From assembly GCF_027944115.1 (NCBI RefSeq), contig NZ_JAPJZI010000001.1, positions 1,116,001 to 1,180,000 of the forward strand: 64,000 bases of DNA, given 5' to 3'. Of the stretch, positions 1 through 64,000 are shown in pieces (positions within the stretch are counted from its first letter, which is position 1; every line of letters begins with the position of its first letter). The translations under genes were made by a program, and so were the position numbers. The notes beneath the pieces are model-generated. The model saw nothing but the letters and a program-made list of their open reading frames with translations. It had not been told where the DNA came from and ran no database searches. The DNA is from Hoeflea prorocentri (lineage in GTDB: Bacteria; Pseudomonadota; Alphaproteobacteria; Rhizobiales; Rhizobiaceae).

Positions 1-55
1 GCCTGTCGATCGTGATCCTGGCGACACCGCCTTCCTGTGTGAATGTGACGCTCAT
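1..55 (-). CDS. Enoyl-CoA hydratase/isomerase, N-terminal fragment (runs off window)
   Basis: Only the first 18 codons are inside the window. They read MSVTFTQEGGVARITIDR, the usual first beta strand of crotonase-family enoyl-CoA hydratases, where the next residues are normally PxxxNA. The ATG at 55-53 overlaps the TGA of the upstream CoA-transferase gene (ATGA), so it is translationally coupled and is the most distal visible gene of the minus-strand operon that starts at 5405. A hydratase fits a CoA-thioester degradation route after a CoA-transferase. The family call rests on a short N-terminus only. Confidence 0.6.
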   Translation of the reverse strand, partial: MSVTFTQEGGVARITIDR

Positions 56-1227
56 ATCGCCATCTTGTCCGTGGCTGGTGAAGCCAGCCCGAATTCCTGC
101 ATCACCTCCGCCGTGTGTTCGCCGAGTTTCGGCGGTGTGTACCGGACTTTCAGCGGCGCCTTTTCCAGATGCACGGGCGATCCGACAAGCGTCATCGCGC
201 CGAGCACCGGGTGGTCGATGTCGACCAGCATGTCGTTGATTGTCGTCTGGGGATCGTCGAGCGCCTCTCCGAGCGGGCGAACCGGTGCGCACAGAAGGTC
301 CTGTTCCTCAAGCCGTCCAAGCCAGTGGGCCGTTGTATTGGTCGCAAAATGGCTGCGGAACAGATCCTGAAGGACCTGCTTGTGTTTGCGCTGTGTGGCA
401 AGGTCCGGATATTGCGGCGAGATATCCTCAATGCCAAGCGCCGTGCAGATATCGCGCAGCGGATTGGCCTTGAACGCGCCAACGAGCACGATCGCGCCGT
501 CGGTCGTGTCGAAGACACCCGTAAGGGGCATTGCGGCCCAGTTCAGCACCTCCCGGTGTTTGCTCCATTGGGCCGCTTCCTGCATCTGCATGGCAATCAT
601 GGAATCGTAGAGCGACACGCCGACCTTCTGGCCGGTGCCGGTCTTCTCGCGCATCAAAAGCGCGGCCATGACCCCTTGGACGAGGTGCATTCCGGCGGTG
701 TAATCGCACAGTGTCGTCGGATAGATGCTGCGCGGTATCGACGGGTCGGATGTCTTTTCCATCACGCCGCTCATGGCTTGGGCGAGCACATCCTGGCCAC
801 CCTTGTGTGCATAGGGGCCTATTTCTCCAAATCCCGTGCCCGATGCGCAGATGATGCGGGGATTGATCTTGCTGAGCGCCTCGTAACCGAAGCCCAAGCG
901 ATCCATGACACCGGCGCGGAAATTGTCGACAACCACGTCACTGACCTTGACCAGCTCGTGGACCGCCCTTTTGCCTTCCTCGGACTTGGTGTCGATTTCG
1001 ACCGACCGTTTGTTGCGATTGAGCGACGAGAAAACCGCATTGTTCATTGCTTCTTCGGATGTCTCGCCGAAGAAATTGCGGGACAGGTCGCCGGAACCGG
1101 GACGCTCGACCTTGATCACGTCCGCGCCGAAATCGGCAAGCATCTGGGTCGCGCATGGTCCGAGCATGACTTGCGTGAAGTCGAGGATCCGGATGCCGCT
1201 GAGGGGCATTGTGTCGTTGTCTGTCAT
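52..1227 (-). CDS. CaiB/BaiF family (class III) CoA-transferase
   Basis: The 391-residue product has the length and landmarks of family III CoA-transferases, which move CoA between carboxylic acids. The N-terminus carries LSGIRILDFTQVMLGP, then ADFGADVIKVERPGSGD, the block typical of formyl-CoA and carnitine CoA-transferases; GGQDVLAQAMSG lies mid-protein. The start at 1227 is chosen because GAGGA stands about 9 bases upstream; a codon at 1242 (ATGA overlap with the FAD gene) is possible but lacks a ribosome site. It sits between an FAD oxidoreductase and an enoyl-CoA hydratase, so it probably activates the compound imported by the adjacent transporter. The substrate is not evident. Confidence 0.88.
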   Translation of the reverse strand: MTDNDTMPLSGIRILDFTQVMLGPCATQMLADFGADVIKVERPGSGDLSRNFFGETSEEAMNNAVFSSLNRNKRSVEIDTKSEEGKRAVHELVKVSDVVVDNFRAGVMDRLGFGYEALSKINPRIICASGTGFGEIGPYAHKGGQDVLAQAMSGVMEKTSDPSIPRSIYPTTLCDYTAGMHLVQGVMAALLMREKTGTGQKVGVSLYDSMIAMQMQEAAQWSKHREVLNWAAMPLTGVFDTTDGAIVLVGAFKANPLRDICTALGIEDISPQYPDLATQRKHKQVLQDLFRSHFATNTTAHWLGRLEEQDLLCAPVRPLGEALDDPQTTINDMLVDIDHPVLGAMTLVGSPVHLEKAPLKVRYTPPKLGEHTAEVMQEFGLASPATDKMAI

Positions 1228-1238
1228 CGCCTGTTTCC

Positions 1239-2603
1239 TCATACCGCGACGGGGTCTTCGATCAGCGCATTGGGCGATGGAATATCGCCCGGGTCCGCGC
1301 CCTGCGCCCGCATCTGTTTCTGGATGCGTTTCGGATCGACGTCGCGCAGTGCCGTGTTGCCTGATAGTGCCAGCGACACGGCAACGCCCGCAGCTTCCCC
1401 TTGCGCCATGCATGGCGGGATTTCGCGCGAAAGCTTCTGCGCATCGCTGTCGACGGAATAGTGACGTCCGGCGACAATCATATTGTCGATGCCGACCGGC
1501 AAGAGCGCGCGGTAGGGCGTGTAGTAGTCGCGGCCCCGGCAGACGCTGTCTGCGAAATATCTGCGGCTCGCGACGTCCTTCTTGGTGACCACATATTCGC
1601 CCTTGAGCAGGCGGGTCTGCCTGATGCCGAGCTGTTCGGCGGCGCCCAGCATCTTGGCGTTTTCAAAGCCGGGAATGTTCTCGCGGGCAAAATGAAGAAG
1701 GTTCATCATGCGTTCGCGCCCCTCGACCTCGGCTCCCAGCATGTCTTCGGGAGAAAGCCCGTCATACCCCGGCATGTGCGGGCAGTTACACCACACGACG
1801 CCGGGCAGGGGTGTCTTCAGCCACCACATGCCCCAGGCCCCGCCGATCCTTCTGCGCGCCTCGCGGTCGAGTTTTTTGTAGGCCTCCGGTTCGCTGTACT
1901 CGAAGGCTTCGGCGCGGTCGGTGTCGACATCCATGAGCCGGAAGACGGTGGTGACGATGTACTGGCCCATGATGAAATCGGCGCCGGCAGAGGAGGCGAC
2001 ATCGAGATCGCCGGAGGCGTCAATGACTATATCTGCCTTGATGGCCTGACGGCCGAGTTTCGTCTGGACAATGATGCCGGTGACACGGCCGTCCTCGACA
2101 AGCGCTTCGGAGAACCAGCTGTGCAGGCGCAGATTGACGCCCGCTTCCTGCACCAGGTCAAGGCTCACCCGCTTCCAGCAGTCGGGATCGAAGGCGACAG
2201 CGTGGATGATCGGCTGCGGCATGCCGGTCTTGTGGAAGTCGATGCAGCCCCAGCGCGACCATTTCTGCCACATCTCCCAATTGGTCAGGCAGTCCTCGCG
2301 CGGCGGATAGACAGCGCCGTCCTGCTGCTCCATGCGGTCGACAAACTCATTGACGATGCCAGTGGTGACGATCTCGTTGCCTTCATTGACCATGTCGTCG
2401 AGTACTAGGACCATGCCGCCTGAGGCCATGCCGCCGAGGTGGTGGTATCGCTCGACCAGCGTCACCGAACAGCCGTTGCGAGCCGCTGAGACTGCGGCTG
2501 CGACGCCGGCCGGACCGGCGCCGATGACGACCACGTCCGAGACGGCGACAACCGGGACTTGCTGACTTGATGACAGGATGAATTCTTTTGCCTGTTCAGA
2601 CAT
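1239..2603 (-). CDS. FAD-dependent oxidoreductase (FAD_oxidored family)
   Basis: The 454-residue protein has a dinucleotide-binding GxGxxG fold at about residues 25-60 (VVVIGAGPAGVAAAVSAA followed by the acidic strand end VER and LGGMASGG). The C-terminus has a second FAD-contacting segment around GIDNMIVAGRHYSVD. This pattern belongs to the fumarate-reductase-like FAD_oxidored group (PF12831), often found in catabolic operons with unknown substrates. AAGGAG lies 8 bases before the ATG. No signal peptide is visible, so it is likely cytoplasmic. It precedes the CoA-transferase gene by 11 bases and follows the TauT-like importer after a 113-base gap that may hold an internal promoter. Confidence 0.85.
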   Translation of the reverse strand: MSEQAKEFILSSSQQVPVVAVSDVVVIGAGPAGVAAAVSAARNGCSVTLVERYHHLGGMASGGMVLVLDDMVNEGNEIVTTGIVNEFVDRMEQQDGAVYPPREDCLTNWEMWQKWSRWGCIDFHKTGMPQPIIHAVAFDPDCWKRVSLDLVQEAGVNLRLHSWFSEALVEDGRVTGIIVQTKLGRQAIKADIVIDASGDLDVASSAGADFIMGQYIVTTVFRLMDVDTDRAEAFEYSEPEAYKKLDREARRRIGGAWGMWWLKTPLPGVVWCNCPHMPGYDGLSPEDMLGAEVEGRERMMNLLHFARENIPGFENAKMLGAAEQLGIRQTRLLKGEYVVTKKDVASRRYFADSVCRGRDYYTPYRALLPVGIDNMIVAGRHYSVDSDAQKLSREIPPCMAQGEAAGVAVSLALSGNTALRDVDPKRIQKQMRAQGADPGDIPSPNALIEDPVAV

Positions 2604-2716
2604 TTATCTGTCTCCTTGGGGTGCAGCCAGCTTGCCGGGTGGCAATTCGGTTGCAATTAAATTTATAATTTTCAGTGCCTTATGCGGTCATGTGACGATA
2701 TCGATTCAGGTGTTTC

Positions 2717-3553
2717 CTAAGTGTGCCAGCGGATTATTCTTCGTTCCGCGATCGATACGATTGCGAACAACAGAACCGAAAGGCCGGAAGACATGAAAAC
2801 CGTCGCGTAAAGCATGGGCGACCGGTAGTTGTACATGGACTCCAGGATCAGAGCGCCCAGACCCAGGTCCGCGCCGATCCACTCGCCGACGATGGCGCCG
2901 ATCACGCAGGTCGTCGCAGCGATCTTCAATGCGGAAAACAGATACGGAAGCGAGGAAGGCAGGCGGATTTTCCAGAAGATCTCGGATTTTGAGGCCGACA
3001 GGATACGTGCCAGTTCCATCGTTTGCGGACTGACTGACTGCAGACCCCGGACCATGTTGACGAGAGTAGGGAAAAAGCAGATCAGGGCTGCAATCACCAC
3101 CTTGGTCGTCATGCCGAGGCCGAAGATCAGGGCGAGGATTGGCGCGATCGCCAGGATGGGAATGGTGTTGATGAACACGGCGATCGGAAAAAATGCCTTC
3201 TCGACGGTTTTCGAGTGCACAAAGGCGATCGCAATCAAAACGGCCGCGAGGTTTCCGGCGAAAAACCCCAGCGACGCCTCAAAAAGCGTCGGCCAGAAAT
3301 TCGCCAGTAAAACAGGGAATTCGTTGACCAGCTTGTCGGCAACTTCGCTGGGTGCCGGAGCGATATAGGTCGGCACGCCGAACAAGCGCACGCCTAACTG
3401 CCAGATGAGCAACAGGCCGATAACGGTTGCGATCGGTATGGCCACGGCTTCGAACTTGCGGCGCCGTTCGAACCGGCGCTCTTCCTCAAGTGCCGCCAGT
3501 TTGGCTTCGTCGGTTTCGATGCTACCGGGATTTGCCTTGTCCACCATGGTCAT
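2717..3553 (-). CDS. ABC transporter permease, nitrate/sulfonate/taurine (SsuC/TauC) type
   Basis: The protein of about 278 residues has several hydrophobic helices and the BPD-type loop with EARILSASKSEIFWKIRLPSSLPYLFS-like content (EAA motif region) near residues 190-215, typical of SsuC/TauC permeases. A cytoplasmic, charged N-terminus precedes the first helix. The start at 3553 is preferred: GGAGA is 7 bases upstream and the ATG shares bases with the stop of the ATPase gene (TGATG). GTG at 3559 would also be in frame. It is the membrane part of the importer made with the ATPase at 3553-4356 and the binding protein at 4362-5405. Confidence 0.9.
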   Translation of the reverse strand: MTMVDKANPGSIETDEAKLAALEEERRFERRRKFEAVAIPIATVIGLLLIWQLGVRLFGVPTYIAPAPSEVADKLVNEFPVLLANFWPTLFEASLGFFAGNLAAVLIAIAFVHSKTVEKAFFPIAVFINTIPILAIAPILALIFGLGMTTKVVIAALICFFPTLVNMVRGLQSVSPQTMELARILSASKSEIFWKIRLPSSLPYLFSALKIAATTCVIGAIVGEWIGADLGLGALILESMYNYRSPMLYATVFMSSGLSVLLFAIVSIAERRIIRWHT

Positions 3554-4356
3554 CAGCACGTCTCCAGAAGCTCACGCAGATGCGCCGCGTAGCGGGTAAA
3601 TTCGGGTGTGTCGCGCAGTTTGATCTCGCGCGGATAGGGCAGATCGATCTCGACCACTTCGCGCAGCCTTCCGGGGTGAGAGGCCAGCATCAGCACTTTC
3701 TGCCCCAGAAACACGGCCTCGGGAATTGAGTGGGTGACAAACAGGATCGTGACGCCCGTTTCCCGCCAGATGTTCAGCAGTTGCAGATTGAGGTGGTCGC
3801 GGGTCATCTCATCGAGCGCACCGAAAGGCTCGTCCATGAGGAGAAGCTTCGGTTTGCAGACAAGTGCTCTTGCAATGGCGACACGCTGGCGCATGCCGCC
3901 GGAGAGTTCATGGGGCAGGGCGTCTTCGCGGCCGGACAGGCCAACCAGTTCCAGAAGTTCCGACGGGTTCTTTTCACTGATCGGGATATTGACGCCGCGT
4001 TTGCGGCCCATTTCCAGCGGCAACTGGACGTTCTCAATGGCGGTGCGCCATGGCAACAGCGTTGCGTCCTGGAACACGAACGCAAATTCGCGTGCCAGCC
4101 GCGCCTCTTCGGTCGATTTTCCAAAGATGCTGACTTCACCGGTGGCAGCCGGAATGAGATCCGACACAAGGCGCAGCATTGTTGATTTGCCGCAGCCGGA
4201 TGGGCCGAGAATCGTGTAGAAGGCGCCGTCTTCGATATCGAGGGTGAGGTTCTCGATTGCGGTGAAGGAACCGAACCGCACAGAGGCGTTCCTCAGGGAT
4301 GCGGCAACCGGGGGAGACCCGGCTGCCGCTGCCTGGACTGTTGCTCCAGAAGGCAT
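3553..4356 (-). CDS. ABC transporter ATP-binding protein, SsuB/TauB type
   Basis: The 267-residue ATPase shows all motifs in order: Walker A GPSGCGKST, Q-loop FVFQDATLLPWRT, signature LSGGMRQRVAIARAL, Walker B LLMDEPFGALDE and H-loop VTHSIPEAV. The PFGALDEMTR run and the LLPWRTAIENV stretch are typical of the nitrate/sulfonate/taurine family. It starts 5 bases after the binding-protein stop and its stop overlaps the permease start, so the three genes form one coupled importer. The transported compound is not evident from the ATPase. Confidence 0.93.
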   Translation of the reverse strand: MPSGATVQAAAAGSPPVAASLRNASVRFGSFTAIENLTLDIEDGAFYTILGPSGCGKSTMLRLVSDLIPAATGEVSIFGKSTEEARLAREFAFVFQDATLLPWRTAIENVQLPLEMGRKRGVNIPISEKNPSELLELVGLSGREDALPHELSGGMRQRVAIARALVCKPKLLLMDEPFGALDEMTRDHLNLQLLNIWRETGVTILFVTHSIPEAVFLGQKVLMLASHPGRLREVVEIDLPYPREIKLRDTPEFTRYAAHLRELLETC

Positions 4357-4361
4357 GTTGC

Positions 4362-5405
4362 TTATCCGTATTTAGGCCGATCTGCGGCGGTTGCCTCGAG
4401 GATCGACAGAGTCATCATGTCGTCGACCTTTGGCGGGTCGCCATCAAACTGATCGAGCGCGGCATAGGCGTCAATCTGCGCCTGCCAGTTTTCGCGGGTC
4501 ATGGTGCCCCAGCCGCCCTTTGCCGTCACGGCGTTGAACGAATAGCCGTCGACCAGGGGCACAGCCTTGAGTTCGCTTTCAAGATCAAGATTCGGATAGC
4601 GTTCGACGAGGAACTCGCAGGCCTGTTCCTGGTTCTCATGGACCCAGCCCCAGCCTTTTGCGCTGACGCGGATCATGGCTTCGACCTTGTCCTTGTGCTC
4701 GGCCAGCGTCTCGTCGGTCACGTAGTAGGGGTTGGCATAGAGCTGGATGCCGGCATCCCAGAGGCTCAAGTCGACGCGCTTGTCGCCGAGAACGGAAAGC
4801 GCGTTTACATTGGTTGTCCAGCCGGTGACGACATCCGCCTGACCGGTCATCAGCACGGCCATGTCGCTGCCGCTGGTCAGGACTTCCACATCGTCTTCGC
4901 TGATGTCGTTTTGGGCAAGCAGCGCGCGAAGCAAAATGCGGGCCGTCCCTTGTGTGGCGACCTTTTTGCCGATCAAGTCCTTCGGCGTTTTGACCGGGTT
5001 ATCGGTCAGGGAGAAATAAGTGAAGGGATGCTGCTGATAGCCGGCGGCGACGCATTTGATCGGAATGCCGGCAGCGCGCGCCAGCATCAGCGACGGGCTG
5101 GAGGAAATCGAACCGAGATTGGCGCGGCCGGAAGCAACGGACGCGACACCGTCGATGTTGGGGCCGCCTGGAACGATCTCGAGGCTGAGGCCCTCATCCT
5201 TGTAGTAACCCAGCTTGTCGGCAGCCACTTCGCCGAGAATGCCATTTGACGCCAGCCAGCCAAGCTGCATGGTGACCTTGAACTCATCTGCCGCGGCGGC
5301 CTTGTTAATGCTCACCATTGCGCCGGTGAAAGCTGCTCCCGCGGCGACGCCCATGCCCTTGAGGAGCGTGCGCCTTTGAATGTTTGTGTTCGCCTTGATT
5401 GTCAT
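4362..5405 (-). CDS. ABC transporter substrate-binding protein, NMT1/THI5-like, with Tat-type signal
   Basis: The mature part matches the NMT1/THI5-like binding proteins (for example VTMQLGWLASNGILGEVAADK, then GPNIDGVASVASGRANLG, and DLIGKKVATQGTARI), which deliver sulfonates, pyrimidine precursors or riboflavin-like compounds. The N-terminus has a twin-arginine motif (QRRTLLKG) followed by a hydrophobic stretch and an AAAA cleavage area near residue 38, so Tat export is likely. The start at 5405 is chosen because TTGGAGA lies just upstream. It is the first gene of the minus-strand operon and faces the LysR gene across a 154-base intergenic region. Confidence 0.9.
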   Translation of the reverse strand: MTIKANTNIQRRTLLKGMGVAAGAAFTGAMVSINKAAAADEFKVTMQLGWLASNGILGEVAADKLGYYKDEGLSLEIVPGGPNIDGVASVASGRANLGSISSSPSLMLARAAGIPIKCVAAGYQQHPFTYFSLTDNPVKTPKDLIGKKVATQGTARILLRALLAQNDISEDDVEVLTSGSDMAVLMTGQADVVTGWTTNVNALSVLGDKRVDLSLWDAGIQLYANPYYVTDETLAEHKDKVEAMIRVSAKGWGWVHENQEQACEFLVERYPNLDLESELKAVPLVDGYSFNAVTAKGGWGTMTRENWQAQIDAYAALDQFDGDPPKVDDMMTLSILEATAADRPKYG

Positions 5406-5525
5406 TGAAGTCTCCAATTTTGGGCTCTTTGGCGACCGGCAGACCTGTGCGGCCGGCCGCATTCCTCCCGGCTTGACTCTAAACGCGATTTGGGTGAGGC
5501 AAGAAGAAGCGATTTGAGCCAACAG

Positions 5526-5544
5526 TGGTGCAAAAAATGCATCA
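5526..5544. promoter_or_regulatory. Candidate LysR-type operator (T-N11-A palindrome)
   Basis: The sequence TGGTGCA-AAAAA-TGCATCA is an inverted repeat with one mismatch. Its core, from T at 5529 to A at 5541, is exactly T-N11-A with TGCA at both ends, the consensus of LysR recognition sites. It lies between the divergent LysR gene (ATG at 5560) and the importer operon (ATG at 5405). Autoregulation of the LysR gene and activation of the operon is the usual arrangement; binding here is inferred. Confidence 0.55.
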
Positions 5545-5559
5545 CATAGGGGGAATACC

Positions 5560-6465
5560 ATGCACACGGTGTTTTTGCGCTATCTGGACGAGGTGGCACG
5601 GCAGGGCTCGATCCGCAAAGCGGCAAACATTTTGAATGTGTCTTCCACATCGGTGAACCGGAAGATCATCAATATCGAGGAGGCGCTGGGCGTGCGACTG
5701 TTCGACCGTTCGCCCGAGGGGGTCGAAATTACACCGGCCGGAAAGATCGTTCTCGAGCACTGCCGCAAGACGCTCTACGACTTCGACCGCGTGAAGGCGG
5801 TTATTGACGACATCCGCGATCTGCGCACCGGGCATTTGAACATCCAAACGCTTGATTCCGTCACATTCGGTATTCTGCCGCCGGTGCTTGAGGAGTTCGG
5901 CAACAAATATCCCGGCATCTCCCTGTCGATCACCACCGAACAGCCCGAGGCTATTGTCCAGTCCGTGATATCGGGCGAGACGGATATCGGCATCAGCTTC
6001 AGCAATGATATTCACCCCGATGCCCGCGTTTTCGCCGAGCGGGCGGCGCCCTTCGGTCTGATCATGCGCCCCGACCATCCGCTGGCGGAGCGCAGCAGCG
6101 TGACCGTTGACGAGGTTTCCGCCTATCCGCTGGTGCGCACGATCGATGCGCGGGCCGGCCATTCGCTGCTCGATCAGGAGATGACATCGCTGTCTGTGCA
6201 TCTGTCGACCCACATCTTCACCAATGCGCTGGTCACCGCAAAACAGGCGATCCTGTCCAATCAGGTCGTCGGCATCTACACCAAAATCGGTTTCCTGCAG
6301 GAGATCGAGCGCGGCGAGCTCAACTTCGCAAAGCTCTCACACAAGGCGCTTGGCGAATACAAGATTGGTCTGGTCGTGTCGGCGGCTGCTTCTATCAACC
6401 CGATCAAGCACCTGTTTTTGAGTGTGGCCGAGCGTCACCTCAAGACGCTTAAATTCGACGCCTGA
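5560..6465 (+). CDS. LysR family transcriptional regulator
   Basis: The 301-residue protein has an N-terminal winged helix-turn-helix (YLDEVARQGSIRKAANILNVSSTSVNRKIINIEEALGVRLFDR, residues 7-50) and a periplasmic-binding-protein-like effector domain from about residue 90. The start is supported by AGGGGGAA upstream. It is divergent from the operon at 5405-1 and probably controls it in response to the imported compound or a CoA intermediate. It ends 6 bases before the convergent ABC-2 permease gene. Confidence 0.92.
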   Translation: MHTVFLRYLDEVARQGSIRKAANILNVSSTSVNRKIINIEEALGVRLFDRSPEGVEITPAGKIVLEHCRKTLYDFDRVKAVIDDIRDLRTGHLNIQTLDSVTFGILPPVLEEFGNKYPGISLSITTEQPEAIVQSVISGETDIGISFSNDIHPDARVFAERAAPFGLIMRPDHPLAERSSVTVDEVSAYPLVRTIDARAGHSLLDQEMTSLSVHLSTHIFTNALVTAKQAILSNQVVGIYTKIGFLQEIERGELNFAKLSHKALGEYKIGLVVSAAASINPIKHLFLSVAERHLKTLKFDA

Positions 6466-6471
6466 TGTGCT

Positions 6472-7233
6472 CTAGTTCCTTATGCGGTAGCCGGTCTTGA
6501 ATATCCACATGATGGTGCCGAGACAGATGGCCAGAAACAGCGCGACCATCGTAAGGCTCAAACCCACGCTGACATCGCCGGCACCAAAGAAGCTCCAGCG
6601 GAAACCGGAGATCAGATAGACGACCGGGTTGAAAAGGGTGATCTTCTGCCAGAGCGGCGGCAGCATCGCGATGGAATAGAAACTTCCGCCAAGGAATACC
6701 AATGGCGTGATGACCAGCAGCGGAACGAGCTGAAGCTGCTCGAAGTTCTTGGCCCAGATGCCGATGATGAAGCCGAACAGGCTGAAAGATACGCAGGTCA
6801 GCACAAGAAAGCCGAGCATCCAGAACGGATGATCGATCCGCAGCGGCACAAAGAGATTGGCCGTCAGCAGGATGATCAGGCCGATAATGAAGGATTTGGT
6901 CGCGGCCGCGCCGACATAGCCGGTGACGATTTCAAGGCTCGATATCGGAGCCGACAGGATTTCCTGAATGGTGCCGATAAAGCGCGGGAAATAAATCCCG
7001 AAGGATGCGTTGGACACACTCTGCGTCAGGACGGTCAGCATGATGAGACCGGGCACGATGAAGGTGCCGTAGCTTACCCCCTCGACCTCAGCAAAACGCG
7101 AGCCGATCGCCGCGCCGAAGACAACGAAATAAAGCGATGTCGACAGAACGGGCGATACAACACTCTGCAGCAGGGTCCGAAAGGTGCGTGACATTTCGAA
7201 CATGTAGATCGCTTTGACGGCATGAATGTTCAT
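6472..7233 (-). CDS. ABC-2 type transporter permease
   Basis: The 253-residue protein has six hydrophobic segments and the ABC-2 (NodJ/YadH-like) pattern: a short cytoplasmic N-terminus [20 protein letters not shown], then [16 protein letters not shown] and [18 protein letters not shown] before the last helices. ABC-2 permeases export lipids, polysaccharides or drugs; the cargo here is unknown. The ATG overlaps the stop of the ATPase gene (ATGA), so the two are coupled. It ends tail to tail with the LysR gene. Confidence 0.9.
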
Positions 7234-8213
7234 GTGCGGCCCTTGATCAGATCAACAAAGATTTCTTCCAGCGAGCTTTGATGTGTCCGTACGTCGCGCA
7301 GAACGAGACCTGCGGCCTTCAGATCGCCAAAGAGTGAAGTGATGCCGGTGCGTCCGCCGGCCGGATCATAGGTATATATGAGCGCGTCGCCACTGGTGTC
7401 GATCTCCAGGCCGTAGGACGACAGGGCGTCCGGGATCACGTCGAGCTTATCGTCCAGTTCGATGCGGATCTGTTTTGTCCCAAGCCTCTGCATCAGTTCG
7501 GATTTTTCCTCCACCAGCAGCAGCTTGCCCTTGTCGATGATGCCCACGCGATCAGCGATCGCCTCGGCTTCCTCGATATAATGAGTTGTCAGGATAATGG
7601 TGACACCATCGGCTTTCAGGGCGCGGACGATGTCCCACATATCCTTGCGCAGCTCTACGTCGACACCGGCGGTGGGTTCGTCAAGGAACAGCACGCGTGG
7701 CTCGTGCGACAGGGCCTTGGCGATAAGCACCCGCCGCTTCATGCCGCCCGACAGCGTGACGATCTGGTCCTTGCGTTTGTCCCAAAGGGATAGCCGCCGC
7801 AGCACATTCTCGATATAGCCAGGGTCTTTCGGCTTTCCGAAGAGGCCGCGCGAGAATGAGACCGTGTTGTTGACCGTCTCGAAGGGTTCGAGATTTACCT
7901 CCTGTGGCACCAGTCCGATGAGGCCCCGGCTTTGGCGGTAATCTTCAACGACATCATAGCCGCCGACGCGCACTGAACCGCCGCTGGCGTTCACGATGCC
8001 GCAGATGATCGATATCAGCGTTGTCTTGCCCGCTCCGTTGGGGCCGAGAAGGGCGAGAATTTCACCCTGCTTTATGTCGAGGGAGACGGTTTCCAGCGCC
8101 TTGAAACCGCCGTCATAGGTCTTGGAGATTCCGTCGATGGAACAAATGATCCCGGTGTCAGAACCCGGTGGGTTATCTGTCATGGAATCATGTTTAAGCG
8201 GGATTGTATTCAT
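7230..8213 (-). CDS. ABC transporter ATP-binding protein (ABC-2 exporter, CcmA/YadG-like)
   Basis: The ATPase carries Walker [12 protein letters not shown], signature [15 protein letters not shown], Walker [13 protein letters not shown] and H-loop [10 protein letters not shown]. After the ATPase domain comes a roughly 90-residue extension as in drug-exporter ATPases of the DrrA/YadG type. Two starts are possible: 8213, or an ATG at 8183 that removes ten residues; neither has a clear ribosome site. It heads the two-gene export operon with the permease at 6472-7233 and is insulated from the upstream gene by a strong terminator. Confidence 0.9.
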
Positions 8214-8282
8214 CCGGTGCGCGGCCTTGCGTTCGAGTCACGCGGGACTTTATTTCAAATTCCGGTTATTTGAAACGGCAAG

Positions 8283-8322
8283 AAAAAGCGCCGCCCGGTT
8301 TTCGGTCCGGACGGCGCTTTTT
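8283..8322 (-). terminator. Rho-independent terminator after formate-tetrahydrofolate ligase gene
   Basis: Arms 8283-8298 and 8307-8322 pair with one mismatch (AAAAAGCGCCG at one end, CGGCGCTTTTT at the other) around an 8-base loop, and the minus-strand transcript ends in TTTTTCTT. It lies 47 bases after the ligase stop at 8369. The symmetric A and T tracts could also stop plus-strand transcription. Confidence 0.88.
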
Positions 8323-8368
8323 GTGGCATACGCTTGCGCTATTGCCGCAAGCTATTGGCGATCAATGG

Positions 8369-10045
8369 TTAGAAGAGACCCTCGATATGTCCCTCTTCAT
8401 TGAGCCGGATAGCCTCGGCGGACGGCGTGCGGGGCAGGCCGGGCATCGTCATGATCTGGCCGCAGATCACCACGATGAACCCGGCACCGGCGGACAGGCG
8501 CACTTCGCGAACCGGCACGCTGTGGCCGGTGGGCGCGCCGCGCAGGTTGGGATCGGTCGAGAAGGAATACTGTGTCTTGGCCATGCAGACGGGCAGATGG
8601 CCGAAGCCGGCTTCTTCCCACTGGCGCAACTGGTCGCGGATTTTCTTGTCGGCGAGCACCTCGTCAGCCCGGTAGATGCGCTTGGCAATGGTTTCGATTT
8701 TTTCGAACAGGCTCATTTCGTCGGGATAGAGCGTTGAGAACTGCGCCATACCGCTCTCCGCAATCTCGGAGATGCGGGTTGCAAGGTCCGTGATCCCGGC
8801 CGAGCCATCCGCCCAGTGCTTGCACAGGATCGCTTCGGATCCAAGGCTGGCCACGTACTCCTTGACGGCTTCGACTTCAGCGTCCGTGTCTGTCACGAAG
8901 TGATTTATGGCCACGACCGCGGGAACGCCGAAGGATTTGACGTTCTCGATATGGCGCCCAAGGTTGGCGCAGCCGCGCTGAACGGCTTCCACGTCTTCGG
9001 CGCCAAGGTCTTCCTTCTTGACGCCACCATTCATCTTCATGGCCCGCACCGTGGCAACGATGACGACGGCATCCGGCGAAATGCCGGCCTTGCGGCACTT
9101 GATGTTCATGAATTTCTCGGCGCCGAGATCGGCTCCAAAACCTGCTTCGGTAACGACATAGTCGGCGACCTTGAGAGCCGTCTTTGTGGCAACGACCGAG
9201 TTGCAGCCGTGGGCAATATTGGCGAAGGGGCCGCCGTGCACGAAGGCAGGATTGTTTTCCAGCGTCTGGACAAGGTTCGGCTGCATGGCGTCCTTGAGCA
9301 GCACGGCCATTGCCCCATCGGCCTTGATGTCGCGGCAATAGACAGGCGAGCGATCACGGCGGTAGCCGATGATGATATCGCCCAGCCGTTTCTCAAGATC
9401 CGCAAGGTCGTTCGACAGGCACAGGATCGCCATGACTTCGGAGGCTACTGTGATGTCGAAGCCGCCTTCACGCGGAAAACCGTTGGCGACACCGCCGAGC
9501 GAACAGACGATTTCGCGCAGGGCCCGGTCGTTCATGTCCATGACACGTCGCCAGCTCACGCGGCGAATGTCGATGTCGAGTGCGTTGCCCCAATAGATGT
9601 GGTTGTCGATCATCGCAGACAGCAGATTGTGGGCGGAGGTGATGGCGTGGAAATCGCCGGTAAAGTGAAGGTTCATGTCCTCCATCGGTACGACCTGCGC
9701 ATAACCGCCGCCGGCTGCGCCGCCCTTCATGCCGAAGCAGGGGCCAAGCGAGGCTTCGCGGATGCAGATCGCCGCTTTCTTGCCGATACGGTTAAGGCCG
9801 TCGCCAAGGCCGACCGTGGTCGTGGTTTTGCCTTCGCCTGCCGGTGTCGGGTTGATTGCGGTCACCAGGATCAGTTTGCCGTCCGGCCGGTCCGCGACGC
9901 TTGAGATGAAATCGGCTGAAACCTTTGCCTTGTCATGCCCGTAGGGCAGCAGGCTTTCTGACGGGATAGCGAGCTTGGCGCCGATCTCTTGGATGGGCTG
10001 TTTGTTTGCTGCGCGAGCGATTTCGATGTCGGATTTGTGGGCCAT
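8369..10045 (-). CDS. fhs: Formate-tetrahydrofolate ligase
   Basis: The 558-residue protein is the usual length of this enzyme, which joins formate to tetrahydrofolate using ATP to give 10-formyl-THF. Hallmarks include the ATP-binding segment [19 protein letters not shown], the Gly-rich [39 protein letters not shown] block and a C-terminal [13 protein letters not shown]. The start at 10045 fits both the family N-terminus ([13 protein letters not shown]) and GGGAGA upstream. It is transcribed alone, with a terminator behind it, and faces a GlxA-type regulator; such regulators often control methylamine, betaine or glycine use, which feed one-carbon units into this enzyme. Confidence 0.97.
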
Positions 10046-10172
10046 AAGGGTCTCCCGTCCTGATTGGCGATGAATGCTGCGTCCTGTTTGCCGGATTTGC
10101 TGCGTATTGCCGCTCTGCTTCCTCCGGTTTCGTTGCGCATCTTTGAAGTCATTCGCACCAATTGACTTTCTG

Positions 10173-10189
10173 AAAAACGTCGTGTTTTT
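10173..10189. promoter_or_regulatory. Inverted repeat in the fhs / GlxA-regulator intergenic region
   Basis: AAAAAC-GTCGT-GTTTTT is a perfect 6-base inverted repeat that ends 7 bases before the regulator ATG at 10197. It could be an operator for autoregulation. No match to a named consensus is claimed. The rest of the 151-base gap shows no other clear element. Confidence 0.35.
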
Positions 10190-10196
10190 TCGATAA

Positions 10197-11177
10197 ATGG
10201 ACATTCTTGCTGCGACAAATATACCCTTCAGGGTCGGCTTTCTTCTGGTCGACGGTTTTGCGCTGATGTCCTATTCCGCTGCGGTCGAGCCGCTGCGGGC
10301 TGCCAACAGGCTGGCCGGGCAGGATGTCTACGAGATATCGCAATTGCCGGTCGTCGGCGCGCAATCGGTCAGTTCGAGCGGGGCAATCGTCAAGGCAACA
10401 ACCCATCTTGGCGAACGCGTCGATTTCGATCTGATTATCGTTGTTGCCGGGAGCGGTCCCGAGCGGTTTTCTAACGAGCGGGTTTTTCAGTGGCTCAGGC
10501 ACCTGGCGCGCAGGGGTGTCATTATGGGCGGCGTTTCCGGCGGACCGGTGATCCTGGCAAGGTCTGGAATCATGGGCGGCCGCCGTATGACGGTGCACTG
10601 GGAACATGCGGAGGCGGTTAGCGAGTTCTCGCCGTCGCTGCTTCTGGAACGCAGTATTTACGTCATTGACCGGGACCGGCTGACCTGTGCGGGAGGCATG
10701 GCGGCGCTCGACATGATGCATGCGCTGATTACCGCCCACCACGGGCCCGAATTCGCCAGGCGTGTCAGCGACTGGTTCGTGCATACCGAGATCCGCCCGG
10801 CGGGCGGGCCTCAACGCTCGGGCGCTGTCGAACGATACGGAACGACCAATCGACCGATCCTTCAGGCGATCGAACTGATGGAGGATCACATTGCCGATCC
10901 ACTGGCGCTTGATCAGATCGCACGGCTTTCCGGGCTCGGGTCCCGTCAGCTCAACCGGTTGTTTCACGACAAGCTGGGTCGCAGCACGATGGGGTTTTAC
11001 CGTGACCTGCGACTCGACAAGGCCGACGCGCTGCTGGCGCAATCGTCGTTGAGCATTACGCAGGTCGCGCTTGCTGCCGGCTTTGCCACCTCAGCGCATT
11101 TTTCAGACAGCTACCGGCGCAGGTTCGGCCGCTCGCCGTCGCAGCGCAGGACCTGCGGTCAACCGCGCCCGATATAG
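10197..11177 (+). CDS. GlxA family transcriptional regulator (DJ-1/PfpI domain plus AraC helix-turn-helix)
   Basis: The 326-residue protein has an N-terminal DJ-1/PfpI-like domain ([29 protein letters not shown] at residues 11-39, with [14 protein letters not shown] near 112) and a C-terminal AraC-type double helix-turn-helix ([18 protein letters not shown] and [25 protein letters not shown]). This is the GlxA/CdhR/GbdR architecture, used for control of carnitine, betaine and amine catabolism. It is divergent from fhs. No ribosome site is obvious before the ATG. The tail overlaps the convergent SDR gene by 19 bases. The effector is unknown. Confidence 0.9.
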
Positions 11178-11905
11178 GGCATAGTCGTTGCCATGACGGT
11201 CATGAACTGGACGTTTGCGTCCAGCGGCAGCTCCGCCATGTGAAGAACCGATGAAGCCACGTGCACCACATCCATCGTTGCTTCCGGGCTGATCGATCCA
11301 TCGGCCTGGGGAACGCCTGTCGTCATGGGCATGGCCATGTCCGTCAATGCATTGCCGATATCGATTTGTCCGCAGGCAATGTTGAACGGCCTGCCATCCA
11401 GCGACAGAGTGCGGGTCAGGCCGGTCACGGCGTGTTTCGTAGATGTATAGGGCGCCGAGCCGGGGCGCGGGACATAGGAGGATACGGAGCCGTTGTTGAT
11501 GATGCGGCCGCCCTGCGGCGATTGGCTTCGCATGATGCGGAATGCCTGCCTTGCGCACAGGAACGTGCCGGTCAGATTGACGTTGACGACTGCCAGCCAG
11601 TCCTCGACGCTTGTCTCGTCAATTGTGCGCGGGGGCGTGCCCATTCCGGCGTTGTTGAAGAGCACGTCGATCCTGCCCCAGCTCTCAAAGGCTTTTGAGA
11701 AGATGTCTTCGACTTGCCCGGGGTCGGTGACGTCACCGGGAAGCAGCAGAGCGTCCGGATGGCCGTCCGCCGTCTCTTGCAGGGGTGCGATGCGCCGGCC
11801 GATGAGGCCGACCCGGTAGCCGTGATCAAGGAATGCGCGAGCACAACTCCTTCCAATGCCGGAACCGGCGCCGGTAATTATGATCGCCTTCCTGGTTTCA
11901 TCCAT
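11159..11905 (-). CDS. SDR family oxidoreductase
   Basis: The 248-residue short-chain dehydrogenase has the cofactor motif [16 protein letters not shown] (residues 11-26), NNAGMG near 85, a catalytic Ser region (NNGSVSSY), YTSTKHAV as the YxxxK pair and a C-terminal GQIDIGNA loop. The residue after the second strand is Gly-Arg-Arg, which favours NADP(H), though this is a weak guide. It lies 30 bases downstream of the Crp/Fnr gene on the same strand and may be co-transcribed with it. The substrate is unknown. Confidence 0.85.
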
Positions 11906-11935
11906 TGCGGCGGATCCTTTCAGATTGGAGTTGCT

Positions 11936-12634
11936 TCAGGTCAGGCGGTCGTCGATGAGCGGATTGGGTTTTGCCAGTGTCTCAAGAGAGGAGATGTCTT
12001 CAAGGCTGATCCTGTTGCCGTGGACGATCACACCATAAGGTTTCAAGGTGTTGAATGCGCGCGAGAGGTTTTCCGGTGTCATGCCGAGCAGAGACGCGAG
12101 CGTGCGTTTGTCATGGGGCAGTTCGATCGCGCCGTTCTCGCCCTGGTCAATGTTGTAACGCAAAAGCCGGTTGGCAAGGCGCTCAACGGCCGTGCGAAGC
12201 TTCAGATCCTTGTGTTCCTTGACGACGACGCGATAGCAGCTTGCAAGTTCAATGACGATGGCGCGCGCAAAGGCTTCGTCGTTCTGGAACGCGTCACGAA
12301 TATTCTCCGAGGGAACCATCAGCAGTTTGCAGCGTTGGCATGTCCTGGCGGACATTAGATAGACTGCATCCTTCAGGACAGCGGCGAGGATGAATGTGCC
12401 CACCGGGCGCACCATTCCCATGGTTGATTCCCGCCCGTTGGTCCGGGCAAAAAGCTCCACGCAGCCTTCAATCACAATATAGAGAAAATCGGCCGGATCG
12501 CCTTCGGTGATCAGCTCGAGCTGAGCGGGGAACGTCTGCAAATAGGCGGCCTGCATCAGCTTCTCGAAATTCGAATCGCTCATACTTTCGAAAAGTTCCA
12601 GCGATCTCACCTGTGGCAGGTCGGACGGGCGCAC
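11936..12634 (-). CDS. Crp/Fnr family regulator, NarR-like, lacking an iron-sulfur cysteine cluster
   Basis: The 232-residue protein has a cNMP-like beta-barrel (LELITEGDPADFLYIVIEGCVELF at about residues 38-61), a dimer helix and a C-terminal helix-turn-helix RTLASLLGMTPENLSRAFNTL with the E-x-x-S-R recognition pattern for TTGA half-sites. The N-terminus has no cysteine cluster, unlike Fnr, and the barrel lacks the Arg needed for cAMP. This matches the NarR/Dnr branch, which responds to nitrite or NO. It is divergent from narG, with a matching palindrome at 12782-12795 between them, so control of nar is a reasonable inference; the exact orthology is not proven. Confidence 0.82.
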   Translation of the reverse strand: MRPSDLPQVRSLELFESMSDSNFEKLMQAAYLQTFPAQLELITEGDPADFLYIVIEGCVELFARTNGRESTMGMVRPVGTFILAAVLKDAVYLMSARTCQRCKLLMVPSENIRDAFQNDEAFARAIVIELASCYRVVVKEHKDLKLRTAVERLANRLLRYNIDQGENGAIELPHDKRTLASLLGMTPENLSRAFNTLKPYGVIVHGNRISLEDISSLETLAKPNPLIDDRLT

Positions 12635-12781
12635 CGATCAATCCTTTAAAAATATCAAGAGTACGATTGATGTTGTTAGCAGGCTGTATGCGGAACTGCA
12701 ATCAGCTTCATTGACCGGGAGAGCGCCGTTTCTTGCGGCTTGCGGCGGGACGTCTTGTTTCTTCACCGGCACGGTCGGTCG

Positions 12782-12795
12782 TTGACTTAGATCAA
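12782..12795. promoter_or_regulatory. Crp/Fnr (FNR/NarR-type) box upstream of narG
   Basis: TTGAC-TTAG-ATCAA differs from the FNR consensus TTGAT-N4-ATCAA at one base. Its centre is 120 bases before the narG ATG, and a class II start would put transcription near 12830 with a leader of about 79 bases. The gap from 12635 to 12908 separates the divergent Crp/Fnr gene and narG; apart from this box, nothing further is recognised in it. Confidence 0.75.
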
Positions 12796-12908
12796 TTCCA
12801 ATTAGGGGTACAGGCTGGATTGTCCTTTGTAAATCAACGACGAACGCCCTGAACAAACACTCAAGAGAGTTCAGAGACGGTCGCCGGCACCGCAACCGGA
12901 GGATACAG

Positions 12909-15900
12909 ATGAGTCAACTCCTCAATCGCCTAAACTTCCTGTCTCCAAGCAATACGGGAACCTTCTCAAAAGGGCACGGCATTACCACGAACGAGTCCCG
13001 TGATTGGGAAGACAGCTATCGCAAGCGCTGGCAGCACGACAAGGTCGTCCGCTCAACGCATGGGGTGAACTGCACCGGGTCGTGCTCCTGGAAGATCTAC
13101 GTCAAGGGCGGGATCGTGACCTGGGAGACACAGCAGACCGATTATCCCCGAACGCGGCCGGATCTGCCGAACCATGAGCCTCGCGGTTGCTCGCGCGGTG
13201 CAAGCTACAGCTGGTACATGTATTCGGCCAACAGGGTGAAGCACCCCCTGATCCGCTCGCGGCTGTTGAAGCTTTGGCGCAAGGAACGCGCGCTGAAGAC
13301 GCCGGTGGGTGCATGGACGGCCATTCAGGAAAATCCAGCCAAGCGCTCCGAGTACATCAAGGTGCGCGGTCTTGGCGGATTCGTGCGCGCCAGCTGGGAC
13401 GAAGTCAATGAAATCATCGCCGCCGCGAACGCCTATACGGCAAAGCGGTGGGGACCGGACCGGGTTATCGGTTTCTCGCCAATCCCGGCCATGTCGATGG
13501 TCTCCTATGCCGCCGGCTCACGCTACCTGTCACTGATGGGCGGTGTGTGCATGTCGTTCTACGACTGGTATTGCGACCTGCCGCCGGCCTCGCCCATGAC
13601 CTGGGGCGAGCAGACCGATGTGCCGGAATCTGCTGACTGGTACAATGCCGGTTTCCTCATGCTGTGGGGCTCCAACGTTCCACAGACGCGCACGCCCGAC
13701 GCGCATTTTTATACCGAGGTGCGCTACAAGGGCACGAAATCCGTCGTGGTTTCGCCTGACTATTCAGAAGCCTCAAAATTCTCCGATATGTGGCTGCATC
13801 CCAAGCAGGGAACCGACGCGGCACTCGCCATGGCGATGGGGCATGTGATCCTGCGGGAATACCATCTCGACCGCCAGGCCGACTATTTCGAGGATTATTG
13901 CCGCCGCTACACCGACATGCCGATGCTGGTGCGTCTGGTGAAGAAAAGCGGAAACTATGTTCCGGACCGGCTCCTGCGCGCTTCCGATTTCAAGGACGGG
14001 CTTGGCGAAGAAAACAACCCGGACTGGAAGACAGTCGCCATCGATGAGAAGTCGGGCGAGCTGGTTGCTCCGAACGGCTCCGTCGGTTTCCGCTGGGGCG
14101 AGCAGGGCAAATGGAACCTTGAATCGAAGGACGGCAAGGGCCGGGATGTCGAATTGGGGATGAGCCTGATCCTCGACAATGATCACGACGAGATCGCCAA
14201 TGTCGCCTTTCCTTATTTCGGCAATCGCGAACATGATCATTTCGAGGGCACTGACCATGACAGCGTGCTGGTGCGTTCGGTGCCGGCCAAAAAGCTGGAG
14301 CTTGCCGACGGCGAGGTCATGGTTGCCACCGTTTTTGACCTGTTTGTCGCCAATTATGGCCTCGATCGCGGGCTTGAAGACAGCAATTCGGCGAAATCCT
14401 ACGACGACAACCTGCCTTACACGCCGGCATGGGCCGAGAAGGTCACCGGCGTGCCGCGTGAACAGATCATCACCGTTGCCAGGGAATTTGCCACCAACGC
14501 CGAAAAGACGAATGGCCGTTCGATGGTCATCCTCGGCGCCGGTCTCAACCACTGGTACCACATGGACATGAACTACCGCGGCATCATCAACCTTCTGGTG
14601 ATGTGCGGGTGTGTCGGGCAGTCCGGCGGCGGCTGGAGCCATTATGTGGGCCAGGAAAAGCTGCGCCCGCAGACAGGCTGGCTTCCATTGGCGTTCGGCC
14701 TCGACTGGAACCGTCCGCCACGGCAGATGAACTCGACCTCCTTCTACTACGCCCACACGGATCAGTGGCGCTACGAGTCGCTTACGGTCGATGAAATCCT
14801 GTCGCCAACGGCGCCTGATGGCCCGTGGGACGGCACGCTGATCGACTACAACATCCGGGCCGAGCGTATGGGCTGGTTGCCTTCCGCGCCACAGCTCAAA
14901 ACCAATCCACTGGAGGTTGCCAAGGCTGCAGAAGAGGCAGGCAAGGACGCAAAGGATCTGGTGGCCGAGCAGTTGAAATCGGGCGAGTTGCAGATGTCCT
15001 GTGAAGATCCCGACCACGAAGCCAACTGGCCGCGCAACCTGTTTGTCTGGCGTTCGAACCTTCTGGGTTCCTCGGGCAAGGGGCACGAATACTTCCTGAA
15101 ACACCTTTTGGGAACGAATCATGGTGTTCTGGGCAAGGATCTGGGCGATGAAGGCCGCCAGAGGGCGACAGAAGCCGTCTGGCATGACGAAGCGCCGGAG
15201 GGCAAGCTCGACCTGCTGGTCACCCTTGATTTCCGCATGTCAACGACCTGCGTCTATTCCGACATCGTCCTTCCGACCGCCACGTGGTACGAGAAGAACG
15301 ACCTTAATACGTCGGATATGCATCCCTTCATCCACCCGCTGACCAGTGCGGCGGATCCGGCCTGGGATGCGCGCAGCGACTGGGACATCTTCAAGGGCAT
15401 TGCCGAGAAATTCTCCGAGGTTGCTCCGGAAATCCTCGGTGTCGAAAAGGATGTCGTGCTTGTTCCGATCCTGCACGATACGCCAGGCGAACTGGCGCAG
15501 CCGATGGATGTGAAGGACTGGAAGAAGGGCGAGACCGAACCGGTGCCCGGCAAAACCATGCCGGCCGTGGCCGTCGTCGAGCGCGACTATCCGAACCTTT
15601 ACAAGCGTTTCACGGCTCTTGGTCCGTTGATGGACAAGCTCGGCAACGGTGGAAAGGGCATCTCCTGGAACACCGAGCACGAAGTCGAGCAGCTCGGCAA
15701 TCTGAACGGTCGTGTGACCGAAGAGGGCGCAACCAAGGGACGCCCGAAGATCGAGACCGATATCGACGCCAGCGAAGTCATTCTTTCGCTTGCTCCCGAA
15801 ACCAATGGCGAGGTCGCCGTCAAGGCCTGGGAGGCCCTGTCAAAGAATACCGGCAGGGATCACACCCATCTCGCCGTGCCCAAGGAGGATGAGAAGATCC

Positions 15901-16667
15901 GGTTCCGCGACATTGTCGCCCAGCCGCGCAAGATCATCTCTTCGCCGACCTGGTCGGGGCTGGAATCGGAGAAGGTCTGCTACAATGCCGGCTACACCAA
16001 TGTCCACGAACTGATCCCCTGGCGCACCATCAGCGGACGCCAGCAGCTCTACCAGGATCACCTGTGGATGCGGGCGTTCGGCGAGGCGTTCTGTCTCTAC
16101 AGACCACCAATCGACACCAAGACAATCAATCCGGTGATTGAGAGCAAGTCGAACGGCCGGCCCCAGGTGGTGCTGAACTTCATTACGCCGCACCAGAAAT
16201 GGGGCATTCACTCGACCTATTCGGACAACCTGATGATGCTGACGCTCAACAGGGGCGGACCGGTCGTATGGATCTCCGAGACGGATGCGAAAACAGCCGG
16301 GATTGTCGACAATGACTGGGTCGAGGTCTTCAACGTCAATGGTGCGATTGTTGCCCGTGCGGTTGTATCGCAGCGCATGAAGGACGGAACGATCTTCATG
16401 TACCACGCACAGGAAAAGATCGTGAATACCCCGGGTTCGCAAACGACCGGCCAGCGCGGGGGCATTCACAACTCCGTCACCCGGGCGATCACCAAGCCGA
16501 CCCACATGATCGGTGGTTACGCGCAGCAATCCTACGGCTTCAACTACTACGGAACCGTCGGTGCGAACCGTGACGAATTCGTCGTGGTTCACAAGCTGGA
16601 AAAAGTCGATTGGATGGAAGGTCCTTACAAGGGACCGGTGTCTACGAACACGGAGGCAGCAGAATGA
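12909..16667 (+). CDS. narG: Respiratory nitrate reductase, alpha subunit
   Basis: The 1252-residue protein is a full-length NarG, the molybdenum bis-MGD subunit that reduces nitrate to nitrite on the cytoplasmic side of the membrane. The N-terminal FS0 iron-sulfur ligands are visible as His51, Cys55, Cys59 and Cys94, the unusual His-Cys3 set of NarG. The block from PESADWYN through WGSNVPQTRTPDAHF matches the region holding the Asp ligand to molybdenum. There is no Tat signal of the periplasmic Nap type. narG overlaps narH by ATGA. No narK transporter precedes it, unlike many nar operons. Confidence 0.98.
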   Translation: MSQLLNRLNFLSPSNTGTFSKGHGITTNESRDWEDSYRKRWQHDKVVRSTHGVNCTGSCSWKIYVKGGIVTWETQQTDYPRTRPDLPNHEPRGCSRGASYSWYMYSANRVKHPLIRSRLLKLWRKERALKTPVGAWTAIQENPAKRSEYIKVRGLGGFVRASWDEVNEIIAAANAYTAKRWGPDRVIGFSPIPAMSMVSYAAGSRYLSLMGGVCMSFYDWYCDLPPASPMTWGEQTDVPESADWYNAGFLMLWGSNVPQTRTPDAHFYTEVRYKGTKSVVVSPDYSEASKFSDMWLHPKQGTDAALAMAMGHVILREYHLDRQADYFEDYCRRYTDMPMLVRLVKKSGNYVPDRLLRASDFKDGLGEENNPDWKTVAIDEKSGELVAPNGSVGFRWGEQGKWNLESKDGKGRDVELGMSLILDNDHDEIANVAFPYFGNREHDHFEGTDHDSVLVRSVPAKKLELADGEVMVATVFDLFVANYGLDRGLEDSNSAKSYDDNLPYTPAWAEKVTGVPREQIITVAREFATNAEKTNGRSMVILGAGLNHWYHMDMNYRGIINLLVMCGCVGQSGGGWSHYVGQEKLRPQTGWLPLAFGLDWNRPPRQMNSTSFYYAHTDQWRYESLTVDEILSPTAPDGPWDGTLIDYNIRAERMGWLPSAPQLKTNPLEVAKAAEEAGKDAKDLVAEQLKSGELQMSCEDPDHEANWPRNLFVWRSNLLGSSGKGHEYFLKHLLGTNHGVLGKDLGDEGRQRATEAVWHDEAPEGKLDLLVTLDFRMSTTCVYSDIVLPTATWYEKNDLNTSDMHPFIHPLTSAADPAWDARSDWDIFKGIAEKFSEVAPEILGVEKDVVLVPILHDTPGELAQPMDVKDWKKGETEPVPGKTMPAVAVVERDYPNLYKRFTALGPLMDKLGNGGKGISWNTEHEVEQLGNLNGRVTEEGATKGRPKIETDIDASEVILSLAPETNGEVAVKAWEALSKNTGRDHTHLAVPKEDEKIRFRDIVAQPRKIISSPTWSGLESEKVCYNAGYTNVHELIPWRTISGRQQLYQDHLWMRAFGEAFCLYRPPIDTKTINPVIESKSNGRPQVVLNFITPHQKWGIHSTYSDNLMMLTLNRGGPVVWISETDAKTAGIVDNDWVEVFNVNGAIVARAVVSQRMKDGTIFMYHAQEKIVNTPGSQTTGQRGGIHNSVTRAITKPTHMIGGYAQQSYGFNYYGTVGANRDEFVVVHKLEKVDWMEGPYKGPVSTNTEAAE

Positions 16668-18202
16668 GAATCCGCGCACAAATCGGAATGGTGCTGAACC
16701 TCGATAAATGCATCGGGTGCCACACCTGCTCGGTGACCTGCAAGAATGTCTGGACCAACCGTGAAGGCGTCGAATACGCCTGGTTCAACAATGTCGAGAC
16801 AAAGCCGGGCGTCGGTTATCCCAAGGAGTGGGAAAACCAGAAGAAATGGAATGGCGGCTGGGTTCGCAACGGGAACGGCAAGATCGAACCCAAGATGGGT
16901 GCCAAGTGGCGTATCCTGTCGAAGATCTTCGCCAACCCGGACCTGCCTGAAATCGACGACTACTACGAGCCGTTCGATTTCGACTACGGCCATCTGCAGA
17001 CGGCCGGCGAAAGCCAGACGACACCGACGGCGCGTCCGCGCTCTCTCATCAGCGGCGAGCGCATCGAGAAGATCGAATGGGGTCCGAACTGGGAAGAAAT
17101 TCTCGGCGGGGAGTTCTCCAAGCGGTCGCAGGACTACAATTTCGATGGCGTCGAGAAAGAGATTTACGGCGAATTCGAAAACACCTTCATGATGTACCTG
17201 CCGCGGCTGTGTGAGCACTGCCTCAATCCGACCTGTGTCGCGGCCTGTCCGTCCGGTGCGATCTATAAACGCGAAGATGACGGCATTGTCCTCATCGACC
17301 AGGAAAAATGCCGCGGCTGGCGTATGTGCGTGTCGGGCTGCCCCTATAAGAAGATCTACTACAACTGGTCTTCGGGCAAATCGGAAAAATGCGTCTTTTG
17401 CTATCCGCGCATCGAAGCCGGTCATCCGACAGTCTGTTCCGAGACCTGTGTCGGGCGGATCCGTTACCTCGGGGTCATCCTTTATGATGCCGATGCGATT
17501 TCCAACGCCGCTTCAACCTCGGATGAAAAGGATCTTTACGAGGAGCAGTTGAATGTCTTCCTCGATCCGAACGATCCGAAGGTCATTGAACAGGCACGCA
17601 AGGATGGTATTCCCGAGGCATGGCTGGATGCTGCCAAGCATTCGCCGGTCTACAAGATGGCGATCGACTGGAAAGTCGCGTTTCCGCTGCACCCGGAATA
17701 CCGCACGCTTCCGATGGTCTGGTACATCCCGCCACTCTCACCGCTGCAGTCTGCCGCTCAAACCGGCAAGATCGGCGTTGAAGGCGAGATGCCGGATGTG
17801 AAATCGCTGCGCATTCCGGTCCGCTACCTGGCAAACCTGCTGACGGCAGGCAAGGAGGCTCCGATTGTCTCGGCGCTTGAGCGGATGCTGGCGATGCGGG
17901 CTTACATGCGCGCCAAGACCGTTGACGGAGTGATCGACGAGGCCATTGCCGAAAAGGCGGGGCTCACCGGCCAAATGGTCGAGGACATGTATCACGTCAT
18001 GGCGATCGCCAATTACGAGGATCGCTTCGTCATTCCGACAACCCACCGGGAAATCAGCGAGGACGCTTACGACGTACGCGGCTCCTGCGGCTTCTCCTTC
18101 GGAAACGGCTGCTCGGGCGGTGCGTCGGATACCGATCTCTTCGGTTCACGGCGGACAAGGACGACGCAGACGCCAACCGATCTCTTCAAGGAGCAGGTCT
18201 GA
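16664..18202 (+). CDS. narH: Respiratory nitrate reductase, beta subunit
   Basis: The 512-residue electron-transfer subunit carries four cysteine clusters: LDKCIGCHTCSVTCKNVW near the N-terminus, CEHCLNPTCVAACPSGAI, then CRGWRMCVSGCPYKK with Trp in place of one Cys (the 3Fe-4S site typical of NarH), and CVFCYPRIEAG with the later CSETCVGRIRYLG. It passes electrons from the NarI haems to NarG. The ATG at 16664 is chosen because it overlaps the narG stop and begins directly with the family sequence MRIRAQIGMVLNL; an upstream in-frame start lies inside narG. Confidence 0.98.
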   Translation: MRIRAQIGMVLNLDKCIGCHTCSVTCKNVWTNREGVEYAWFNNVETKPGVGYPKEWENQKKWNGGWVRNGNGKIEPKMGAKWRILSKIFANPDLPEIDDYYEPFDFDYGHLQTAGESQTTPTARPRSLISGERIEKIEWGPNWEEILGGEFSKRSQDYNFDGVEKEIYGEFENTFMMYLPRLCEHCLNPTCVAACPSGAIYKREDDGIVLIDQEKCRGWRMCVSGCPYKKIYYNWSSGKSEKCVFCYPRIEAGHPTVCSETCVGRIRYLGVILYDADAISNAASTSDEKDLYEEQLNVFLDPNDPKVIEQARKDGIPEAWLDAAKHSPVYKMAIDWKVAFPLHPEYRTLPMVWYIPPLSPLQSAAQTGKIGVEGEMPDVKSLRIPVRYLANLLTAGKEAPIVSALERMLAMRAYMRAKTVDGVIDEAIAEKAGLTGQMVEDMYHVMAIANYEDRFVIPTTHREISEDAYDVRGSCGFSFGNGCSGGASDTDLFGSRRTRTTQTPTDLFKEQV

Positions 18203-18915
18203 TGAACCGTACTCTCAAGATTGTTTCGCTGCTGCTGTCCTATCCCACAAAGGAGCTTCAGGACGGCATTCCCGAACTCAACGCCGCATTGGCTGACGAT
18301 GTCGGCGTCGACAAGCGGGCGGTGCTTTTGCTGACAAGGCTTGCCGACGATATCGCCGCGCTTGATCTTTATGACGCCCAGGAGCGGTACGTTCATCTCT
18401 TTGACCGGACCCGCACGCTCTCGCTGCACCTCTTTGAGCATGTGCATGGCGAAAGCCGCGACCGCGGCGGAGCAATGGTTGACCTGATGGAAATGTACCG
18501 CAACGGCGGTTTCGACATCAATGCCAGGGAACTGCCGGATCATCTGCCGATGTTCCTGGAGTTTTTGTCGGTGCGGCCTGAACCCGACGCGCGCGAGTCG
18601 TTGGGCCAGACAGCCCATATTCTCGCAGCACTGCGCGAACGGCTGAAAAAACGCAAATCCATCTATGCCAATGCCTTTGCGGCCCTGGAGATCATCGCCC
18701 GGGAAAAGCCGGACGAGGCTCTGCTTGAAGGTCTGCTTCAGGAGCCCCTGGACGACCCGGACGACCTGGAGGCCCTTGACCGCATTTGGGAAGAGGAGGT
18801 TGTGACCTTCGGCGGCAATGCCGGAGAGAATGCCTGCGGGCCGGACCGCCTGCAACGCCAGATGCGCGCCCATCAACGCAAGCCGGATAGCGGTGCGGCC
18901 GCGCCGCACGCCTGA
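18202..18915 (+). CDS. narJ: Nitrate reductase molybdenum cofactor assembly chaperone
   Basis: The 237-residue NarJ protein has the all-helical TorD-like fold signature (LLSYPTKELQDGIPELNAAL, then LFDRTRTLSLHLFEHVHGESRDRG, then ELPDHLPMFLEFLSV). It binds immature NarG and helps insert the molybdenum cofactor; it is not part of the final enzyme. Its ATG overlaps the narH stop (TGATG). The C-terminal 30 residues are polar and likely disordered. Confidence 0.97.
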   Translation: MNRTLKIVSLLLSYPTKELQDGIPELNAALADDVGVDKRAVLLLTRLADDIAALDLYDAQERYVHLFDRTRTLSLHLFEHVHGESRDRGGAMVDLMEMYRNGGFDINARELPDHLPMFLEFLSVRPEPDARESLGQTAHILAALRERLKKRKSIYANAFAALEIIAREKPDEALLEGLLQEPLDDPDDLEALDRIWEEEVVTFGGNAGENACGPDRLQRQMRAHQRKPDSGAAAPHA

Positions 18916-18927
18916 ACGGAGGCTTTC

Positions 18928-19647
18928 ATGTCGAATTATCTCAATACACTGCTCTTTACCGTTTATCCTTATGTGGCGCTGGCGATCATGATTATCGGCT
19001 GCATCCTGCGATATGACCGGGAGCCCTATAGCTGGCGATCGGGTTCATCCCAGCTCCTGCGGCGCAAGCAGCTCGTCTGGGGCTCGGTACTGTTCCATGT
19101 CGGTATCCTGTTCCTGTTCTTCGGGCACTTTGTCGGTCTGCTGACGCCGCATTTCGTTTACGCGCCCTTCATCTCGGCGGAAGCAAAACAGATGCTGGCC
19201 ATCGTCGCCGGCTCGATTGCCGGCATCATCTGCTTCATCGGGCTGACCATGCTCATCCATCGACGGTTCTTTGACGAGCGTATCCGCGCAACCTCGACGT
19301 TTGCCGACAACGCGATCCTGATCATCCTGTGGATGCAGCTTGTTCTTGGCCTGATTACCGTTCCCTATTCGCTGCAGCATGCTGACGGTTCGGTCATGCT
19401 GGCGCTATCGGAATGGGCACAGCGTATTCTCACGCTGCGCATCGACGGAACGGCGGAACTGGTCGCGGCACAGTCCTGGCCCTATCAGCTGCATATTCTG
19501 CTTGGGCTGACGATCTTCCTCATCTTCCCGTTCTCGCGGCTGGTGCACATGTTGTCTGCGCCGATACGTTATCTGTGGCGCCCCGGCTATCAGGTCGTGC
19601 GCGAGCGTAATCGTCGCGAAAACCCAAACCGGATCCCGGCGGAGTAA
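18928..19647 (+). CDS. narI: Respiratory nitrate reductase, gamma subunit (cytochrome b)
   Basis: The 239-residue membrane subunit has five hydrophobic helices and holds two b haems that oxidise quinol. Candidate axial histidines lie in VLFHVGILFLFFGHFVG (about residues 53-70) and in the last helix region QLHILLGLTIFLIFPFSRLVHMLSAP. GGAGG is placed well before the ATG, 12 bases after narJ. It anchors NarGH to the cytoplasmic face of the membrane. Confidence 0.97.
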   Translation: MSNYLNTLLFTVYPYVALAIMIIGCILRYDREPYSWRSGSSQLLRRKQLVWGSVLFHVGILFLFFGHFVGLLTPHFVYAPFISAEAKQMLAIVAGSIAGIICFIGLTMLIHRRFFDERIRATSTFADNAILIILWMQLVLGLITVPYSLQHADGSVMLALSEWAQRILTLRIDGTAELVAAQSWPYQLHILLGLTIFLIFPFSRLVHMLSAPIRYLWRPGYQVVRERNRRENPNRIPAE

Positions 19648-19650
19648 GTC

Positions 19651-20556
19651 ATGGCGACGATCTACACAAACCCCTCGTTAAACCCCGGCCACAAGGCCGG
19701 GGACAGCTATTCCGGTTACAAGGAGCCCGACACCTCGGTGCCGCCCAAGGCAAAACCCGTCACCAGGGAACTGAGCGTCAACGGCGTGGTTATTGAGGAG
19801 TCGGAGCTGCTTGCCGAAGCACAGAACCACCCGGCTGAAAATCCGGGTCAGGCTCTGGCGGAGGCTGCGCGGGCCCTCGTCATTCGTGAACTGCTCTGGC
19901 AGGAAGCAATGCGCCTTGATGTGAACGCAACACCTGCAACCGACGGGCAGGGGCGTTTGGAAGAACAAAAAGACGCGGCGATCCGAGTTCTGATCGAACA
20001 GCAAGTCGATGTCCCTTCTGCTGACGATCGCGCCTGCCGCCGGTACTACGATCAAAACCCGGAGCGGTTTTCTTCAGAAGCGCTGATCGAGGCGCGGCAT
20101 ATCCTTCTGGCTGCGCCACCTGACAATGCCGGTGCCCGGAAGGAAAAACGGGCTCTTGCGGAGCAGTTGATCAGTCGGCTCAAGGAGCATCCCGAGGAGT
20201 TCCAGGCCCTTGCCCGGTCCTATTCAGATTGTCCGTCGAAGGAGCATGGCGGAAATCTCGGCCAACTGTCGCGCGGCAGTACCGTACGCGAGTTCGAAAA
20301 GGCGGTTGCAAGGATGAACGAAGGGGATATGTCCCAAAACCCGGTAGAAAGCCGTTTCGGTTTTCATATCGTTTTGATCGAGCGCAAGGTGCCCGGCCGC
20401 AGGCTGCCCTATGAAATGGTTCGCGAACGTATTGGGGTATGGCTTGAAGCCGGAACATGGTCCAAAGCGGTATCCCAATACATATCCATTTTGGCAGGGT
20501 GTGCTGACATCCGGGGTGTGAACCTGGAGGCGGGTGACGGACCCCTCGTGCAATAG
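19651..20556 (+). CDS. PpiC/parvulin-type peptidyl-prolyl cis-trans isomerase of the nar operon
   Basis: The 301-residue protein has a SurA/NifM-like N-terminal helical part and a parvulin domain from about residue 145 (EARHILLA, then FQALARSYSDCPSKEHGGNLGQLSRGSTVREFEKAV and the closing FGFHIVLIE). Such proteins follow narI in many Proteobacteria and are thought to help nitrate reductase fold. No signal peptide is visible, so it is likely cytoplasmic, where NarGH matures. It begins 3 bases after narI and is followed by a hemerythrin-like gene, so it belongs to the same operon. Confidence 0.88.
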   Translation: MATIYTNPSLNPGHKAGDSYSGYKEPDTSVPPKAKPVTRELSVNGVVIEESELLAEAQNHPAENPGQALAEAARALVIRELLWQEAMRLDVNATPATDGQGRLEEQKDAAIRVLIEQQVDVPSADDRACRRYYDQNPERFSSEALIEARHILLAAPPDNAGARKEKRALAEQLISRLKEHPEEFQALARSYSDCPSKEHGGNLGQLSRGSTVREFEKAVARMNEGDMSQNPVESRFGFHIVLIERKVPGRRLPYEMVRERIGVWLEAGTWSKAVSQYISILAGCADIRGVNLEAGDGPLVQ

Positions 20557-20567
20557 GATCAGTAGCC

Positions 20568-21155
20568 ATGAACAGGCATGAGGAAGCAAGAGCCACGGCA
20601 ATAATGGCGTTGAAAACGCCGCCGCCGGTTGCGCAATTCCTCACGCCGCTTCAATACATCCTGACCGACCATTTTCGTCAGCGTACGCTTTGCCAGGTAA
20701 TGGAAGAGTTTGCCGAGGGCGGAGCTTTCGATGAGGACAAGGTGGGTGCAGCCTTGCACTTTATGATGTCCGACTTCAGCCTGCATGTCATTGACGAGGA
20801 AGAGGATCTATTCCCTCTGTTGAGGCAGCGTGCGATGCCGGAGGACGATATCGAGGAGGTGCTTGATGACCTCAGCGCAGAGCATGCAACCGACAGGACC
20901 GATGCCGATGATATAACCGGCATATTGCGTGATGCGATCGAAACCGGAGGCAAGGGATTTCCAGGCGCTGACGGCAGTGAGTGGCTGAGACGTTTTGCCA
21001 AGAACGAACGCCGGCACCTGATCGTCGAGAACGCCATTGTCATGCCGCTTGCCCGTGCGCGGCTGTCCGCTGCGGATTTGCGCAGTCTTGGCCGACGGAT
21101 GGCCGCCCGGCGAGGAATTGAGTATCCCGGCAAAGTTGATGTCGACCAGTCATAG
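20568..21155 (+). CDS. Hemerythrin HHE domain protein of the nar operon
   Basis: The 195-residue helical protein has the spacing of a di-iron hemerythrin-like bundle: DHFRQR (His35), SLHVIDEEED (His73 with Glu77/Glu78), EHATDR (His106) and RRHLIVENAIVMPLA (His150, Glu154). These residues could bind two irons and O2 or NO. It starts 11 bases after the parvulin gene. Its place after narGHJI suggests sensing or scavenging of NO made when nitrite builds up, or repair of iron-sulfur clusters as proposed for the YtfE/RIC group; the function is inferred. Confidence 0.82.
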   Translation: MNRHEEARATAIMALKTPPPVAQFLTPLQYILTDHFRQRTLCQVMEEFAEGGAFDEDKVGAALHFMMSDFSLHVIDEEEDLFPLLRQRAMPEDDIEEVLDDLSAEHATDRTDADDITGILRDAIETGGKGFPGADGSEWLRRFAKNERRHLIVENAIVMPLARARLSAADLRSLGRRMAARRGIEYPGKVDVDQS

Positions 21156-21240
21156 TAGGGCCGTTGCCGGTCGATAGGACGATCAGCCTTACAAATCGAC
21201 TGAAAAGGGTGTAAAAGACTGTAATGTCAAGGAGTTTTGG

Positions 21241-21789
21241 ATGAGTGCAGTACCTTCCCATATGCTCGCTGCGATACGGTTTGCGCCGGAGTTTCACGTT
21301 GACGCGGTGCTTGACGAAACCGTTCAGTCCCTGCGTGGCGACGGCCTTCGCATTGCCGGTGTCGTGCAGCGCGAAAAGCCGGAGAGCAATGGCTGTTGCC
21401 CCATCACATTTCTGGAGGATGTGGCAACGGGACGTCGGTTGCGGATTTCCCAGGCGCTCGGGTCCGGTTCAAGAGGATGCCGCCTCGATCCGCAAGCCCT
21501 TGCGGATGTCTGCGGCACATTGATTGCGACTGTTGAAAGCGGTGTCGATCTTCTGGTGCTTAACCGGTTCGGCAAAGGTGAGGCGGACGGTCACGGTTTC
21601 CGGTCTGTGATTGAAAAGGCGCTTGATCACGGCGTTCCCGTATTGACGGCCGTGCGCGATACCTACCTGACGGATTTTGGAACCTTTGCCGGCGGCATGG
21701 CTGACACGTTGCCGCCACGAGCAGATGCGGCCATTGAGTGGGGGCGCATTGCCGCCGGTGTGGTGCACGATCAGGACAGCGCTGCCTGA
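21241..21789 (+). CDS. DUF2478 domain protein (molybdenum-associated)
   Basis: The 182-residue protein matches DUF2478 in its core: IAGVVQREKP, a CRLDPQALADVCG segment, LLVLNRFGKGEADGHGFRSVIEKAL and GVPVLTAVRD. Members are commonly linked to nitrate reductase or molybdate uptake genes and resemble small P-loop or nucleotide-handling proteins, but their reaction is unknown. AAGGAG stands before the ATG. The 85-base gap after the hemerythrin gene shows no terminator, so it may be the last gene of the nar transcript. A hairpin with a T-rich tail follows at 22004-22050. Confidence 0.8.
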   Translation: MSAVPSHMLAAIRFAPEFHVDAVLDETVQSLRGDGLRIAGVVQREKPESNGCCPITFLEDVATGRRLRISQALGSGSRGCRLDPQALADVCGTLIATVESGVDLLVLNRFGKGEADGHGFRSVIEKALDHGVPVLTAVRDTYLTDFGTFAGGMADTLPPRADAAIEWGRIAAGVVHDQDSAA

Positions 21790-22003
21790 TTTCCCGTGGT
21801 GCGCTGCACAAAAAATGTGCTCGTCGCCCCTTATTTCGCCGTTGATGCATAGCCTGCCCAGTCAGTGCACGTGAGTATTTTTTTCTAAGTGCATGAAAAG
21901 AAAGATATTTTGATCTTATCTTCCGTTTGGCACATGGCTTGCTTTGTTATCAGCGGGTCCAGAGGGGACCGTCAAAGGGCGCCAATGGGTGTCCCGGAGG
22001 TAA
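21790..22003. other. Intergenic region after the nar block, possibly structured
   Basis: No coding region is supported here. The 3' half has short complementary stretches, including GGTCC-agagg-GGACC at 21955-21969 and a GGG...CCC pair at about 21978-21995, placed directly before the strong hairpin at 22004-22046. Together they could form a small structured RNA or simply the 3' end of the nar transcript. No known riboswitch or small RNA family was recognised. Confidence 0.3.
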
Positions 22004-22050
22004 GGCCACCGGCAGCATGGTTCGTCAGAAATCAGCGCCGGTGGCCTTTA
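22004..22050 (+). terminator. Hairpin with T-rich tail, likely terminator of the nar transcript
   Basis: GGCCACCGGC (22004-22013) pairs perfectly over ten bases with GCCGGTGGCC (22037-22046) around a 23-base loop, followed on the plus strand by TTTATTGTTT. The minus-strand read-through after the arm is TTACC, so termination is expected mainly for plus-strand transcription. It lies between DUF2478 and the convergent hydrolase gene. Confidence 0.65.
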
Positions 22051-22078
22051 TTGTTTCGGCGTGTCGTTCGAGCGATGT

Positions 22079-22885
22079 TCAGATACCGTTTGCAAGGTCG
22101 TTTGCCAAAAAATCCGCCAGGGTATCGGATGTGAGGGCGGCCTTTTCGATTTGCAGGTAATGGCCGCAATTGTCCAAAACGGTCTGTTTTGAGGTTCCGA
22201 GTTTTTCCGACAGCGAAACCGCCGTCTCGGCGGGCACCATCCTGTCATCGGCAGCGGCGACAATCAGAACCGGAATGGCAACGTCGACCAGTCGATCGGT
22301 CAGGTCGTACCGGCTACAGGCCAAAAAATCGTCATAAACAACGTTTTGCGGGCAATTGAGAAGGCGCTCGCGGGCGGCTTGCTTGAGATCATCATCGACC
22401 TCGCGATGCCAAGAATATTTGACGATATTGCCGACCGTTGCCTCAAACTGGTTTTGAAGCCCGTCCAGAATGGCAGGGCTCACGGCCAGCTTCGCCGCAC
22501 CGGCAAGAAGTGAAATGCCCGCAAGGCGGGGATTTTTGTCAGCTGCGAGCGTGAGCGCAATGGCAGCACCCATGGAATGGCCGACGAGAAGCACGCGCTG
22601 CAAGTTCAACGCATCAAGAAAACCTGCAATGGCCTCGGCGTAACCCGCCACCGATTGCCGGCTGGCGCCCGCCGATTTGCCATGTCCCGGCAAATCGACG
22701 GCAATGACCGGAACCGAGCTCAAACGGGTCTCGTCTGCTTGTTGCATGTCCAACCAGCTGGCCGGCCAGTCCGCCGTGCTGCCGCCGGCGCCATGAACCA
22801 GAACGACCGCCAACCCGTCAGCGCGTTCGTCTGCACCATTGTGGCGGTAAAACATCTCGTCGCCATTGATCGTGACAGTCGGCAT
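22079..22885 (-). CDS. Alpha/beta hydrolase
   Basis: The 268-residue protein has the standard fold order: VLVHGAGGSTADW oxyanion loop near residue 30, the nucleophile elbow VGHSMGAAIAL near 100, the acid region VAAADDRMVP near 210 and the catalytic histidine in NCGHYLQIEK near 240. It is likely a cytoplasmic esterase or a C-C or thioester hydrolase. GGAGAG precedes the ATG. It is divergent from a plus-strand pair (transglutaminase-fold protein and enoyl-CoA hydratase), which suggests a shared ring or CoA-ester degradation role. The substrate cannot be read from sequence. Confidence 0.85.
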   Translation of the reverse strand: MPTVTINGDEMFYRHNGADERADGLAVVLVHGAGGSTADWPASWLDMQQADETRLSSVPVIAVDLPGHGKSAGASRQSVAGYAEAIAGFLDALNLQRVLLVGHSMGAAIALTLAADKNPRLAGISLLAGAAKLAVSPAILDGLQNQFEATVGNIVKYSWHREVDDDLKQAARERLLNCPQNVVYDDFLACSRYDLTDRLVDVAIPVLIVAAADDRMVPAETAVSLSEKLGTSKQTVLDNCGHYLQIEKAALTSDTLADFLANDLANGI

Positions 22886-23111
22886 GGGCTCTCCGTTCCT
22901 TTCTCAATACTTTCACGCGTTTTGGACGCTATTCCAGCGTGTTTTAGGTTTCGTGACCAGGAAGGATAATGCATATTTGCGAAATGAATGTTAGTTAATT
23001 TCCTGGCAGTGCAGCATCATGCGCCTGCATCTTGGTTGACAGTTTCCAAGGGCGCCAATAGCCAGATTTACTGGCGGCCCCGAGCTGGCTGATTGAAGAG
23101 GGAGGCTGGAA

Positions 23112-23822
23112 TTGACGGATACCTCGGATCACCGACCGCCGGAACGGGCCGACTGTTTGCAGGCGGGCCTTTATGTTGACAGCGGTTCGGATGCGGTGCG
23201 GCGTTTCACCCTCGATGCGCTTGAAAGCGCCAAGGCAACAACCGACACGCAAAAGGCGGTAGCCCTCTACAACGCCGTGCGCGACGGTTTTCGCTACAAC
23301 CCCTACAGTATCTCGATGCGTGCCGAAGACTATAAGGCCAGCCATATCGTCAAAACGCAGTCCGCGTACTGCGTTCCGAAGGCGATATTGCTGACTGCAT
23401 GTCTGAGGGCGGCCGGCATACCGGCTGCCGTCGGTTTTGCCGATGTCCGCAATCATCTGAATTCTCCCAAGCTTGCCGAACTGATGGGATCGGACCTTTT
23501 TATCTATCACGGCTATGTCCAGCTCTGGCTGGGTGACAGCACGTTCAAGGTGACGCCGGCCTTCAACTCCGAGATGTGCGAGCGCTTTGGCGTGAAGCCC
23601 CTGGATTTCGACGGCACCGCGGATGCTTTGTTCCATGAATATGACGCGGATAACCGTCGTCACATGGAGTATGTCAACGACCGCGGCATCTACCAGGACC
23701 CTCCGATTGTCGAGATACTGAGTACGTTCAAGGCGTTTTATCCGCGCCTTGCTGAGTTTGCCGCCGGTGCGAGCCGGCAAGGCCAGGAACCCGTTGATGC
23801 CGCTTTCCTTGGAAACGGCTGA
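23112..23822 (+). CDS. Transglutaminase-like (cysteine protease fold) protein
   Basis: The 236-residue protein shows the transglutaminase core: AYCVPKAILLTACLRAAGIPAAVGF with the candidate nucleophile Cys, then YHGYVQLWL with the His, and VTPAFNSEMCERFG where the third residue would sit. Such bacterial proteins can be amidases, proteases or inactive binding proteins. A TTG start at 23112 is used because GGGAGG lies 7 bases upstream and no ATG is suitably placed. No signal peptide is present. It is followed after 29 bases by an enoyl-CoA hydratase gene. The role is unknown. Confidence 0.78.
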   Translation: MTDTSDHRPPERADCLQAGLYVDSGSDAVRRFTLDALESAKATTDTQKAVALYNAVRDGFRYNPYSISMRAEDYKASHIVKTQSAYCVPKAILLTACLRAAGIPAAVGFADVRNHLNSPKLAELMGSDLFIYHGYVQLWLGDSTFKVTPAFNSEMCERFGVKPLDFDGTADALFHEYDADNRRHMEYVNDRGIYQDPPIVEILSTFKAFYPRLAEFAAGASRQGQEPVDAAFLGNG

Positions 23823-23851
23823 CACCAACCATCTGAAACAGGGACATTTCA

Positions 23852-24661
23852 ATGACCGATCGATATGCGGCCTATTCGAAACTCAAGCTCGACTATCCTG
23901 CCGACCGCATTCTCAGGATAACGTTCAGCAATCCGGAAAGCTTCAACTCGGTTGACGGCGAAACCCATGGACAACTCACTGAGATCTGGCGCGAGATCGA
24001 TCACGACCCGCAGATCAATGCGGTCATCGTGACCGGCGAGGGCAAGGCCTTTTCTTCAGGTGGCGACTTCAAGCTGATTGAGGAGATGGCGGATGACTAC
24101 GCCATCTTGATGCGGGTCTGGAAGGAAGCAAAGGACCTTGTCTACAATATTGTCAATTGCAATACGCCCATCATTTCCGCGATCAACGGCCCGGCGGCCG
24201 GGGCCGGCCTGGTGGTCGGGCTGCTTGCCGACATATCGATTGCCGGAAAAGCCGCGCGGATCGTGGACGGCCACCCGCGTCTCGGTGTTGCAGCGGGTGA
24301 TGTCGCGGCAATCATCTGGCCGCTGCTTTGCGGTATGGCGAAAGCCAAATACTATCTTTTGACCGGTAAGCCCATGACCGGCGAAGAGGCGGAACGTATT
24401 GGACTTGTATCACTGTGCGTGGAAGATGCGGAGCTCCAGGAAACGGCCCTGACGATCGCGAAAGACCTTTCCAGCGGCTCGCAAAGCGCCATCCGGTGGA
24501 CCAAATATTCGCTCAACAACTGGCTGCGTTCTGCAGGGCCGATATTCGACACGTCCACGGCCCTTGAAATGCTCGGTTTCATGGGGCCGGACGTGCGTGA
24601 AGGACTTGCGTCCCTGCGCGAAAAGCGCAAACCGGAGTTCGACCCGGATTGTCCGATTTAA
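23852..24661 (+). CDS. Enoyl-CoA hydratase/isomerase family protein
   Basis: The 269-residue crotonase-fold protein has the CoA-binding [16 protein letters not shown] segment (oxyanion hole, residues 65-80), [21 protein letters not shown] and [21 protein letters not shown]. At the usual position of a catalytic Glu in the last segment the sequence is VAAGD, as in a subgroup of enoyl-CoA hydratases whose substrates vary. It may act on a cyclic or branched acyl-CoA, given the BadH-like dehydrogenase that ends 6 bases away on the opposite strand. Confidence 0.88.
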
Positions 24662-24667
24662 GTCCGG

Positions 24668-25426
24668 TCAACTCATTGTCAGGCCACCGGAAACAGAAAC
24701 GGTCTGTCCGGTAATGAATTCCGCATCGTCACTGGCAAGGAAACAGACGATGCCCGGGAAATCGGACGGTCGCGCCAGCCGACCGACAGGTATGGCTTTT
24801 TCCAGCGCCGCCTTGATGCGCTCTCCTTGTCCGTCACCGGCAAATTCGGCAAAGAGCGGCGTATCGGTCGGTCCCGGACAAACGGCATTCAGCCGTATGC
24901 CGCTGCGTGCGAGCTCGCGGGCCATTGTCTTCGTGAATGCGATGATCCCGCCCTTGCAGGCGGAGTAGACAGCTTCGCCGGTTGAGCCGACACGGCCGGC
25001 ATCCGACGCGATGTTGATGACCCGCCCGCGTCCTTGCTCGATCATGATGGGCAGAACGGCGTGGTGAACATGCAGCGGGCCATAAAGGTTGATGTCGATC
25101 ACCTTGGTCCAAAGGTCGGTGTCCGACTCCACGAAAGGCACAAGCCGGTCCCAGCCGGCATTGTTGACAAGGATATCGATGCTGCCGTTCTGCGTGAGTT
25201 CGGCGACGGCCTCAAAGACAGCGGCCCGGTCTGTTATGTCGACCTGGTACGCCTTGGCGGCGCCCCCTGCTTTGGTGATGGTTCCGGCGATGTTTTCCGC
25301 ACCGGCCCTGTCGAGGTCAAAAATGGCGACATGGGCACCTTCCTCTGCAAGACGCCGGCTGATGGCAGCGCCGATGCCGCTCGCGCCGCCTGTCACAATC
25401 GCGTTCCTGCCTTTGAGCCCTCGCAT
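24668..25426 (-). CDS. SDR dehydrogenase, similar to 2-hydroxycyclohexanecarboxyl-CoA dehydrogenase (BadH-like)
   Basis: The 252-residue short-chain dehydrogenase has TGGASGIGAAISRRLAEEG, a DLDRA loop favouring NAD, NNAGWD, a YSACKGG active site and the closing ITGQTVSVSGGLTM. The runs NNAGWD, HVHHAVLP, INIASDAGRVGSTGEAVY and CPGPTDTPL closely resemble my memory of BadH from Rhodopseudomonas, which oxidises 2-hydroxycyclohexanecarboxyl-CoA. The start at 25426 follows GCGGAG; a TTG at 25441 is in frame but less likely. It sits tail to tail with an enoyl-CoA hydratase, a matching preceding step. Alternative: a 3-oxoacyl or other hydroxyacyl-CoA dehydrogenase. Confidence 0.8.
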   Translation of the reverse strand: MRGLKGRNAIVTGGASGIGAAISRRLAEEGAHVAIFDLDRAGAENIAGTITKAGGAAKAYQVDITDRAAVFEAVAELTQNGSIDILVNNAGWDRLVPFVESDTDLWTKVIDINLYGPLHVHHAVLPIMIEQGRGRVINIASDAGRVGSTGEAVYSACKGGIIAFTKTMARELARSGIRLNAVCPGPTDTPLFAEFAGDGQGERIKAALEKAIPVGRLARPSDFPGIVCFLASDDAEFITGQTVSVSGGLTMS

Positions 25427-25847
25427 GACATTACTCCGCAAACTGCTTTGGTTACCAATCCGCGTGAGAATAGCCTGATCTTTTGCCTTGTGCGATTGGG
25501 TGCGGCTTTTGGTCCATTCCGGGCCGGGATGCTGATTGTCGGGGAAGGGCGTTTGTCCGATCGGAAAGGTCGCCGGCTTTGGCGCGGATGTACGACAATG
25601 CGCGTCTGTTCAGCCAAAACGGGGAAGGTTTTGCAAGATACCCATGTAACTCCATGAAAATATTATTTTTTATTTCCGATTGGCGGTCCGGTCATAATTG
25701 AGGCGCTAAACCGTGATGGCCATTGTTGCCCAAAAAAAGGGCGTAATCGCGCTAAAGCCGTTGACCACGCTCGAGTGACTCTCCATGTTGAGAAAGGAGG
25801 GGGCGAAGCCCAGGCTGTTGTGAGCGACGATCGCTCAAGGGTGGACT
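25427..25847. other. Intergenic region of about 420 bases
   Basis: No ORF with coding character is seen. The right part holds an AT-rich patch around 25655-25680 (a possible promoter for the DUF3307 gene) and a perfect inverted repeat at 25821-25837 listed separately. The left part contains the promoter side of the SDR gene. No RNA gene or mobile-element remnant was recognised. Confidence 0.5.
25821..25837 (+). promoter_or_regulatory. Perfect inverted repeat just before the DUF3307 ribosome site
   Basis: TGAGCGA-CGA-TCGCTCA has 7-base perfect arms around a 3-base loop and ends 10 bases before the ATG at 25848, directly against the AAGGGTGG ribosome-site region. It could be a protein operator or an mRNA hairpin that limits ribosome access. 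Confidence 0.4.
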
Positions 25848-26231
25848 ATGACGTTGTATATTGTATGGGCACTGATCGGCCTGCAGGTCAAGCACTACAT
25901 TGCAGACTATACGCTCCAGTGGCCGTCCATGATCGCCGGAAAATGCGACCTGAAAAAAGCGGGTGGATACACGCACGCCGCTATCCATGTGGCGATGACC
26001 TTGCCGATCCTTCTGCTGTGCGGGCTGTCGCTGGCCACGATTGCGGCTTTGGCTGTATTTGAATTCGTCGTCCACTATGCGACGGACTACGCCAAGGGCT
26101 GGTACGATTGCAAACACAAGCTTGATGTGAACACCCGCCATTTCTGGGCTGTGCACGGCGCGGATCAACTGGTCCATCAGTTGACCTACGCGATCATCCT
26201 GGCAGTGATCATGATGTCGATGCGGGTTTGA
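25848..26231 (+). CDS. DUF3307 domain membrane protein
   Basis: The 127-residue protein matches DUF3307: LQVKHYIADYTLQ near the N-terminus, a GGYTHAAIHVAMT helix, FEFVVHYATDYAKGWYDCK and the C-terminal FWAVHGADQLVHQLTYAIILAV. Three to four membrane helices carry conserved His and Asp residues, including HYIAD, HYATD and HGADQ, a pattern that suggests metal or quinone contact, though no function is established. It is a single gene, convergent with the cyclic-nucleotide-binding gene 22 bases away. Confidence 0.78.
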   Translation: MTLYIVWALIGLQVKHYIADYTLQWPSMIAGKCDLKKAGGYTHAAIHVAMTLPILLLCGLSLATIAALAVFEFVVHYATDYAKGWYDCKHKLDVNTRHFWAVHGADQLVHQLTYAIILAVIMMSMRV

Positions 26232-26253
26232 CCAGACGGTTGGCTGGTTTCAA

Positions 26254-26715
26254 TCAACCGCTGGCGCGCTGATCCAGAACATGGGCAAGATCCGATGTCG
26301 TGTTGGCAAGCCTGCGGGCAAGTTCCCTGATGACTTCGACGGCGACATCGGGAAACTCGCCGATGAGTTCCATAAGGTTCTCGCGCTTGAGTTCCAGCAG
26401 GGTGAGTTGCCCGCGCGCCTTGACGGATGCCGTTCGCGGTACGTCGCAGAAAGCCGATATCTCTCCAAAAAGCGCGTTTGAACCGAGTTTTGCAACGACA
26501 ACCTGGGTGTCCCCGCTGTCTGACAGAATATCCGCCTCGCCGCTGGCGATCAGATAGGCCGACGTGCCGTTTGATCCCTGCGCGAAAACCTCTTCACCGT
26601 CATCGAAGACGAGCTGGGTGGACGTATAGGCAATCAGCTTGAGTTTGCTTGGGTCGACGCTCTCAAAAAGCGGCACCTTCTGCAGCATGGCGACATCATC
26701 ATCAAGCGTGCTCAT
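26254..26715 (-). CDS. Stand-alone cyclic nucleotide-binding domain protein
   Basis: The 153-residue protein is essentially one cNMP-binding barrel. The phosphate-binding cassette reads FGEISAFCDVPRTASVKA (about residues 91-108), with the Glu, Arg and Thr-Ala expected for real cAMP or cGMP binding. No DNA-binding, kinase or channel domain follows. AGGAGA precedes the ATG. It lies 41 bases downstream of the large ABC-transporter-like gene on the same strand, so the two are probably co-transcribed, and the cNMP domain may act as a trans regulatory subunit. That role is inference. Confidence 0.85.
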   Translation of the reverse strand: MSTLDDDVAMLQKVPLFESVDPSKLKLIAYTSTQLVFDDGEEVFAQGSNGTSAYLIASGEADILSDSGDTQVVVAKLGSNALFGEISAFCDVPRTASVKARGQLTLLELKRENLMELIGEFPDVAVEVIRELARRLANTTSDLAHVLDQRASG

Positions 26716-26756
26716 TACAAATCTCCTGCTTTCCCATCGCCTTTATTCTCACAATA

Positions 26757-29606
26757 TCAATTGGCCATCGCTTCAAGGCGCTCGGAAACCTTTTCCGGCG
26801 CTCCTTGGGACACAATCCGTCCGTGCTCCATCAAGAGTATTCTGTCGAAATCGTCCCAGCCGCCATTGTCTAGCGGTACACAGATGACACCCATATTGCG
26901 GGTGCCGTCCTGTTTGCCCATTTCCACAATGGTGTGGACAATTCTCATCCGTTCCCCGGCTTCAAGTGCCGAGAGCGCCCGGTTAAGAATAACAATGTCG
27001 GGCTGTTTCAACAACGCGCGCACCAGTTTCAGTTTCTGAGCCTGATTGCTAGAAAGATTGCGTCCGCCGTTGCCGATGTCGAATGACAGGCCGACATGGA
27101 AGACCGTGTCCGCAACTCCGCAACTCTCAAGCAGTGTCTTGATGGATTTCAGTACACGCTCGCGCGCGCCGATGCGGCGTGAATCGATCCGGCCGAAAAG
27201 GATATTGTCCAGGACGGACAGGGAAGGGTTGAAGCGGTCGGGATCGTGGAAAGCGACCGCATCGTTTTCCTGTTTGTCCAGCTCTTCGCGCAGCGTCTTG
27301 CGCGCCGCCAGAAACTGGTCCTGCAATTGCTGATCGACCAATCCGAAACGCGTCTGGGCCTCGCAGTAGTCGAAGGCCAGATCCAACATGGCTTCCAAAT
27401 CGGCCTCGCTGGCATCGGACATCTTTTTGCCGGAGAGTTTTTCCAGGGCGAGTTTCATTTCCTGAAGGCGTTCAGGCGAGGGGCCGCCCGAGCGCTGCAA
27501 CAGCGTGCTGTCTTCTGCCAGATCGCCGAACAGTTCGACATTGTTGCGTGCAATCTCAAGGCCGATGTCAAAGAGGCGCGACAGAAGCCCCATTTCATTC
27601 AAAAGTTTTCTGACCATCCGGTTTGCCGGCAAGCCTTCCTGGCTGAAGGACTCGTCCACGGATGTGCCGAAAATCAGGTTCTCGCCTATGGTCAGTTGAT
27701 GGCTGTATTTTTCGGGATCGAACAGCTCGACAGCACCCCTGGAGCTTTCCCCCGATTGATTGTCAGCAAACTGGCGTCTTGCCTCCATGATGCCCGAGAT
27801 CACCGTCTCGTCCGCGTTTGCCTCGAGCCGGCGCAGCAGCCCGTATTCGAGGACGTCTTCATAAAGGTCGACGCTGTGCATGATTGAAAGCAAACGGTCG
27901 GCGATCTCACCGGTCGGCCACTCCACATTCACTTCTGCCCCGAAGCTCGGATCCTTCACTTCGCCGGCTTTTGCCGATATCGGTTCGTTTTCATAGGGGC
28001 TGAATGCCGCTCCCGATCCGTCTTCCCCAAGGATCGGCGGTGCATCGCCGGTAAAGGGCAGGGTCTCTGCGAGGGCGGAACGAAGGCTGCCCCCTGCAAA
28101 GAAGATATTGCTGTCGGCATAGCCGATGCGCTGGCCCGTCTGCCTTTCAGGTACGGATCTCAGATCCTCTCCGTCGAGGGTGATGTGACCCGAACTTGTG
28201 ACCAGGAGCCTTGCCAGAACCTCGGCGACATATTCGGCACCTGAATCGGCATTGCCGACAATCGCGAGTGCTTCGTTGCGCGAAATCGAATTGGTGAAAT
28301 CCTGGATCACGGGCTGCTCCTGGGAATCCAGAACGGTCACGTGATCCAGTTCAAACCCGTCCCTTATCGGATCGGCCGGTTTGTCGCCGGGCTCCTGACG
28401 GGCTCCTGGCATAATCGGCGTGTTGGCAAAATCCTCAACGGCCTGTTCGTAGCGAATCTGGTTCAACAGGCGTTGCTGGTCCCAGTCGATGATGCCTTTG
28501 ATCGGGGAGGGCAGGTCCTTATAGGCGGCGATGGAGGCGACGAGCGCGCCTAGATCCATGCGGCCGGTGATAACCAGGTAGCCGCCCAGAAGATAGAAGA
28601 TGAAGGCCAGGAACTGGATCAGGAAATTGTTGAGGAACTTGACCTGGAACTTACGCTGATAGAGCTCGAAACGGATGACCACAATGCGCCGGAGCATCTG
28701 CCAGATGTTGGAACGTGCGCGGTTTGAGGTGCCGTGCAGGTGGACATCGTCCATGCCTTGTACGAATTCACCGATCCTGCCGGACAGTTTACGTGCCGTT
28801 TGCTGGCGCTGGCGTCCGAGTTCCAGCAGCCGGCGGCGAAGCCGCGGGATGATCCATGCCTGAAAGAGGACGATCACCAGGGTAATAACCCCGAACATGG
28901 TGTTTTGCAGGAACAGGAAGGTCAGGCCTGTCAGTGCTTGCGCACCGAGAAACACCGGGGCCGAGAACGCATCGCCGAAAAACTGCCCGAGCGGCTCGAC
29001 TTCGTCCTTGATGACACTGGTTATCTCCGAAGGCTTGACGCTTCGCGCCTTTGCGATGGGATAACGCAGGACACGGTCGAACAGTTCGTAGCGCAGGCGA
29101 CGCAGGAGTTTTTCGCCAAGCTTGCCCTTGTAGGTGTTGATGTAGAGCTTGAACCAGCCGTTGAGGGCAACGGCGACCAGAAAGCCCAGCGCCAACGCGA
29201 TGAGCATTTGCTGGCGGTCGAGTTGCAATCCGCCGAAGAGATTTATCGTCTGCCCGAAAAGCGTATCGGCAAAGGGCAGATCGATGGACAGGAAAGGCTG
29301 TGTTGCCTGGGGCGAATCAAAACCGTCTCCCTGAATCGGGCCATTGACGATGAGCTTTGGCAACTGAAGCATCTGAAAATAGACCGGCATGGAGACCAGG
29401 ACCACGACAAAGATCCAGACCTGCTGCTTGCGCGAGTGATCCCAGATGTATCGAAGAAGATTACGCTGCAAGGTTGTCCTCAGTTGCGTGGCACGGCCGC
29501 CGCCCCGGATTGCCCGATGGAACAGCGCCTGAACCCTTGACCGAAGGCATGACCAAGTCAAGACGGGCTGCCAAAGGGTCGGGTCCAAAATAACCGTTAT
29601 CGGCAT
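26757..29606 (-). CDS. ABC-exporter-like protein with degenerate, duplicated nucleotide-binding domain
   Basis: The product is about 949 residues. The N-terminal half is an ABC exporter membrane domain with hydrophobic segments near residues 63-80, 134-152, 219-253 and 328-346. The C-terminal ATPase domain has lost its catalytic residues: the Walker A position reads GNADSGAEY (no Lys, near 451), the signature is NLSSNQ (near 850), Walker B is VILNRALSAL (no Asp-Glu, near 872) and the H-loop His is absent (VICVPLDNG). About 270 extra residues lie between Walker A and signature, including two copies of a D-P-x-x-[YF]...N-[IL]-[LI]-F-G segment. Start uncertain: ATG 29606, or a TTG at 29471 behind GAGGA. 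Likely a non-hydrolysing relative paired with the adjacent cNMP protein. Confidence 0.8.
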   Translation of the reverse strand: MPITVILDPTLWQPVLTWSCLRSRVQALFHRAIRGGGRATQLRTTLQRNLLRYIWDHSRKQQVWIFVVVLVSMPVYFQMLQLPKLIVNGPIQGDGFDSPQATQPFLSIDLPFADTLFGQTINLFGGLQLDRQQMLIALALGFLVAVALNGWFKLYINTYKGKLGEKLLRRLRYELFDRVLRYPIAKARSVKPSEITSVIKDEVEPLGQFFGDAFSAPVFLGAQALTGLTFLFLQNTMFGVITLVIVLFQAWIIPRLRRRLLELGRQRQQTARKLSGRIGEFVQGMDDVHLHGTSNRARSNIWQMLRRIVVIRFELYQRKFQVKFLNNFLIQFLAFIFYLLGGYLVITGRMDLGALVASIAAYKDLPSPIKGIIDWDQQRLLNQIRYEQAVEDFANTPIMPGARQEPGDKPADPIRDGFELDHVTVLDSQEQPVIQDFTNSISRNEALAIVGNADSGAEYVAEVLARLLVTSSGHITLDGEDLRSVPERQTGQRIGYADSNIFFAGGSLRSALAETLPFTGDAPPILGEDGSGAAFSPYENEPISAKAGEVKDPSFGAEVNVEWPTGEIADRLLSIMHSVDLYEDVLEYGLLRRLEANADETVISGIMEARRQFADNQSGESSRGAVELFDPEKYSHQLTIGENLIFGTSVDESFSQEGLPANRMVRKLLNEMGLLSRLFDIGLEIARNNVELFGDLAEDSTLLQRSGGPSPERLQEMKLALEKLSGKKMSDASEADLEAMLDLAFDYCEAQTRFGLVDQQLQDQFLAARKTLREELDKQENDAVAFHDPDRFNPSLSVLDNILFGRIDSRRIGARERVLKSIKTLLESCGVADTVFHVGLSFDIGNGGRNLSSNQAQKLKLVRALLKQPDIVILNRALSALEAGERMRIVHTIVEMGKQDGTRNMGVICVPLDNGGWDDFDRILLMEHGRIVSQGAPEKVSERLEAMAN

Positions 29607-29765
29607 TTTTTTACCCGGTTTCCCTCGGCCTTGCAAAACAAACCGTTGGCTCAATTGGCGGCGGCGGTGGATGCGCGCGGCGTTCGCACGGGGTTCTTGT
29701 CGTTCGGACAGTTTTGGACGCATAGTCAGCCGACAACATCAAACAGTATTGGCAGGTTGAATCTT

Positions 29766-30434
29766 ATGAACGTATCGGATGCACTCACGTCCCGAATTGC
29801 GTGCCGCGCTTTTAAGCCGGACCCCGTGCCTGAGGAGACGGTTCGCACCATACTTGAGACTGCCAGGCAGGCACCTTCCGGCGGCAATCTGCAGCCCTGG
29901 CATGTCTACGTTCTGTCAGGCGCGTCGCTTTCCGGGCTGATTGCGGATGTTGGCGAACGCTCTATTGCAACGCCGCGCGGGGCGCCGACACAATACGAGA
30001 TCTATCCGAAATCACTGAAAGAACCCTATTCATCCCGCCGCTTCAAATGCGGCGAGGATCTTTATGCCACGCTCGGCATTTCGCGGGAGGACAAGGCGGG
30101 CAGGGTCGCGCAATTCATGCGCAATTACGCCTTTTTCGGAGCGCCGGTTGGCCTGTTCATTTACCTCGACCGAACCATGGGTCCGCCGCAATGGGCCGAT
30201 ACCGGGATTTTTCTTCAGAGCATCATGCTTCTGGCGCGTGAGTACGGGCTTCATACCTGCCCGCAGGAGGCCTGGGCCGTTTGGCATGAAGCCGTGTCCG
30301 CCCATCTTGATCCACCGGATGAGTGGATGCTGTTTTGCGGTATGGCTCTTGGCTACATGGATGAGGACGCGCCCGTGAACACCCTGCGTACCGAGCGGGC
30401 GGGCGTCAGTGAGTTTGCAACATTCCTCAGATAG
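29766..30434 (+). CDS. Nitroreductase family protein
   Basis: The 222-residue FMN flavoprotein has the N-terminal family block SRIACRAFKPDPVPEETVRTILETARQAPSGGNLQPWHVYV (residues 10-51), where the Arg and the PSGGNLQPW loop bind FMN, and a C-terminal CGMALGYMDEDAPVN. Enzymes of this kind use NAD(P)H to reduce nitroaromatics, quinones or enones; the natural substrate is unknown. The start at 29766 is where family similarity begins; the longer in-frame reading overlaps the divergent ABC-like gene and is unlikely. It ends 9 bases before the convergent Dpp-type operon. Confidence 0.9.
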   Translation: MNVSDALTSRIACRAFKPDPVPEETVRTILETARQAPSGGNLQPWHVYVLSGASLSGLIADVGERSIATPRGAPTQYEIYPKSLKEPYSSRRFKCGEDLYATLGISREDKAGRVAQFMRNYAFFGAPVGLFIYLDRTMGPPQWADTGIFLQSIMLLAREYGLHTCPQEAWAVWHEAVSAHLDPPDEWMLFCGMALGYMDEDAPVNTLRTERAGVSEFATFLR

Positions 30435-30443
30435 GGCCTTTGG

Positions 30444-31358
30444 TTAGCGCAGCCTGGGATTGAGTGCGTCCCGCAACCAGTCGCCAAGCAGGTTGACGGA
30501 CAGTGCAAGCAGCAGTAGCGCCACCGACGGGAAAAGCAGGATCCACCATTCGCCGGAGAACAGAAAACCCTGGCCGATGCGGATCAGGGTTCCGAGCGAC
30601 GGCTGGGTGGGCGGTGCGCCGACGCCCAGAAACGAAAGGGTCGCTTCGGCAATGATCGCCAGGGCGAGGCTGATGGTCGCGATGACCAGAACCGGGCTGA
30701 GAACGTTCGGCAGGATATGACGCAACATGACGGCAAACGGGCTCCGGCCGATCAGTTTCGCCGCCTGGACATATTCCTTGTTCTTTTCAACCAGTGTCGC
30801 GCCGCGCACAACGCGCGCAAACTGAACCCAATCGGAAAGCCCGATGGCAAGGATCAGCACCCAGATCGCCATCTGGTCGCGCATGTCGACCGGTGTGAAG
30901 CCCTTGGCGATTCCAAAGATGAGCATGGCAACGAGAATGGCGGGAAAGGTCAGCTGTATATCGGCAATGCGCATGATGACCGCATCGGTCCAGCCGCCGA
31001 GATAACCGGCCAGAAGACCCGTGCTTACGCCCAGAACCATTGCAAACAGCACCGCCATGAAGCCGACGAAAAGAGAAACACGCATGCCGTAAAGAATGGT
31101 TGAGAACATGTCGCGACCCTGACCGTCCGTACCGAGAAAGAAGGAATCGCCGGTAAAGGCGTTGGGTGTCATGGGGGCCGAAAACCCGTTCATCAGGTTC
31201 AATGTTGATGGATCATAAGGATCATGCGGGGCGATGAGCGGCGCAAACAGCGCCCCAAGAATGAGAGTTGTCACCACCAGGGTCGAAACCATCGCCAATG
31301 GAGAGCGGCGGAAAGACCACAGGAAATCCGATTGCCAGGCGGTTGCCAGTACGCTCAT
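30444..31358 (-). CDS. ABC transporter permease, DppC/OppC type
   Basis: The roughly 304-residue permease has the OppC_N segment at its start (SVLATAWQSDFLWSFRRSPLAMVS), the Asp-Gly-Gln-Gly-Arg-Asp loop LGTDGQGRDMFS, and a BPD loop around QAAKLIGRSPFAVMLRHILPN. It is the inner-membrane partner of the DppB-type protein upstream; the two genes overlap as TGATG at 31358. The open frame extends upstream to 31868, but that extension is the shadow of the DppB gene. No ATPase gene follows: the next gene is the convergent nitroreductase. Confidence 0.92.
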   Translation of the reverse strand: MSVLATAWQSDFLWSFRRSPLAMVSTLVVTTLILGALFAPLIAPHDPYDPSTLNLMNGFSAPMTPNAFTGDSFFLGTDGQGRDMFSTILYGMRVSLFVGFMAVLFAMVLGVSTGLLAGYLGGWTDAVIMRIADIQLTFPAILVAMLIFGIAKGFTPVDMRDQMAIWVLILAIGLSDWVQFARVVRGATLVEKNKEYVQAAKLIGRSPFAVMLRHILPNVLSPVLVIATISLALAIIAEATLSFLGVGAPPTQPSLGTLIRIGQGFLFSGEWWILLFPSVALLLLALSVNLLGDWLRDALNPRLR

Positions 31359-32344
31359 CAGCCCTTGGCCTCCGCAACGCCCTCTGTCCGCAGCCGTGGA
31401 TCGACGGCAAAATAAAGCAGGTCGACAATCAGATTGATGGCAACGAACATGACGGAGATGAGCAGCAGATAGGCCGCCATGACCGGAATGTCGACAAACT
31501 GGATTGCATTGACGAACAGCAAGCCGACGCCGGGCCATTGAAACACCGTCTCGGTGATGATGGCGAAAGCGATGATGGACCCGAGCTGCAGCCCGGTTAC
31601 CGTGATTACCGGCACAAGGGTGTTTTTCAAAGCATGGCGAAAATGCACAACCCGGTCGGGCAGGCCACGCGCCCGGGCGAAGCGAATATAGTCCTGGCGC
31701 AAGACCTCCAGCATTTCCGAGCGGACAAGTCGCATGATCAGCGTCATCTGATAAAGACCGAGGGTGATTGCCGGCAGGATCAGGGCCTTGAGGCCGGACT
31801 CGGTAAGAAAACCGGTCGTCCAGCTGCCGACCTTTACGGTTTCTCCGCGGCCGAAGCTCGGCAGCCATCCAAGTTCGACCGAGAACAGGTAGATCAGCAA
31901 TATTCCGATCAGGAAGGTCGGCAGCGAAACGCCGATCAGCGACAGGCCCATGATGATATTGGCCGCCAGCCCATTTCGCCTTATGGCGGTGAAGACACCC
32001 ATCACAATACCGATCGTAATCGCCAGCAGGCCCGATACGGCCGCCAGTTCCAGCGTCGCTGGTGCGCGTTCAGCCAGAATGTCGGCAACGGGCCGGCCCT
32101 GCCGGTAGCTGACGCCGAAGTCGCCGTGTGCCGCATTGCGCATGAACTTGTAATACTGGACGGGAAAGGGCTCATCGAGACCGAGCTGCGTGCGCAGTCG
32201 CTCAACGTCCGCCTCGGTGCGTTCCTGGCCGAGCATATTGTCGATCGGGTCGCCAACGAAACGAAACATGGAAAACGCAACCAGGCCGACGATGAATAGA
32301 ACGACGACCGCCTGGAAGGTACGTTTTATCGCGTAGGCCAGCAT
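31358..32344 (-). CDS. ABC transporter permease, DppB/OppB type
   Basis: The 328-residue protein shows the DppB pattern: an N-terminal helix, then a periplasmic loop with QLGLDEPFPVQYYKFMRNAAHGDFG, followed by five helices and the motif QDYIRFARARGLPDRVVHFRHALKN with the EAA-like coupling helix. The end FQWPGVGLLFVNAI-type segment is typical for peptide and nickel permeases. It starts 13 bases after the binding-protein gene and overlaps DppC. The imported ligand is not evident. Confidence 0.93.
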   Translation of the reverse strand: MLAYAIKRTFQAVVVLFIVGLVAFSMFRFVGDPIDNMLGQERTEADVERLRTQLGLDEPFPVQYYKFMRNAAHGDFGVSYRQGRPVADILAERAPATLELAAVSGLLAITIGIVMGVFTAIRRNGLAANIIMGLSLIGVSLPTFLIGILLIYLFSVELGWLPSFGRGETVKVGSWTTGFLTESGLKALILPAITLGLYQMTLIMRLVRSEMLEVLRQDYIRFARARGLPDRVVHFRHALKNTLVPVITVTGLQLGSIIAFAIITETVFQWPGVGLLFVNAIQFVDIPVMAAYLLLISVMFVAINLIVDLLYFAVDPRLRTEGVAEAKG

Positions 32345-32357
32345 GGGTTGGCCTTGA

Positions 32358-33923
32358 TCAGTTGACGTTCACCCATCTGAGGATAAAGAAATTGTCCGGG
32401 CGTTGCGTCATGTCGATATTGCTTCTGGAACCCCAGACGAGCGGCTGGACGTAAAGCGGCACATAGGCCGTTTCGTCACGTAGGATTGTTGCTGTCTCGT
32501 CAAGCATAGCCTGACGCTTGGCATCATCGATTTCCGACTGGATCATTGGCAACAGAGTGTCGACGCGCTCGTTTGAGAAGCCTCCGAAATTCCAGGAGCC
32601 GAGTTTCTTTTCCGCATTGGGCGTTGCCATCAGGAAGCGGATTGGATGTTCGGCATCGAATGTCCCGGGCGACCAGCCGAGCAGGTACATGTCGTAATTG
32701 TCGGCGCGCAATTCCGGCCAGTAATTACGCACGGGCATGGCGTCCAGTTCGGCTTTCAGACCGATCTGCGCGAGCATGCCTACGACGCCCTGACAGACAG
32801 CCTCGTCGTTGAGATATCGGTCGTTCGGACATTTCAGCCCAAAGGAGAACCCGTCAGGAAATCCTGCTTCGGCGAGCAGGGCCTTGGCGCCCTCGATGTC
32901 GTAGGCAGGCCTGTCTCCAACCGCTTGCGAGTAACCGCGCATGGCCGGACTGACGAGCTGGTTTGCCGGCTCTGCATTGCCCCGCATGATGGTTGCGAGG
33001 ATCGCATCGACATTGACGGCCTTTGCCACTGCTTCGCGTACGCGCGCATCTTGGAACGGATTGGGCTTGCCTGCATCGCCGGTATATTTGATTTCATCGG
33101 CCTCGTGCCCGAAGCCGAGCATGATGACACGGGCCTCGATGCCCTGCAGTACCTTGACGTCATCACGCCCCTTGAGGCGTTCGGCATCCTGGATCGGGAC
33201 CGGGTTGATCATGTCAACATCGCCGGACAGCAGTGCGGCGACAGCTGTGGCCGGATTCTGGATCGGCGTGAATTCGGCCCGTGTGACGTTGTGTTCGGCC
33301 TCTCCCCACCAATCCGGGAAAGGCACCAGCACGGTTTTCAGTCCGGGCTGACGCTCGGCCACCATGAATGCACCGGTTCCGTTTGCGTTGAGCGTGGCAA
33401 AATTGCCTTCCTCCTTGTCGGGCCGCTCGGTGCCGTTGGCGGCTGCCCAGCCGGAATCCATGATCATCCAGTTGGCGATAGAGTCGGGAAAAATGGGATT
33501 GGGCTGATTGGTCATGAAGTCGACGGTATAATCGTCGACCACGCGGACCTCCGATACCGGTGCGAACCATGACGAGGTGTCGGCTTCTTCGCTGGATGCG
33601 CGCTCATAGGAAAATTTGACGTCTTCGGCGGTGAACTCCGATCCGTCATGGAACTTGACGCCTTCGCGCAGTTTGAAGCGCCAGCCTTCGCCCTGGCCGA
33701 TGGGTTCCCAACTGACCGCCAGCGCCGGTTCGATGCTCATATTCTTGTCGCGGCGAACAAGGCCTTCATAGACATTGTTGAGGAAGCCGAGAACAGGCGC
33801 GGAGTTGACCGCGTGCGGGTCCATCGTTTGCGGGTCGGTGACCGACGCCCAACGGAAGGTTTCCGCGTGTGTCGCCGAGCCTGCCAGCGCGAGAAAGAGA
33901 GATCCCAATATCAGTCGCTTCAT
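32358..33923 (-). CDS. ABC transporter substrate-binding protein, family 5 (Dpp/Opp type)
   Basis: The 521-residue protein begins with a Sec signal peptide (MKRLILGSLFLALAGSATHA, cleaved before ETFRW) and has the SBP_bac_5 landmarks: TMDPHAVNSAPVLGFLNNVYEGLV, WRFKLREGVKFHDGSEFTAEDVKFSYER and a C-terminal RDETAYVPLYVQP. It captures peptides or other small solutes in the periplasm and is the first gene of the three-gene importer cluster. No ATPase genes are attached, so ATP hydrolysis must come from a shared or distant ATPase pair. Confidence 0.93.
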   Translation of the reverse strand: MKRLILGSLFLALAGSATHAETFRWASVTDPQTMDPHAVNSAPVLGFLNNVYEGLVRRDKNMSIEPALAVSWEPIGQGEGWRFKLREGVKFHDGSEFTAEDVKFSYERASSEEADTSSWFAPVSEVRVVDDYTVDFMTNQPNPIFPDSIANWMIMDSGWAAANGTERPDKEEGNFATLNANGTGAFMVAERQPGLKTVLVPFPDWWGEAEHNVTRAEFTPIQNPATAVAALLSGDVDMINPVPIQDAERLKGRDDVKVLQGIEARVIMLGFGHEADEIKYTGDAGKPNPFQDARVREAVAKAVNVDAILATIMRGNAEPANQLVSPAMRGYSQAVGDRPAYDIEGAKALLAEAGFPDGFSFGLKCPNDRYLNDEAVCQGVVGMLAQIGLKAELDAMPVRNYWPELRADNYDMYLLGWSPGTFDAEHPIRFLMATPNAEKKLGSWNFGGFSNERVDTLLPMIQSEIDDAKRQAMLDETATILRDETAYVPLYVQPLVWGSRSNIDMTQRPDNFFILRWVNVN

Positions 33924-34233
33924 GACGCAATCCTTTTATGACGATCTGCCTGATACCGTTTTCTCAATAGTCATGGAACGGCGATCGAAATCAGGCAGGC
34001 TGTTACCCCTGCAAAGTGGCGGCGCCCGGTCTCCCGGTTGCTTCCGCCAGTCTTCATACCCCGGTCACCGTTATTTGGTTTGCCGAGGCACTGATTGGAC
34101 AATATGATTGTCTCACGGTGATGGGCAAGTCACCGGTGTGCAATCAAGTCGGCGCGCCGAATGCCTTTGTCCGCTTCAAAGGGCGAGTGTGTCGGGTTCG
34201 AGCGTTACGTAGGGTCAAAAGCGGAGGGGTAAT
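33924..34233. other. Intergenic region of 310 bases between divergent genes
   Basis: This gap separates the binding-protein gene (minus) and the Crp/Fnr gene (plus). It must hold promoters for both. The only clear element is the palindrome at 34098-34112. No TTGAC-type Crp/Fnr box and no small ORF with a ribosome site were found. Confidence 0.5.
34098..34112. promoter_or_regulatory. Palindrome GACAAT-ATG-ATTGTC upstream of the NnrR-like gene
   Basis: The 15-base element has perfect 6-base arms around a 3-base spacer, 122 bases before the Crp/Fnr ATG. It does not fit the TTGA-N6-TCAA pattern of the Crp/Fnr proteins encoded nearby, so another regulator, for example of iron or redox status, may act here. 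No named consensus is claimed. Confidence 0.4.
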
Positions 34234-34941
34234 ATGCAACAACCGGCCGATCGGCAGATAGCCATGGAATCCATTCTCTTGGCCACTGCACCTGCCGATG
34301 TTGCAAGCACCATCCTCGACCAGTCCGAGGCCCGCAGTTTTGAACGCGGTGCGACTATTTTTCTGCAGTCTGAGCCGGCCCACAGCGTCTATGTTGTTCT
34401 GGAGGGTTGGGTAAAATTGTTCCGGATATCACAGAACGGTGGCGAAGCCATTGTCAGCGTCATGACCAAGGGACAAAGCTTCGGAGAAGCAGTTGCCTTT
34501 CGCAATGACGCCTATCCGGTGACTGCGGAGGCAGCGACCGATTGCCGGCTGCTTCAGGTCCGCGCCAATCTGATCCTGACGATGATGAAATCGCGTCCGG
34601 AGGTTTGTCTGGCAATGCTGGCGTCGACCTACAAACATCTTCACGGACTTGTTGCGCAAATTGAGCAGTTAACGGCTCAAACGGGAGCCCAGAGGGTCGC
34701 TGAGTTTCTGCTTGAGCTTTGCCCGGTGGAGGAAGGCCCGTGTGCCGTCACGCTGCCCTATGACAAGGTGCTGATTGCCGGCAGGCTTGGCATGAAACCG
34801 GAGAGCCTGTCGCGTGCCTTTGCCCGCCTTCGTTCGGTCGGCGTCAAGATCAGCCAGAACCAGGCGGCAATTTCCGATGTCAGGCGGCTGCACACCTACG
34901 TCGAGTCCGACAGGGCCGATGCGTGGAACTGGGCACAATGA
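34234..34941 (+). CDS. Crp/Fnr family regulator, NnrR/Dnr-like
   Basis: The 235-residue protein has a sensor barrel (ERGATIFLQSEPAHSVYVVLEGWVKLFRIS) in which the cassette FGEAVAFRNDAYPVTAEA lacks the Arg required for cAMP, a dimer helix and the helix-turn-helix DKVLIAGRLGMKPESLSRAFARLRS with E-x-x-S-R contacts for TTGA half-sites. No iron-sulfur cysteine cluster is present. This fits the NO-responsive NnrR/Dnr group. It stands upstream of the nos block and overlaps the DUF4202 gene. It is the better candidate for the TTGAC-N4-GTCAA boxes of nosR and nnrS; this pairing is inference. Confidence 0.82.
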   Translation: MQQPADRQIAMESILLATAPADVASTILDQSEARSFERGATIFLQSEPAHSVYVVLEGWVKLFRISQNGGEAIVSVMTKGQSFGEAVAFRNDAYPVTAEAATDCRLLQVRANLILTMMKSRPEVCLAMLASTYKHLHGLVAQIEQLTAQTGAQRVAEFLLELCPVEEGPCAVTLPYDKVLIAGRLGMKPESLSRAFARLRSVGVKISQNQAAISDVRRLHTYVESDRADAWNWAQ

Positions 34942-35513
34942 GTGGGCGGTTTGAAACCGTCATTTCGGCAATCGATGCGGCGAATTCGGACGATCCGGCG
35001 TTAAAACACGATGGCAATGAGGAGATGCCCGCCGCGTTGCTCTATGGCCGCAGGATGTCAGCCGAGCTTGAACTTGTCGATCCGGGCGCAAGCGAGCTTT
35101 TGAAGGTCGCGGCGCGCGGCCAGCATATCGAACGCTGGAAAATGCCACGTAACAGCTATCCGGAGGGGCGTACAGGTTACCTCGCCTGGCGTAAGGCGCA
35201 GGCCGTCTTCCACGCACAGCGCGTTGGTCAGATCATGCGCGATGCGGGTTACGATGAGGCCGATTGCGACCGCGCGGGAACGCTTCTGCGAAAAGAGGGC
35301 ATCAAGCGTGATTGCGAGGTGCAGATGCTCGAAGATGTTATCTGCCTTGTGTTCCTGAAATGGTATTTCGCGGACTTTTCCAGGGAACATTCGTCGGAGA
35401 AAGTCTTCCGGATCGTTCAAAAGACAGCCCGCAAGATGTCCGATGAGGTCAGGACCCGCGTTCTTCGCGAGTTTGACTTGCCGGCTGACTTGCTGCCGGC
35501 GCTCCAAGCCTGA
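34938..35513 (+). CDS. DUF4202 domain protein
   Basis: The 191-residue protein matches DUF4202: residues 3-20 FETVISAIDAANSDDP, an ELEYxRRM-like start of the core (LLYGRRMSAELELVDPGASELLKVAARGQHIERWKMPRNSYPEGRTGYLAWR) and QMLEDVICLVFLKWYFADF. The H-x6-10-P-R-x-x-Y-P-x-G-R block suggests a metal or phosphate-binding HD-like site. Its ATG overlaps the Crp/Fnr stop (ATGA). Relatives often sit near denitrification or sulfur assimilation genes, but no activity is established. It is likely made together with the NO-type regulator. Confidence 0.8.
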   Translation: MSGRFETVISAIDAANSDDPALKHDGNEEMPAALLYGRRMSAELELVDPGASELLKVAARGQHIERWKMPRNSYPEGRTGYLAWRKAQAVFHAQRVGQIMRDAGYDEADCDRAGTLLRKEGIKRDCEVQMLEDVICLVFLKWYFADFSREHSSEKVFRIVQKTARKMSDEVRTRVLREFDLPADLLPALQA

Positions 35514-35608
35514 AAGGGCCGGCCCCGTAGACCGGCGCTATTTCTCAAGTAGGAACCAGTTCGTATCGTTCTGCAACGTCCAGTGGTCCCGCCTGCAGAC
35601 GAAGCCGT

Positions 35609-35992
35609 CTATTCGAAGGTCTTGAGATAGGCGATGACGTTCTGTCTGTCTTTTTCCTTCTTCAGGCCCGCGAAACTCATCTTGTTGCCTGGCAGATATG
35701 TCTTTGGCTTTTCGAGATAGCCGTCCAGTTCCTCCACCGTCCAGACAAACCCTTCGCCCTTTTTCTCGATGAAAATGGCAGAGTATTTGAAGTCCTCAAT
35801 CGAGGCGATTTCGTTGTCGACAATGCCGTTGAGGTGAGGTCCGACCTTGTTCTTGGCACCGTCGCCGACCGCGTGGCAGGCTTTGCATTTCCTGAACACC
35901 TTTTTGCCTGCGTCTGCGTCGCCATCGGCAAAAGCCGGTGTGGCGAGGACAGCAAGCGCAACCGATGCGATGACTGTTTTCAGGATCGACAT
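35609..35992 (-). CDS. Class I c-type cytochrome (c-550/c2-like)
   Basis: The 127-residue protein has a Sec signal peptide (MSILKTVIASVALAVLATPAFA) and one haem site CKACH (about residues 37-41), with the distal Met in PGNKMSFAG near 105. It is a periplasmic electron carrier. It lies 22 bases downstream of nosX on the same strand, so it probably belongs to the nos transcript and may feed electrons to NosZ, a role known for cytochrome c-550 in Paracoccus. The product is a likely rather than proven NosZ donor. Confidence 0.9.
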   Translation of the reverse strand: MSILKTVIASVALAVLATPAFADGDADAGKKVFRKCKACHAVGDGAKNKVGPHLNGIVDNEIASIEDFKYSAIFIEKKGEGFVWTVEELDGYLEKPKTYLPGNKMSFAGLKKEKDRQNVIAYLKTFE

Positions 35993-36014
35993 AATTATTC
36001 CTTTTGATTTTCCG

Positions 36015-36950
36015 TTAGATCAGGATTTCGAGTGAGACGTTTGGCATCGCTGCAAGTGTCGCGTCGATTTGCTCTCTCGTCATGAGGCAGAAGGCGGTGG
36101 AAAGACCGTCGGCCAGCGCCGCGTTGGCGGCAGAAACGGAAACAAGGCTCCATTGACCGCCGGGTCTGCCGGTGCGCGGATCAATGATGTGTCCGATACT
36201 GCCGGTTGCATCCAGAACGGTCCCAAGCGGGGCAGATGTCGCCAGGGCGCGATCATTTAAAGGGATCCGGCTTTGAACGCGGCCTTCGGGGTCCACGATC
36301 CCGGCGCGCCAGGGGCCGCCCCTTGGCGCTTTGCCGAGGGCGGCAGTTTCTCCCATATTGATGGCGATATCGGTCAGGCCATGCCGGCGCAGGAGAGCGG
36401 CTATCTTGTCCGTAACATAACCTTGCGCGATGCCGTTGAGAGTCAGCGCCATGTCACGGGAAGCAAAGGAGAGGGATGCGCCCCGCCTTTCAAGCCCTGT
36501 CCAGCCGGTCTGTTCCAGCACCCGGATGATCTGTTTCTCCGTCGGCGCTGTGTTGTTTGCCGAGGTCTGCGCATAGAGCGCCCACAGAGGCTGGATCGTT
36601 GGGTCGAATGCGCCCTGCGTTGCGGCATGAAGAGCGTCGCACAGCGAAAGAAGTTCGATCATTTCTGCCGGCGCATCTGACAACCGACCATCCTTGTTCA
36701 GACGGGAAAGCGCCGAGTGCGGGCGATAAAGGCTGAAAATGTTCTCAAGCCTTGAGACTTCAGCCTCCACGGCCGCAAAAACTCCGCTTGCCGCGGATGG
36801 TTCAACGCCTGCAAGGCTCATCGAGGCCGGCGCGCCAAGCGCGGTGCCGCGCCAATTGGCGACCGGAGCCGAAGCAAGTGCGGATCGCGGCAGAGCGACG
36901 GCCGCCGCAGTCAGAGCCAGAAAGCGCCGGCGCTGAAGTCGGGGCATCAT
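36015..36950 (-). CDS. nosX: FAD:protein FMN transferase for NosR (ApbE family)
   Basis: The 311-residue ApbE-like enzyme transfers FMN from FAD to a Thr in the periplasmic flavin domain of NosR. It has a twin-arginine signal (RRRFLALTAAAVALPRSALA), the ALGAPASMSLAG entrance, LSRLNKDGRLSDAP, DPTIQPLWALY, the central ALTLNGIAQGYVTDKIAALL block and a closing IDPRTGRPGGQWSLVSV. GGGGAG stands 8 bases before the ATG at 36950, which overlaps the nosL stop. It is the last nos gene of the classical nosRZDFYLX order. Confidence 0.94.
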   Translation of the reverse strand: MMPRLQRRRFLALTAAAVALPRSALASAPVANWRGTALGAPASMSLAGVEPSAASGVFAAVEAEVSRLENIFSLYRPHSALSRLNKDGRLSDAPAEMIELLSLCDALHAATQGAFDPTIQPLWALYAQTSANNTAPTEKQIIRVLEQTGWTGLERRGASLSFASRDMALTLNGIAQGYVTDKIAALLRRHGLTDIAINMGETAALGKAPRGGPWRAGIVDPEGRVQSRIPLNDRALATSAPLGTVLDATGSIGHIIDPRTGRPGGQWSLVSVSAANAALADGLSTAFCLMTREQIDATLAAMPNVSLEILI

Positions 36951-37474
36951 CGCGTCGTCTCCCCGGGCAAGTCGAACTCGACCGCGCCCAGAACCGTGTC
37001 GTCGGGAATTTCGTCGAGTGTGGCCACCTTGCCGCCGCGCTTTGCGACAAAATTCGAGGCGTCGGTTTCGTCTGCGAATGGCACGACTTCCGGCGCGCCC
37101 ATGCCGCCCTTCGCGTCGGATCCGATAACAAATTTGGCGCTGCCCGCATCGATCCAATTGCTCATTCCGGGCTCGTCCCAGCTCTTGGCGACGGACATGT
37201 TGCTGACATAGACCGCTGTCACCGGAGCCTCACGCTCGGAACTGCGCAGATAGGCGACCGCGTCGCGCACCTGCGCGAAAAACAACGGATTGGGCATGCC
37301 TTCCAGATGGATCTGTGCCTTGGGGCCGCCATGTTCGGAAACCCACATCTGGCAGTAATGGCTGAGCGCCTGCTCGGTCAGCGGCACGGGCGGCGGCGCT
37401 TCCGCCTTTTCTTCGCTGCAGGCGGAAAGGAAGAGGGCTGCAACAGGCACAAGGAGGATCAGAGCTTTTCTCAT
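36947..37474 (-). CDS. nosL: Copper chaperone lipoprotein for N2O reductase
   Basis: The 175-residue protein is a NosL lipoprotein with the lipobox LSAC at residues 16-19 (signal MRKALILLVPVAALFLSAC). The copper-binding segment HYCQMWVSEHGGPKAQIHL follows at about 40-58. NosL delivers copper to NosZ in the periplasm together with the NosDFY complex. Its ATG overlaps the nosY stop (ATGA). Confidence 0.95.
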   Translation of the reverse strand: MRKALILLVPVAALFLSACSEEKAEAPPPVPLTEQALSHYCQMWVSEHGGPKAQIHLEGMPNPLFFAQVRDAVAYLRSSEREAPVTAVYVSNMSVAKSWDEPGMSNWIDAGSAKFVIGSDAKGGMGAPEVVPFADETDASNFVAKRGGKVATLDEIPDDTVLGAVEFDLPGETTR

Positions 37475-38295
37475 GGTTCAACTCTCCTGAAGGCGTGGCG
37501 TGCAAGGAAAAAGGCCAGAACCGGCCACAGGATCAGCGAGGCAGGTGCGGCCCAGACGGGCAGGGCGCTTGCTGCGCCCGTCATGCCGTTTGCCAGTGCG
37601 ACGTTCTCGGAGGCCGAGACGTTCCACAGGCGGAAGGCGTCGGCCGGGTTAAGGGCCAGAAGCCATGGGAAGACGGAACGGGTGAAGACGCCTCCATTGT
37701 CGAAGACAACAGCGCCAAGCATGCCAAGGTCGTAGAGCACGACAAAGACCAGCCAGAGACCGGCGGCGAAGCCGGCGGCTGCCGTGGAACTGCGGGCGAG
37801 GGCGGACAGAGCGTATCCGAGCGCCAGGAAAACGGCCCCCAGCAGGATCGATGTGGCGATCAGCCGAAGAAGTGCGACAATGCTCTCCTGGCCGGCACCC
37901 CCGGCAAAGCCGGCGGCCAGTCCCGCCGCGCCGAAGCCGATGACCATCGCGAGTGCGATGGTGCCCAGATGAGCGACGAATTTGCCAAGCAGGATCTCTC
38001 CACGGGAGACGGGATAGGTCAGAAGCAGTGCCAGACCGCCGCGCTCGTTTTCACCGGCAATAGCGTCAAAAGACATCATCAGTGCCAAAAGCGGCGCGAG
38101 GTAGACCGACAGGGTTGTCATCGATGCGACGGAAACCGTCAGCAGGTCGACCCCGAGCGCGCCGGTTGGCGCTGCGCCGGCAAATGTCAGCGCCAGGGCG
38201 AAGAGCGTCATGATGAGACTTGCCATGACCACCCAGAGATTGCGCCGTGCGATGTGAAATTCTGCCGCTGCGACGGCCAGGATGCGCGACATCAT
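37471..38295 (-). CDS. nosY: ABC permease of the N2O reductase maturation complex
   Basis: The 274-residue protein has about six membrane helices and the ABC-2/NosY pattern (AVAAAEFHIARRNLWVVMASLIMTLFALALTF near the N-terminus, FDAIAGENERGGLALLLTYPVSRGEILLGKFVAH). It is the channel part of NosFY, which works with NosD to shape the copper centres of NosZ. Its start overlaps the nosF stop (ATGA). Confidence 0.95.
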   Translation of the reverse strand: MMSRILAVAAAEFHIARRNLWVVMASLIMTLFALALTFAGAAPTGALGVDLLTVSVASMTTLSVYLAPLLALMMSFDAIAGENERGGLALLLTYPVSRGEILLGKFVAHLGTIALAMVIGFGAAGLAAGFAGGAGQESIVALLRLIATSILLGAVFLALGYALSALARSSTAAAGFAAGLWLVFVVLYDLGMLGAVVFDNGGVFTRSVFPWLLALNPADAFRLWNVSASENVALANGMTGAASALPVWAAPASLILWPVLAFFLARHAFRRVEP

Positions 38296-39224
38296 GTGCG
38301 ATCCTCCCCTGAATAATGGCGATAAAGGTCTTCAAGGCTCGGCGGATCCATCTCGACGTCGATAACGAGATCGCCGAGGGCGGCGATATGGGCGAGACGC
38401 TCCATCTTGTTTTCCGGCTGGCACAGAAGTTCGACCGAGGCACCGTTGATACGCTTGCCGCCGAGCCGGGCATGGATTTCCGCCGCGTCGTTGTCGCGCG
38501 CCGTCAACATGAGCCTTATCGGCAGCTCGGCACGTGAGCTTAGATGCGCCAGCGTATCGTTGGCGACGAGCTGTCCCTTTCGCATGATGGCGATGCGGTC
38601 CGTTCGTGCCTCGACTTCCGTCAGGGCGTGGGAGGCAATGAGGACAGCTGTGCCGTTTGAGGCCATTTCGTCGATAATCGCATAGAGGTCATGCCGTGAA
38701 ATCGGATCGAGCCCGCTGGTCGGTTCGTCGAGCAGGGCGATGCTTGGCTTGCCAAGTAAAACCTGAGCCAAACCAAGGCGTTGACGCATTCCCTTCGACC
38801 AGGTTCCAATGCGCCTGTCGGCCGCGTCGGCAAGACCGACGCGCTCAAGCAGCGGTCCCGTCACTTTCGGGGACTCGCCGGCCAGCCGGGCAAACAGCTT
38901 TAATTGTTCGCGTCCCGTCAGGGAGCGATGGAAGGTGACCGCCTCGGGAAGATAGGCGGACGCCTTGCGCGCCTCCGCCGAGCCGGGCACAGCGTTGGCG
39001 ACCCGGACTTCGCCTTCGCTCGGCGACCAAAGACCCAGGACGATCTTCATGAGCGTCGTTTTGCCCGCACCATTGTGGCCGAGAAGTGCCACCCTTTCGC
39101 CGGGCGCGAGGAAAAAATTGACGTCGTGCAGGGTCTCGGCGTCGCCGTGACGCTTGAAGAGACCCGTGACCGAAAGGACAGAGTCGGTTTGAGGAGGCAT
39201 TTGATCTTTCATGGGATTGCTCAT
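38292..39224 (-). CDS. nosF: ATP-binding protein of the N2O reductase maturation complex
   Basis: The 310-residue ATPase has Walker [14 protein letters not shown], signature WSKGMRQRLGLAQVL (WSKGM in place of LSGGQ, common in NosF), Walker B IALLDEPTSGLD and H-loop IASHALTEVE. It couples ATP use to NosD-mediated copper delivery via NosY. The ATG overlaps the nosD stop (ATGA). Confidence 0.96.
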   Translation of the reverse strand: MSNPMKDQMPPQTDSVLSVTGLFKRHGDAETLHDVNFFLAPGERVALLGHNGAGKTTLMKIVLGLWSPSEGEVRVANAVPGSAEARKASAYLPEAVTFHRSLTGREQLKLFARLAGESPKVTGPLLERVGLADAADRRIGTWSKGMRQRLGLAQVLLGKPSIALLDEPTSGLDPISRHDLYAIIDEMASNGTAVLIASHALTEVEARTDRIAIMRKGQLVANDTLAHLSSRAELPIRLMLTARDNDAAEIHARLGGKRINGASVELLCQPENKMERLAHIAALGDLVIDVEMDPPSLEDLYRHYSGEDRT

Positions 39225-40480
39225 GATGCATCTCCAAGGTCAGGGACCGTGATTTCAACCGGCCGCATCAACGGCTTGCTGTCGATCACGCCGCCCGGAA
39301 GCAGTGCCGGAAAACTCGACTGAGCCCAGCGCACAAGCTGAACGGCTGGCGCGCCAAGAAGCAACTTGGCGGCAGGCTGGGTCCAAAGGATGTGATCCAT
39401 GCTGTCATTGGGACGGTAGGGGGCGTCGGCTATGCCGTCACCGTTTATGTCATAGGCGGCGAAATCGCTCCAATGGTTGCCGCGGCCTTCCGCGGACCAG
39501 TCGACCCAGCGCGAGCCGACATATTTGACCTGTGTCCGGTTGCCGATGAAGGCGTTGCCGGTGATCGCGTTGCGTTCCGAACCGGCGGTGAAATGGATGC
39601 CGATGGCGCAACGCTCGAACCGGTTGCCGTCCACGATGTTCTTGTGCGCATTGTAGAGAAAGACACAGCGGTTCTTTCCGTCCCGGACAAGATTGCTGCG
39701 TATCTCTGACTGGTTGGCATAGTTGAGCATGACACCATGCTCCGCATCGCCGATCGAAATATTGCCGACCACCCGCACACGCTTTGAAAACATGACGGCG
39801 TAGCCCAAATCATTGCCGATGGAGATGTTGCCGGACACTTCACTGTCGTCGGCGTACATGTAGTGGACCGCGAAGCGCAGATTGCGGAAGCGGTTGTTGG
39901 TGAATTTGTTCTTCTTCGACGTGTTGACGAAAATTCCGTCGCGGCCCCAGCGGACGTCGTTGCCGTCAACGACCGCACCCGGCGCGTTCCAGACATAGAC
40001 ACCATTGCCGCGATCATTCATCCGGTGATCCTTGCGGCCGATGATAAGATTGCCGGATACGCGTGCATTCTTTGCGCCATGAATATCAACGCCATGCAGA
40101 TTTTCGATGATCCGATTGTCTTCGACGACGGCGCCTTTGGCTTTCTTGTCGAGCTTGACGCCCGAGTCGATCGTCTCGTGGGAGGATCCCGATCCCTTGA
40201 TGGTCAGACCGCGTATGGTCACGTCCGGAGCGGAGACGGTTATGACGCTGCCGGTCCCGCTACCTTCCAGGGAAGCCTCGCCGTCACCGTCCAAGGTCAG
40301 GGGGCGGTCAATCACTATGCTGGCGAAATGGGTGCCGGGGGCGAGACGCAGAATGTCGCCATCCTGCGCCTCGCCCAAAGCAGTTTCCAACGCCCCGGGC
40401 TCTGCCGGCACATATCGTTCGTCCGCAAGGCAAGCCAGCGGCCAAATCAACAGCGCGGTCATGAGCCCGAGACGCAGCAT
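39221..40480 (-). CDS. nosD: Periplasmic copper-site assembly protein of N2O reductase
   Basis: The 419-residue NosD has a signal peptide (MLRLGLMTALLIWPLACLA) and then parallel beta-helix repeats (NosD/CASH type) visible as repeated ITGN, IDGN and VSGN-like turns such as VVDGNDVRWGRDGIFVN. It contacts NosZ and is fed by NosFY. The start at 40480 is taken because AGAGGAG lies upstream within the nosZ tail, 2 bases after its stop. The C-terminal segment ends with PVEITVPDLGDAS. Confidence 0.95.
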   Translation of the reverse strand: MLRLGLMTALLIWPLACLADERYVPAEPGALETALGEAQDGDILRLAPGTHFASIVIDRPLTLDGDGEASLEGSGTGSVITVSAPDVTIRGLTIKGSGSSHETIDSGVKLDKKAKGAVVEDNRIIENLHGVDIHGAKNARVSGNLIIGRKDHRMNDRGNGVYVWNAPGAVVDGNDVRWGRDGIFVNTSKKNKFTNNRFRNLRFAVHYMYADDSEVSGNISIGNDLGYAVMFSKRVRVVGNISIGDAEHGVMLNYANQSEIRSNLVRDGKNRCVFLYNAHKNIVDGNRFERCAIGIHFTAGSERNAITGNAFIGNRTQVKYVGSRWVDWSAEGRGNHWSDFAAYDINGDGIADAPYRPNDSMDHILWTQPAAKLLLGAPAVQLVRWAQSSFPALLPGGVIDSKPLMRPVEITVPDLGDAS

Positions 40481-40482
40481 GG

Positions 40483-42384
40483 TCAGGCTCCTCTGGGCTC
40501 GACGAACATGCGGCCGCGCATTTCCATGTGCAGCGCGTGGCAGAACCACTGGCAGTAGAACCAGTGAACGCCCGGACGTTCCGCAACGAATGTCACGGAG
40601 GCCGTTGCCAATGGCGCCACTTCAATGGCGACGCCGAAGTTCGACAGGCAGAAGCCGTGGGTCAGGTCGTCGATATCGTCGAGGTTGGTGATGTAGACCG
40701 TCACCTCATCGCCCTGCTTCACCGTGAATTTCTCCATGCTGAAGGTGGGCGCGACGGATGTCATATAGACCCGTACCTTGTTGCCGTCCCGGATCGGTTC
40801 CTCGGCGCCTTCCTCCAGATCGACGCCATCGGCGGCGGCCTGTTTGATGGCGTCCTCGAACATCGGGTCGTTGCGGTCCCAGACGGTGACCGGATTGACC
40901 TTGGAACGGTGGACGATGATGCTGTCATGCGGCTCGGCGAATGTCGGGCCGTCATGGACAACCTTCATCTCGTCGCCCGAGATATCGATGAGCTGCTCAT
41001 TCTCCGGCTTCAGCGGACCAACGTTCAAGAAACGGTCCTTGGAGAACTTGTTCATCGAAATCAGCCATTTGCCGTCAGCTTCCGCGGTTTCACCCATGGA
41101 GGTTGAGTTATGGCCCGGCTGATAGTGAACGTCGACCTTGGAGATGATCGGATCGACATCAGCACCTGCATAGGCCTGCAGGGCCTTGTCCATGTTCCAC
41201 TTGACGACCTGGCTGTCGAGGAAGAGGGTCGTGAAGCAGTTGCCCTTGCCGTCGAAGGCCGTGTGGAGGGGCCCAAGACCAAGCTGAGGCTCGGCGACGA
41301 TGCAGGAACGCGGATCGGCATCGGCATCGAACAGAGGAGCGACTTTTTCCACATCGATCACCGAGACGGTCGGCGACAGCTTCCCGTTGATGACCACGTG
41401 ACGCTTGTCCGGCGCCGTGTTGCAGCCGTGCGGGCTGTTGGGGATCGGTACGTAGCGGGTCAGCTTCGAGCCTTTGCGGCCATCGACGACAGGCACGCCA
41501 TGCAGCTCCTGATAATCACCGGCTGCGACAGCCTCTTCGATGCGCTTGATGTCGAAAATGACCACATGGTCCGTTTCGTTTGCCGTCATTTCGGCAAGGT
41601 TCGTACCCATCTCCGAGTTGTAGCTGGTGGCGAATGCGTATTTGCCCTGATAGTCGCAGTCGCAATTGTCAAGGTTACCGCTGACGATGACCTGCCATGC
41701 CACTTCCATCTTGTCGCCGTCGATGGCGGAGAAGATGTTGACGTATTCTTCGGGCTTGTCGAGGATCGTGCCGTCATTGATCAACGGAGCCTCGTGTTCG
41801 CCATTGGCGAAGACATAGCCGGTGCGTGGATACTTCTGCGGACGCAGACCGTGAATGTCCTTTGCGTTCGGGATCTCGAGGATCTTGTCGCATTTCATGA
41901 CATCGCAACGGATGCGGGCAACACGCGTATTGGCCTTGTCGTTGGCGAAGAGGTAGCGCCCGTCATAGGTGCCGTCGGTAAACGACATATGCGGGTGGTG
42001 CAGGTCGCCATTGTCATAGGTGACCTTTCCCTGCGCCTTCAGATAGGCCTTGGTTTCAGGCAACAGGCCTTCCGTCATGATCTTCAGCGATTCATTCGTC
42101 TGGCCCCAGCCCGTTGCCGAGCAGCGGTTGAAGACGGGAATACGCATCAGTTCGCGCATGGACGGAACGCCCAGAATGCGGATCTCTCCGGTCTGGCCGG
42201 ACGACCAGAAGCCGTAATATTCGTCCAGTTCGCCGGGTGCCAGCGCGAAGTCTCCGGATGCGGCCTGTGCAGGCTCACCGGATGCAAGGAGGCTGGTGCC
42301 GGCCGCGGCCAACACTGCTCCCCCTGCCGTTGCTCCGAGCAAGTCACGCCTGTTGATGGTCAATGATTTACTCTTTTCAGACAT
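40483..42384 (-). CDS. nosZ: Nitrous oxide reductase
   Basis: The 633-residue enzyme reduces N2O to N2 in the periplasm. It starts with a twin-arginine signal ([18 protein letters not shown]), which marks it as clade I. The CuZ region shows [16 protein letters not shown], and the C-terminus has the CuA site [12 protein letters not shown] with Cys611, Cys615, His619 and Met622. AAGGAGAG precedes the ATG; the first 8 bases overlap the nosR end. It is the second gene of the nosRZDFYLX operon. Confidence 0.98.
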
Positions 42385-44566
42385 TAGCTCTCTCCTTTTT
42401 AGAAGCCGGTATGGTGGCTGCCGCGGGCGGCGCCGTGGGATTCTTCTTGTTGCGCGCTTCGAAGGCGGCGCGGCTTTTGAGCTTGCGCATCACGACGGGG
42501 CATTTGCTCCCGGACTGGTAAAGCACCTGGCAGTGCAGGCAGTTGACGCATTCATTGGGATTGATCTCGCCGGTCGGGTGAATGGCCTGGACCGGGCATT
42601 CATTGGCGCAGGTCCGGCAAGGATGACCGCACTCGTGATAACGCTTGAGCCAGTCGAACATGCGGATGCGGGCCGGTATCGCCAACGCCGCGCCAAGCGG
42701 GCACAGGTAACGACAGTAAAAACGCTCGACAAAAAGGCCAACAACGAGGAGACCGACGGCGAACAGGACAAAGGGCCATGCGCGGGCGAACTTCAGAATG
42801 ATCGCCGTTTTGAAGGGTTCGACCTCGGCAAAGGTTTCGGCCAATGGTATCGAGCCCAGCGATATGCCGAAGAGCGCAAGGAAAATCATGTATTTGACCG
42901 GCCACAGCCTTTCGTGGAGGCCCCAGGGCAACTCCCACTGCGGAACCTTGAGGGCGCGGGCGATCTTGTTGGTCAGTTCTTGCAGGGCCCCGAACGGGCA
43001 TAGCCAGCCGCAATAGGCTCCTCGTCCCCAGAAGACGAGGGCGGCGGCGACGGAGAACCAGAGGATGAAGATCATCGGGTCGAGCAGGAACGCATCCCAG
43101 GTAAAACCCTGTTGCAGCGCGCCGGCAAGAGCCATGAGGTTGACCACGGAGAGCTGGGCATTGGCGTACCAGCCGAGAAATACCAGCGTGACGGTGAGGA
43201 AACCCATGCGGAACCAGAACAGCGCACGCTCGTTGCGCGTGGCCTGAAGCTGGAAGAAGAAGACGCCGGTGAGCACCGTAAGCATGGCTGCAAGCACACC
43301 GATCTCGATCTTGCGGTCGAGCCAGATGCGTTGCCAAAGCGCGGTCTTTGCGGCGGCCTCTTCGGCTGCGTCATCTACGGAGACGGGCGTTACGGGAAGA
43401 AGATATTTCTCTGGCAGTCTGTAGCCGAGATCAAAGGTCAGGAAGCTCTTGTCCACCGGGCCGGTTGCCCGCTGCGCCAGAAGCTGAAGACGCCAGGGTT
43501 CAGCTGGATCAAACTCGGAATCGGCCGGGATTTTGAAAATGTCCAGCTCGGTAAAATTGGGCGCGTCGGATGTAGCCGTCGTGCCGAGGCGGCGGTGCTG
43601 CTTGTCGAAGAAGCGCACGGACCAGTCGCCCTGAATGAGCTGTATGCGGTCGAATATGCCGCCGCGCACATAGCCTGAGCCCTTGAAGGAATAGCGGCCC
43701 CTGCCGGCCACCAGGATTGCGTGTTCGCCTTCGTCGAGCCATTCTTCGAGGTTCGCGTATTCGGCGTCACCAAGCAGGCTGAGGCCGATGGACGGCACGC
43801 TGACGAGCGCCGCCTTCATATCGATATAGGTGTCCGTGTCAGGACCCTTATCCGGGCGTGCAGCAGCGCGGGCATCGCCGGAATTTGCAAAGGCGCTGTT
43901 GATCTGACCAACGTCCAGGGTCAGCGAGCGGATTGAGCCATCCCCGGTCAGGGTCAGCCAGTCTTCGGTCTCGCTGAGATCCATATTCAGTTCGCGCTGC
44001 GGCCCGCTGGCAGCGTCCGGGGATAGGCCGCCCAGGCCAAGGGCGCGGGCAACCTTTAGTCCGCCACGCACAAGTGAATCGTCGATGACCATGATGGTTA
44101 CGGTGGCGCCGGAAATGATATCGAGCTCATGGGCCGATCCGCCTGCGGCTGCCTCGGCCTTCAAATCGAGGCCGGCATAGCCTTCCGTCAGGCGCTTGAC
44201 CTTGGCGTCCGGTATGCCGATGAGAACAATGGGTTCGGAGTGCTCGACGAGCTGCACGCCTGTCAGGACTGCGTCGTCATTCATGGCTGCGACCACGTGG
44301 ATCGGTTTGCCGGAATAGCCGGTCGTCCCGACAAAATCAGATGTCAGGAATACCCAGCCGACTGTCTTTCCGTCTTTTAAGACCGGGGCGACCGGGACAT
44401 CATTGCGCAGGCCGCCGAATCCTGTTGCGCCCGGTACAAGTTGACTGGCCTCCAGTTTGCCGAGGAAACGCGGTAGTTCAGCCTCATCTGCGGCAAATGC
44501 CGGCAGTGCAAGCAAAAGCATCGCAAGAGCCAGAAAGGCGCTCAGACAGGTGCGGGTCTGCAACAA
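42377..44566 (-). CDS. nosR: Nos operon regulator and flavin/iron-sulfur membrane protein
   Basis: NosR is a polytopic membrane protein needed for nosZ expression and for electron supply to NosZ. It shows a signal peptide, a periplasmic FMN-binding domain with the SGAT acceptor motif ([11 protein letters not shown]), five to six membrane helices, two Cys-x3-Cys-Pro motifs ([11 protein letters not shown] and [11 protein letters not shown]) and a C-terminal ferredoxin part ([13 protein letters not shown] and CVNCLHCQ). A TTG start at 44566 is preferred: GGGGAGA precedes it and the FNR-type box at 44617-44630 puts transcription near 44582. ATG at 44578 or 44611 are in frame alternatives. Confidence 0.95.
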
Positions 44567-44616
44567 GGTTCTCCCCATTTCAGGAGAAACACTGTCAGTT
44601 TTTGGGGGCATTTGCC

Positions 44617-44630
44617 TTGACGATCGTCAA
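44617..44630. promoter_or_regulatory. Crp/Fnr (NNR/FNR-type) box upstream of nosR
   Basis: TTGAC-GATC-GTCAA is a perfect 14-base palindrome. Read for nosR on the minus strand, class II spacing (centre at -41.5) predicts transcription from about 44582. The nnrS stop lies only 19 bases further upstream, so the nosR promoter region is squeezed between the two genes. Confidence 0.85.
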
Positions 44631-44648
44631 GTGAGTTGCCGGCTCTTG

Positions 44649-45836
44649 CTACAACTTTCGCGGCGTGATCAGGATCGGAAAGAACACCGAAACAAATATC
44701 GCGAAGGCGATGATCCAAAGGGCGCCTGATGTCAACGTTGCGATGTTGTACCAATCAAGACCCGCTATCGATCCCGAGGCGCGAAAAATGGCGGCGGCCG
44801 CGATCAACCCATAGGCAAGGGCGACAGAGCGAGGTGCGGTGAGGGGCAATCCGGCGTGCCCGAGAATTGCCCGGCTCATGACCGCAAGGGTCATACCGCC
44901 AACGGCCCCGATCCCAAGGAGATGCAGCGCAGCAACCTGACTGATCAAACCGAGATAGGCGAGGCCGAGTGCAAGGTAGCCGGCGGCAAGCATGGCAAAG
45001 CCGAGGTGCAGGCTCCACAGGATCGGTTTGTCGAGGCACCAGAGTGTGCGCCAACCTGCAAGGCGCAAAGCCTGCGACAGGCCGGTCACAATCGCCAGAA
45101 CACCGATGGCACTCTCGGACGGAACGAAGACCAAAAGCAGCGGCAACAGGATCGCTGAGGCGATTGCCGTTGCGTCGAGCGGTTGAAACGATTGCGGAAG
45201 GTTCTCTTCCACACCGGCCCGGGTCATGGCGTTGCGGGTGAACGCTGGCGTTACTCTGCCGCCGATCACGACAATGACGGCAGTGACTGCAAGCAGCCCA
45301 AGGTGCAGGCCGGGCTCGACACCATCGGCTATCAGTCCCGTCCATTCCAGATGAACCAGAAGGTTGCCGCTCCAGATCATGGTCAATAGGACGAGAAACA
45401 TCAGATTTTGCGGTTTGGGGCGTTTGACGAGCTGAGTCGCGATCTTGGCAGCAAGCACCGGCAGGAATGCCAGGTCGATGACGGCAACAATGAACGGATC
45501 GATATGGCCTGACCACCAGACGGCCAGGCGGCCGGCCAGCCATAGTCCGGAAACAGCCAGTATGAACGCGTGGCGGGCGGCCTTGGCTCCGGTCCAGTTG
45601 GGAACTGCGGTCAGGAAAAAGCCGCCCATCGCGGCCCCGGCATAGCCGAAGATCATTTCATGCGCATGCCACAGATGTGGTGCCGGCGCAAACGGCATGG
45701 ATATGATCAGTCCGCCGGTCGCGTGAACTGCAAGCCATCCTTCCCAAAGTGCGATGGAAAATACCGCGAACAGCCCGGCGGCCAGGAAAAAGACCCTGAA
45801 ACCGTCACCGAAAAGGGTTCGCAAGGCTGCTATCAT
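44649..45836 (-). CDS. nnrS: NnrS family membrane protein
   Basis: The roughly 395-residue protein has about twelve hydrophobic helices and the NnrS landmarks PAPHLWHAHEMIFGYAGAAMGGFFLTAVPNWTG near the N-terminus and GGRVTPAFTRNAM in the middle. NnrS is a haem- and copper-binding protein tied to denitrification and NO tolerance. The start at 45836 is preferred because AAGGG is 9 bases upstream; GTG at 45842 is possible. A TTGAC-GAAA-GTCAA box at 45974-45987 lies in its upstream region. It ends 18 bases before the nosR box. Confidence 0.93.
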   Translation of the reverse strand: MIAALRTLFGDGFRVFFLAAGLFAVFSIALWEGWLAVHATGGLIISMPFAPAPHLWHAHEMIFGYAGAAMGGFFLTAVPNWTGAKAARHAFILAVSGLWLAGRLAVWWSGHIDPFIVAVIDLAFLPVLAAKIATQLVKRPKPQNLMFLVLLTMIWSGNLLVHLEWTGLIADGVEPGLHLGLLAVTAVIVVIGGRVTPAFTRNAMTRAGVEENLPQSFQPLDATAIASAILLPLLLVFVPSESAIGVLAIVTGLSQALRLAGWRTLWCLDKPILWSLHLGFAMLAAGYLALGLAYLGLISQVAALHLLGIGAVGGMTLAVMSRAILGHAGLPLTAPRSVALAYGLIAAAAIFRASGSIAGLDWYNIATLTSGALWIIAFAIFVSVFFPILITPRKL

Positions 45837-46228
45837 CGGCACTGGCCCTTATTACAATTGGGGCAGGTTGGCCGCCAAGGAGTAGCCGTATCGTGATATT
45901 CGCCTCTCAGTGCGGCATCGAAATCGCGGTCCCTGCAATGTGAAGACCCTGTAGGCCAGGTGCCTGTCCATCCTTGACGAAAGTCAAGATGCTTCGCGGC
46001 TCCAGGGCCGAAACCTGACAGAGCCTGATGGATCACACGGATGGAAGGTGCCCTGAGGAGGTAGTGAAGCTTACATTGTGAGTTTTTGTTTGTCTTACCT
46101 CCGGCCCTTCGTGCTAAGACGGCTTGCACAATTGCCGCACCTGATTTTTGCGACATGTGCTGCTTTCGGTTGTTTTGCAAATCATCTGAATATTTTTGGT
46201 GCGTTCTTTAAAGGCACCCGGGGTCCTT
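45837..46228. other. Intergenic region of about 390 bases between nnrS and the cyclase gene
   Basis: The region holds the nnrS promoter side with the box at 45974-45987 and, on the right, the AT-rich promoter side of the cyclase gene. No further ORF, RNA gene or terminator could be supported. Confidence 0.5.
45974..45987. promoter_or_regulatory. Crp/Fnr (NNR-type) box upstream of nnrS
   Basis: TTGAC-GAAA-GTCAA has the same half-sites as the nosR box (TTGAC and GTCAA) and only a different 4-base spacer. A class II start would be near 45939, giving a leader of about 100 bases before nnrS. The divergent cyclase gene lies 240 bases away, so control of that gene by the same site is possible but not indicated by spacing. 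Confidence 0.8.
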
Positions 46229-47884
46229 ATGAATACATCCGCCGAGAATGCCGGAAGCGCAGGCAAAGGAAGCCTGCCTTTGTCTGAAAACTCGAATGTG
46301 TTCGACAGAAGCAGCCGCCTCTTGCTTGAAAAGCCATACTGGATCGCCGTGGCCGTCGTGCTGGCGCTTATTCTCCTGCCGGTCGCCGTTTGGCTTGATC
46401 TCAGGCATCTGTCCAATGAGTCATTGATGCGACAGGCAAATGATCTCAATGCCGTCATATCAGAGATCCGCAGCTACTATGCCAGAAACGTTGTGGGACG
46501 CATTCAGCAAAACGGTGGCGAAACCACCATTGCTCACAATTACGAAGAGATTGACGGTGGCGTTCCCATTCCCGCGACGCTGTCGATTGAACTTGGAGCG
46601 ATCGTCGGCACCAAGGGAGACAATATTCGTTATCGATTTGTGTCAGATGAGGTGTTTGAACGCCGGACGAGGCAAAGGCTTGACGCATTTGAAGCAGCGG
46701 CGCTGTCTTCGTTTCGTGAGGCGCACGCATCCGAAGGTGATACAGTTACCGAGATTTCCGGTTCACTGCTTGAGCGGCAGATCCGAATAGCGGTGCCTGT
46801 CATTATGGGGCAATCGTGTGTCACCTGCCACAACGGCCATCCCGAAAGCCCCAGAAAGGACTGGAAGGTCGGCGACGTTCGCGGCATTCAGGCGATTACG
46901 GTCGTTCAGCCGCTGGCCACAAATCTGTTCTCTTTTAAATATCTGCTCGCCTACCTGCTTGGGGCCGGTTTCGTGGGTATCGCCTTCATCGCGCTGCAAT
47001 GGCGACAAGGCAAACAATTCCTGATCGTCAATAACGAACTGGAAGAGGCAAATTCCTTTCTGGCGTCCGTCTCCCTGAAAATATCAAAGTATTTGTCGCC
47101 ACAAGTCTACAAGTCGATTTTCAGCGGTGAACGCGATGCCGTCATTTCGACTGAGCGCAAGAAACTGACGATCTTCTTTTCCGATATCAAGGATTTCACG
47201 GTGACAACCGAGCGATTGCAGCCGGAAGAACTCACCCGTCTCCTCAATGAGTATTTTACCGAAATGACCAGCATCGCCCAGGCGCATGGAGCAACGGTCG
47301 ACAAATTCATCGGTGATGCGATCCTTGCCTTTTTCGGAGACCCTGAAACGAAAGGCGCGGCTGAAGATGCACGGGCCTGTTTGAATATGGCCATCGCAAT
47401 GCAGCGACGCATGGCCGAGCTTTGCCAGGAATGGCGCAAGCGTGGGATCGAAAATCCTTTTCAGGTGCGCATGGGTATCAATACCGGCTATTGCAATGTC
47501 GGAAATTTCGGCAGTGAAGACCGCATGGACTATACAATCATCGGAGCGGAGGCGAACCTTGCCGCGCGGCTTCAGTCGATTGCGGAACCCGGAGGTATTG
47601 TCCTGAGCTACGAGACATTCGCGCTCGTCGACGACATGGTGCGCGCCCGTCCGCTGGAGCCGATTACGCTGAAGGGCATCAGCCGCAAAGTTGTGCCTTA
47701 CGCGGTTGTAGACGTTCCTTCTGCAGAAACGAAACAGCAAGTGCTTGAGGAAAATACCGGACGGTTTCATCTCCGTGTGAATTTCGACGGAATGGAACTC
47801 AATGAAGAACGGCAGATCGAGGCGGCTTTGAAATCGGCCCTAGACCAGCTCAGGAGACGACGTCCGCAATCGGGTTCAGCATAA
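46229..47884 (+). CDS. Adenylate cyclase with periplasmic DUF3365 (Tll0287-like) haem-motif domain
   Basis: The 551-residue protein has a first helix at residues 37-57, a periplasmic domain of the DUF3365 type with one haem-binding motif CVTCH at 197-201 (followed by NGHPESP), a second helix near 238-257 and a C-terminal class III cyclase domain. Metal ligands Asp319 (FFSDIKDF) and Asp363 (KFIGDAILAFFGDP), Lys359 and the later DYTIIGAEANLAARLQ with Asn and Arg point to ATP as substrate. The ATG at 46229 is used; TTG 46196 is an alternative. The gene is divergent from nnrS, suggesting that redox state or NO is turned into cAMP. Confidence 0.9.
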   Translation: MNTSAENAGSAGKGSLPLSENSNVFDRSSRLLLEKPYWIAVAVVLALILLPVAVWLDLRHLSNESLMRQANDLNAVISEIRSYYARNVVGRIQQNGGETTIAHNYEEIDGGVPIPATLSIELGAIVGTKGDNIRYRFVSDEVFERRTRQRLDAFEAAALSSFREAHASEGDTVTEISGSLLERQIRIAVPVIMGQSCVTCHNGHPESPRKDWKVGDVRGIQAITVVQPLATNLFSFKYLLAYLLGAGFVGIAFIALQWRQGKQFLIVNNELEEANSFLASVSLKISKYLSPQVYKSIFSGERDAVISTERKKLTIFFSDIKDFTVTTERLQPEELTRLLNEYFTEMTSIAQAHGATVDKFIGDAILAFFGDPETKGAAEDARACLNMAIAMQRRMAELCQEWRKRGIENPFQVRMGINTGYCNVGNFGSEDRMDYTIIGAEANLAARLQSIAEPGGIVLSYETFALVDDMVRARPLEPITLKGISRKVVPYAVVDVPSAETKQQVLEENTGRFHLRVNFDGMELNEERQIEAALKSALDQLRRRRPQSGSA

Positions 47885-47930
47885 CCCGCATTGCCAACCA
47901 GTTTGATGTCTTCTTTACGGCAGATGTAAC

Positions 47931-49379
47931 TCAGGTTGCGCTGCGCAAGCGCATTTTGACGAGTTTCGGCTCCAGATAGGTCTCAAGCGCTTCCGGCCCC
48001 AGTTCACGGCCGTTACCGCTCATTTTCCAACCGCCAAATGGTGCCTGCAACTCGCTTACATCGTTGACATTGATGCCGACACCGCCACACTCGATCCGAT
48101 CGGCGATGGTCCACATCCGATCGAGATCCTTGCCGTAAATATAGGCGGCGAGACCGTAGGTCGGACCATTGGCCATGTCGATCATTTCGTCCACATTTTC
48201 GAACGGAGCAACTGCGGCAAGGGGGCCGTAGGTTTCGCTGCACATCGGAAGCGAGTTGAGCGGGGCATCGCCGATGAGAGTTGGCCGATAGAAATGGCCC
48301 GCCGAAAAGGCGCTGTCCTCCGGACGCTTTCCGCCTGCCAGCAGCTTCCCGCCCTTTGCCAGTGCATCCGTCTTGTGTTGTTCCACACGCTCGATGACCG
48401 AGGCGTTCAGCACCGGTCCGTATTCGACGCCAGGGTCTATGCCGTGGCCAAGGACAGTTGCTTCGGTAAGCTCCGCCATGATCGAGCAAAACTCGCCATA
48501 GACGGATTTGTCGACCAGAACTCGATTCACGGTGATGCAGATCTGGCCCATGTTGGAGAAGGATCGCCGGTGGGCAGCTTTTGCCGCTTCCTGAAGATCG
48601 GCATCCGCCATCACGATGAGCGGCGCGTTGCCGCCAAGCTCGAGACAGAGTTTTTTCAGGTTCCCGGCCGCATTGCGCATGATGTCCTGACCGGCGGCGA
48701 TGGAGGCGGTGGCGGACAAGGCCCGTATCCTGTCATGGCGGGCGAGGGCGGCGCCGGCAACCGGGCCATGCCCCGGTATATCGGCCAGTGCGCCGTCCGG
48801 TATGCCGGCTTCGTGCAGGCAATCGACAAGCATGGCGATTGCAAGGGGCGTTTCAGGCGGCGATTTGACAATCAGCGGACAACCGGCGGCAATCGCCGGA
48901 CCCACCTTCCAGCAATAGAGGTCGACCGGGTAATTCCACGGCACGATTGCGGCGGCGACACCGATTGGATGGTAGGAAACGATATTCTTTATGCCCGGCG
49001 CCATGGCTGGCCTCAGCGTTCCCCAGATGCGGGTTGCTTCTTGGGCGTAGTAACGCAACACGGTCGCGCCGAAGAGGATTTCCTTCCGGTTGTCGGCAAC
49101 TGGCTTGCCCTGTTCGCGCGTCAGCAACCGGGCCATGTCATCGGCGCGTTTCTCGATGAGATGCGCAGCCCGGTTGAGGATTGCGGCCCTTTCGTCGGGT
49201 AACATGGCCGCCATCTGCGGCGCCGCGCGTTCTGCTGCCTGCACCGCCTCATCAACCGTGCCCTCATCGGCCAGAAGGGTTGAGCCGACGTGGTCACCCG
49301 TTGCCGGATCCGCTATTGCGAGGCGCTCGAGCCCGGAACGCATTTGCCATTTGCCGTCAATAAATACACCGCGGTCCAT
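47931..49379 (-). CDS. Aldehyde dehydrogenase (NAD(P)-dependent)
   Basis: The 482-residue enzyme is a full ALDH: PWNYPVDLYCWKVGPAIAAGC cofactor loop, KSPPETPLAIAML, the Glu in LCLELGGNAPLIV (about residue 250) and the catalytic Cys in NMGQICITVNRVLVD (about 285), ending with MSGNGRELGPEALETYLEPK. It resembles succinate-semialdehyde and related dehydrogenases. GAGG lies before the ATG. It is the last gene of the nucleoside operon, 11 bases after the SIS gene, and may oxidise an aldehyde released from the sugar part of the imported compound. Confidence 0.9.
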   Translation of the reverse strand: MDRGVFIDGKWQMRSGLERLAIADPATGDHVGSTLLADEGTVDEAVQAAERAAPQMAAMLPDERAAILNRAAHLIEKRADDMARLLTREQGKPVADNRKEILFGATVLRYYAQEATRIWGTLRPAMAPGIKNIVSYHPIGVAAAIVPWNYPVDLYCWKVGPAIAAGCPLIVKSPPETPLAIAMLVDCLHEAGIPDGALADIPGHGPVAGAALARHDRIRALSATASIAAGQDIMRNAAGNLKKLCLELGGNAPLIVMADADLQEAAKAAHRRSFSNMGQICITVNRVLVDKSVYGEFCSIMAELTEATVLGHGIDPGVEYGPVLNASVIERVEQHKTDALAKGGKLLAGGKRPEDSAFSAGHFYRPTLIGDAPLNSLPMCSETYGPLAAVAPFENVDEMIDMANGPTYGLAAYIYGKDLDRMWTIADRIECGGVGINVNDVSELQAPFGGWKMSGNGRELGPEALETYLEPKLVKMRLRSAT

Positions 49380-49390
49380 ACCGGTCTACC

Positions 49391-50158
49391 TCAACGCATC
49401 TTCAGCCGGCGCCAGAGCTCGGCGTAGTTTTTGTCGTTCTGCTTGTTGGCCTCGGCCTTTTCAGCCGTGTTGGGACTAACCATGACAAAGGGCTCATGGC
49501 CCTTTTCGACAAGGATTTCGGCAGTTGCGGCGTTGATGGCCTGACCAACAGCAATGGCGATGGATGTCGATGTCGCGCCGACCCGGTATTTCAGTCCCTC
49601 TATCTCAATTCCTGCATCGCCCTTCGGGACGCCTGTGTCGATGACGACATCGGCGAGTTCGAAAAGACGCTTGCCGCAGGTGTGGCGGGACGGCGTGGAT
49701 GACGAGTGCGGCACGGAGGTCACGCCGATCAGTTTCATGCCGCGTTCCTTCGCATCGACGGCGATGTCGAGCGTCACCGCGTTCAAGCCGGAATGGGAGA
49801 AAATGAGCATGGCATCGCCCGGCACAGTCTGATGCGAGGACAAAATAGCGTCGCCATAGCCTTCCTGTCCGTGGATGAAGCGGTATTGCCTTGCACCGCC
49901 ATCGCCGAGGACGCGGTGGAAGGAGATCATCGAGCTTTCGACGATGGGGCGAAATCCGGTAACCGTGCCGGTGCGCGGAAACATCTCCATCGCCGCGAAA
50001 GAGCCGTGCCCGGTCCCGAAGGTGAAGACGAGCTTGTCGTCCATGATTGCCGCTGCGCAGATTTCTGCGGCTTGCGAGATCGCGTCAGCCTGGGTGTCCG
50101 AAACTTTCTGCAGTCTTTCGATGACCGTGTTGAGGTAGCGCTGGGAGATATTCGTCAT
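49391..50158 (-). CDS. SIS domain sugar-phosphate isomerase/binding protein
   Basis: The 255-residue protein has the SIS fold: LVFTFGTGHGSFAAMEM (phosphosugar loop near residues 38-55), AMLIFSHSGLNAVTLDIAVDAKERGMKLIGVTS and a closing GATSTSIAIAVGQAINAATAEILV. It belongs to the sugar isomerase domain group (UPF0309-like) and likely isomerises or senses a phosphorylated sugar. The start at 50158 follows CCGGAG. It lies between the nucleoside phosphorylase and aldehyde dehydrogenase genes, so a pentose or deoxy-pentose phosphate is a reasonable substrate guess. Confidence 0.82.
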   Translation of the reverse strand: MTNISQRYLNTVIERLQKVSDTQADAISQAAEICAAAIMDDKLVFTFGTGHGSFAAMEMFPRTGTVTGFRPIVESSMISFHRVLGDGGARQYRFIHGQEGYGDAILSSHQTVPGDAMLIFSHSGLNAVTLDIAVDAKERGMKLIGVTSVPHSSSTPSRHTCGKRLFELADVVIDTGVPKGDAGIEIEGLKYRVGATSTSIAIAVGQAINAATAEILVEKGHEPFVMVSPNTAEKAEANKQNDKNYAELWRRLKMR

Positions 50159-50192
50159 TGCGGCTCCGGTTTCCGTATGAAGTCCATCCGGT

Positions 50193-50930
50193 TCAGAGGA
50201 GGGATGAAAGCCCGTCGAGGGCGGTTTGAAAAAGCTGCTTCTCGCCTTGCGAGAGCTTTTCAAGCGGCAGCTTTTCCTGGGTGAGCGCGTCGACCGTGCC
50301 TAGGCAAAGGGTCGCACAGGAGACGTTGAGAGCGGTGGCGGCGGCAAGCAGCGCCGAGGTTTCCATATCGATGGCCAGGACATTCCGAGCGGCCAGTCTT
50401 TCACGGTTCGTGCTGGCCCTTGCACGCCCTTCTTCGTCTATGCCGAACATGTCCCGGTAAAAGGCGTCGAAGGTGGCATAAAGGCCGCGAATGGTCGAAA
50501 GGCCGTTGCGCGATGCTGCGTCGTCGATGGCATCGGCCAACCCGGTGTCGGCCATGAACGTGTCAGTGCCGCTAGCATAGGCTGCGGATGTGCCGTCAAA
50601 GCCGAGCGCTGCGTCGCTGATCATCAGATCACCCGGCTTGCCGGGCGCAAAATACATGGCTGTGCCAATGCGCAGGAAGCGCGTGACACCGAGGTCTGCC
50701 AGTTCGTGCAGCACGATTGTGGCGATGGGAGCACCCATGCCGAAGGCGGTGACGGTTATGGTTTTCCCGCCGAACCGGCCGGTGACGGTCTTCAAGCCGC
50801 GCGACACCGGGAGGAATGTCGGCTCCTCCAACAGCTGCGCTATCCGGTCTACGCGGTCGGGATCGCCGATGAGTATTGCCCGGTCGCCGATGTCCTCCGC
50901 ACTGAGATCAAGATACCAGGCTCGTTTCAT
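50193..50930 (-). CDS. Nucleoside phosphorylase (uridine phosphorylase type)
   Basis: The 245-residue protein shows the NP-I family motifs: ILIGDPDRVDRIA (phosphate-binding GDPxR) near residue 20, FLRIGTAMYFAPGKPGDLMIS near 85 and the purine/pyrimidine site LAIDMETSALLAAA near 190. It would cleave an imported nucleoside with phosphate to a base and ribose-1-phosphate. Whether the base is a purine or a pyrimidine cannot be fixed from sequence. It overlaps the PfkB kinase gene by ATGA. Confidence 0.88.
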   Translation of the reverse strand: MKRAWYLDLSAEDIGDRAILIGDPDRVDRIAQLLEEPTFLPVSRGLKTVTGRFGGKTITVTAFGMGAPIATIVLHELADLGVTRFLRIGTAMYFAPGKPGDLMISDAALGFDGTSAAYASGTDTFMADTGLADAIDDAASRNGLSTIRGLYATFDAFYRDMFGIDEEGRARASTNRERLAARNVLAIDMETSALLAAATALNVSCATLCLGTVDALTQEKLPLEKLSQGEKQLFQTALDGLSSLL

Positions 50931-51772
50931 AACCGTCTCCTCGAAAGTCTTTGCCTCAGCAATGCTGCAACCTCCTCGATCCCCGTCGTCGCAGCAGCGA
51001 CGGGATTGGTTTGTCCTGACATTTCAGCAGCGATGTAGGCGCCGGCCAGCGTATCGCCGGCGCCGGTGGTATCGCGCGCGTCCACCGCTGAAACGGGCAC
51101 CACCGTGTCAATTCCCTGACCGCAAACGCGCACACCGTTCGGGCCGTTGGTTTCGACAACAATCGCGCTGCTGCCGACTTTGCCGATGAGAGAACGCTCA
51201 GATGCATTGCAGAAAATAACATCGGCTTGTGGCGAGAGGGCTTCAAGAACTGCCGGGGTGAAGCAGTTCAGGTCAGATTTGAGCACACAGTACAGGCGTG
51301 CGCCATCGGGGCGCAGGGACAGGATTTCCTGCATCAAATGCGGTGGCCCGACAGAGATGCAAAGATGCGTTGATGCCCGGATGAGGTCGCGCTGCGCCTG
51401 GTTGAGGCGTTCTTCGCCCGCCAGTGCCGGATCGAACAGGCAGGCACAAGTGCCGTCGGCCTGATAGGCCAGAACGGCGGACGGTGTCGGTCGTCCATCC
51501 AGCATGGCGACCCCGTCTATGCGGACATCGTTGTCATAGAGCTGATTTGTGTAGAATTTGCCGTCGGCCCCGCCACCGATCCATGTGACCGCATAGGCTG
51601 TCTCTCCGGCATTGGCCGCCGCCATGGCAACATAGGCCGGGCATCCGCCGAGCCTTGGCCATGCATCCGGATCGCGATGGTCCGCTATTGTCGTGCGGTC
51701 GCCGGCAATCTGGCCTGAAAGACCCATCACATAGTCGAGGCTCGCATAGCCGGTGACGACAAGCGTGCTCAT
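50927..51772 (-). CDS. PfkB family carbohydrate/nucleoside kinase
   Basis: The 281-residue kinase has an N-terminal WPRLGGCPAYVAMAAANAG substrate loop and the C-terminal PfkB signature DTTGAGDTLAGAYIAAE with the catalytic Asp in GAGD. PfkB enzymes phosphorylate ribose, fructose-phosphate, nucleosides or ribose-1-phosphate. The start at 51772 overlaps the cysteine hydrolase stop; the longer reading to 51892 runs inside that gene. In this operon it could act on the sugar-1-phosphate made by the phosphorylase or on the nucleoside itself. Confidence 0.88.
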   Translation of the reverse strand: MSTLVVTGYASLDYVMGLSGQIAGDRTTIADHRDPDAWPRLGGCPAYVAMAAANAGETAYAVTWIGGGADGKFYTNQLYDNDVRIDGVAMLDGRPTPSAVLAYQADGTCACLFDPALAGEERLNQAQRDLIRASTHLCISVGPPHLMQEILSLRPDGARLYCVLKSDLNCFTPAVLEALSPQADVIFCNASERSLIGKVGSSAIVVETNGPNGVRVCGQGIDTVVPVSAVDARDTTGAGDTLAGAYIAAEMSGQTNPVAAATTGIEEVAALLRQRLSRRRL

Positions 51773-52323
51773 GCCAGCAACTCCGCTGCTTCTTGCGTGG
51801 TGACAAGCCGGCCAAGGTAGCGCTCGATATCTTCCAACGAGGCGTCGGCAAGATGTTGCCTGTTGGAGTTTGTTGCGTCCTTGACGACGCAAACCTCAAA
51901 GCCGTGCGCAAATGCGTCCTGCGCCGTTGCGCGGACGCACACATTGGTTTTGACGCCGCAAAGGATCAGCCGTTCAACCGATTGCTCGGTCAGGAAAAGC
52001 GCCAGCTCCGTGGCGAAAAAGGCGCTGAACCGGCGTTTCTCGATTTCAATTTCCTGACCGTCGGAAAGAGGGCCGAAACCTTCGAAAAACTCCGCATGAA
52101 AACCGCCGCTGACGCAATGGCGCGGCAGGTGCTTGCTTTCAAAGTCATCGAAATTCCGGCGGTGCCGGTCGGCGACATGGACTATGAGCGTGCCTGTTGA
52201 ACGGGCCTTGGCGATCAACGTCAGGCAGTTGTCAACGACGTCTTGTGCGCCGTCATAGTAGTTTTCGCCATCGGGATGGAGAAAGGAGTTCTGCATGTCG
52301 ATGACGATCAGAGCGGTTTTCAT
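51769..52323 (-). CDS. Cysteine hydrolase, isochorismatase family
   Basis: The 184-residue protein shows the isochorismatase-fold triad: Asp in ALIVIDMQNSFL (residue 9), Lys in EKRRFSAFFATELA near 98 and the nucleophile Cys in NVCVRATAQDAFAHGF near 130. This fold includes nicotinamidase, ureidoacrylate and biuret amidases, all acting on amides or ureides. It overlaps the permease gene upstream and the kinase downstream, so it is part of the operon and may act on the base or a base fragment. The substrate is unknown. Confidence 0.88.
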   Translation of the reverse strand: MKTALIVIDMQNSFLHPDGENYYDGAQDVVDNCLTLIAKARSTGTLIVHVADRHRRNFDDFESKHLPRHCVSGGFHAEFFEGFGPLSDGQEIEIEKRRFSAFFATELALFLTEQSVERLILCGVKTNVCVRATAQDAFAHGFEVCVVKDATNSNRQHLADASLEDIERYLGRLVTTQEAAELLA

Positions 52324-53219
52324 GCCAGCTGATCCTTTGTCCTGCGATTGCGCCAGCCGGCGATGCACAGCGCCACCAAGACCATCAGATAGGGAATAGT
52401 TCCGATAAGTTTGGGTGGCAGCCCCGCCGTCTGCATACGGATCTGTGTTGCGTCCAGGAAGCCGAAGAGAAGGCAGACGAGGGCAGTGGTCACCGGCCGG
52501 TCGCGGCCGAAATAGAAAGCTGCCAGGGCGATGAAACCTCGCCCGGCGGTCAGGCCCTCATTAAAAAGGCCGATTGAGGCAAGGGCCAGATGTGCGCCTG
52601 CAAGGCCCGAGAAGAACCCGGCGAACATTGTCGTGCCGTCTTGTACCCTCAGCTCCGATATGCCCATCGCATGTGCGACCTTCGGCGCGTTGCCCGTGGC
52701 GCGGACCCGCAAGCCGGCGCGGGTATTGGCCAACGCCCATGGCAGGCAAAGGACTGTGAGCCAAGCGAAAATGGTGAGTGGGTCCAACCGTGAAAGGGTC
52801 AGTCCGACGATGGGGATATCCTTGACCCCGTCGCCGAATATATGGGGCAACAGGGCGACATCCTGCAGGCGGAGCGTTCCGCTGGAATCGTAGAACCAGT
52901 TGAGGATAAAGCCGAGCACACCGGCAACAAGAACGTTGAGACCGAGACCGGCGACGATCATATTGGCTCCGGCCCGGGTGATGACCAGCGAAAAGACGAG
53001 GCCGACCGATGCGCCAACGAATGCAGCAGCCAGTATTGCGGCAAACCAGTTTCCGGTAGCTGACGACACCACGACCGCAACGAACGCGCCTGCAAGCATC
53101 TTGGCGTCGAGTGCAATGTTGACGATGCCGCCCTGGCGATTGACCAGCCCGCCCATGGCAGCGAGCAGAATGGGGGTGGTGAGCGCTATCGAGGCGGCGA
53201 GAACCTGGTCGATAATCAT
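52320..53219 (-). CDS. ABC transporter permease for nucleosides (YufQ/NupQ-like)
   Basis: The 299-residue membrane protein has about eight hydrophobic helices and the BPD_transp_2 pattern of RbsC/NupQ permeases, with RQGGIVNIALDAKMLAGAFVAV near the N-terminus and LGLNVLVAGVLGFIL in the middle. The start at 53219 gives MIIDQVLAASIAL and overlaps the stop of the first permease (ATGA). The longer open frame to 53975 is a shadow of that gene. It pairs with the permease at 53216-54277. Confidence 0.92.
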   Translation of the reverse strand: MIIDQVLAASIALTTPILLAAMGGLVNRQGGIVNIALDAKMLAGAFVAVVVSSATGNWFAAILAAAFVGASVGLVFSLVITRAGANMIVAGLGLNVLVAGVLGFILNWFYDSSGTLRLQDVALLPHIFGDGVKDIPIVGLTLSRLDPLTIFAWLTVLCLPWALANTRAGLRVRATGNAPKVAHAMGISELRVQDGTTMFAGFFSGLAGAHLALASIGLFNEGLTAGRGFIALAAFYFGRDRPVTTALVCLLFGFLDATQIRMQTAGLPPKLIGTIPYLMVLVALCIAGWRNRRTKDQLA

Positions 53220-54277
53220 TTGCTCCTCCGCCTGCGCAGAGCAAATCGTCCGATTTCCACGACCGCGAAGATCATCACGGTTCCTTCGATAATGTTGACG
53301 ATATCGAGGGGAATATCGGAGAAGAGTTGAACGGTGGTTCCGGCAGATGCCAGCGCACCGAACAGGATGGCCCCAAGCAAGATACCGACCGCCGTGTTGC
53401 GCCCGAGAAGCGCGACGGCCATGCCGGTAAAGCCGTATCCGGGCGAGAAGCCGTCGGCGAAACGGTGCAACTGGCCAAGCGCGTGGGAGGCGCCGCCAAT
53501 GCCGGCCACGATGCCAGACAGGATCATGACGGCAATGATTGTCCGGGGTATGGAGATGCCCACGGCGCGGGAGAAGCGTTTGTTGAGACCGACCAGCGCA
53601 CTTTCGAAACCGTAAGCGGTGCGTGTCGACCACAGCCCGTAGGCGGCGAGGACAACGAGGCCGATCAGAAAGCCGCCATGCAATGTGGATGGCGGCAGAA
53701 GCCTTGGCAGTTGGGCGGCCTCGTGAACCAGCGGCGTAACATTGTTTCCGGAGATTTCGGACAGTAGAGGTCCGTTGACCAGATAACCCGTAATGCCGAG
53801 CGCGACGAAGTTGAGCATCAAGGTGGAGACGACTTCGTCCACATCGAAGCGCGCCAGCAGGTAGCCGGGGATATAAAGCCAGAGCGCGCCGCAGATCGCT
53901 GCGAACAGGAGCGCCAGCGGTATCAGGGAAAACCCGAAGGATGCGGAGAGCGAAAAGCCGATAAATGCACCGCACAGACCGCCGATCACAAAGGCGCCTT
54001 CCACGCCGACATTGAAGACGCCGGACCGGAAACAGACCGCCGTTGCCACCCCGGTAAAGAGCAATGGCGTTGCGGCTGAAAGCGTTGCGGAAATGCGTCG
54101 TGTCGAGCCGAATGACTCTTGCACCATGAGCGTGAAGGTATCCACGGGGTTCTGACCGACGGCAAGCAGAATGATAGACGCAACGACAAGGGCAACAATA
54201 AAGGGAAATGCCAGGCCGAAGCCGCGCTCAAGCCATGCTGCGAACCGGAATCTTTGCGGGAGCGCGACCTCAGACAT
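53216..54277 (-). CDS. ABC transporter permease for nucleosides (YufP/NupP-like)
   Basis: The 353-residue protein has a cytoplasmic N-terminus, then nine or so helices with the family landmarks AVCFRSGVFNVGVEGAFVIGG near residue 85 and YGFTGMAVALLGRNTAVGILLGAILFGAL near 280. These are typical of BMP-dependent nucleoside importers. It overlaps the ATPase gene upstream by 8 bases and the second permease downstream by ATGA. Confidence 0.92.
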   Translation of the reverse strand: MSEVALPQRFRFAAWLERGFGLAFPFIVALVVASIILLAVGQNPVDTFTLMVQESFGSTRRISATLSAATPLLFTGVATAVCFRSGVFNVGVEGAFVIGGLCGAFIGFSLSASFGFSLIPLALLFAAICGALWLYIPGYLLARFDVDEVVSTLMLNFVALGITGYLVNGPLLSEISGNNVTPLVHEAAQLPRLLPPSTLHGGFLIGLVVLAAYGLWSTRTAYGFESALVGLNKRFSRAVGISIPRTIIAVMILSGIVAGIGGASHALGQLHRFADGFSPGYGFTGMAVALLGRNTAVGILLGAILFGALASAGTTVQLFSDIPLDIVNIIEGTVMIFAVVEIGRFALRRRRSK

Positions 54278-55844
54278 GGGCTTCGCTCTTCAAAAGCATG
54301 AGTTTCCCTATGTCTGTGATATCGGTTTGCGCTGCCTGGCGTTCGCCGACGATCTGACCGCCTGCCATCACAAGAATACGGTCTGAGATTTCGAGAATCT
54401 CCTCCAGTTCCTCTGAAACGAGCAGCACGGCGCCGCCGGCGGCGCGGAACTGCCGCAAAATGGTGTGAATGGCGGCGATGCCGTTGAGATCGACGCCGCG
54501 TGTGGGTTGCGACACGATCAGCAAAGACGGGTCGGAAGCGATTTCCCGGGCAAAGACCAGTTTCTGCTGATTGCCGCCGGAAAGGCTGGAAACCGGATCG
54601 GCGACGTCGCCGTAGACGACGTTGAGTGCCTTCAGGCGCTTCAATGCCTCGCGTCGCAGAGCCGGCAGGCTGAGCATTATGCCACTCTTGAGCTGCCCGG
54701 ATCGCTGGCTTCCGGCGATGACATTTGTCTGTATCGAAGCTGCAAGAGCCAGGCCCTCATGAGCCCGGTCGGCGCTGACATAGCTCATGCCGCGTGTGCG
54801 CCTGTCGCCGTTACTTTTTGAACTTATGTTCTCGCCCATGAGGCTGACGGAGCCGCCGCTTGCCGCCCGTAATCCGACAAGGCATTCGATCAATTCGTGC
54901 TGGCCGTTGCCCGAGACGCCGGCAATGCCGACGATTTCTCCGCGCCGCACCTCAAGATTGATGGCATGCAGCGGATGGGATTTGTCGAGGGCCGGTACAT
55001 CAAGCTCCTTGACGTCGAGGACCACGTCGCCGGTTTCATGGTTGTCATCCGCTTGCTGCGGCGCTGCTTGTCGCTCGTTCCCGCCTATCACATGGCTTGC
55101 AATGGTGTTGATATCGGTTTCGGCAACGGCGCTTGAAAAGCAGATCTCGCCGCGCCGCATCACCGATACCTGATCCGCCAGAGCCATGACTTCCTTCAGC
55201 TTATGGCTGATGAACAGAATTGTGGTGCCGCCGTCGCGCAGTGTCTTGAGCAGGCCGATCAGATCGTCCACCTGCTGCGGCGCCAGGACTGCTGTCGGCT
55301 CATCAAGAATGAGGACTCGTGCGCCGCGCCGTAACAGCCGAACGATTTCAACAAATTGACGGATATGAACCGGCGTGCTGCCTGCCCGTCGGTCCCAGTC
55401 AATGTCTATGGATGCCTGTTTTGCCAACCGGTCCGCATCCCGGCGCGCCACGCCCCAGTCGATGCGGGAAAGAGGGCCGAGGGAAACGGCGGCTGGCTCG
55501 TCTCCCAGTACAAGGTTTTCCAGAAGCGTCAGGTCCGGGGCCAGCATGAATTCCTGGTGGACCATACCGATGCCGAGGCGGAATGCGTCCTGCGGGCCGG
55601 TCAGATAGACTGGTTGATCGTCGAGGACAACATGCCCGTCATCGGGTTGCTCCATGCCCTGCAGCATGCGCATGAGTGTCGATTTACCTGCGCCGTTTTC
55701 ACCGACAATAGCGTGGATCTCATTGGGAGCGATGCTGAGCGTCACGTTGCGGTTCGCCTGAACTGCGCCATAACGCTTGCTGAGCGAAACGGCGCCGAGG
55801 CGAACGGAGATGTGCCTGTCTTCTGATTGTTGTTCAGTGTGCAT
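54270..55844 (-). CDS. ABC transporter ATP-binding protein for nucleosides (two ATPase domains)
   Basis: The 524-residue protein has two fused ATPase domains as in RbsA/NupO. The first shows Walker A GENGAGKSTLMRML, Walker B VLILDEPTAVLAPQQVDDL and H-loop ISHKLKEV; the second has GVSGNGQHELIECL in place of Walker A (degenerate, normal for this family) and signature LSGGNQQKLVFAREI with SQPTRGVD. The start at 55844 is chosen for the family N-terminus. It lies 64 bases after the binding-protein stop, behind a stem-loop at 55870-55895. Confidence 0.93.
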   Translation of the reverse strand: MHTEQQSEDRHISVRLGAVSLSKRYGAVQANRNVTLSIAPNEIHAIVGENGAGKSTLMRMLQGMEQPDDGHVVLDDQPVYLTGPQDAFRLGIGMVHQEFMLAPDLTLLENLVLGDEPAAVSLGPLSRIDWGVARRDADRLAKQASIDIDWDRRAGSTPVHIRQFVEIVRLLRRGARVLILDEPTAVLAPQQVDDLIGLLKTLRDGGTTILFISHKLKEVMALADQVSVMRRGEICFSSAVAETDINTIASHVIGGNERQAAPQQADDNHETGDVVLDVKELDVPALDKSHPLHAINLEVRRGEIVGIAGVSGNGQHELIECLVGLRAASGGSVSLMGENISSKSNGDRRTRGMSYVSADRAHEGLALAASIQTNVIAGSQRSGQLKSGIMLSLPALRREALKRLKALNVVYGDVADPVSSLSGGNQQKLVFAREIASDPSLLIVSQPTRGVDLNGIAAIHTILRQFRAAGGAVLLVSEELEEILEISDRILVMAGGQIVGERQAAQTDITDIGKLMLLKSEAHV

Positions 55845-55869
55845 CTGCGGCTTTATCGACCGAGTTAAA

Positions 55870-55895
55870 AAGGGCAAGCCGTGAGGCTTACCCTT
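55870..55895 (-). terminator. Intercistronic stem-loop (attenuator-like) after the BMP binding-protein gene
   Basis: AAGGGCAAGCC (55870-55880) pairs with GGCTTACCCTT (55885-55895) with one mismatch around GTGA, and the minus-strand transcript continues with TTTTTAA. It lies between the binding-protein gene and the ATPase gene of one operon. Such elements usually let the binding protein be made in excess by partial termination or by protecting the upstream mRNA end. Confidence 0.7.
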
Positions 55896-55908
55896 CCGCC
55901 TTGGGAGG

Positions 55909-56937
55909 TTACTTGAAAAAGTCGGGATAACCCTGTGTGGACACGTCCCAAACCTCGATATCACCTGCGATGATACCGGCTTTGAGTTCGTCCACCTTTT
56001 TCAGGTAGTCGGCGGGAATCTTGTCTTTGGTGTGCTTCATGTCGGACAGTCCGACCCCGTTTTGAACCAGGCCGAAATCCATCACCTCGCCGCCGGGGAA
56101 TGTGCCGGCTGCGTAATTGGCGAGGATGTCTTCAACAGCGACATCGACGCGCTTGACCATGCTGGTCAGAACGTTCCCCGGGGCCATGCCGTCCTGATCG
56201 GTGTCAACACCGATTGCGTATTTACCCGCCTGTTTGGCCGCTTCGATGATGCCGATACCGGTGCCGCCGGCGACCTGATAGACAATGTCTGCACCTTCAT
56301 CGAACATGGCCTGCGCCATTTGCTGGCCCTTTGCCGGATCGCCGAAGGATTCGGAATAGGCGACTTTGACATCGATATCCGGGTTGATCGCCTTGGCGCC
56401 CTGGATATAGCCGACGATGAATTTGTCGATGCCCGGCGCCTTGACGCCGCCGATCACACCGATCACCGGTTCCGGGTTGATGCCGGGAATGGAGGTGTCG
56501 GTCGTCGCGAGAGCGGCGAGGGCACCTGCAAGGTATGAGCCTTCATGTTCGGCAAAGACAACGGAGGCCACATTGTCGCCCTCGCGGGTCTGGTTCATGA
56601 TCACCCAGTTGGTGTCAGCATAGTCCTTGGCGATTTTTTCCATCGGCTCGCCATGGATCCATTCAAGGCTTATGACGAGGCCGAAGCCGCCATCTGCGGC
56701 GCGGCGCATGATCTCTTCACCCTGCGCGGCGACATCCTTGGATTCAATCGGCCGGCCTTCGATGCCGGTCTTTTCCAGGCCAGCCTTGAAGCCTGCATTG
56801 GCCGTGTCGTTCCATGAGCCGTCACCCAGGCCGCCCTGGGCGATGATGAGTGCTGCCGGTGGTTTGTCCGCTGCCAGGGCCGGCACCGTTGCCCATGACA
56901 GTGCGAGCGCGCTCGCGATTGCTGCCTTTTTCAACAT
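55909..56937 (-). CDS. BMP family nucleoside-binding lipoprotein/periplasmic protein
   Basis: The 342-residue protein has a Sec signal peptide (MLKKAAIASALALSWATVPALA) and the BMP/PnrA landmarks: AGFKAGLEKTGIEG, then GFGLVISLEWIHGEPMEKIAKDY, then VYQVAGGTGIGIIEAAKQAGKYAIGVDTDQDGMAPG. BMP-family proteins bind purine or other nucleosides. The start at 56937 is preferred since GGAGGA is 7 bases upstream; an ATG at 56943 overlaps the GntR stop but is too close to that site. It is the second gene of the operon. Confidence 0.93.
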   Translation of the reverse strand: MLKKAAIASALALSWATVPALAADKPPAALIIAQGGLGDGSWNDTANAGFKAGLEKTGIEGRPIESKDVAAQGEEIMRRAADGGFGLVISLEWIHGEPMEKIAKDYADTNWVIMNQTREGDNVASVVFAEHEGSYLAGALAALATTDTSIPGINPEPVIGVIGGVKAPGIDKFIVGYIQGAKAINPDIDVKVAYSESFGDPAKGQQMAQAMFDEGADIVYQVAGGTGIGIIEAAKQAGKYAIGVDTDQDGMAPGNVLTSMVKRVDVAVEDILANYAAGTFPGGEVMDFGLVQNGVGLSDMKHTKDKIPADYLKKVDELKAGIIAGDIEVWDVSTQGYPDFFK

Positions 56938-56939
56938 TG

Positions 56940-57752
56940 TCATTCCTCCGATTGTGGTTTGATTAATCGCCCACCTGTACTGAGAACATTGGACTGCTGG
57001 CTTCCCGAAACGATGCTCGGGGCTGCGACAAGGTGCATGTCGCAGGTGTAATATTCGCCGAGATAGACGGCTTCGGCGGCCTCAATCAGTCTGCCGCCCG
57101 TGCCATAGCTGCGCCTGAAAACCACCATGACGGCTGCTGGCCCTTTCACCTGGAGCAGATCCGTTTCTTCCTGTGTGGCAAGGCGTGTTGCGACGCGTTC
57201 ATGTGCTTCAACGACCCTGTAGCCAGCGGCTTCAAAGGCTTCATAAAGGGAGAAGGTGCCTGATTTCAGGGCCGTCTCGTCGTTGCCGTTCAGGGCTTCG
57301 ACCCGAGAGGCCACCGCTGTGGGAATGATCGATCTGTGTACTGCGCAGGGCACGCCTTCGATCGAGCGTAGACGGGACAAAAATACCGCAGCCTCGTTGC
57401 ACTGGAATTGAATGGCCTGTTCGGCGGAGGCCGGCCGAAGAGCGATCAACGATTGTTCGGTGCTGAAGCCTTCGCCTTTGGTTGATTGGGAAAAGCTCAA
57501 AAGCGAGCCGGCCCGCCGGTGCAGTGAGGGCCGGGCGACAAAACTGCCTGCACCCTGCCGGCGGTGGACGATCCCGTCGGTGACCAGTTGCTCGATGGCG
57601 CGCACCACCGTGCCTCGGCTGACGCCGTGGCGGGCGCATAGTTGTGTTTCGCTCGGCAGCTGATCACCCGGTTTGAACTCTCCGGACGATATCGCCTGAC
57701 GAAGGTCTTCTGCCAGGGTCAGGTAGCGTGGTCCTGCATGTTGCTTCCTCAT
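56940..57752 (-). CDS. GntR family transcriptional regulator (HutC/UTRA type)
   Basis: The 270-residue protein has an N-terminal GntR winged helix (YLTLAEDLRQAISSGEFKPGDQLPSETQLCARHGVSRGTVVRAIEQLVTDGIVHRRQGAGSFVA, residues 10-72) and a UTRA effector domain to the end. UTRA regulators sense sugars, amines or nucleotide-like ligands. It is the first gene of the ten-gene nucleoside operon, so it likely represses its own operon and is released by the imported compound or a phosphorylated product. A palindromic site lies at its promoter. Confidence 0.93.
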   Translation of the reverse strand: MRKQHAGPRYLTLAEDLRQAISSGEFKPGDQLPSETQLCARHGVSRGTVVRAIEQLVTDGIVHRRQGAGSFVARPSLHRRAGSLLSFSQSTKGEGFSTEQSLIALRPASAEQAIQFQCNEAAVFLSRLRSIEGVPCAVHRSIIPTAVASRVEALNGNDETALKSGTFSLYEAFEAAGYRVVEAHERVATRLATQEETDLLQVKGPAAVMVVFRRSYGTGGRLIEAAEAVYLGEYYTCDMHLVAAPSIVSGSQQSNVLSTGGRLIKPQSEE

Positions 57753-57758
57753 ATCCGC

Positions 57759-57786
57759 ACTGTAGCCTAATCAGTTGACTAGTCAA
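57759..57786 (-). promoter_or_regulatory. Promoter of the GntR/nucleoside operon overlapped by palindromic operator
   Basis: The 12-base palindrome TTGACTAGTCAA lies at 57775-57786. Read on the minus strand its first half (TTGACT) serves as a -35 box, followed by 16 bases and TACAGT (57764-57759) as -10, which would start transcription at about the GntR ATG (57752). That gives a leaderless or nearly leaderless mRNA, in keeping with the lack of a ribosome site. A GntR dimer bound here would cover the -35 box. Confidence 0.6.
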
Positions 57787-57867
57787 GTTGATGGCGATTG
57801 CGATGTTGTGGACGATTGGCGCTGAGGCTGGCTTGAAAAGGCGAGACTGAGGATTTGAACCCGGCAG

Positions 57868-58602
57868 CTACGCGCCGCCGCTGGCGGCGTATAGGTGGCG
57901 GGTGTAGTCATCGGTAAAATCGCCCGTGTGCAGAGTGCTTGCCGGTGCGATCTCGACGATGCGGCCCTTGTTCATCACTGCCATGCGGTCGCACATGAAG
58001 CTGACGACGGGCAGGTTGTGCGTTACCAGCAGATAGGTCAGCCCCTGATCCCTGCGCAGCCGTTTCAGCAGGTTAAGGATTTCAGCCTGCACGGACACAT
58101 CAAGCGCGCTGGTCGGTTCGTCAAGAAGCAGGACCTTCGGTTCCAGTGTGAGGGCGCGGGCGATGGCGACACGCTGACGTTGACCGCCGGAGAGCTGGTG
58201 CGGAAACCGGTAGCGGAAGCGCTGATCCAGCCCGACAAGCGAAAGGACTTCGCCGACACGCGCGTCGCGGCCCGAAAGGCCGTGAACCGCCAGCGGTTCG
58301 GACAGAACCGTGTCTACCGTCTTGCGCGGGTGAAGCGAGCCATAGGGATCCTGAAAGACCATTTGGCAGGTGCGGGAAAAGCTCCTGTCGGTGCCGTGGC
58401 CGCGATCCTTGCCGAATACTCGGATTTCGCCGGTCCAGTCCGGAGCAAGTCCGACAATGGATTTAAGCACCGTCGATTTGCCCGAGCCGCTTTCGCCGAC
58501 CAGTGCAAAGCTCTCGCCTTCGGCAACTTCGAGATCGACCCCATAGACGACCTGTCTCGGCCCGTAGGAGATATCGAGGTTTTTCAGGGAGATCGCGCTC
58601 AT
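57868..58602 (-). CDS. ABC transporter ATP-binding protein, DppF/OppF type
   Basis: The 244-residue ATPase has Walker A ESGSGKSTVLK, Q-loop MVFQDPYGSLHPRKTV (typical of OppF/DppF), signature LSGGQRQRVAIARAL, Walker [17 protein letters not shown] and H-loop VTHNLPVV. It lacks the full C-terminal oligopeptide domain and is slightly shorter than many DppF proteins. It overlaps the DppD-type gene by ATGA and ends the minus-strand importer cluster; the GntR operon start follows with a 115-base gap. Confidence 0.92.
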   Translation of the reverse strand: MSAISLKNLDISYGPRQVVYGVDLEVAEGESFALVGESGSGKSTVLKSIVGLAPDWTGEIRVFGKDRGHGTDRSFSRTCQMVFQDPYGSLHPRKTVDTVLSEPLAVHGLSGRDARVGEVLSLVGLDQRFRYRFPHQLSGGQRQRVAIARALTLEPKVLLLDEPTSALDVSVQAEILNLLKRLRRDQGLTYLLVTHNLPVVSFMCDRMAVMNKGRIVEIAPASTLHTGDFTDDYTRHLYAASGGA

Positions 58603-59432
58603 GTGCCGCCCCAGGCCGTGCGGTCGAGGATCGGCAGTTCATCACGGGTTTCGTGCATTTGCGGAATGGCTGCCAGCAGGCCTTTCGTATAGGGATGCGA
58701 GGCATTTTTTAGATCGCGAGCAGTGCAGCTTTCAACGATCTTTCCGGAGTTCATCACAACGATCCGGTCGCAGTAGCGGCTGACGAGATTAAGGTCATGG
58801 CTGATCAGGATGAGCCCCATACCACGACCCGTCACCAGTTCGTCTATGAGATCGAGGACCTGACCCTGGACGCTGACATCGAGTGCGGACGTCGGCTCGT
58901 CGGCGATCAACAGGTCGGGCTTGGGGATCAGCATCATGGCGATCATGACCCGCTGGCCCATCCCGCCGGAAACCTCGTGGGGGTAAAGGCCGATGACATG
59001 GGCGGGATCGTCGATACGCACCGCATGCAGCATTTCGACGGCTCTTTCACGCGCCCTGGCGCGCGAGATCTTGCCATGCGCGCGCAGCGCTTCGGTGATT
59101 TGCGCGCCGATCGTCATGACCGGATTGAGCGAGAATTTCGGATCCTGCATCACCATGGATATGCGCGCGCCGCGCAAATCGCGCATTTGCCGTTCGGTCC
59201 GGGTGGTCAGATCGATCCCGTCGAAGGTCATTTTGTCGGCAGAAACCTTGCCTGGCGGGCGTATGAGTTTGAGGATCGCCCGACCGGTCATGGATTTGCC
59301 CGAGCCGCTTTCGCCGACAATGCCCAACCGTTCACGCCCTAGCGTGAAGGACACACCATCGACCACCCGGGCCGGGCCCTTGGACGTCGGAAAAGTCACA
59401 CTCAGATTCTCGATATCAAGGAGAGCGCTCAC
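58599..59432 (-). CDS. ABC transporter ATP-binding protein, DppD/OppD type
   Basis: The 277-residue ATPase shows Walker [16 protein letters not shown], the DppD-type Q-loop [21 protein letters not shown], signature [16 protein letters not shown], Walker [17 protein letters not shown] and H-loop ISHDLNLVS. It is the partner of the DppF-type protein in a heterodimeric motor. It overlaps both neighbours by ATGA, indicating tight coupling. Confidence 0.93.
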
Positions 59433-60334
59433 GACTTGTCCGCCTGTTTTGGGTCAAGTACGTCGCGCAGCCCGTCGCCCAGGAAACAGAAGCCGAGCGA
59501 GACGAGGATGATGGCAAAGCCGGGCATGGTGGCTACCCACCACTGATCAAGAATGAAGGTGCGCCCGCGCGAGATCATGGCGCCCCACTCTGGCAGAGGC
59601 GGCTGTGCGCCGAGGCCAAGAAAGCCAAGTCCGGCTGCGGTCAGGATGATCCCGGCCATATCGAGCGTGACACGAATGATCATCGAGGAGGTGCAAAGCG
59701 GCAGGACATGCAGCGTGATAATGCGGGCATTCGATGCGCCCACCAGTTTCATGGCCGAGATGAATTCCGAATTGCGGAAGGTCAGCGTTTCGGCCCGTGC
59801 AATGCGTGCATAGGCGGGCCATGCGGTGACGGCGATTGCCAGAATGGCGTTTTCAATGCCGGGGCCGAGTGCCGCGACAAAGGCGAGGGCGAGGATCAGT
59901 TTGGGCATCGACAGGAAAACATCCGTCACGCCCATGAGGATCTTGTCGATCCAGCCGCCGAAATAGCCGGATATGGCGCCGATTACGAGGCCGAGCGGCG
60001 CCGAGATAATGGCGACCAGCGCCACAATGAGGAGCGTGATGCGCGCGCCATAGACGACGCGCGAAAAAATATCGCGCCCGAGTTCATCGGTGCCCATCCA
60101 GTGCTCGGCGGATGGCGGAAGCAGGCGGCGGCCAAGGTCCTGTCCGAACGGGCTTTCGGGCGCTATGAACGGTGCGAACGCGGCCGTCAGCACCAGTGTC
60201 GAGATGATGAGGATGCCCAAGACGGCAAGGGGATTGCGCAACAGTGCAATAGTGACACGATAGGCGCGCCCGCTATTTGCCTGGAAGCGTGACGTCGGCG
60301 AATCTTCGTTGATCCATTCCCGGATGCTCATCAT
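59429..60334 (-). CDS. ABC transporter permease, DppC/OppC type
   Basis: The 301-residue permease has the OppC_N stretch near residues 20-45, the conserved loop MGTDELGRDIFSRVVYGARITL and the coupling region ETLTFRNSEFISAMKLVGASNARIITLHVLP. Two Met codons stand in a row (60334 and 60331); both fit, and the first gives ATGA overlap with the DppB-type gene. Together with the other three genes it makes a complete Dpp-type importer. Confidence 0.92.
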   Translation of the reverse strand: MMSIREWINEDSPTSRFQANSGRAYRVTIALLRNPLAVLGILIISTLVLTAAFAPFIAPESPFGQDLGRRLLPPSAEHWMGTDELGRDIFSRVVYGARITLLIVALVAIISAPLGLVIGAISGYFGGWIDKILMGVTDVFLSMPKLILALAFVAALGPGIENAILAIAVTAWPAYARIARAETLTFRNSEFISAMKLVGASNARIITLHVLPLCTSSMIIRVTLDMAGIILTAAGLGFLGLGAQPPLPEWGAMISRGRTFILDQWWVATMPGFAIILVSLGFCFLGDGLRDVLDPKQADKS

Positions 60335-61305
60335 GCGCTCCTTGGATCCAGAATGCGGTAGAGCACATCGGAGATCTTGTTGATCACGATGAAGACGCTG
60401 CCGATCACCAGCGTCGCGCCAAGGACTGCGTTCATGTCGGCGTTAAGCAGCGCGGTTGTCAGATAGTTGCCGATGCCCGGCCATGAGAAGACAGTCTCGA
60501 TCATCACCGAACCTTCCAGAAGGCCGGCATAGGAGAGGCCGATCACCGTGATCAACGGAACACGGATTGCGCCGAAGGCATGCACCCATATCACCCGGAA
60601 CTCCGACAGGCCCTTGACCCGTGCGGTGGTGATGTATTCCTGGCCCAGCTGGTCGAGCATGAAAGAGCGCGTCATGCGCGCGATATAGGCAAGGCTGAAG
60701 AAGCCAAGGATCGTGGCCGGTAAAACGAGATGGCTCAGAGCATTGAAAAAAACATCCGTATCGCCGGCAATCAGACTGTCGATCAGAAGCAGTCCGGTCA
60801 CCGGTTCGACGAGGCCGTCATAGAAAACGTCGATGCGGCCGGGGCCGGCAACCCAGCCAAGGCCGGCGTAAAAGACGGCCAATCCCACCAGCCCCAGCCA
60901 GAAAGCCGGTACGGAGTAGCCCAACAGGGCCAGGACGCGGATAATCTGATCGATCCACGATCCCTGATGGGCAGCTGCCCAAACGCCCATCGGAACGCCG
61001 AGTGTCACACCGATGATAATGCCGATGGTTGCCATTTCAAGTGTTGCCGGGAAGACGCGGATCAGGTCTTCGGCGACAAGCTTGTTGGTCGAGATGGAAC
61101 GACCGAAATCGCCGCGAAGGGCATCCCAGACATAATCGGCGAACTGGACGATCAGCGGCCGGTCGAGCCCCATCGCGAGCTTTGCGGCATCGTATTGTTC
61201 CTGCGTCGCCCGGTCGCCGACGACGGAAAGAACGGGATCGATCGGCACGACGCGCCCGATAAAGAAAGTAATGGCCAAAAGGCCAAGGAATGTCAGCGAC
61301 ACCAT
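60331..61305 (-). CDS. ABC transporter permease, DppB/OppB type
   Basis: The permease has the usual DppB periplasmic loop (PVLSVVGDRATQEQYDAAKLAMGLDRPLIVQFADYVWDALRGDFGRSI) and coupling helix (GQEYITTARVKGLSEFRVIWVHAFGAIRVP). The ATG at 61305 leaves almost no N-terminal cytoplasmic part and has no ribosome site. The frame stays open to a stop at 61396-61398 without ATG, GTG or TTG, yet reads like a natural leader (ISAVARNIRSNLGAVGSFII). An ATT at 61365 behind AAAGGA could be the true start. The substrate is set by the binding protein at 62128-63717. Confidence 0.88.
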   Translation of the reverse strand: MVSLTFLGLLAITFFIGRVVPIDPVLSVVGDRATQEQYDAAKLAMGLDRPLIVQFADYVWDALRGDFGRSISTNKLVAEDLIRVFPATLEMATIGIIIGVTLGVPMGVWAAAHQGSWIDQIIRVLALLGYSVPAFWLGLVGLAVFYAGLGWVAGPGRIDVFYDGLVEPVTGLLLIDSLIAGDTDVFFNALSHLVLPATILGFFSLAYIARMTRSFMLDQLGQEYITTARVKGLSEFRVIWVHAFGAIRVPLITVIGLSYAGLLEGSVMIETVFSWPGIGNYLTTALLNADMNAVLGATLVIGSVFIVINKISDVLYRILDPRSA

Positions 61306-61483
61306 AATGATGAAGCTGCCTACAGCGCCGAGGTTGCTTCGGATGTTGCGCGCGACCGCTGAAATGGAATGTCCTTTCCGGGCCTCGGCCCTGCCTTAAG
61401 CATAATGAATTCACTGATAAATATTTTTCTTGGTCAAGGCAAAAGTTTTTGATTTAATAAAAAAAATTTTTATGGGAGATGTC

Positions 61484-62089
61484 ATGTCGCAAGCCGCTCT
61501 TACGAGTGAACCCAAAATGGGCCATCTGATTCGCAAATGCAGGAAACAGAGCGGCATGACACTGCAGGCCCTCGGAGACAAAGCCGGCGTTTCCGTCGGC
61601 TATCTGTCACTTGTTGAACGGGACCATGCGACCCCGTCGCTTGCGACACTGGCGCAGATAGCCCGGGCGCTGGATGTCGGACTTGAGTATTTTGTCTCGA
61701 CACCCAAGCCGGTGGACTCGCTGACCCGTGCGGATCGGCGTCCCAGGTTTTCAATTTCCGAAACAGGTGTCAGCTATGAGACGCTCGGCACCAAGTTTCC
61801 GGGTGCGGAATTGTCGTCCTACATCATTCACACGCCACCCGGTTACGTCTCGGAAGTCTCTCAGCACGAGGGCGAGGAGTTCATCTACATCCTGGAAGGT
61901 GAGATCGAACAGACGGTGGGCGAAGAGACATTTGTCATGCACCAGGGCGACAGTCTTCATTTTCGCGGCTCCGTGCCGCATTCCTGGAAGAACGCCACAG
62001 ACAAGCCGGCCCGTATCCTCTGGACCGGTGCGCTTACCGTTCTGCAGAACACCGGTGCGCGCCGGCCGCCCAATCTGCCGCCGGCTTAA
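61484..62089 (+). CDS. XRE family regulator with C-terminal cupin sensor
   Basis: The 201-residue protein has an N-terminal Cro/CI-type helix-turn-helix (LIRKCRKQSGMTLQALGDKAGVSVGYLSLVERDHATPSLATLAQIARAL, residues 14-62) and a cupin domain (SEVSQHEGEEFIYILEGEIEQTVGEETFVMHQGDSLHFRGSVPHSWKN, with the usual His and Glu metal pattern). This PuuR-type architecture controls amine, amino acid and peptide genes. GGGAGA stands before the ATG. It is divergent from the Dpp-type importer and just upstream of the binding-protein gene, so it likely controls both. Confidence 0.92.
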   Translation: MSQAALTSEPKMGHLIRKCRKQSGMTLQALGDKAGVSVGYLSLVERDHATPSLATLAQIARALDVGLEYFVSTPKPVDSLTRADRRPRFSISETGVSYETLGTKFPGAELSSYIIHTPPGYVSEVSQHEGEEFIYILEGEIEQTVGEETFVMHQGDSLHFRGSVPHSWKNATDKPARILWTGALTVLQNTGARRPPNLPPA

Positions 62090-62127
62090 TACAAGAACCA
62101 TAATGATCAACAGGTAGGAGAAACCCC

Positions 62128-63717
62128 ATGTTACTACTGCGAAGAACCCTGTTAGCCGCCGCTGTCGCGCTGCCATTGGCGGCGCCGGCCGTGACATTCG
62201 CCGACACGCCTCCCGGCGTGCTGGTCGTTGCCCAGAACATCGACGACATCGTCGCCATCGATCCGGCGCAAGCCTACGAGTTTACCAGCGGCGAGCTGGT
62301 GACGAATATTTATGACCGCCTTGTGCAGTATGATGCCGAAGACACCACGGTTCTGGCTCCCGGGCTGGCCGAGTCCTGGGAAGTGGATGCCGACAACAAG
62401 ACCATTACCTTCAAGCTGCGGGACGGTGCCAAGTTTCACTCGGGCAATCCGGTACGCGGCGAGGATGTGGCTTATTCCTTTGCCCGCGTCGTCAAGCTCA
62501 ACCTGACACCGGCCTTTATCCTGACCCAGCTCGGCTGGACACCGGAAAATGTCGAGGACATGGTCACTGCCGACGGCAATGTCGTAACGGTCAAATATGA
62601 CGGCGATTTTTCGCCGGCCTTCGTCATGAACGTTCTTGCCGCCCGGCCGGCTTCTGTCGTCGACATGAAGACGGTTATGGAGCATGAGGTCGACGGCGAT
62701 ATGGGCAATGCCTGGCTTAACGCCAACTCCGCCGGCACCGGACCGTTTTCGCTGCAGGCTTACCGCCCCGCAGAGCTGGTTCGCCTCAGCGCCAATGCCG
62801 ATTACTTCAAGGGTGCACCGAAGGTTGATTCCGTTATCATCCGGCACGTTGCGGAAGCCGCGACCCAGCAATTGCTGCTGGAATCGGGCGATGTCGACAT
62901 GGCCAAGAACCTGACACCCGACCAGATCAAGAGTTTGAGCGGCGACATCAAGGTCGAGGTCTTCCCGCAAGCAGCGGTGCATTTCCTGTCGTTCAACCAG
63001 AAAACCGACAGCCTGACACCGCCGGCCGTTTGGGAAGCAGCCCGCTACCTCGTCGACTACACGGGCATGACGGATACGATTATCGATGGGCAGATGGAAG
63101 TTCACCAAGCCTTCTGGCCGAAGGGCTTTCCGGGCTCCTATGACGATACGCCCTATAGCTACAATCCTGAAAAGGCGAAACAGATCCTTAGTGATGCGGG
63201 TATTGAGACGCCGATCAAGGTGACGCTCGATGTTATCAACGCGGCGCCGTTCACCGATATGGCGCAGTCGCTGCAGGCAAGTTTCGCGGATGCGGGTATC
63301 ACATTCGACATTCTGCCCGGAACCGGGGCGCAGGTGATCACCAAATACCGTGATCGTACCCACGAAGCCATGCTCCTTTACTGGGGCCCCGACTTCATGG
63401 ACCCGCATTCAAACGCCAAGGCGTTTGCCTATAACTCGGACAACTCCGACGGCAATTACACGGCCACCACCACGTGGCGGAATGCCTGGGCGGTTCCGGA
63501 GGAGCTGAATGTGATGACCAAGAAGGCTCTGACAGAGTCTGATCCTGAAGCACGGTTGAAGATCTACCGCGAACTGCAGGAAAAGGTTCAGAAAGACTCG
63601 CCCATCGTCATCATGTTCCAGGCGGCCTATCAGGTGGCCATGGACGAGAATGTCACCGGCTATGTAAACGGTGCGACATCCGATTTTGTCTTCTACCGCC
63701 TGGTGGAAAAGAACTAG
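62128..63717 (+). CDS. ABC transporter substrate-binding protein, family 5 (Dpp/Opp type)
   Basis: The 529-residue protein has a signal peptide (MLLLRRTLLAAAVALPLAAPAVTFA) and SBP_bac_5 landmarks: VAIDPAQAYEFTSGELVTNIYDRLV, FKLRDGAKFHSGNPVRGEDVAYSFAR and a C-terminal QKDSPIVIMFQAAYQVAM. It lies 38 bases after the regulator gene and is the likely ligand-binding part of the divergent DppBCDF-type importer. A strong terminator follows. The ligand cannot be read from sequence. Confidence 0.93.
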   Translation: MLLLRRTLLAAAVALPLAAPAVTFADTPPGVLVVAQNIDDIVAIDPAQAYEFTSGELVTNIYDRLVQYDAEDTTVLAPGLAESWEVDADNKTITFKLRDGAKFHSGNPVRGEDVAYSFARVVKLNLTPAFILTQLGWTPENVEDMVTADGNVVTVKYDGDFSPAFVMNVLAARPASVVDMKTVMEHEVDGDMGNAWLNANSAGTGPFSLQAYRPAELVRLSANADYFKGAPKVDSVIIRHVAEAATQQLLLESGDVDMAKNLTPDQIKSLSGDIKVEVFPQAAVHFLSFNQKTDSLTPPAVWEAARYLVDYTGMTDTIIDGQMEVHQAFWPKGFPGSYDDTPYSYNPEKAKQILSDAGIETPIKVTLDVINAAPFTDMAQSLQASFADAGITFDILPGTGAQVITKYRDRTHEAMLLYWGPDFMDPHSNAKAFAYNSDNSDGNYTATTTWRNAWAVPEELNVMTKKALTESDPEARLKIYRELQEKVQKDSPIVIMFQAAYQVAMDENVTGYVNGATSDFVFYRLVEKN

Positions 63718-63734
63718 GCCGGACAACAGTTACG

Positions 63735-63765
63735 ATGGCCGCCGGCAATGCCGGCGGCCATTTTT
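63735..63765 (+). terminator. Rho-independent terminator after the binding-protein gene
   Basis: ATGGCCGCCGGC (63735-63746) pairs perfectly over twelve bases with GCCGGCGGCCAT (63750-63761) around AAT, followed by TTTTT. It ends plus-strand transcription 18 bases after the stop at 63717. Confidence 0.92.
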
Positions 63766-63766
63766 C

Positions 63767-64000
63767 TCAAAGATCGGGCACCCGAAGCTCTTCGACCGGA
63801 CCTTCCAGTACAAGCTCTGCCCCGGTCAATGCCTGCAGGTCTTCCATTGAAATGGCCGGCAGTTTTTCCCTCAGGACAAAGCGACTGTTCTCGATGTCGA
63901 GGACGGCGAGGCTTGTGTAGACGCGGGTCACACAGCCCACACCTGTCAGCGGGAATGTGCAGCGTTCCACCAGCTTGGGATCGCCATTCTTTGTCGTGTG
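63767..64000 (-). CDS. 3-oxoacid CoA-transferase, subunit B, C-terminal part (runs off window)
   Basis: The last 77 residues are visible. The run VERCTFPLTGVGCVTRVYTSLAVLDIE, then FVLREKLPAISMEDLQALTGAELVL is the conserved C-terminus of beta subunits of 3-oxoacid (succinyl-CoA or acetoacetate) CoA-transferases such as ScoB, AtoA and PcaJ. The frame is open to the window edge, reading HTTKNGDPKL upstream of that. It would activate acetoacetate or 3-oxoadipate with CoA. Which of these acids is used cannot be decided from the fragment. Confidence 0.85.
   Translation of the reverse strand, partial: HTTKNGDPKLVERCTFPLTGVGCVTRVYTSLAVLDIENSRFVLREKLPAISMEDLQALTGAELVLEGPVEELRVPDL

Follow-up and report, generated by a model that had tools for sequence, protein, structure and literature searches.

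A conserved alphaproteobacterial family of ABC exporter homologues with degenerate ATPase motifs, linked to a cyclic-nucleotide-binding protein

ABC exporters are textbook ATP motors. The window analysed here, a stretch of 64,000 nucleotides from Hoeflea prorocentri, encodes an exporter homologue in which the ATP-hydrolysing residues have been replaced and the cassette that should carry them is enlarged, raising the question of what such a cassette does beyond burning ATP. The preliminary description of this locus had recognised an ABC exporter homologue with degenerate ATPase motifs, an assignment borne out by translation and by Pfam matches to both the transmembrane domain (TMD) and the cassette, and had offered three roles for it: a partner for another ATPase, a nucleotide sensor, or a protein that works without ATP turnover. 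The gene and its membrane part are placed in the window as follows.

26757..29471, minus strand: pseudo-ABC exporter gene, 904 aa from a TTG start (the ATG used in the preliminary description is at 29606)
29477..29481, minus strand: Shine-Dalgarno-like GAGGA, 5 nt before the TTG at 29471, as read from the sequence
28422..29471, minus strand: transmembrane domain, residues 1-350 of 904 (PF00664, E 1.5e-17; model; same-genus conservation)

The open frame itself spans 26757-29723 on the minus strand. Numbering from the ATG at 29606 thus used the right frame, but translation probably starts at the TTG at 29471, where a GAGGA lies 5 bases upstream and where alignment places the common beginning of the relatives (M[EQ]xxL..YIW); the first 45 residues counted from the ATG are probably not translated. 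Pfam assigns ABC_membrane (E 1.5e-17) and ABC_tran (E 3.4e-10), the latter split into two separated pieces, and finds no peptidase in the protein. None of the NCBIfam cut-offs was reached among the 25 families listed of 145. Structural matches include SUR2, and the NBD fold is kept. With an ABC_membrane TMD and an ABC cassette fold both present, the protein counts as a type IV ABC exporter in fold and ancestry.

The motifs on which ATP hydrolysis depends are each altered, with residues in the next two lists numbered from the ATG at 29606 for the motifs and the two repeat segments, and from the TTG at 29471 otherwise.

28230..28256, minus strand: degenerate Walker A, GNADSGAEY, residue 451 (translation, alignment)
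27042..27056, minus strand: degenerate signature, LSSNQ, residue 851 (translation, alignment)
26964..26993, minus strand: degenerate Walker B, VILNRALSAL, residue 872 (translation, alignment)

Translation confirmed these readings, all of which had been made in the preliminary description together with the loss of the H-loop His. In place of GxxGxGK[ST] the protein has GNADSGAE, the Walker B Asp and catalytic Glu are replaced by N and R, LSGGQ is replaced by LSSNQ, and the H-loop region reads VICVPLDNG, so that the Lys, Ser/Thr, Asp, Glu and His of the ATPase set are all missing. Between Walker A and the signature lies additional material.

27258..28064, minus strand: inserted stretch, residues 470-738, of which 474-519 are of low confidence (alignment, insert profile, model)
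27666..27719, minus strand: repeat segment 1, DPEKYSHQLTIGENLIFG, residues 630-647
27192..27245, minus strand: repeat segment 2, DPDRFNPSLSVLDNILFG, residues 788-805
27285..27719, minus strand: probable additional copy of the ABC helical subdomain, residues 585-729

Walker A and signature are 400 residues apart in the window protein, compared with 98-109 in canonical ABC proteins, a spacing taken from six ORF reads in the window genome (L004 and L006 represent one gene, and L008 is a 356-aa ABC frame). All six carry GK[ST], LSGGQ and DE; the Walker A pattern overlooked a seventh canonical locus, L007, which has GKS, LSGGQ and DE. The insertion first noticed is therefore real, but by this canonical spacing it measures about 290-300 residues and not 270. 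The repeat proposed in this region, beginning D-P-[ED]-[KR]-[YF], has two exact matches when three residues precede the L, whereas the pattern as first written, with four, matches nowhere. Profile comparison supported the duplication of helical-subdomain material, the repeats matching each other beyond chance by E-value (copies 2 and 3 at E 1.5e-13, copies 1 and 2 at E 8e-8, copies 1 and 3 at E 2e-7).

The window gene belongs to a pseudo-ABC exporter family conserved among Alphaproteobacteria. A profile built from the insert alone detected members at E<=1e-15 in 131 of 385 sampled alphaproteobacterial genomes and in 31 of 398 genomes drawn from the phylum, all 31 within the same class. Among the window genome and 60 relatives, the gene family was present in 30 of 61 at E<=1e-40. 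A scan of named genomes returned at least 554 stretches encoding relatives, of which the best 80 were retained. One named genome outside the class, that of the gammaproteobacterium Plasticicumulans lactativorans (L084), carries the module among the matches listed, suggesting horizontal transfer. Plasmid-borne members are annotated as 'ABC transporter ATP-binding protein', 'ABC transporter transmembrane domain-containing protein' or 'ATP-binding cassette domain-containing protein', and because of such names members are likely counted as ATP-driven pumps. Among open-licence papers we found no description of the family.

Frames of at least 780 aa picked by the insert profile gave 174 rows and, minus two duplicates, 172 distinct sequences. 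Not one of these 172 combines Lys, Ser/Thr, signature, Asp and Glu. When seven ATPase checks were scored on fixed alignment columns, in which a few cells are possibly misaligned, 99 sequences kept none, 29 one, 20 two, 12 three, nine four and three five. The Walker A Lys is found in 35 of the 172, accompanied by S/T in three, and the Walker B Asp column holds Asn in 137 of the 174 rows. The erosion varies by branch, yet no sequence is complete: L176 retains Lys, an LSAAQ signature, DE and H, and L193-L195 retain GKS and DE with the signature missing. Because these sequences keep several motifs, residual ATP binding may persist in some branches. The ATPase motifs are degenerate in every relative examined, a family trait more than local decay. 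A sequencing frameshift, raised at the outset as a possible cause of the altered motifs, is an unnecessary explanation because the relatives align over their full length in a single frame. Since the 172 sequences had been selected by the insert, insertion-free relatives were sought by TMD searches; homologues in the same lineage with intact motifs and no insertion, which would have pointed to decay here, were not found among the matches listed.

The gene is under purifying selection. Against its nearest relative, L009, dN/dS is 0.05 for the TMD, 0.06 for NBD-N, 0.14 for the insert and 0.09 for NBD-C, ratios that are rough because dS exceeds 1; four other comparisons gave values up to 0.30 or were saturated. 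Constraint falls on the membrane part. Between the window genome and G007, identity of the pseudo-ABC protein is 92.0% in the TMD, 76.4% in NBD-N, 68.3% in the insert and 84.6% in NBD-C, and that of a canonical exporter is 84.9% in the TMD and 84.1% in the NBD. The pseudo-ABC TMD was more conserved than every NBD part in all four genome pairs, and in the one canonical exporter used as control the excess of TMD over NBD was never beyond 0.8 points in the same pairs.

The next gene, 41 nt downstream of the pseudo-ABC gene, encodes a cyclic-nucleotide-binding domain (CNB) protein.

26254..26715, minus strand: CNB protein, 153 aa (PF00027, E 4.9e-17), with AGGAG before its ATG

Convergent with it, a small DUF3307 protein is encoded at 25848-26231 of the window. 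All 80 named loci (the best 80 of at least 554) have a CNB gene immediately downstream in the same orientation; of the 172 distinct sequences, 148 have it adjacent, 17 have it fused on the C-terminal side and two have it elsewhere. It is absent from the examined stretch in the remaining five (L197-L200 and L202), which have the same cassette and insert with a divergent N-terminal membrane part; the TMDs of the two that were tested were missed by the family TMD profile. Genome G586 holds one such divergent copy (L199) together with a normal one (L216), and three same-genus genomes (L038, L039 and L040) carry a second, more distant copy in which the CNB is fused C-terminally. In the CNB fold, the Gly, Glu, Arg and Ala of the cassette hold the cyclic phosphate and ribose. 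The window CNB protein matches PF00027 with this Gly-Glu ... Arg-x-Ala cassette, and across 152 distinct CNBs Gly is found in 152, Glu in 144 (with Asp in six), Arg in 151 and Ala in 149. Because these residues are near-invariant, the cyclic-nucleotide site is kept where the adjoining ATP site is lost. From this cassette and from cyclase neighbours, we infer that the partner CNB binds cAMP or cGMP.

Those neighbours were counted across 89 distinct loci, each 16 kb or longer and with the window as one of them. Near the module, 57 loci have at least one of three glycosyltransferases, 36 an MBL-fold hydrolase, 29 a polysaccharide deacetylase (its query named by annotation and unmatched in Pfam at E<=0.001), 20 a class III cyclase, 16 a UDP-sugar dehydrogenase (also named by annotation) and 15 DUF3095 (for example L228:14028-15191). 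Cyclase matches occurred in 26 of 132 sequences searched, duplicates included; pattern searches recognised one Asp motif in 20 of the 26 and a second in 17. In L128, L131 and L136 the match is the next gene upstream, with the same orientation as the module, and in L074 and L078 it is divergent. L128 has the gene order MBL, two cyclases, pseudo-ABC and CNB on one strand, the first cyclase being identified by sequence reading and the second by the query. Annotated plasmids of Rhizobium, Mesorhizobium, Shinella, Sinorhizobium and Sulfitobacter place glycosyltransferases beside the module. Nineteen control loci around NBD-less genes (226,734 bases), which are shorter than the module loci and were chosen for another purpose, showed no match to cyclase, MBL or CNB; glycosyltransferases appeared in L269 alone.

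The context argument applies to part of the family, because the window's own locus holds the CNB alone and none of ten neighbour types, and an annotated Ruegeria plasmid locus has no cyclase or glycosyltransferase of those types beside the module. Glycosyltransferases were likewise absent from seven checked same-genus loci with an ordinary module. With 20 class III cyclase matches in the window genome, a cyclase would fall within 18 kb by chance in about 7% of cases. One of the 20, a class III nucleotidyl cyclase match in a 564-aa frame, is at 47153-47701 of the window.

Some relatives have no NBD at all. TMD-only proteins of about 390-500 aa are encoded on Roseobacter and Azospirillum plasmids; Pfam finds no cassette at E<=1 in two of them (P0002 and P0003), and no cassette gene adjoins the NBD-less gene in 22 loci, one of which is stop-interrupted and one near a contig end. 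Cassette-like frames occur in five of the 22, the nearest about 1.1 kb off on the opposite strand. The family TMD profile scores these relatives at 72-313 bits and two ordinary members at 508 and 591, and of 13 canonical ABC frames it found only five, at no more than 16.7 bits. NBD-less group I (seven loci) is mostly found in copper-resistance loci, with a multicopper-oxidase cluster, named by annotation, in five of seven. TMD-only genes in such loci include L232:7773-9266, L233:7770-9029 and L234:5776-6957, and both L233 and L234 are annotated 'ABC transporter ATP-binding protein' with no cassette found in either. The plasmid bearing L234 has a CNB-domain gene some 5 kb distant. Group II (14 loci in the tree) showed no recognised conserved neighbour. 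At L269, a 345-aa NBD-less protein and a relative of the first glycosyltransferase (38.7% identity) are encoded divergently, and a relative of the second adjoins (43.1%). Two quick trees conflict on the placement of group I and yield no single order of NBD loss. These natural NBD-less members suggest that the TMD may be active on its own.

Of the three roles first offered, working without ATP turnover is the best supported, given that none of the 172 sequences has a complete motif set, that the gene is under purifying selection and that NBD-less relatives exist. A sensor does seem to be involved, but it is more likely the separate downstream CNB protein than the pseudo-ABC protein itself. The data suggest a pump fold driven by something other than ATP, and the account we favour, and consider somewhat probable, is an exporter fold free of ATP hydrolysis that a cyclic nucleotide controls via the CNB and that probably acts on a glycan. 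Starting from the observed loss of ATPase residues and the observed CNB linkage, we infer how transport, ligand, substrate, docking and gating might fit together. The type IV exporter TMD would be the working membrane part. The NBD would have retained its fold and lost its ATP chemistry, growing by tandem copying of helical-subdomain material into what is probably a platform for coupling and docking. The CNB protein, or in some lineages the CNB fused on the C-terminal side, would dock on this platform, and cyclic nucleotide binding would flip the conformation that ATP binding flips in a normal exporter. Substrate would move passively or with an ion gradient as the driving force, as in SbmA, and the substrate may well be a glycan or lipid-linked glycan, proposed because the module lies near glycosyltransferases in most loci seen. 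The more specific form of this account, in which a docked CNB replaces ATP as the switch of a cyclic-nucleotide-gated pseudo-ABC transporter, forming an ATP-free branch separate from SbmA/BacA, we put forward tentatively.

The strongest competitor, though we think it rather unlikely, is a membrane receptor or scaffold that performs no transport and uses the exporter fold to relay a cyclic-nucleotide signal, for example to glycosyltransferases. SUR uses the exporter fold as a regulator, and the SUR2 match, the lost ATP chemistry and the linkage to CNB and cyclase would all suit such a role; against it stand the TMD, which is better conserved than any other part, and the existence of stand-alone NBD-less TMD relatives, with no CNB match in 19 of 19 control loci, both in keeping with an activity of the membrane part itself.

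It is improbable that the NBD binds ATP or another nucleotide without hydrolysing it and so gates the TMD as a ligand-gated channel. Branches with a retained Walker A Lys (35 of 172 sequences) or with both GKS and DE (L193-L195) would allow this, but the window protein has none of Lys, Ser/Thr, Asp, Glu and His, and 99 of 172 sequences keep none of the seven checks. Slighter still is the chance of a heteromeric exporter to which this protein contributes the degenerate half, with the gene for the catalytic half at another place in the genome. Known heterodimeric exporters include pairs in which one half is degenerate, and the kept NBD fold would be in line with such pairing. Degenerate sites are the subject of a review (PMC7756269). 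However, a full-length canonical-type exporter lies near the module in just one of the 94 loci that reach 16 kb (89 distinct), leaving 93 with no linked canonical partner; neither composite site would be complete, because Walker A and signature are both gone; and the NBD-less relatives again speak against it. The suggested partnership with another ATPase is disfavoured on the same grounds. That every classical motif is degenerate might indicate a pseudogene or decaying gene, a reading made very improbable by full-length frames across the class, by the conserved CNB gene that follows and by dN/dS values of 0.05-0.14 in the comparison with L009.

If the ATP-free, cyclic-nucleotide-controlled account is right, the family would represent a signalling-gated branch of ABC exporters that runs without ATP, in which one can ask how an exporter fold runs on another input. 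By descent the window protein is a type IV ABC exporter, it fails the ATPase tests and it is not placed in SbmA/BacA. Compared with type IV exporters such as PCAT1/ComA, MsbA and TmrAB, the family has no complete ATPase motif set in 172 sequences and a CNB neighbour or fusion in 165 of them, and the window protein has its 290-300 extra residues with repeated helical-subdomain segments. CFTR (ABCC7) resembles the proposed design: it has an exporter fold in which an ATP site is degenerate, it carries a regulatory insertion, and its control lies downstream of a cyclic nucleotide. CFTR keeps one working ATP site and is controlled by kinase phosphorylation. Pfam contains SbmA/BacA families, and neither the window protein nor the NBD-less relatives tested match one at E<=1 (P0001, P0002, P0003 and P0004 searched). 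SbmA, one of the SbmA/BacA (SLiPT) secondary peptide transporters, is described as proton-driven and likely derived from an ABC transporter TMD (PMC13316013). Its exporter-fold TMD works without ATP, as proposed for the window protein, which differs in retaining a dead NBD with an insert. In HetC a CNB domain is likewise linked to a type IV exporter, although the CNB is N-terminal, accompanied by a C39 peptidase and an essential ATPase residue, and binds ppGpp, not cAMP (PMC10986499), a point that counts against the account favoured here. In the window family a downstream gene or a C-terminal fusion supplies the CNB and the ATPase motifs have degenerated, and Pfam finds no peptidase in the window protein. 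LmrA-MD, an engineered NBD-less LmrA, was reported to be a secondary translocator without its NBD (PMC6155054). LmrA-MD is a laboratory truncation, whereas the NBD-less members of the window family are natural, and together with their relatives they would form a natural series of exporter folds: with an intact motor, with a dead motor and a sensor, and with no motor.
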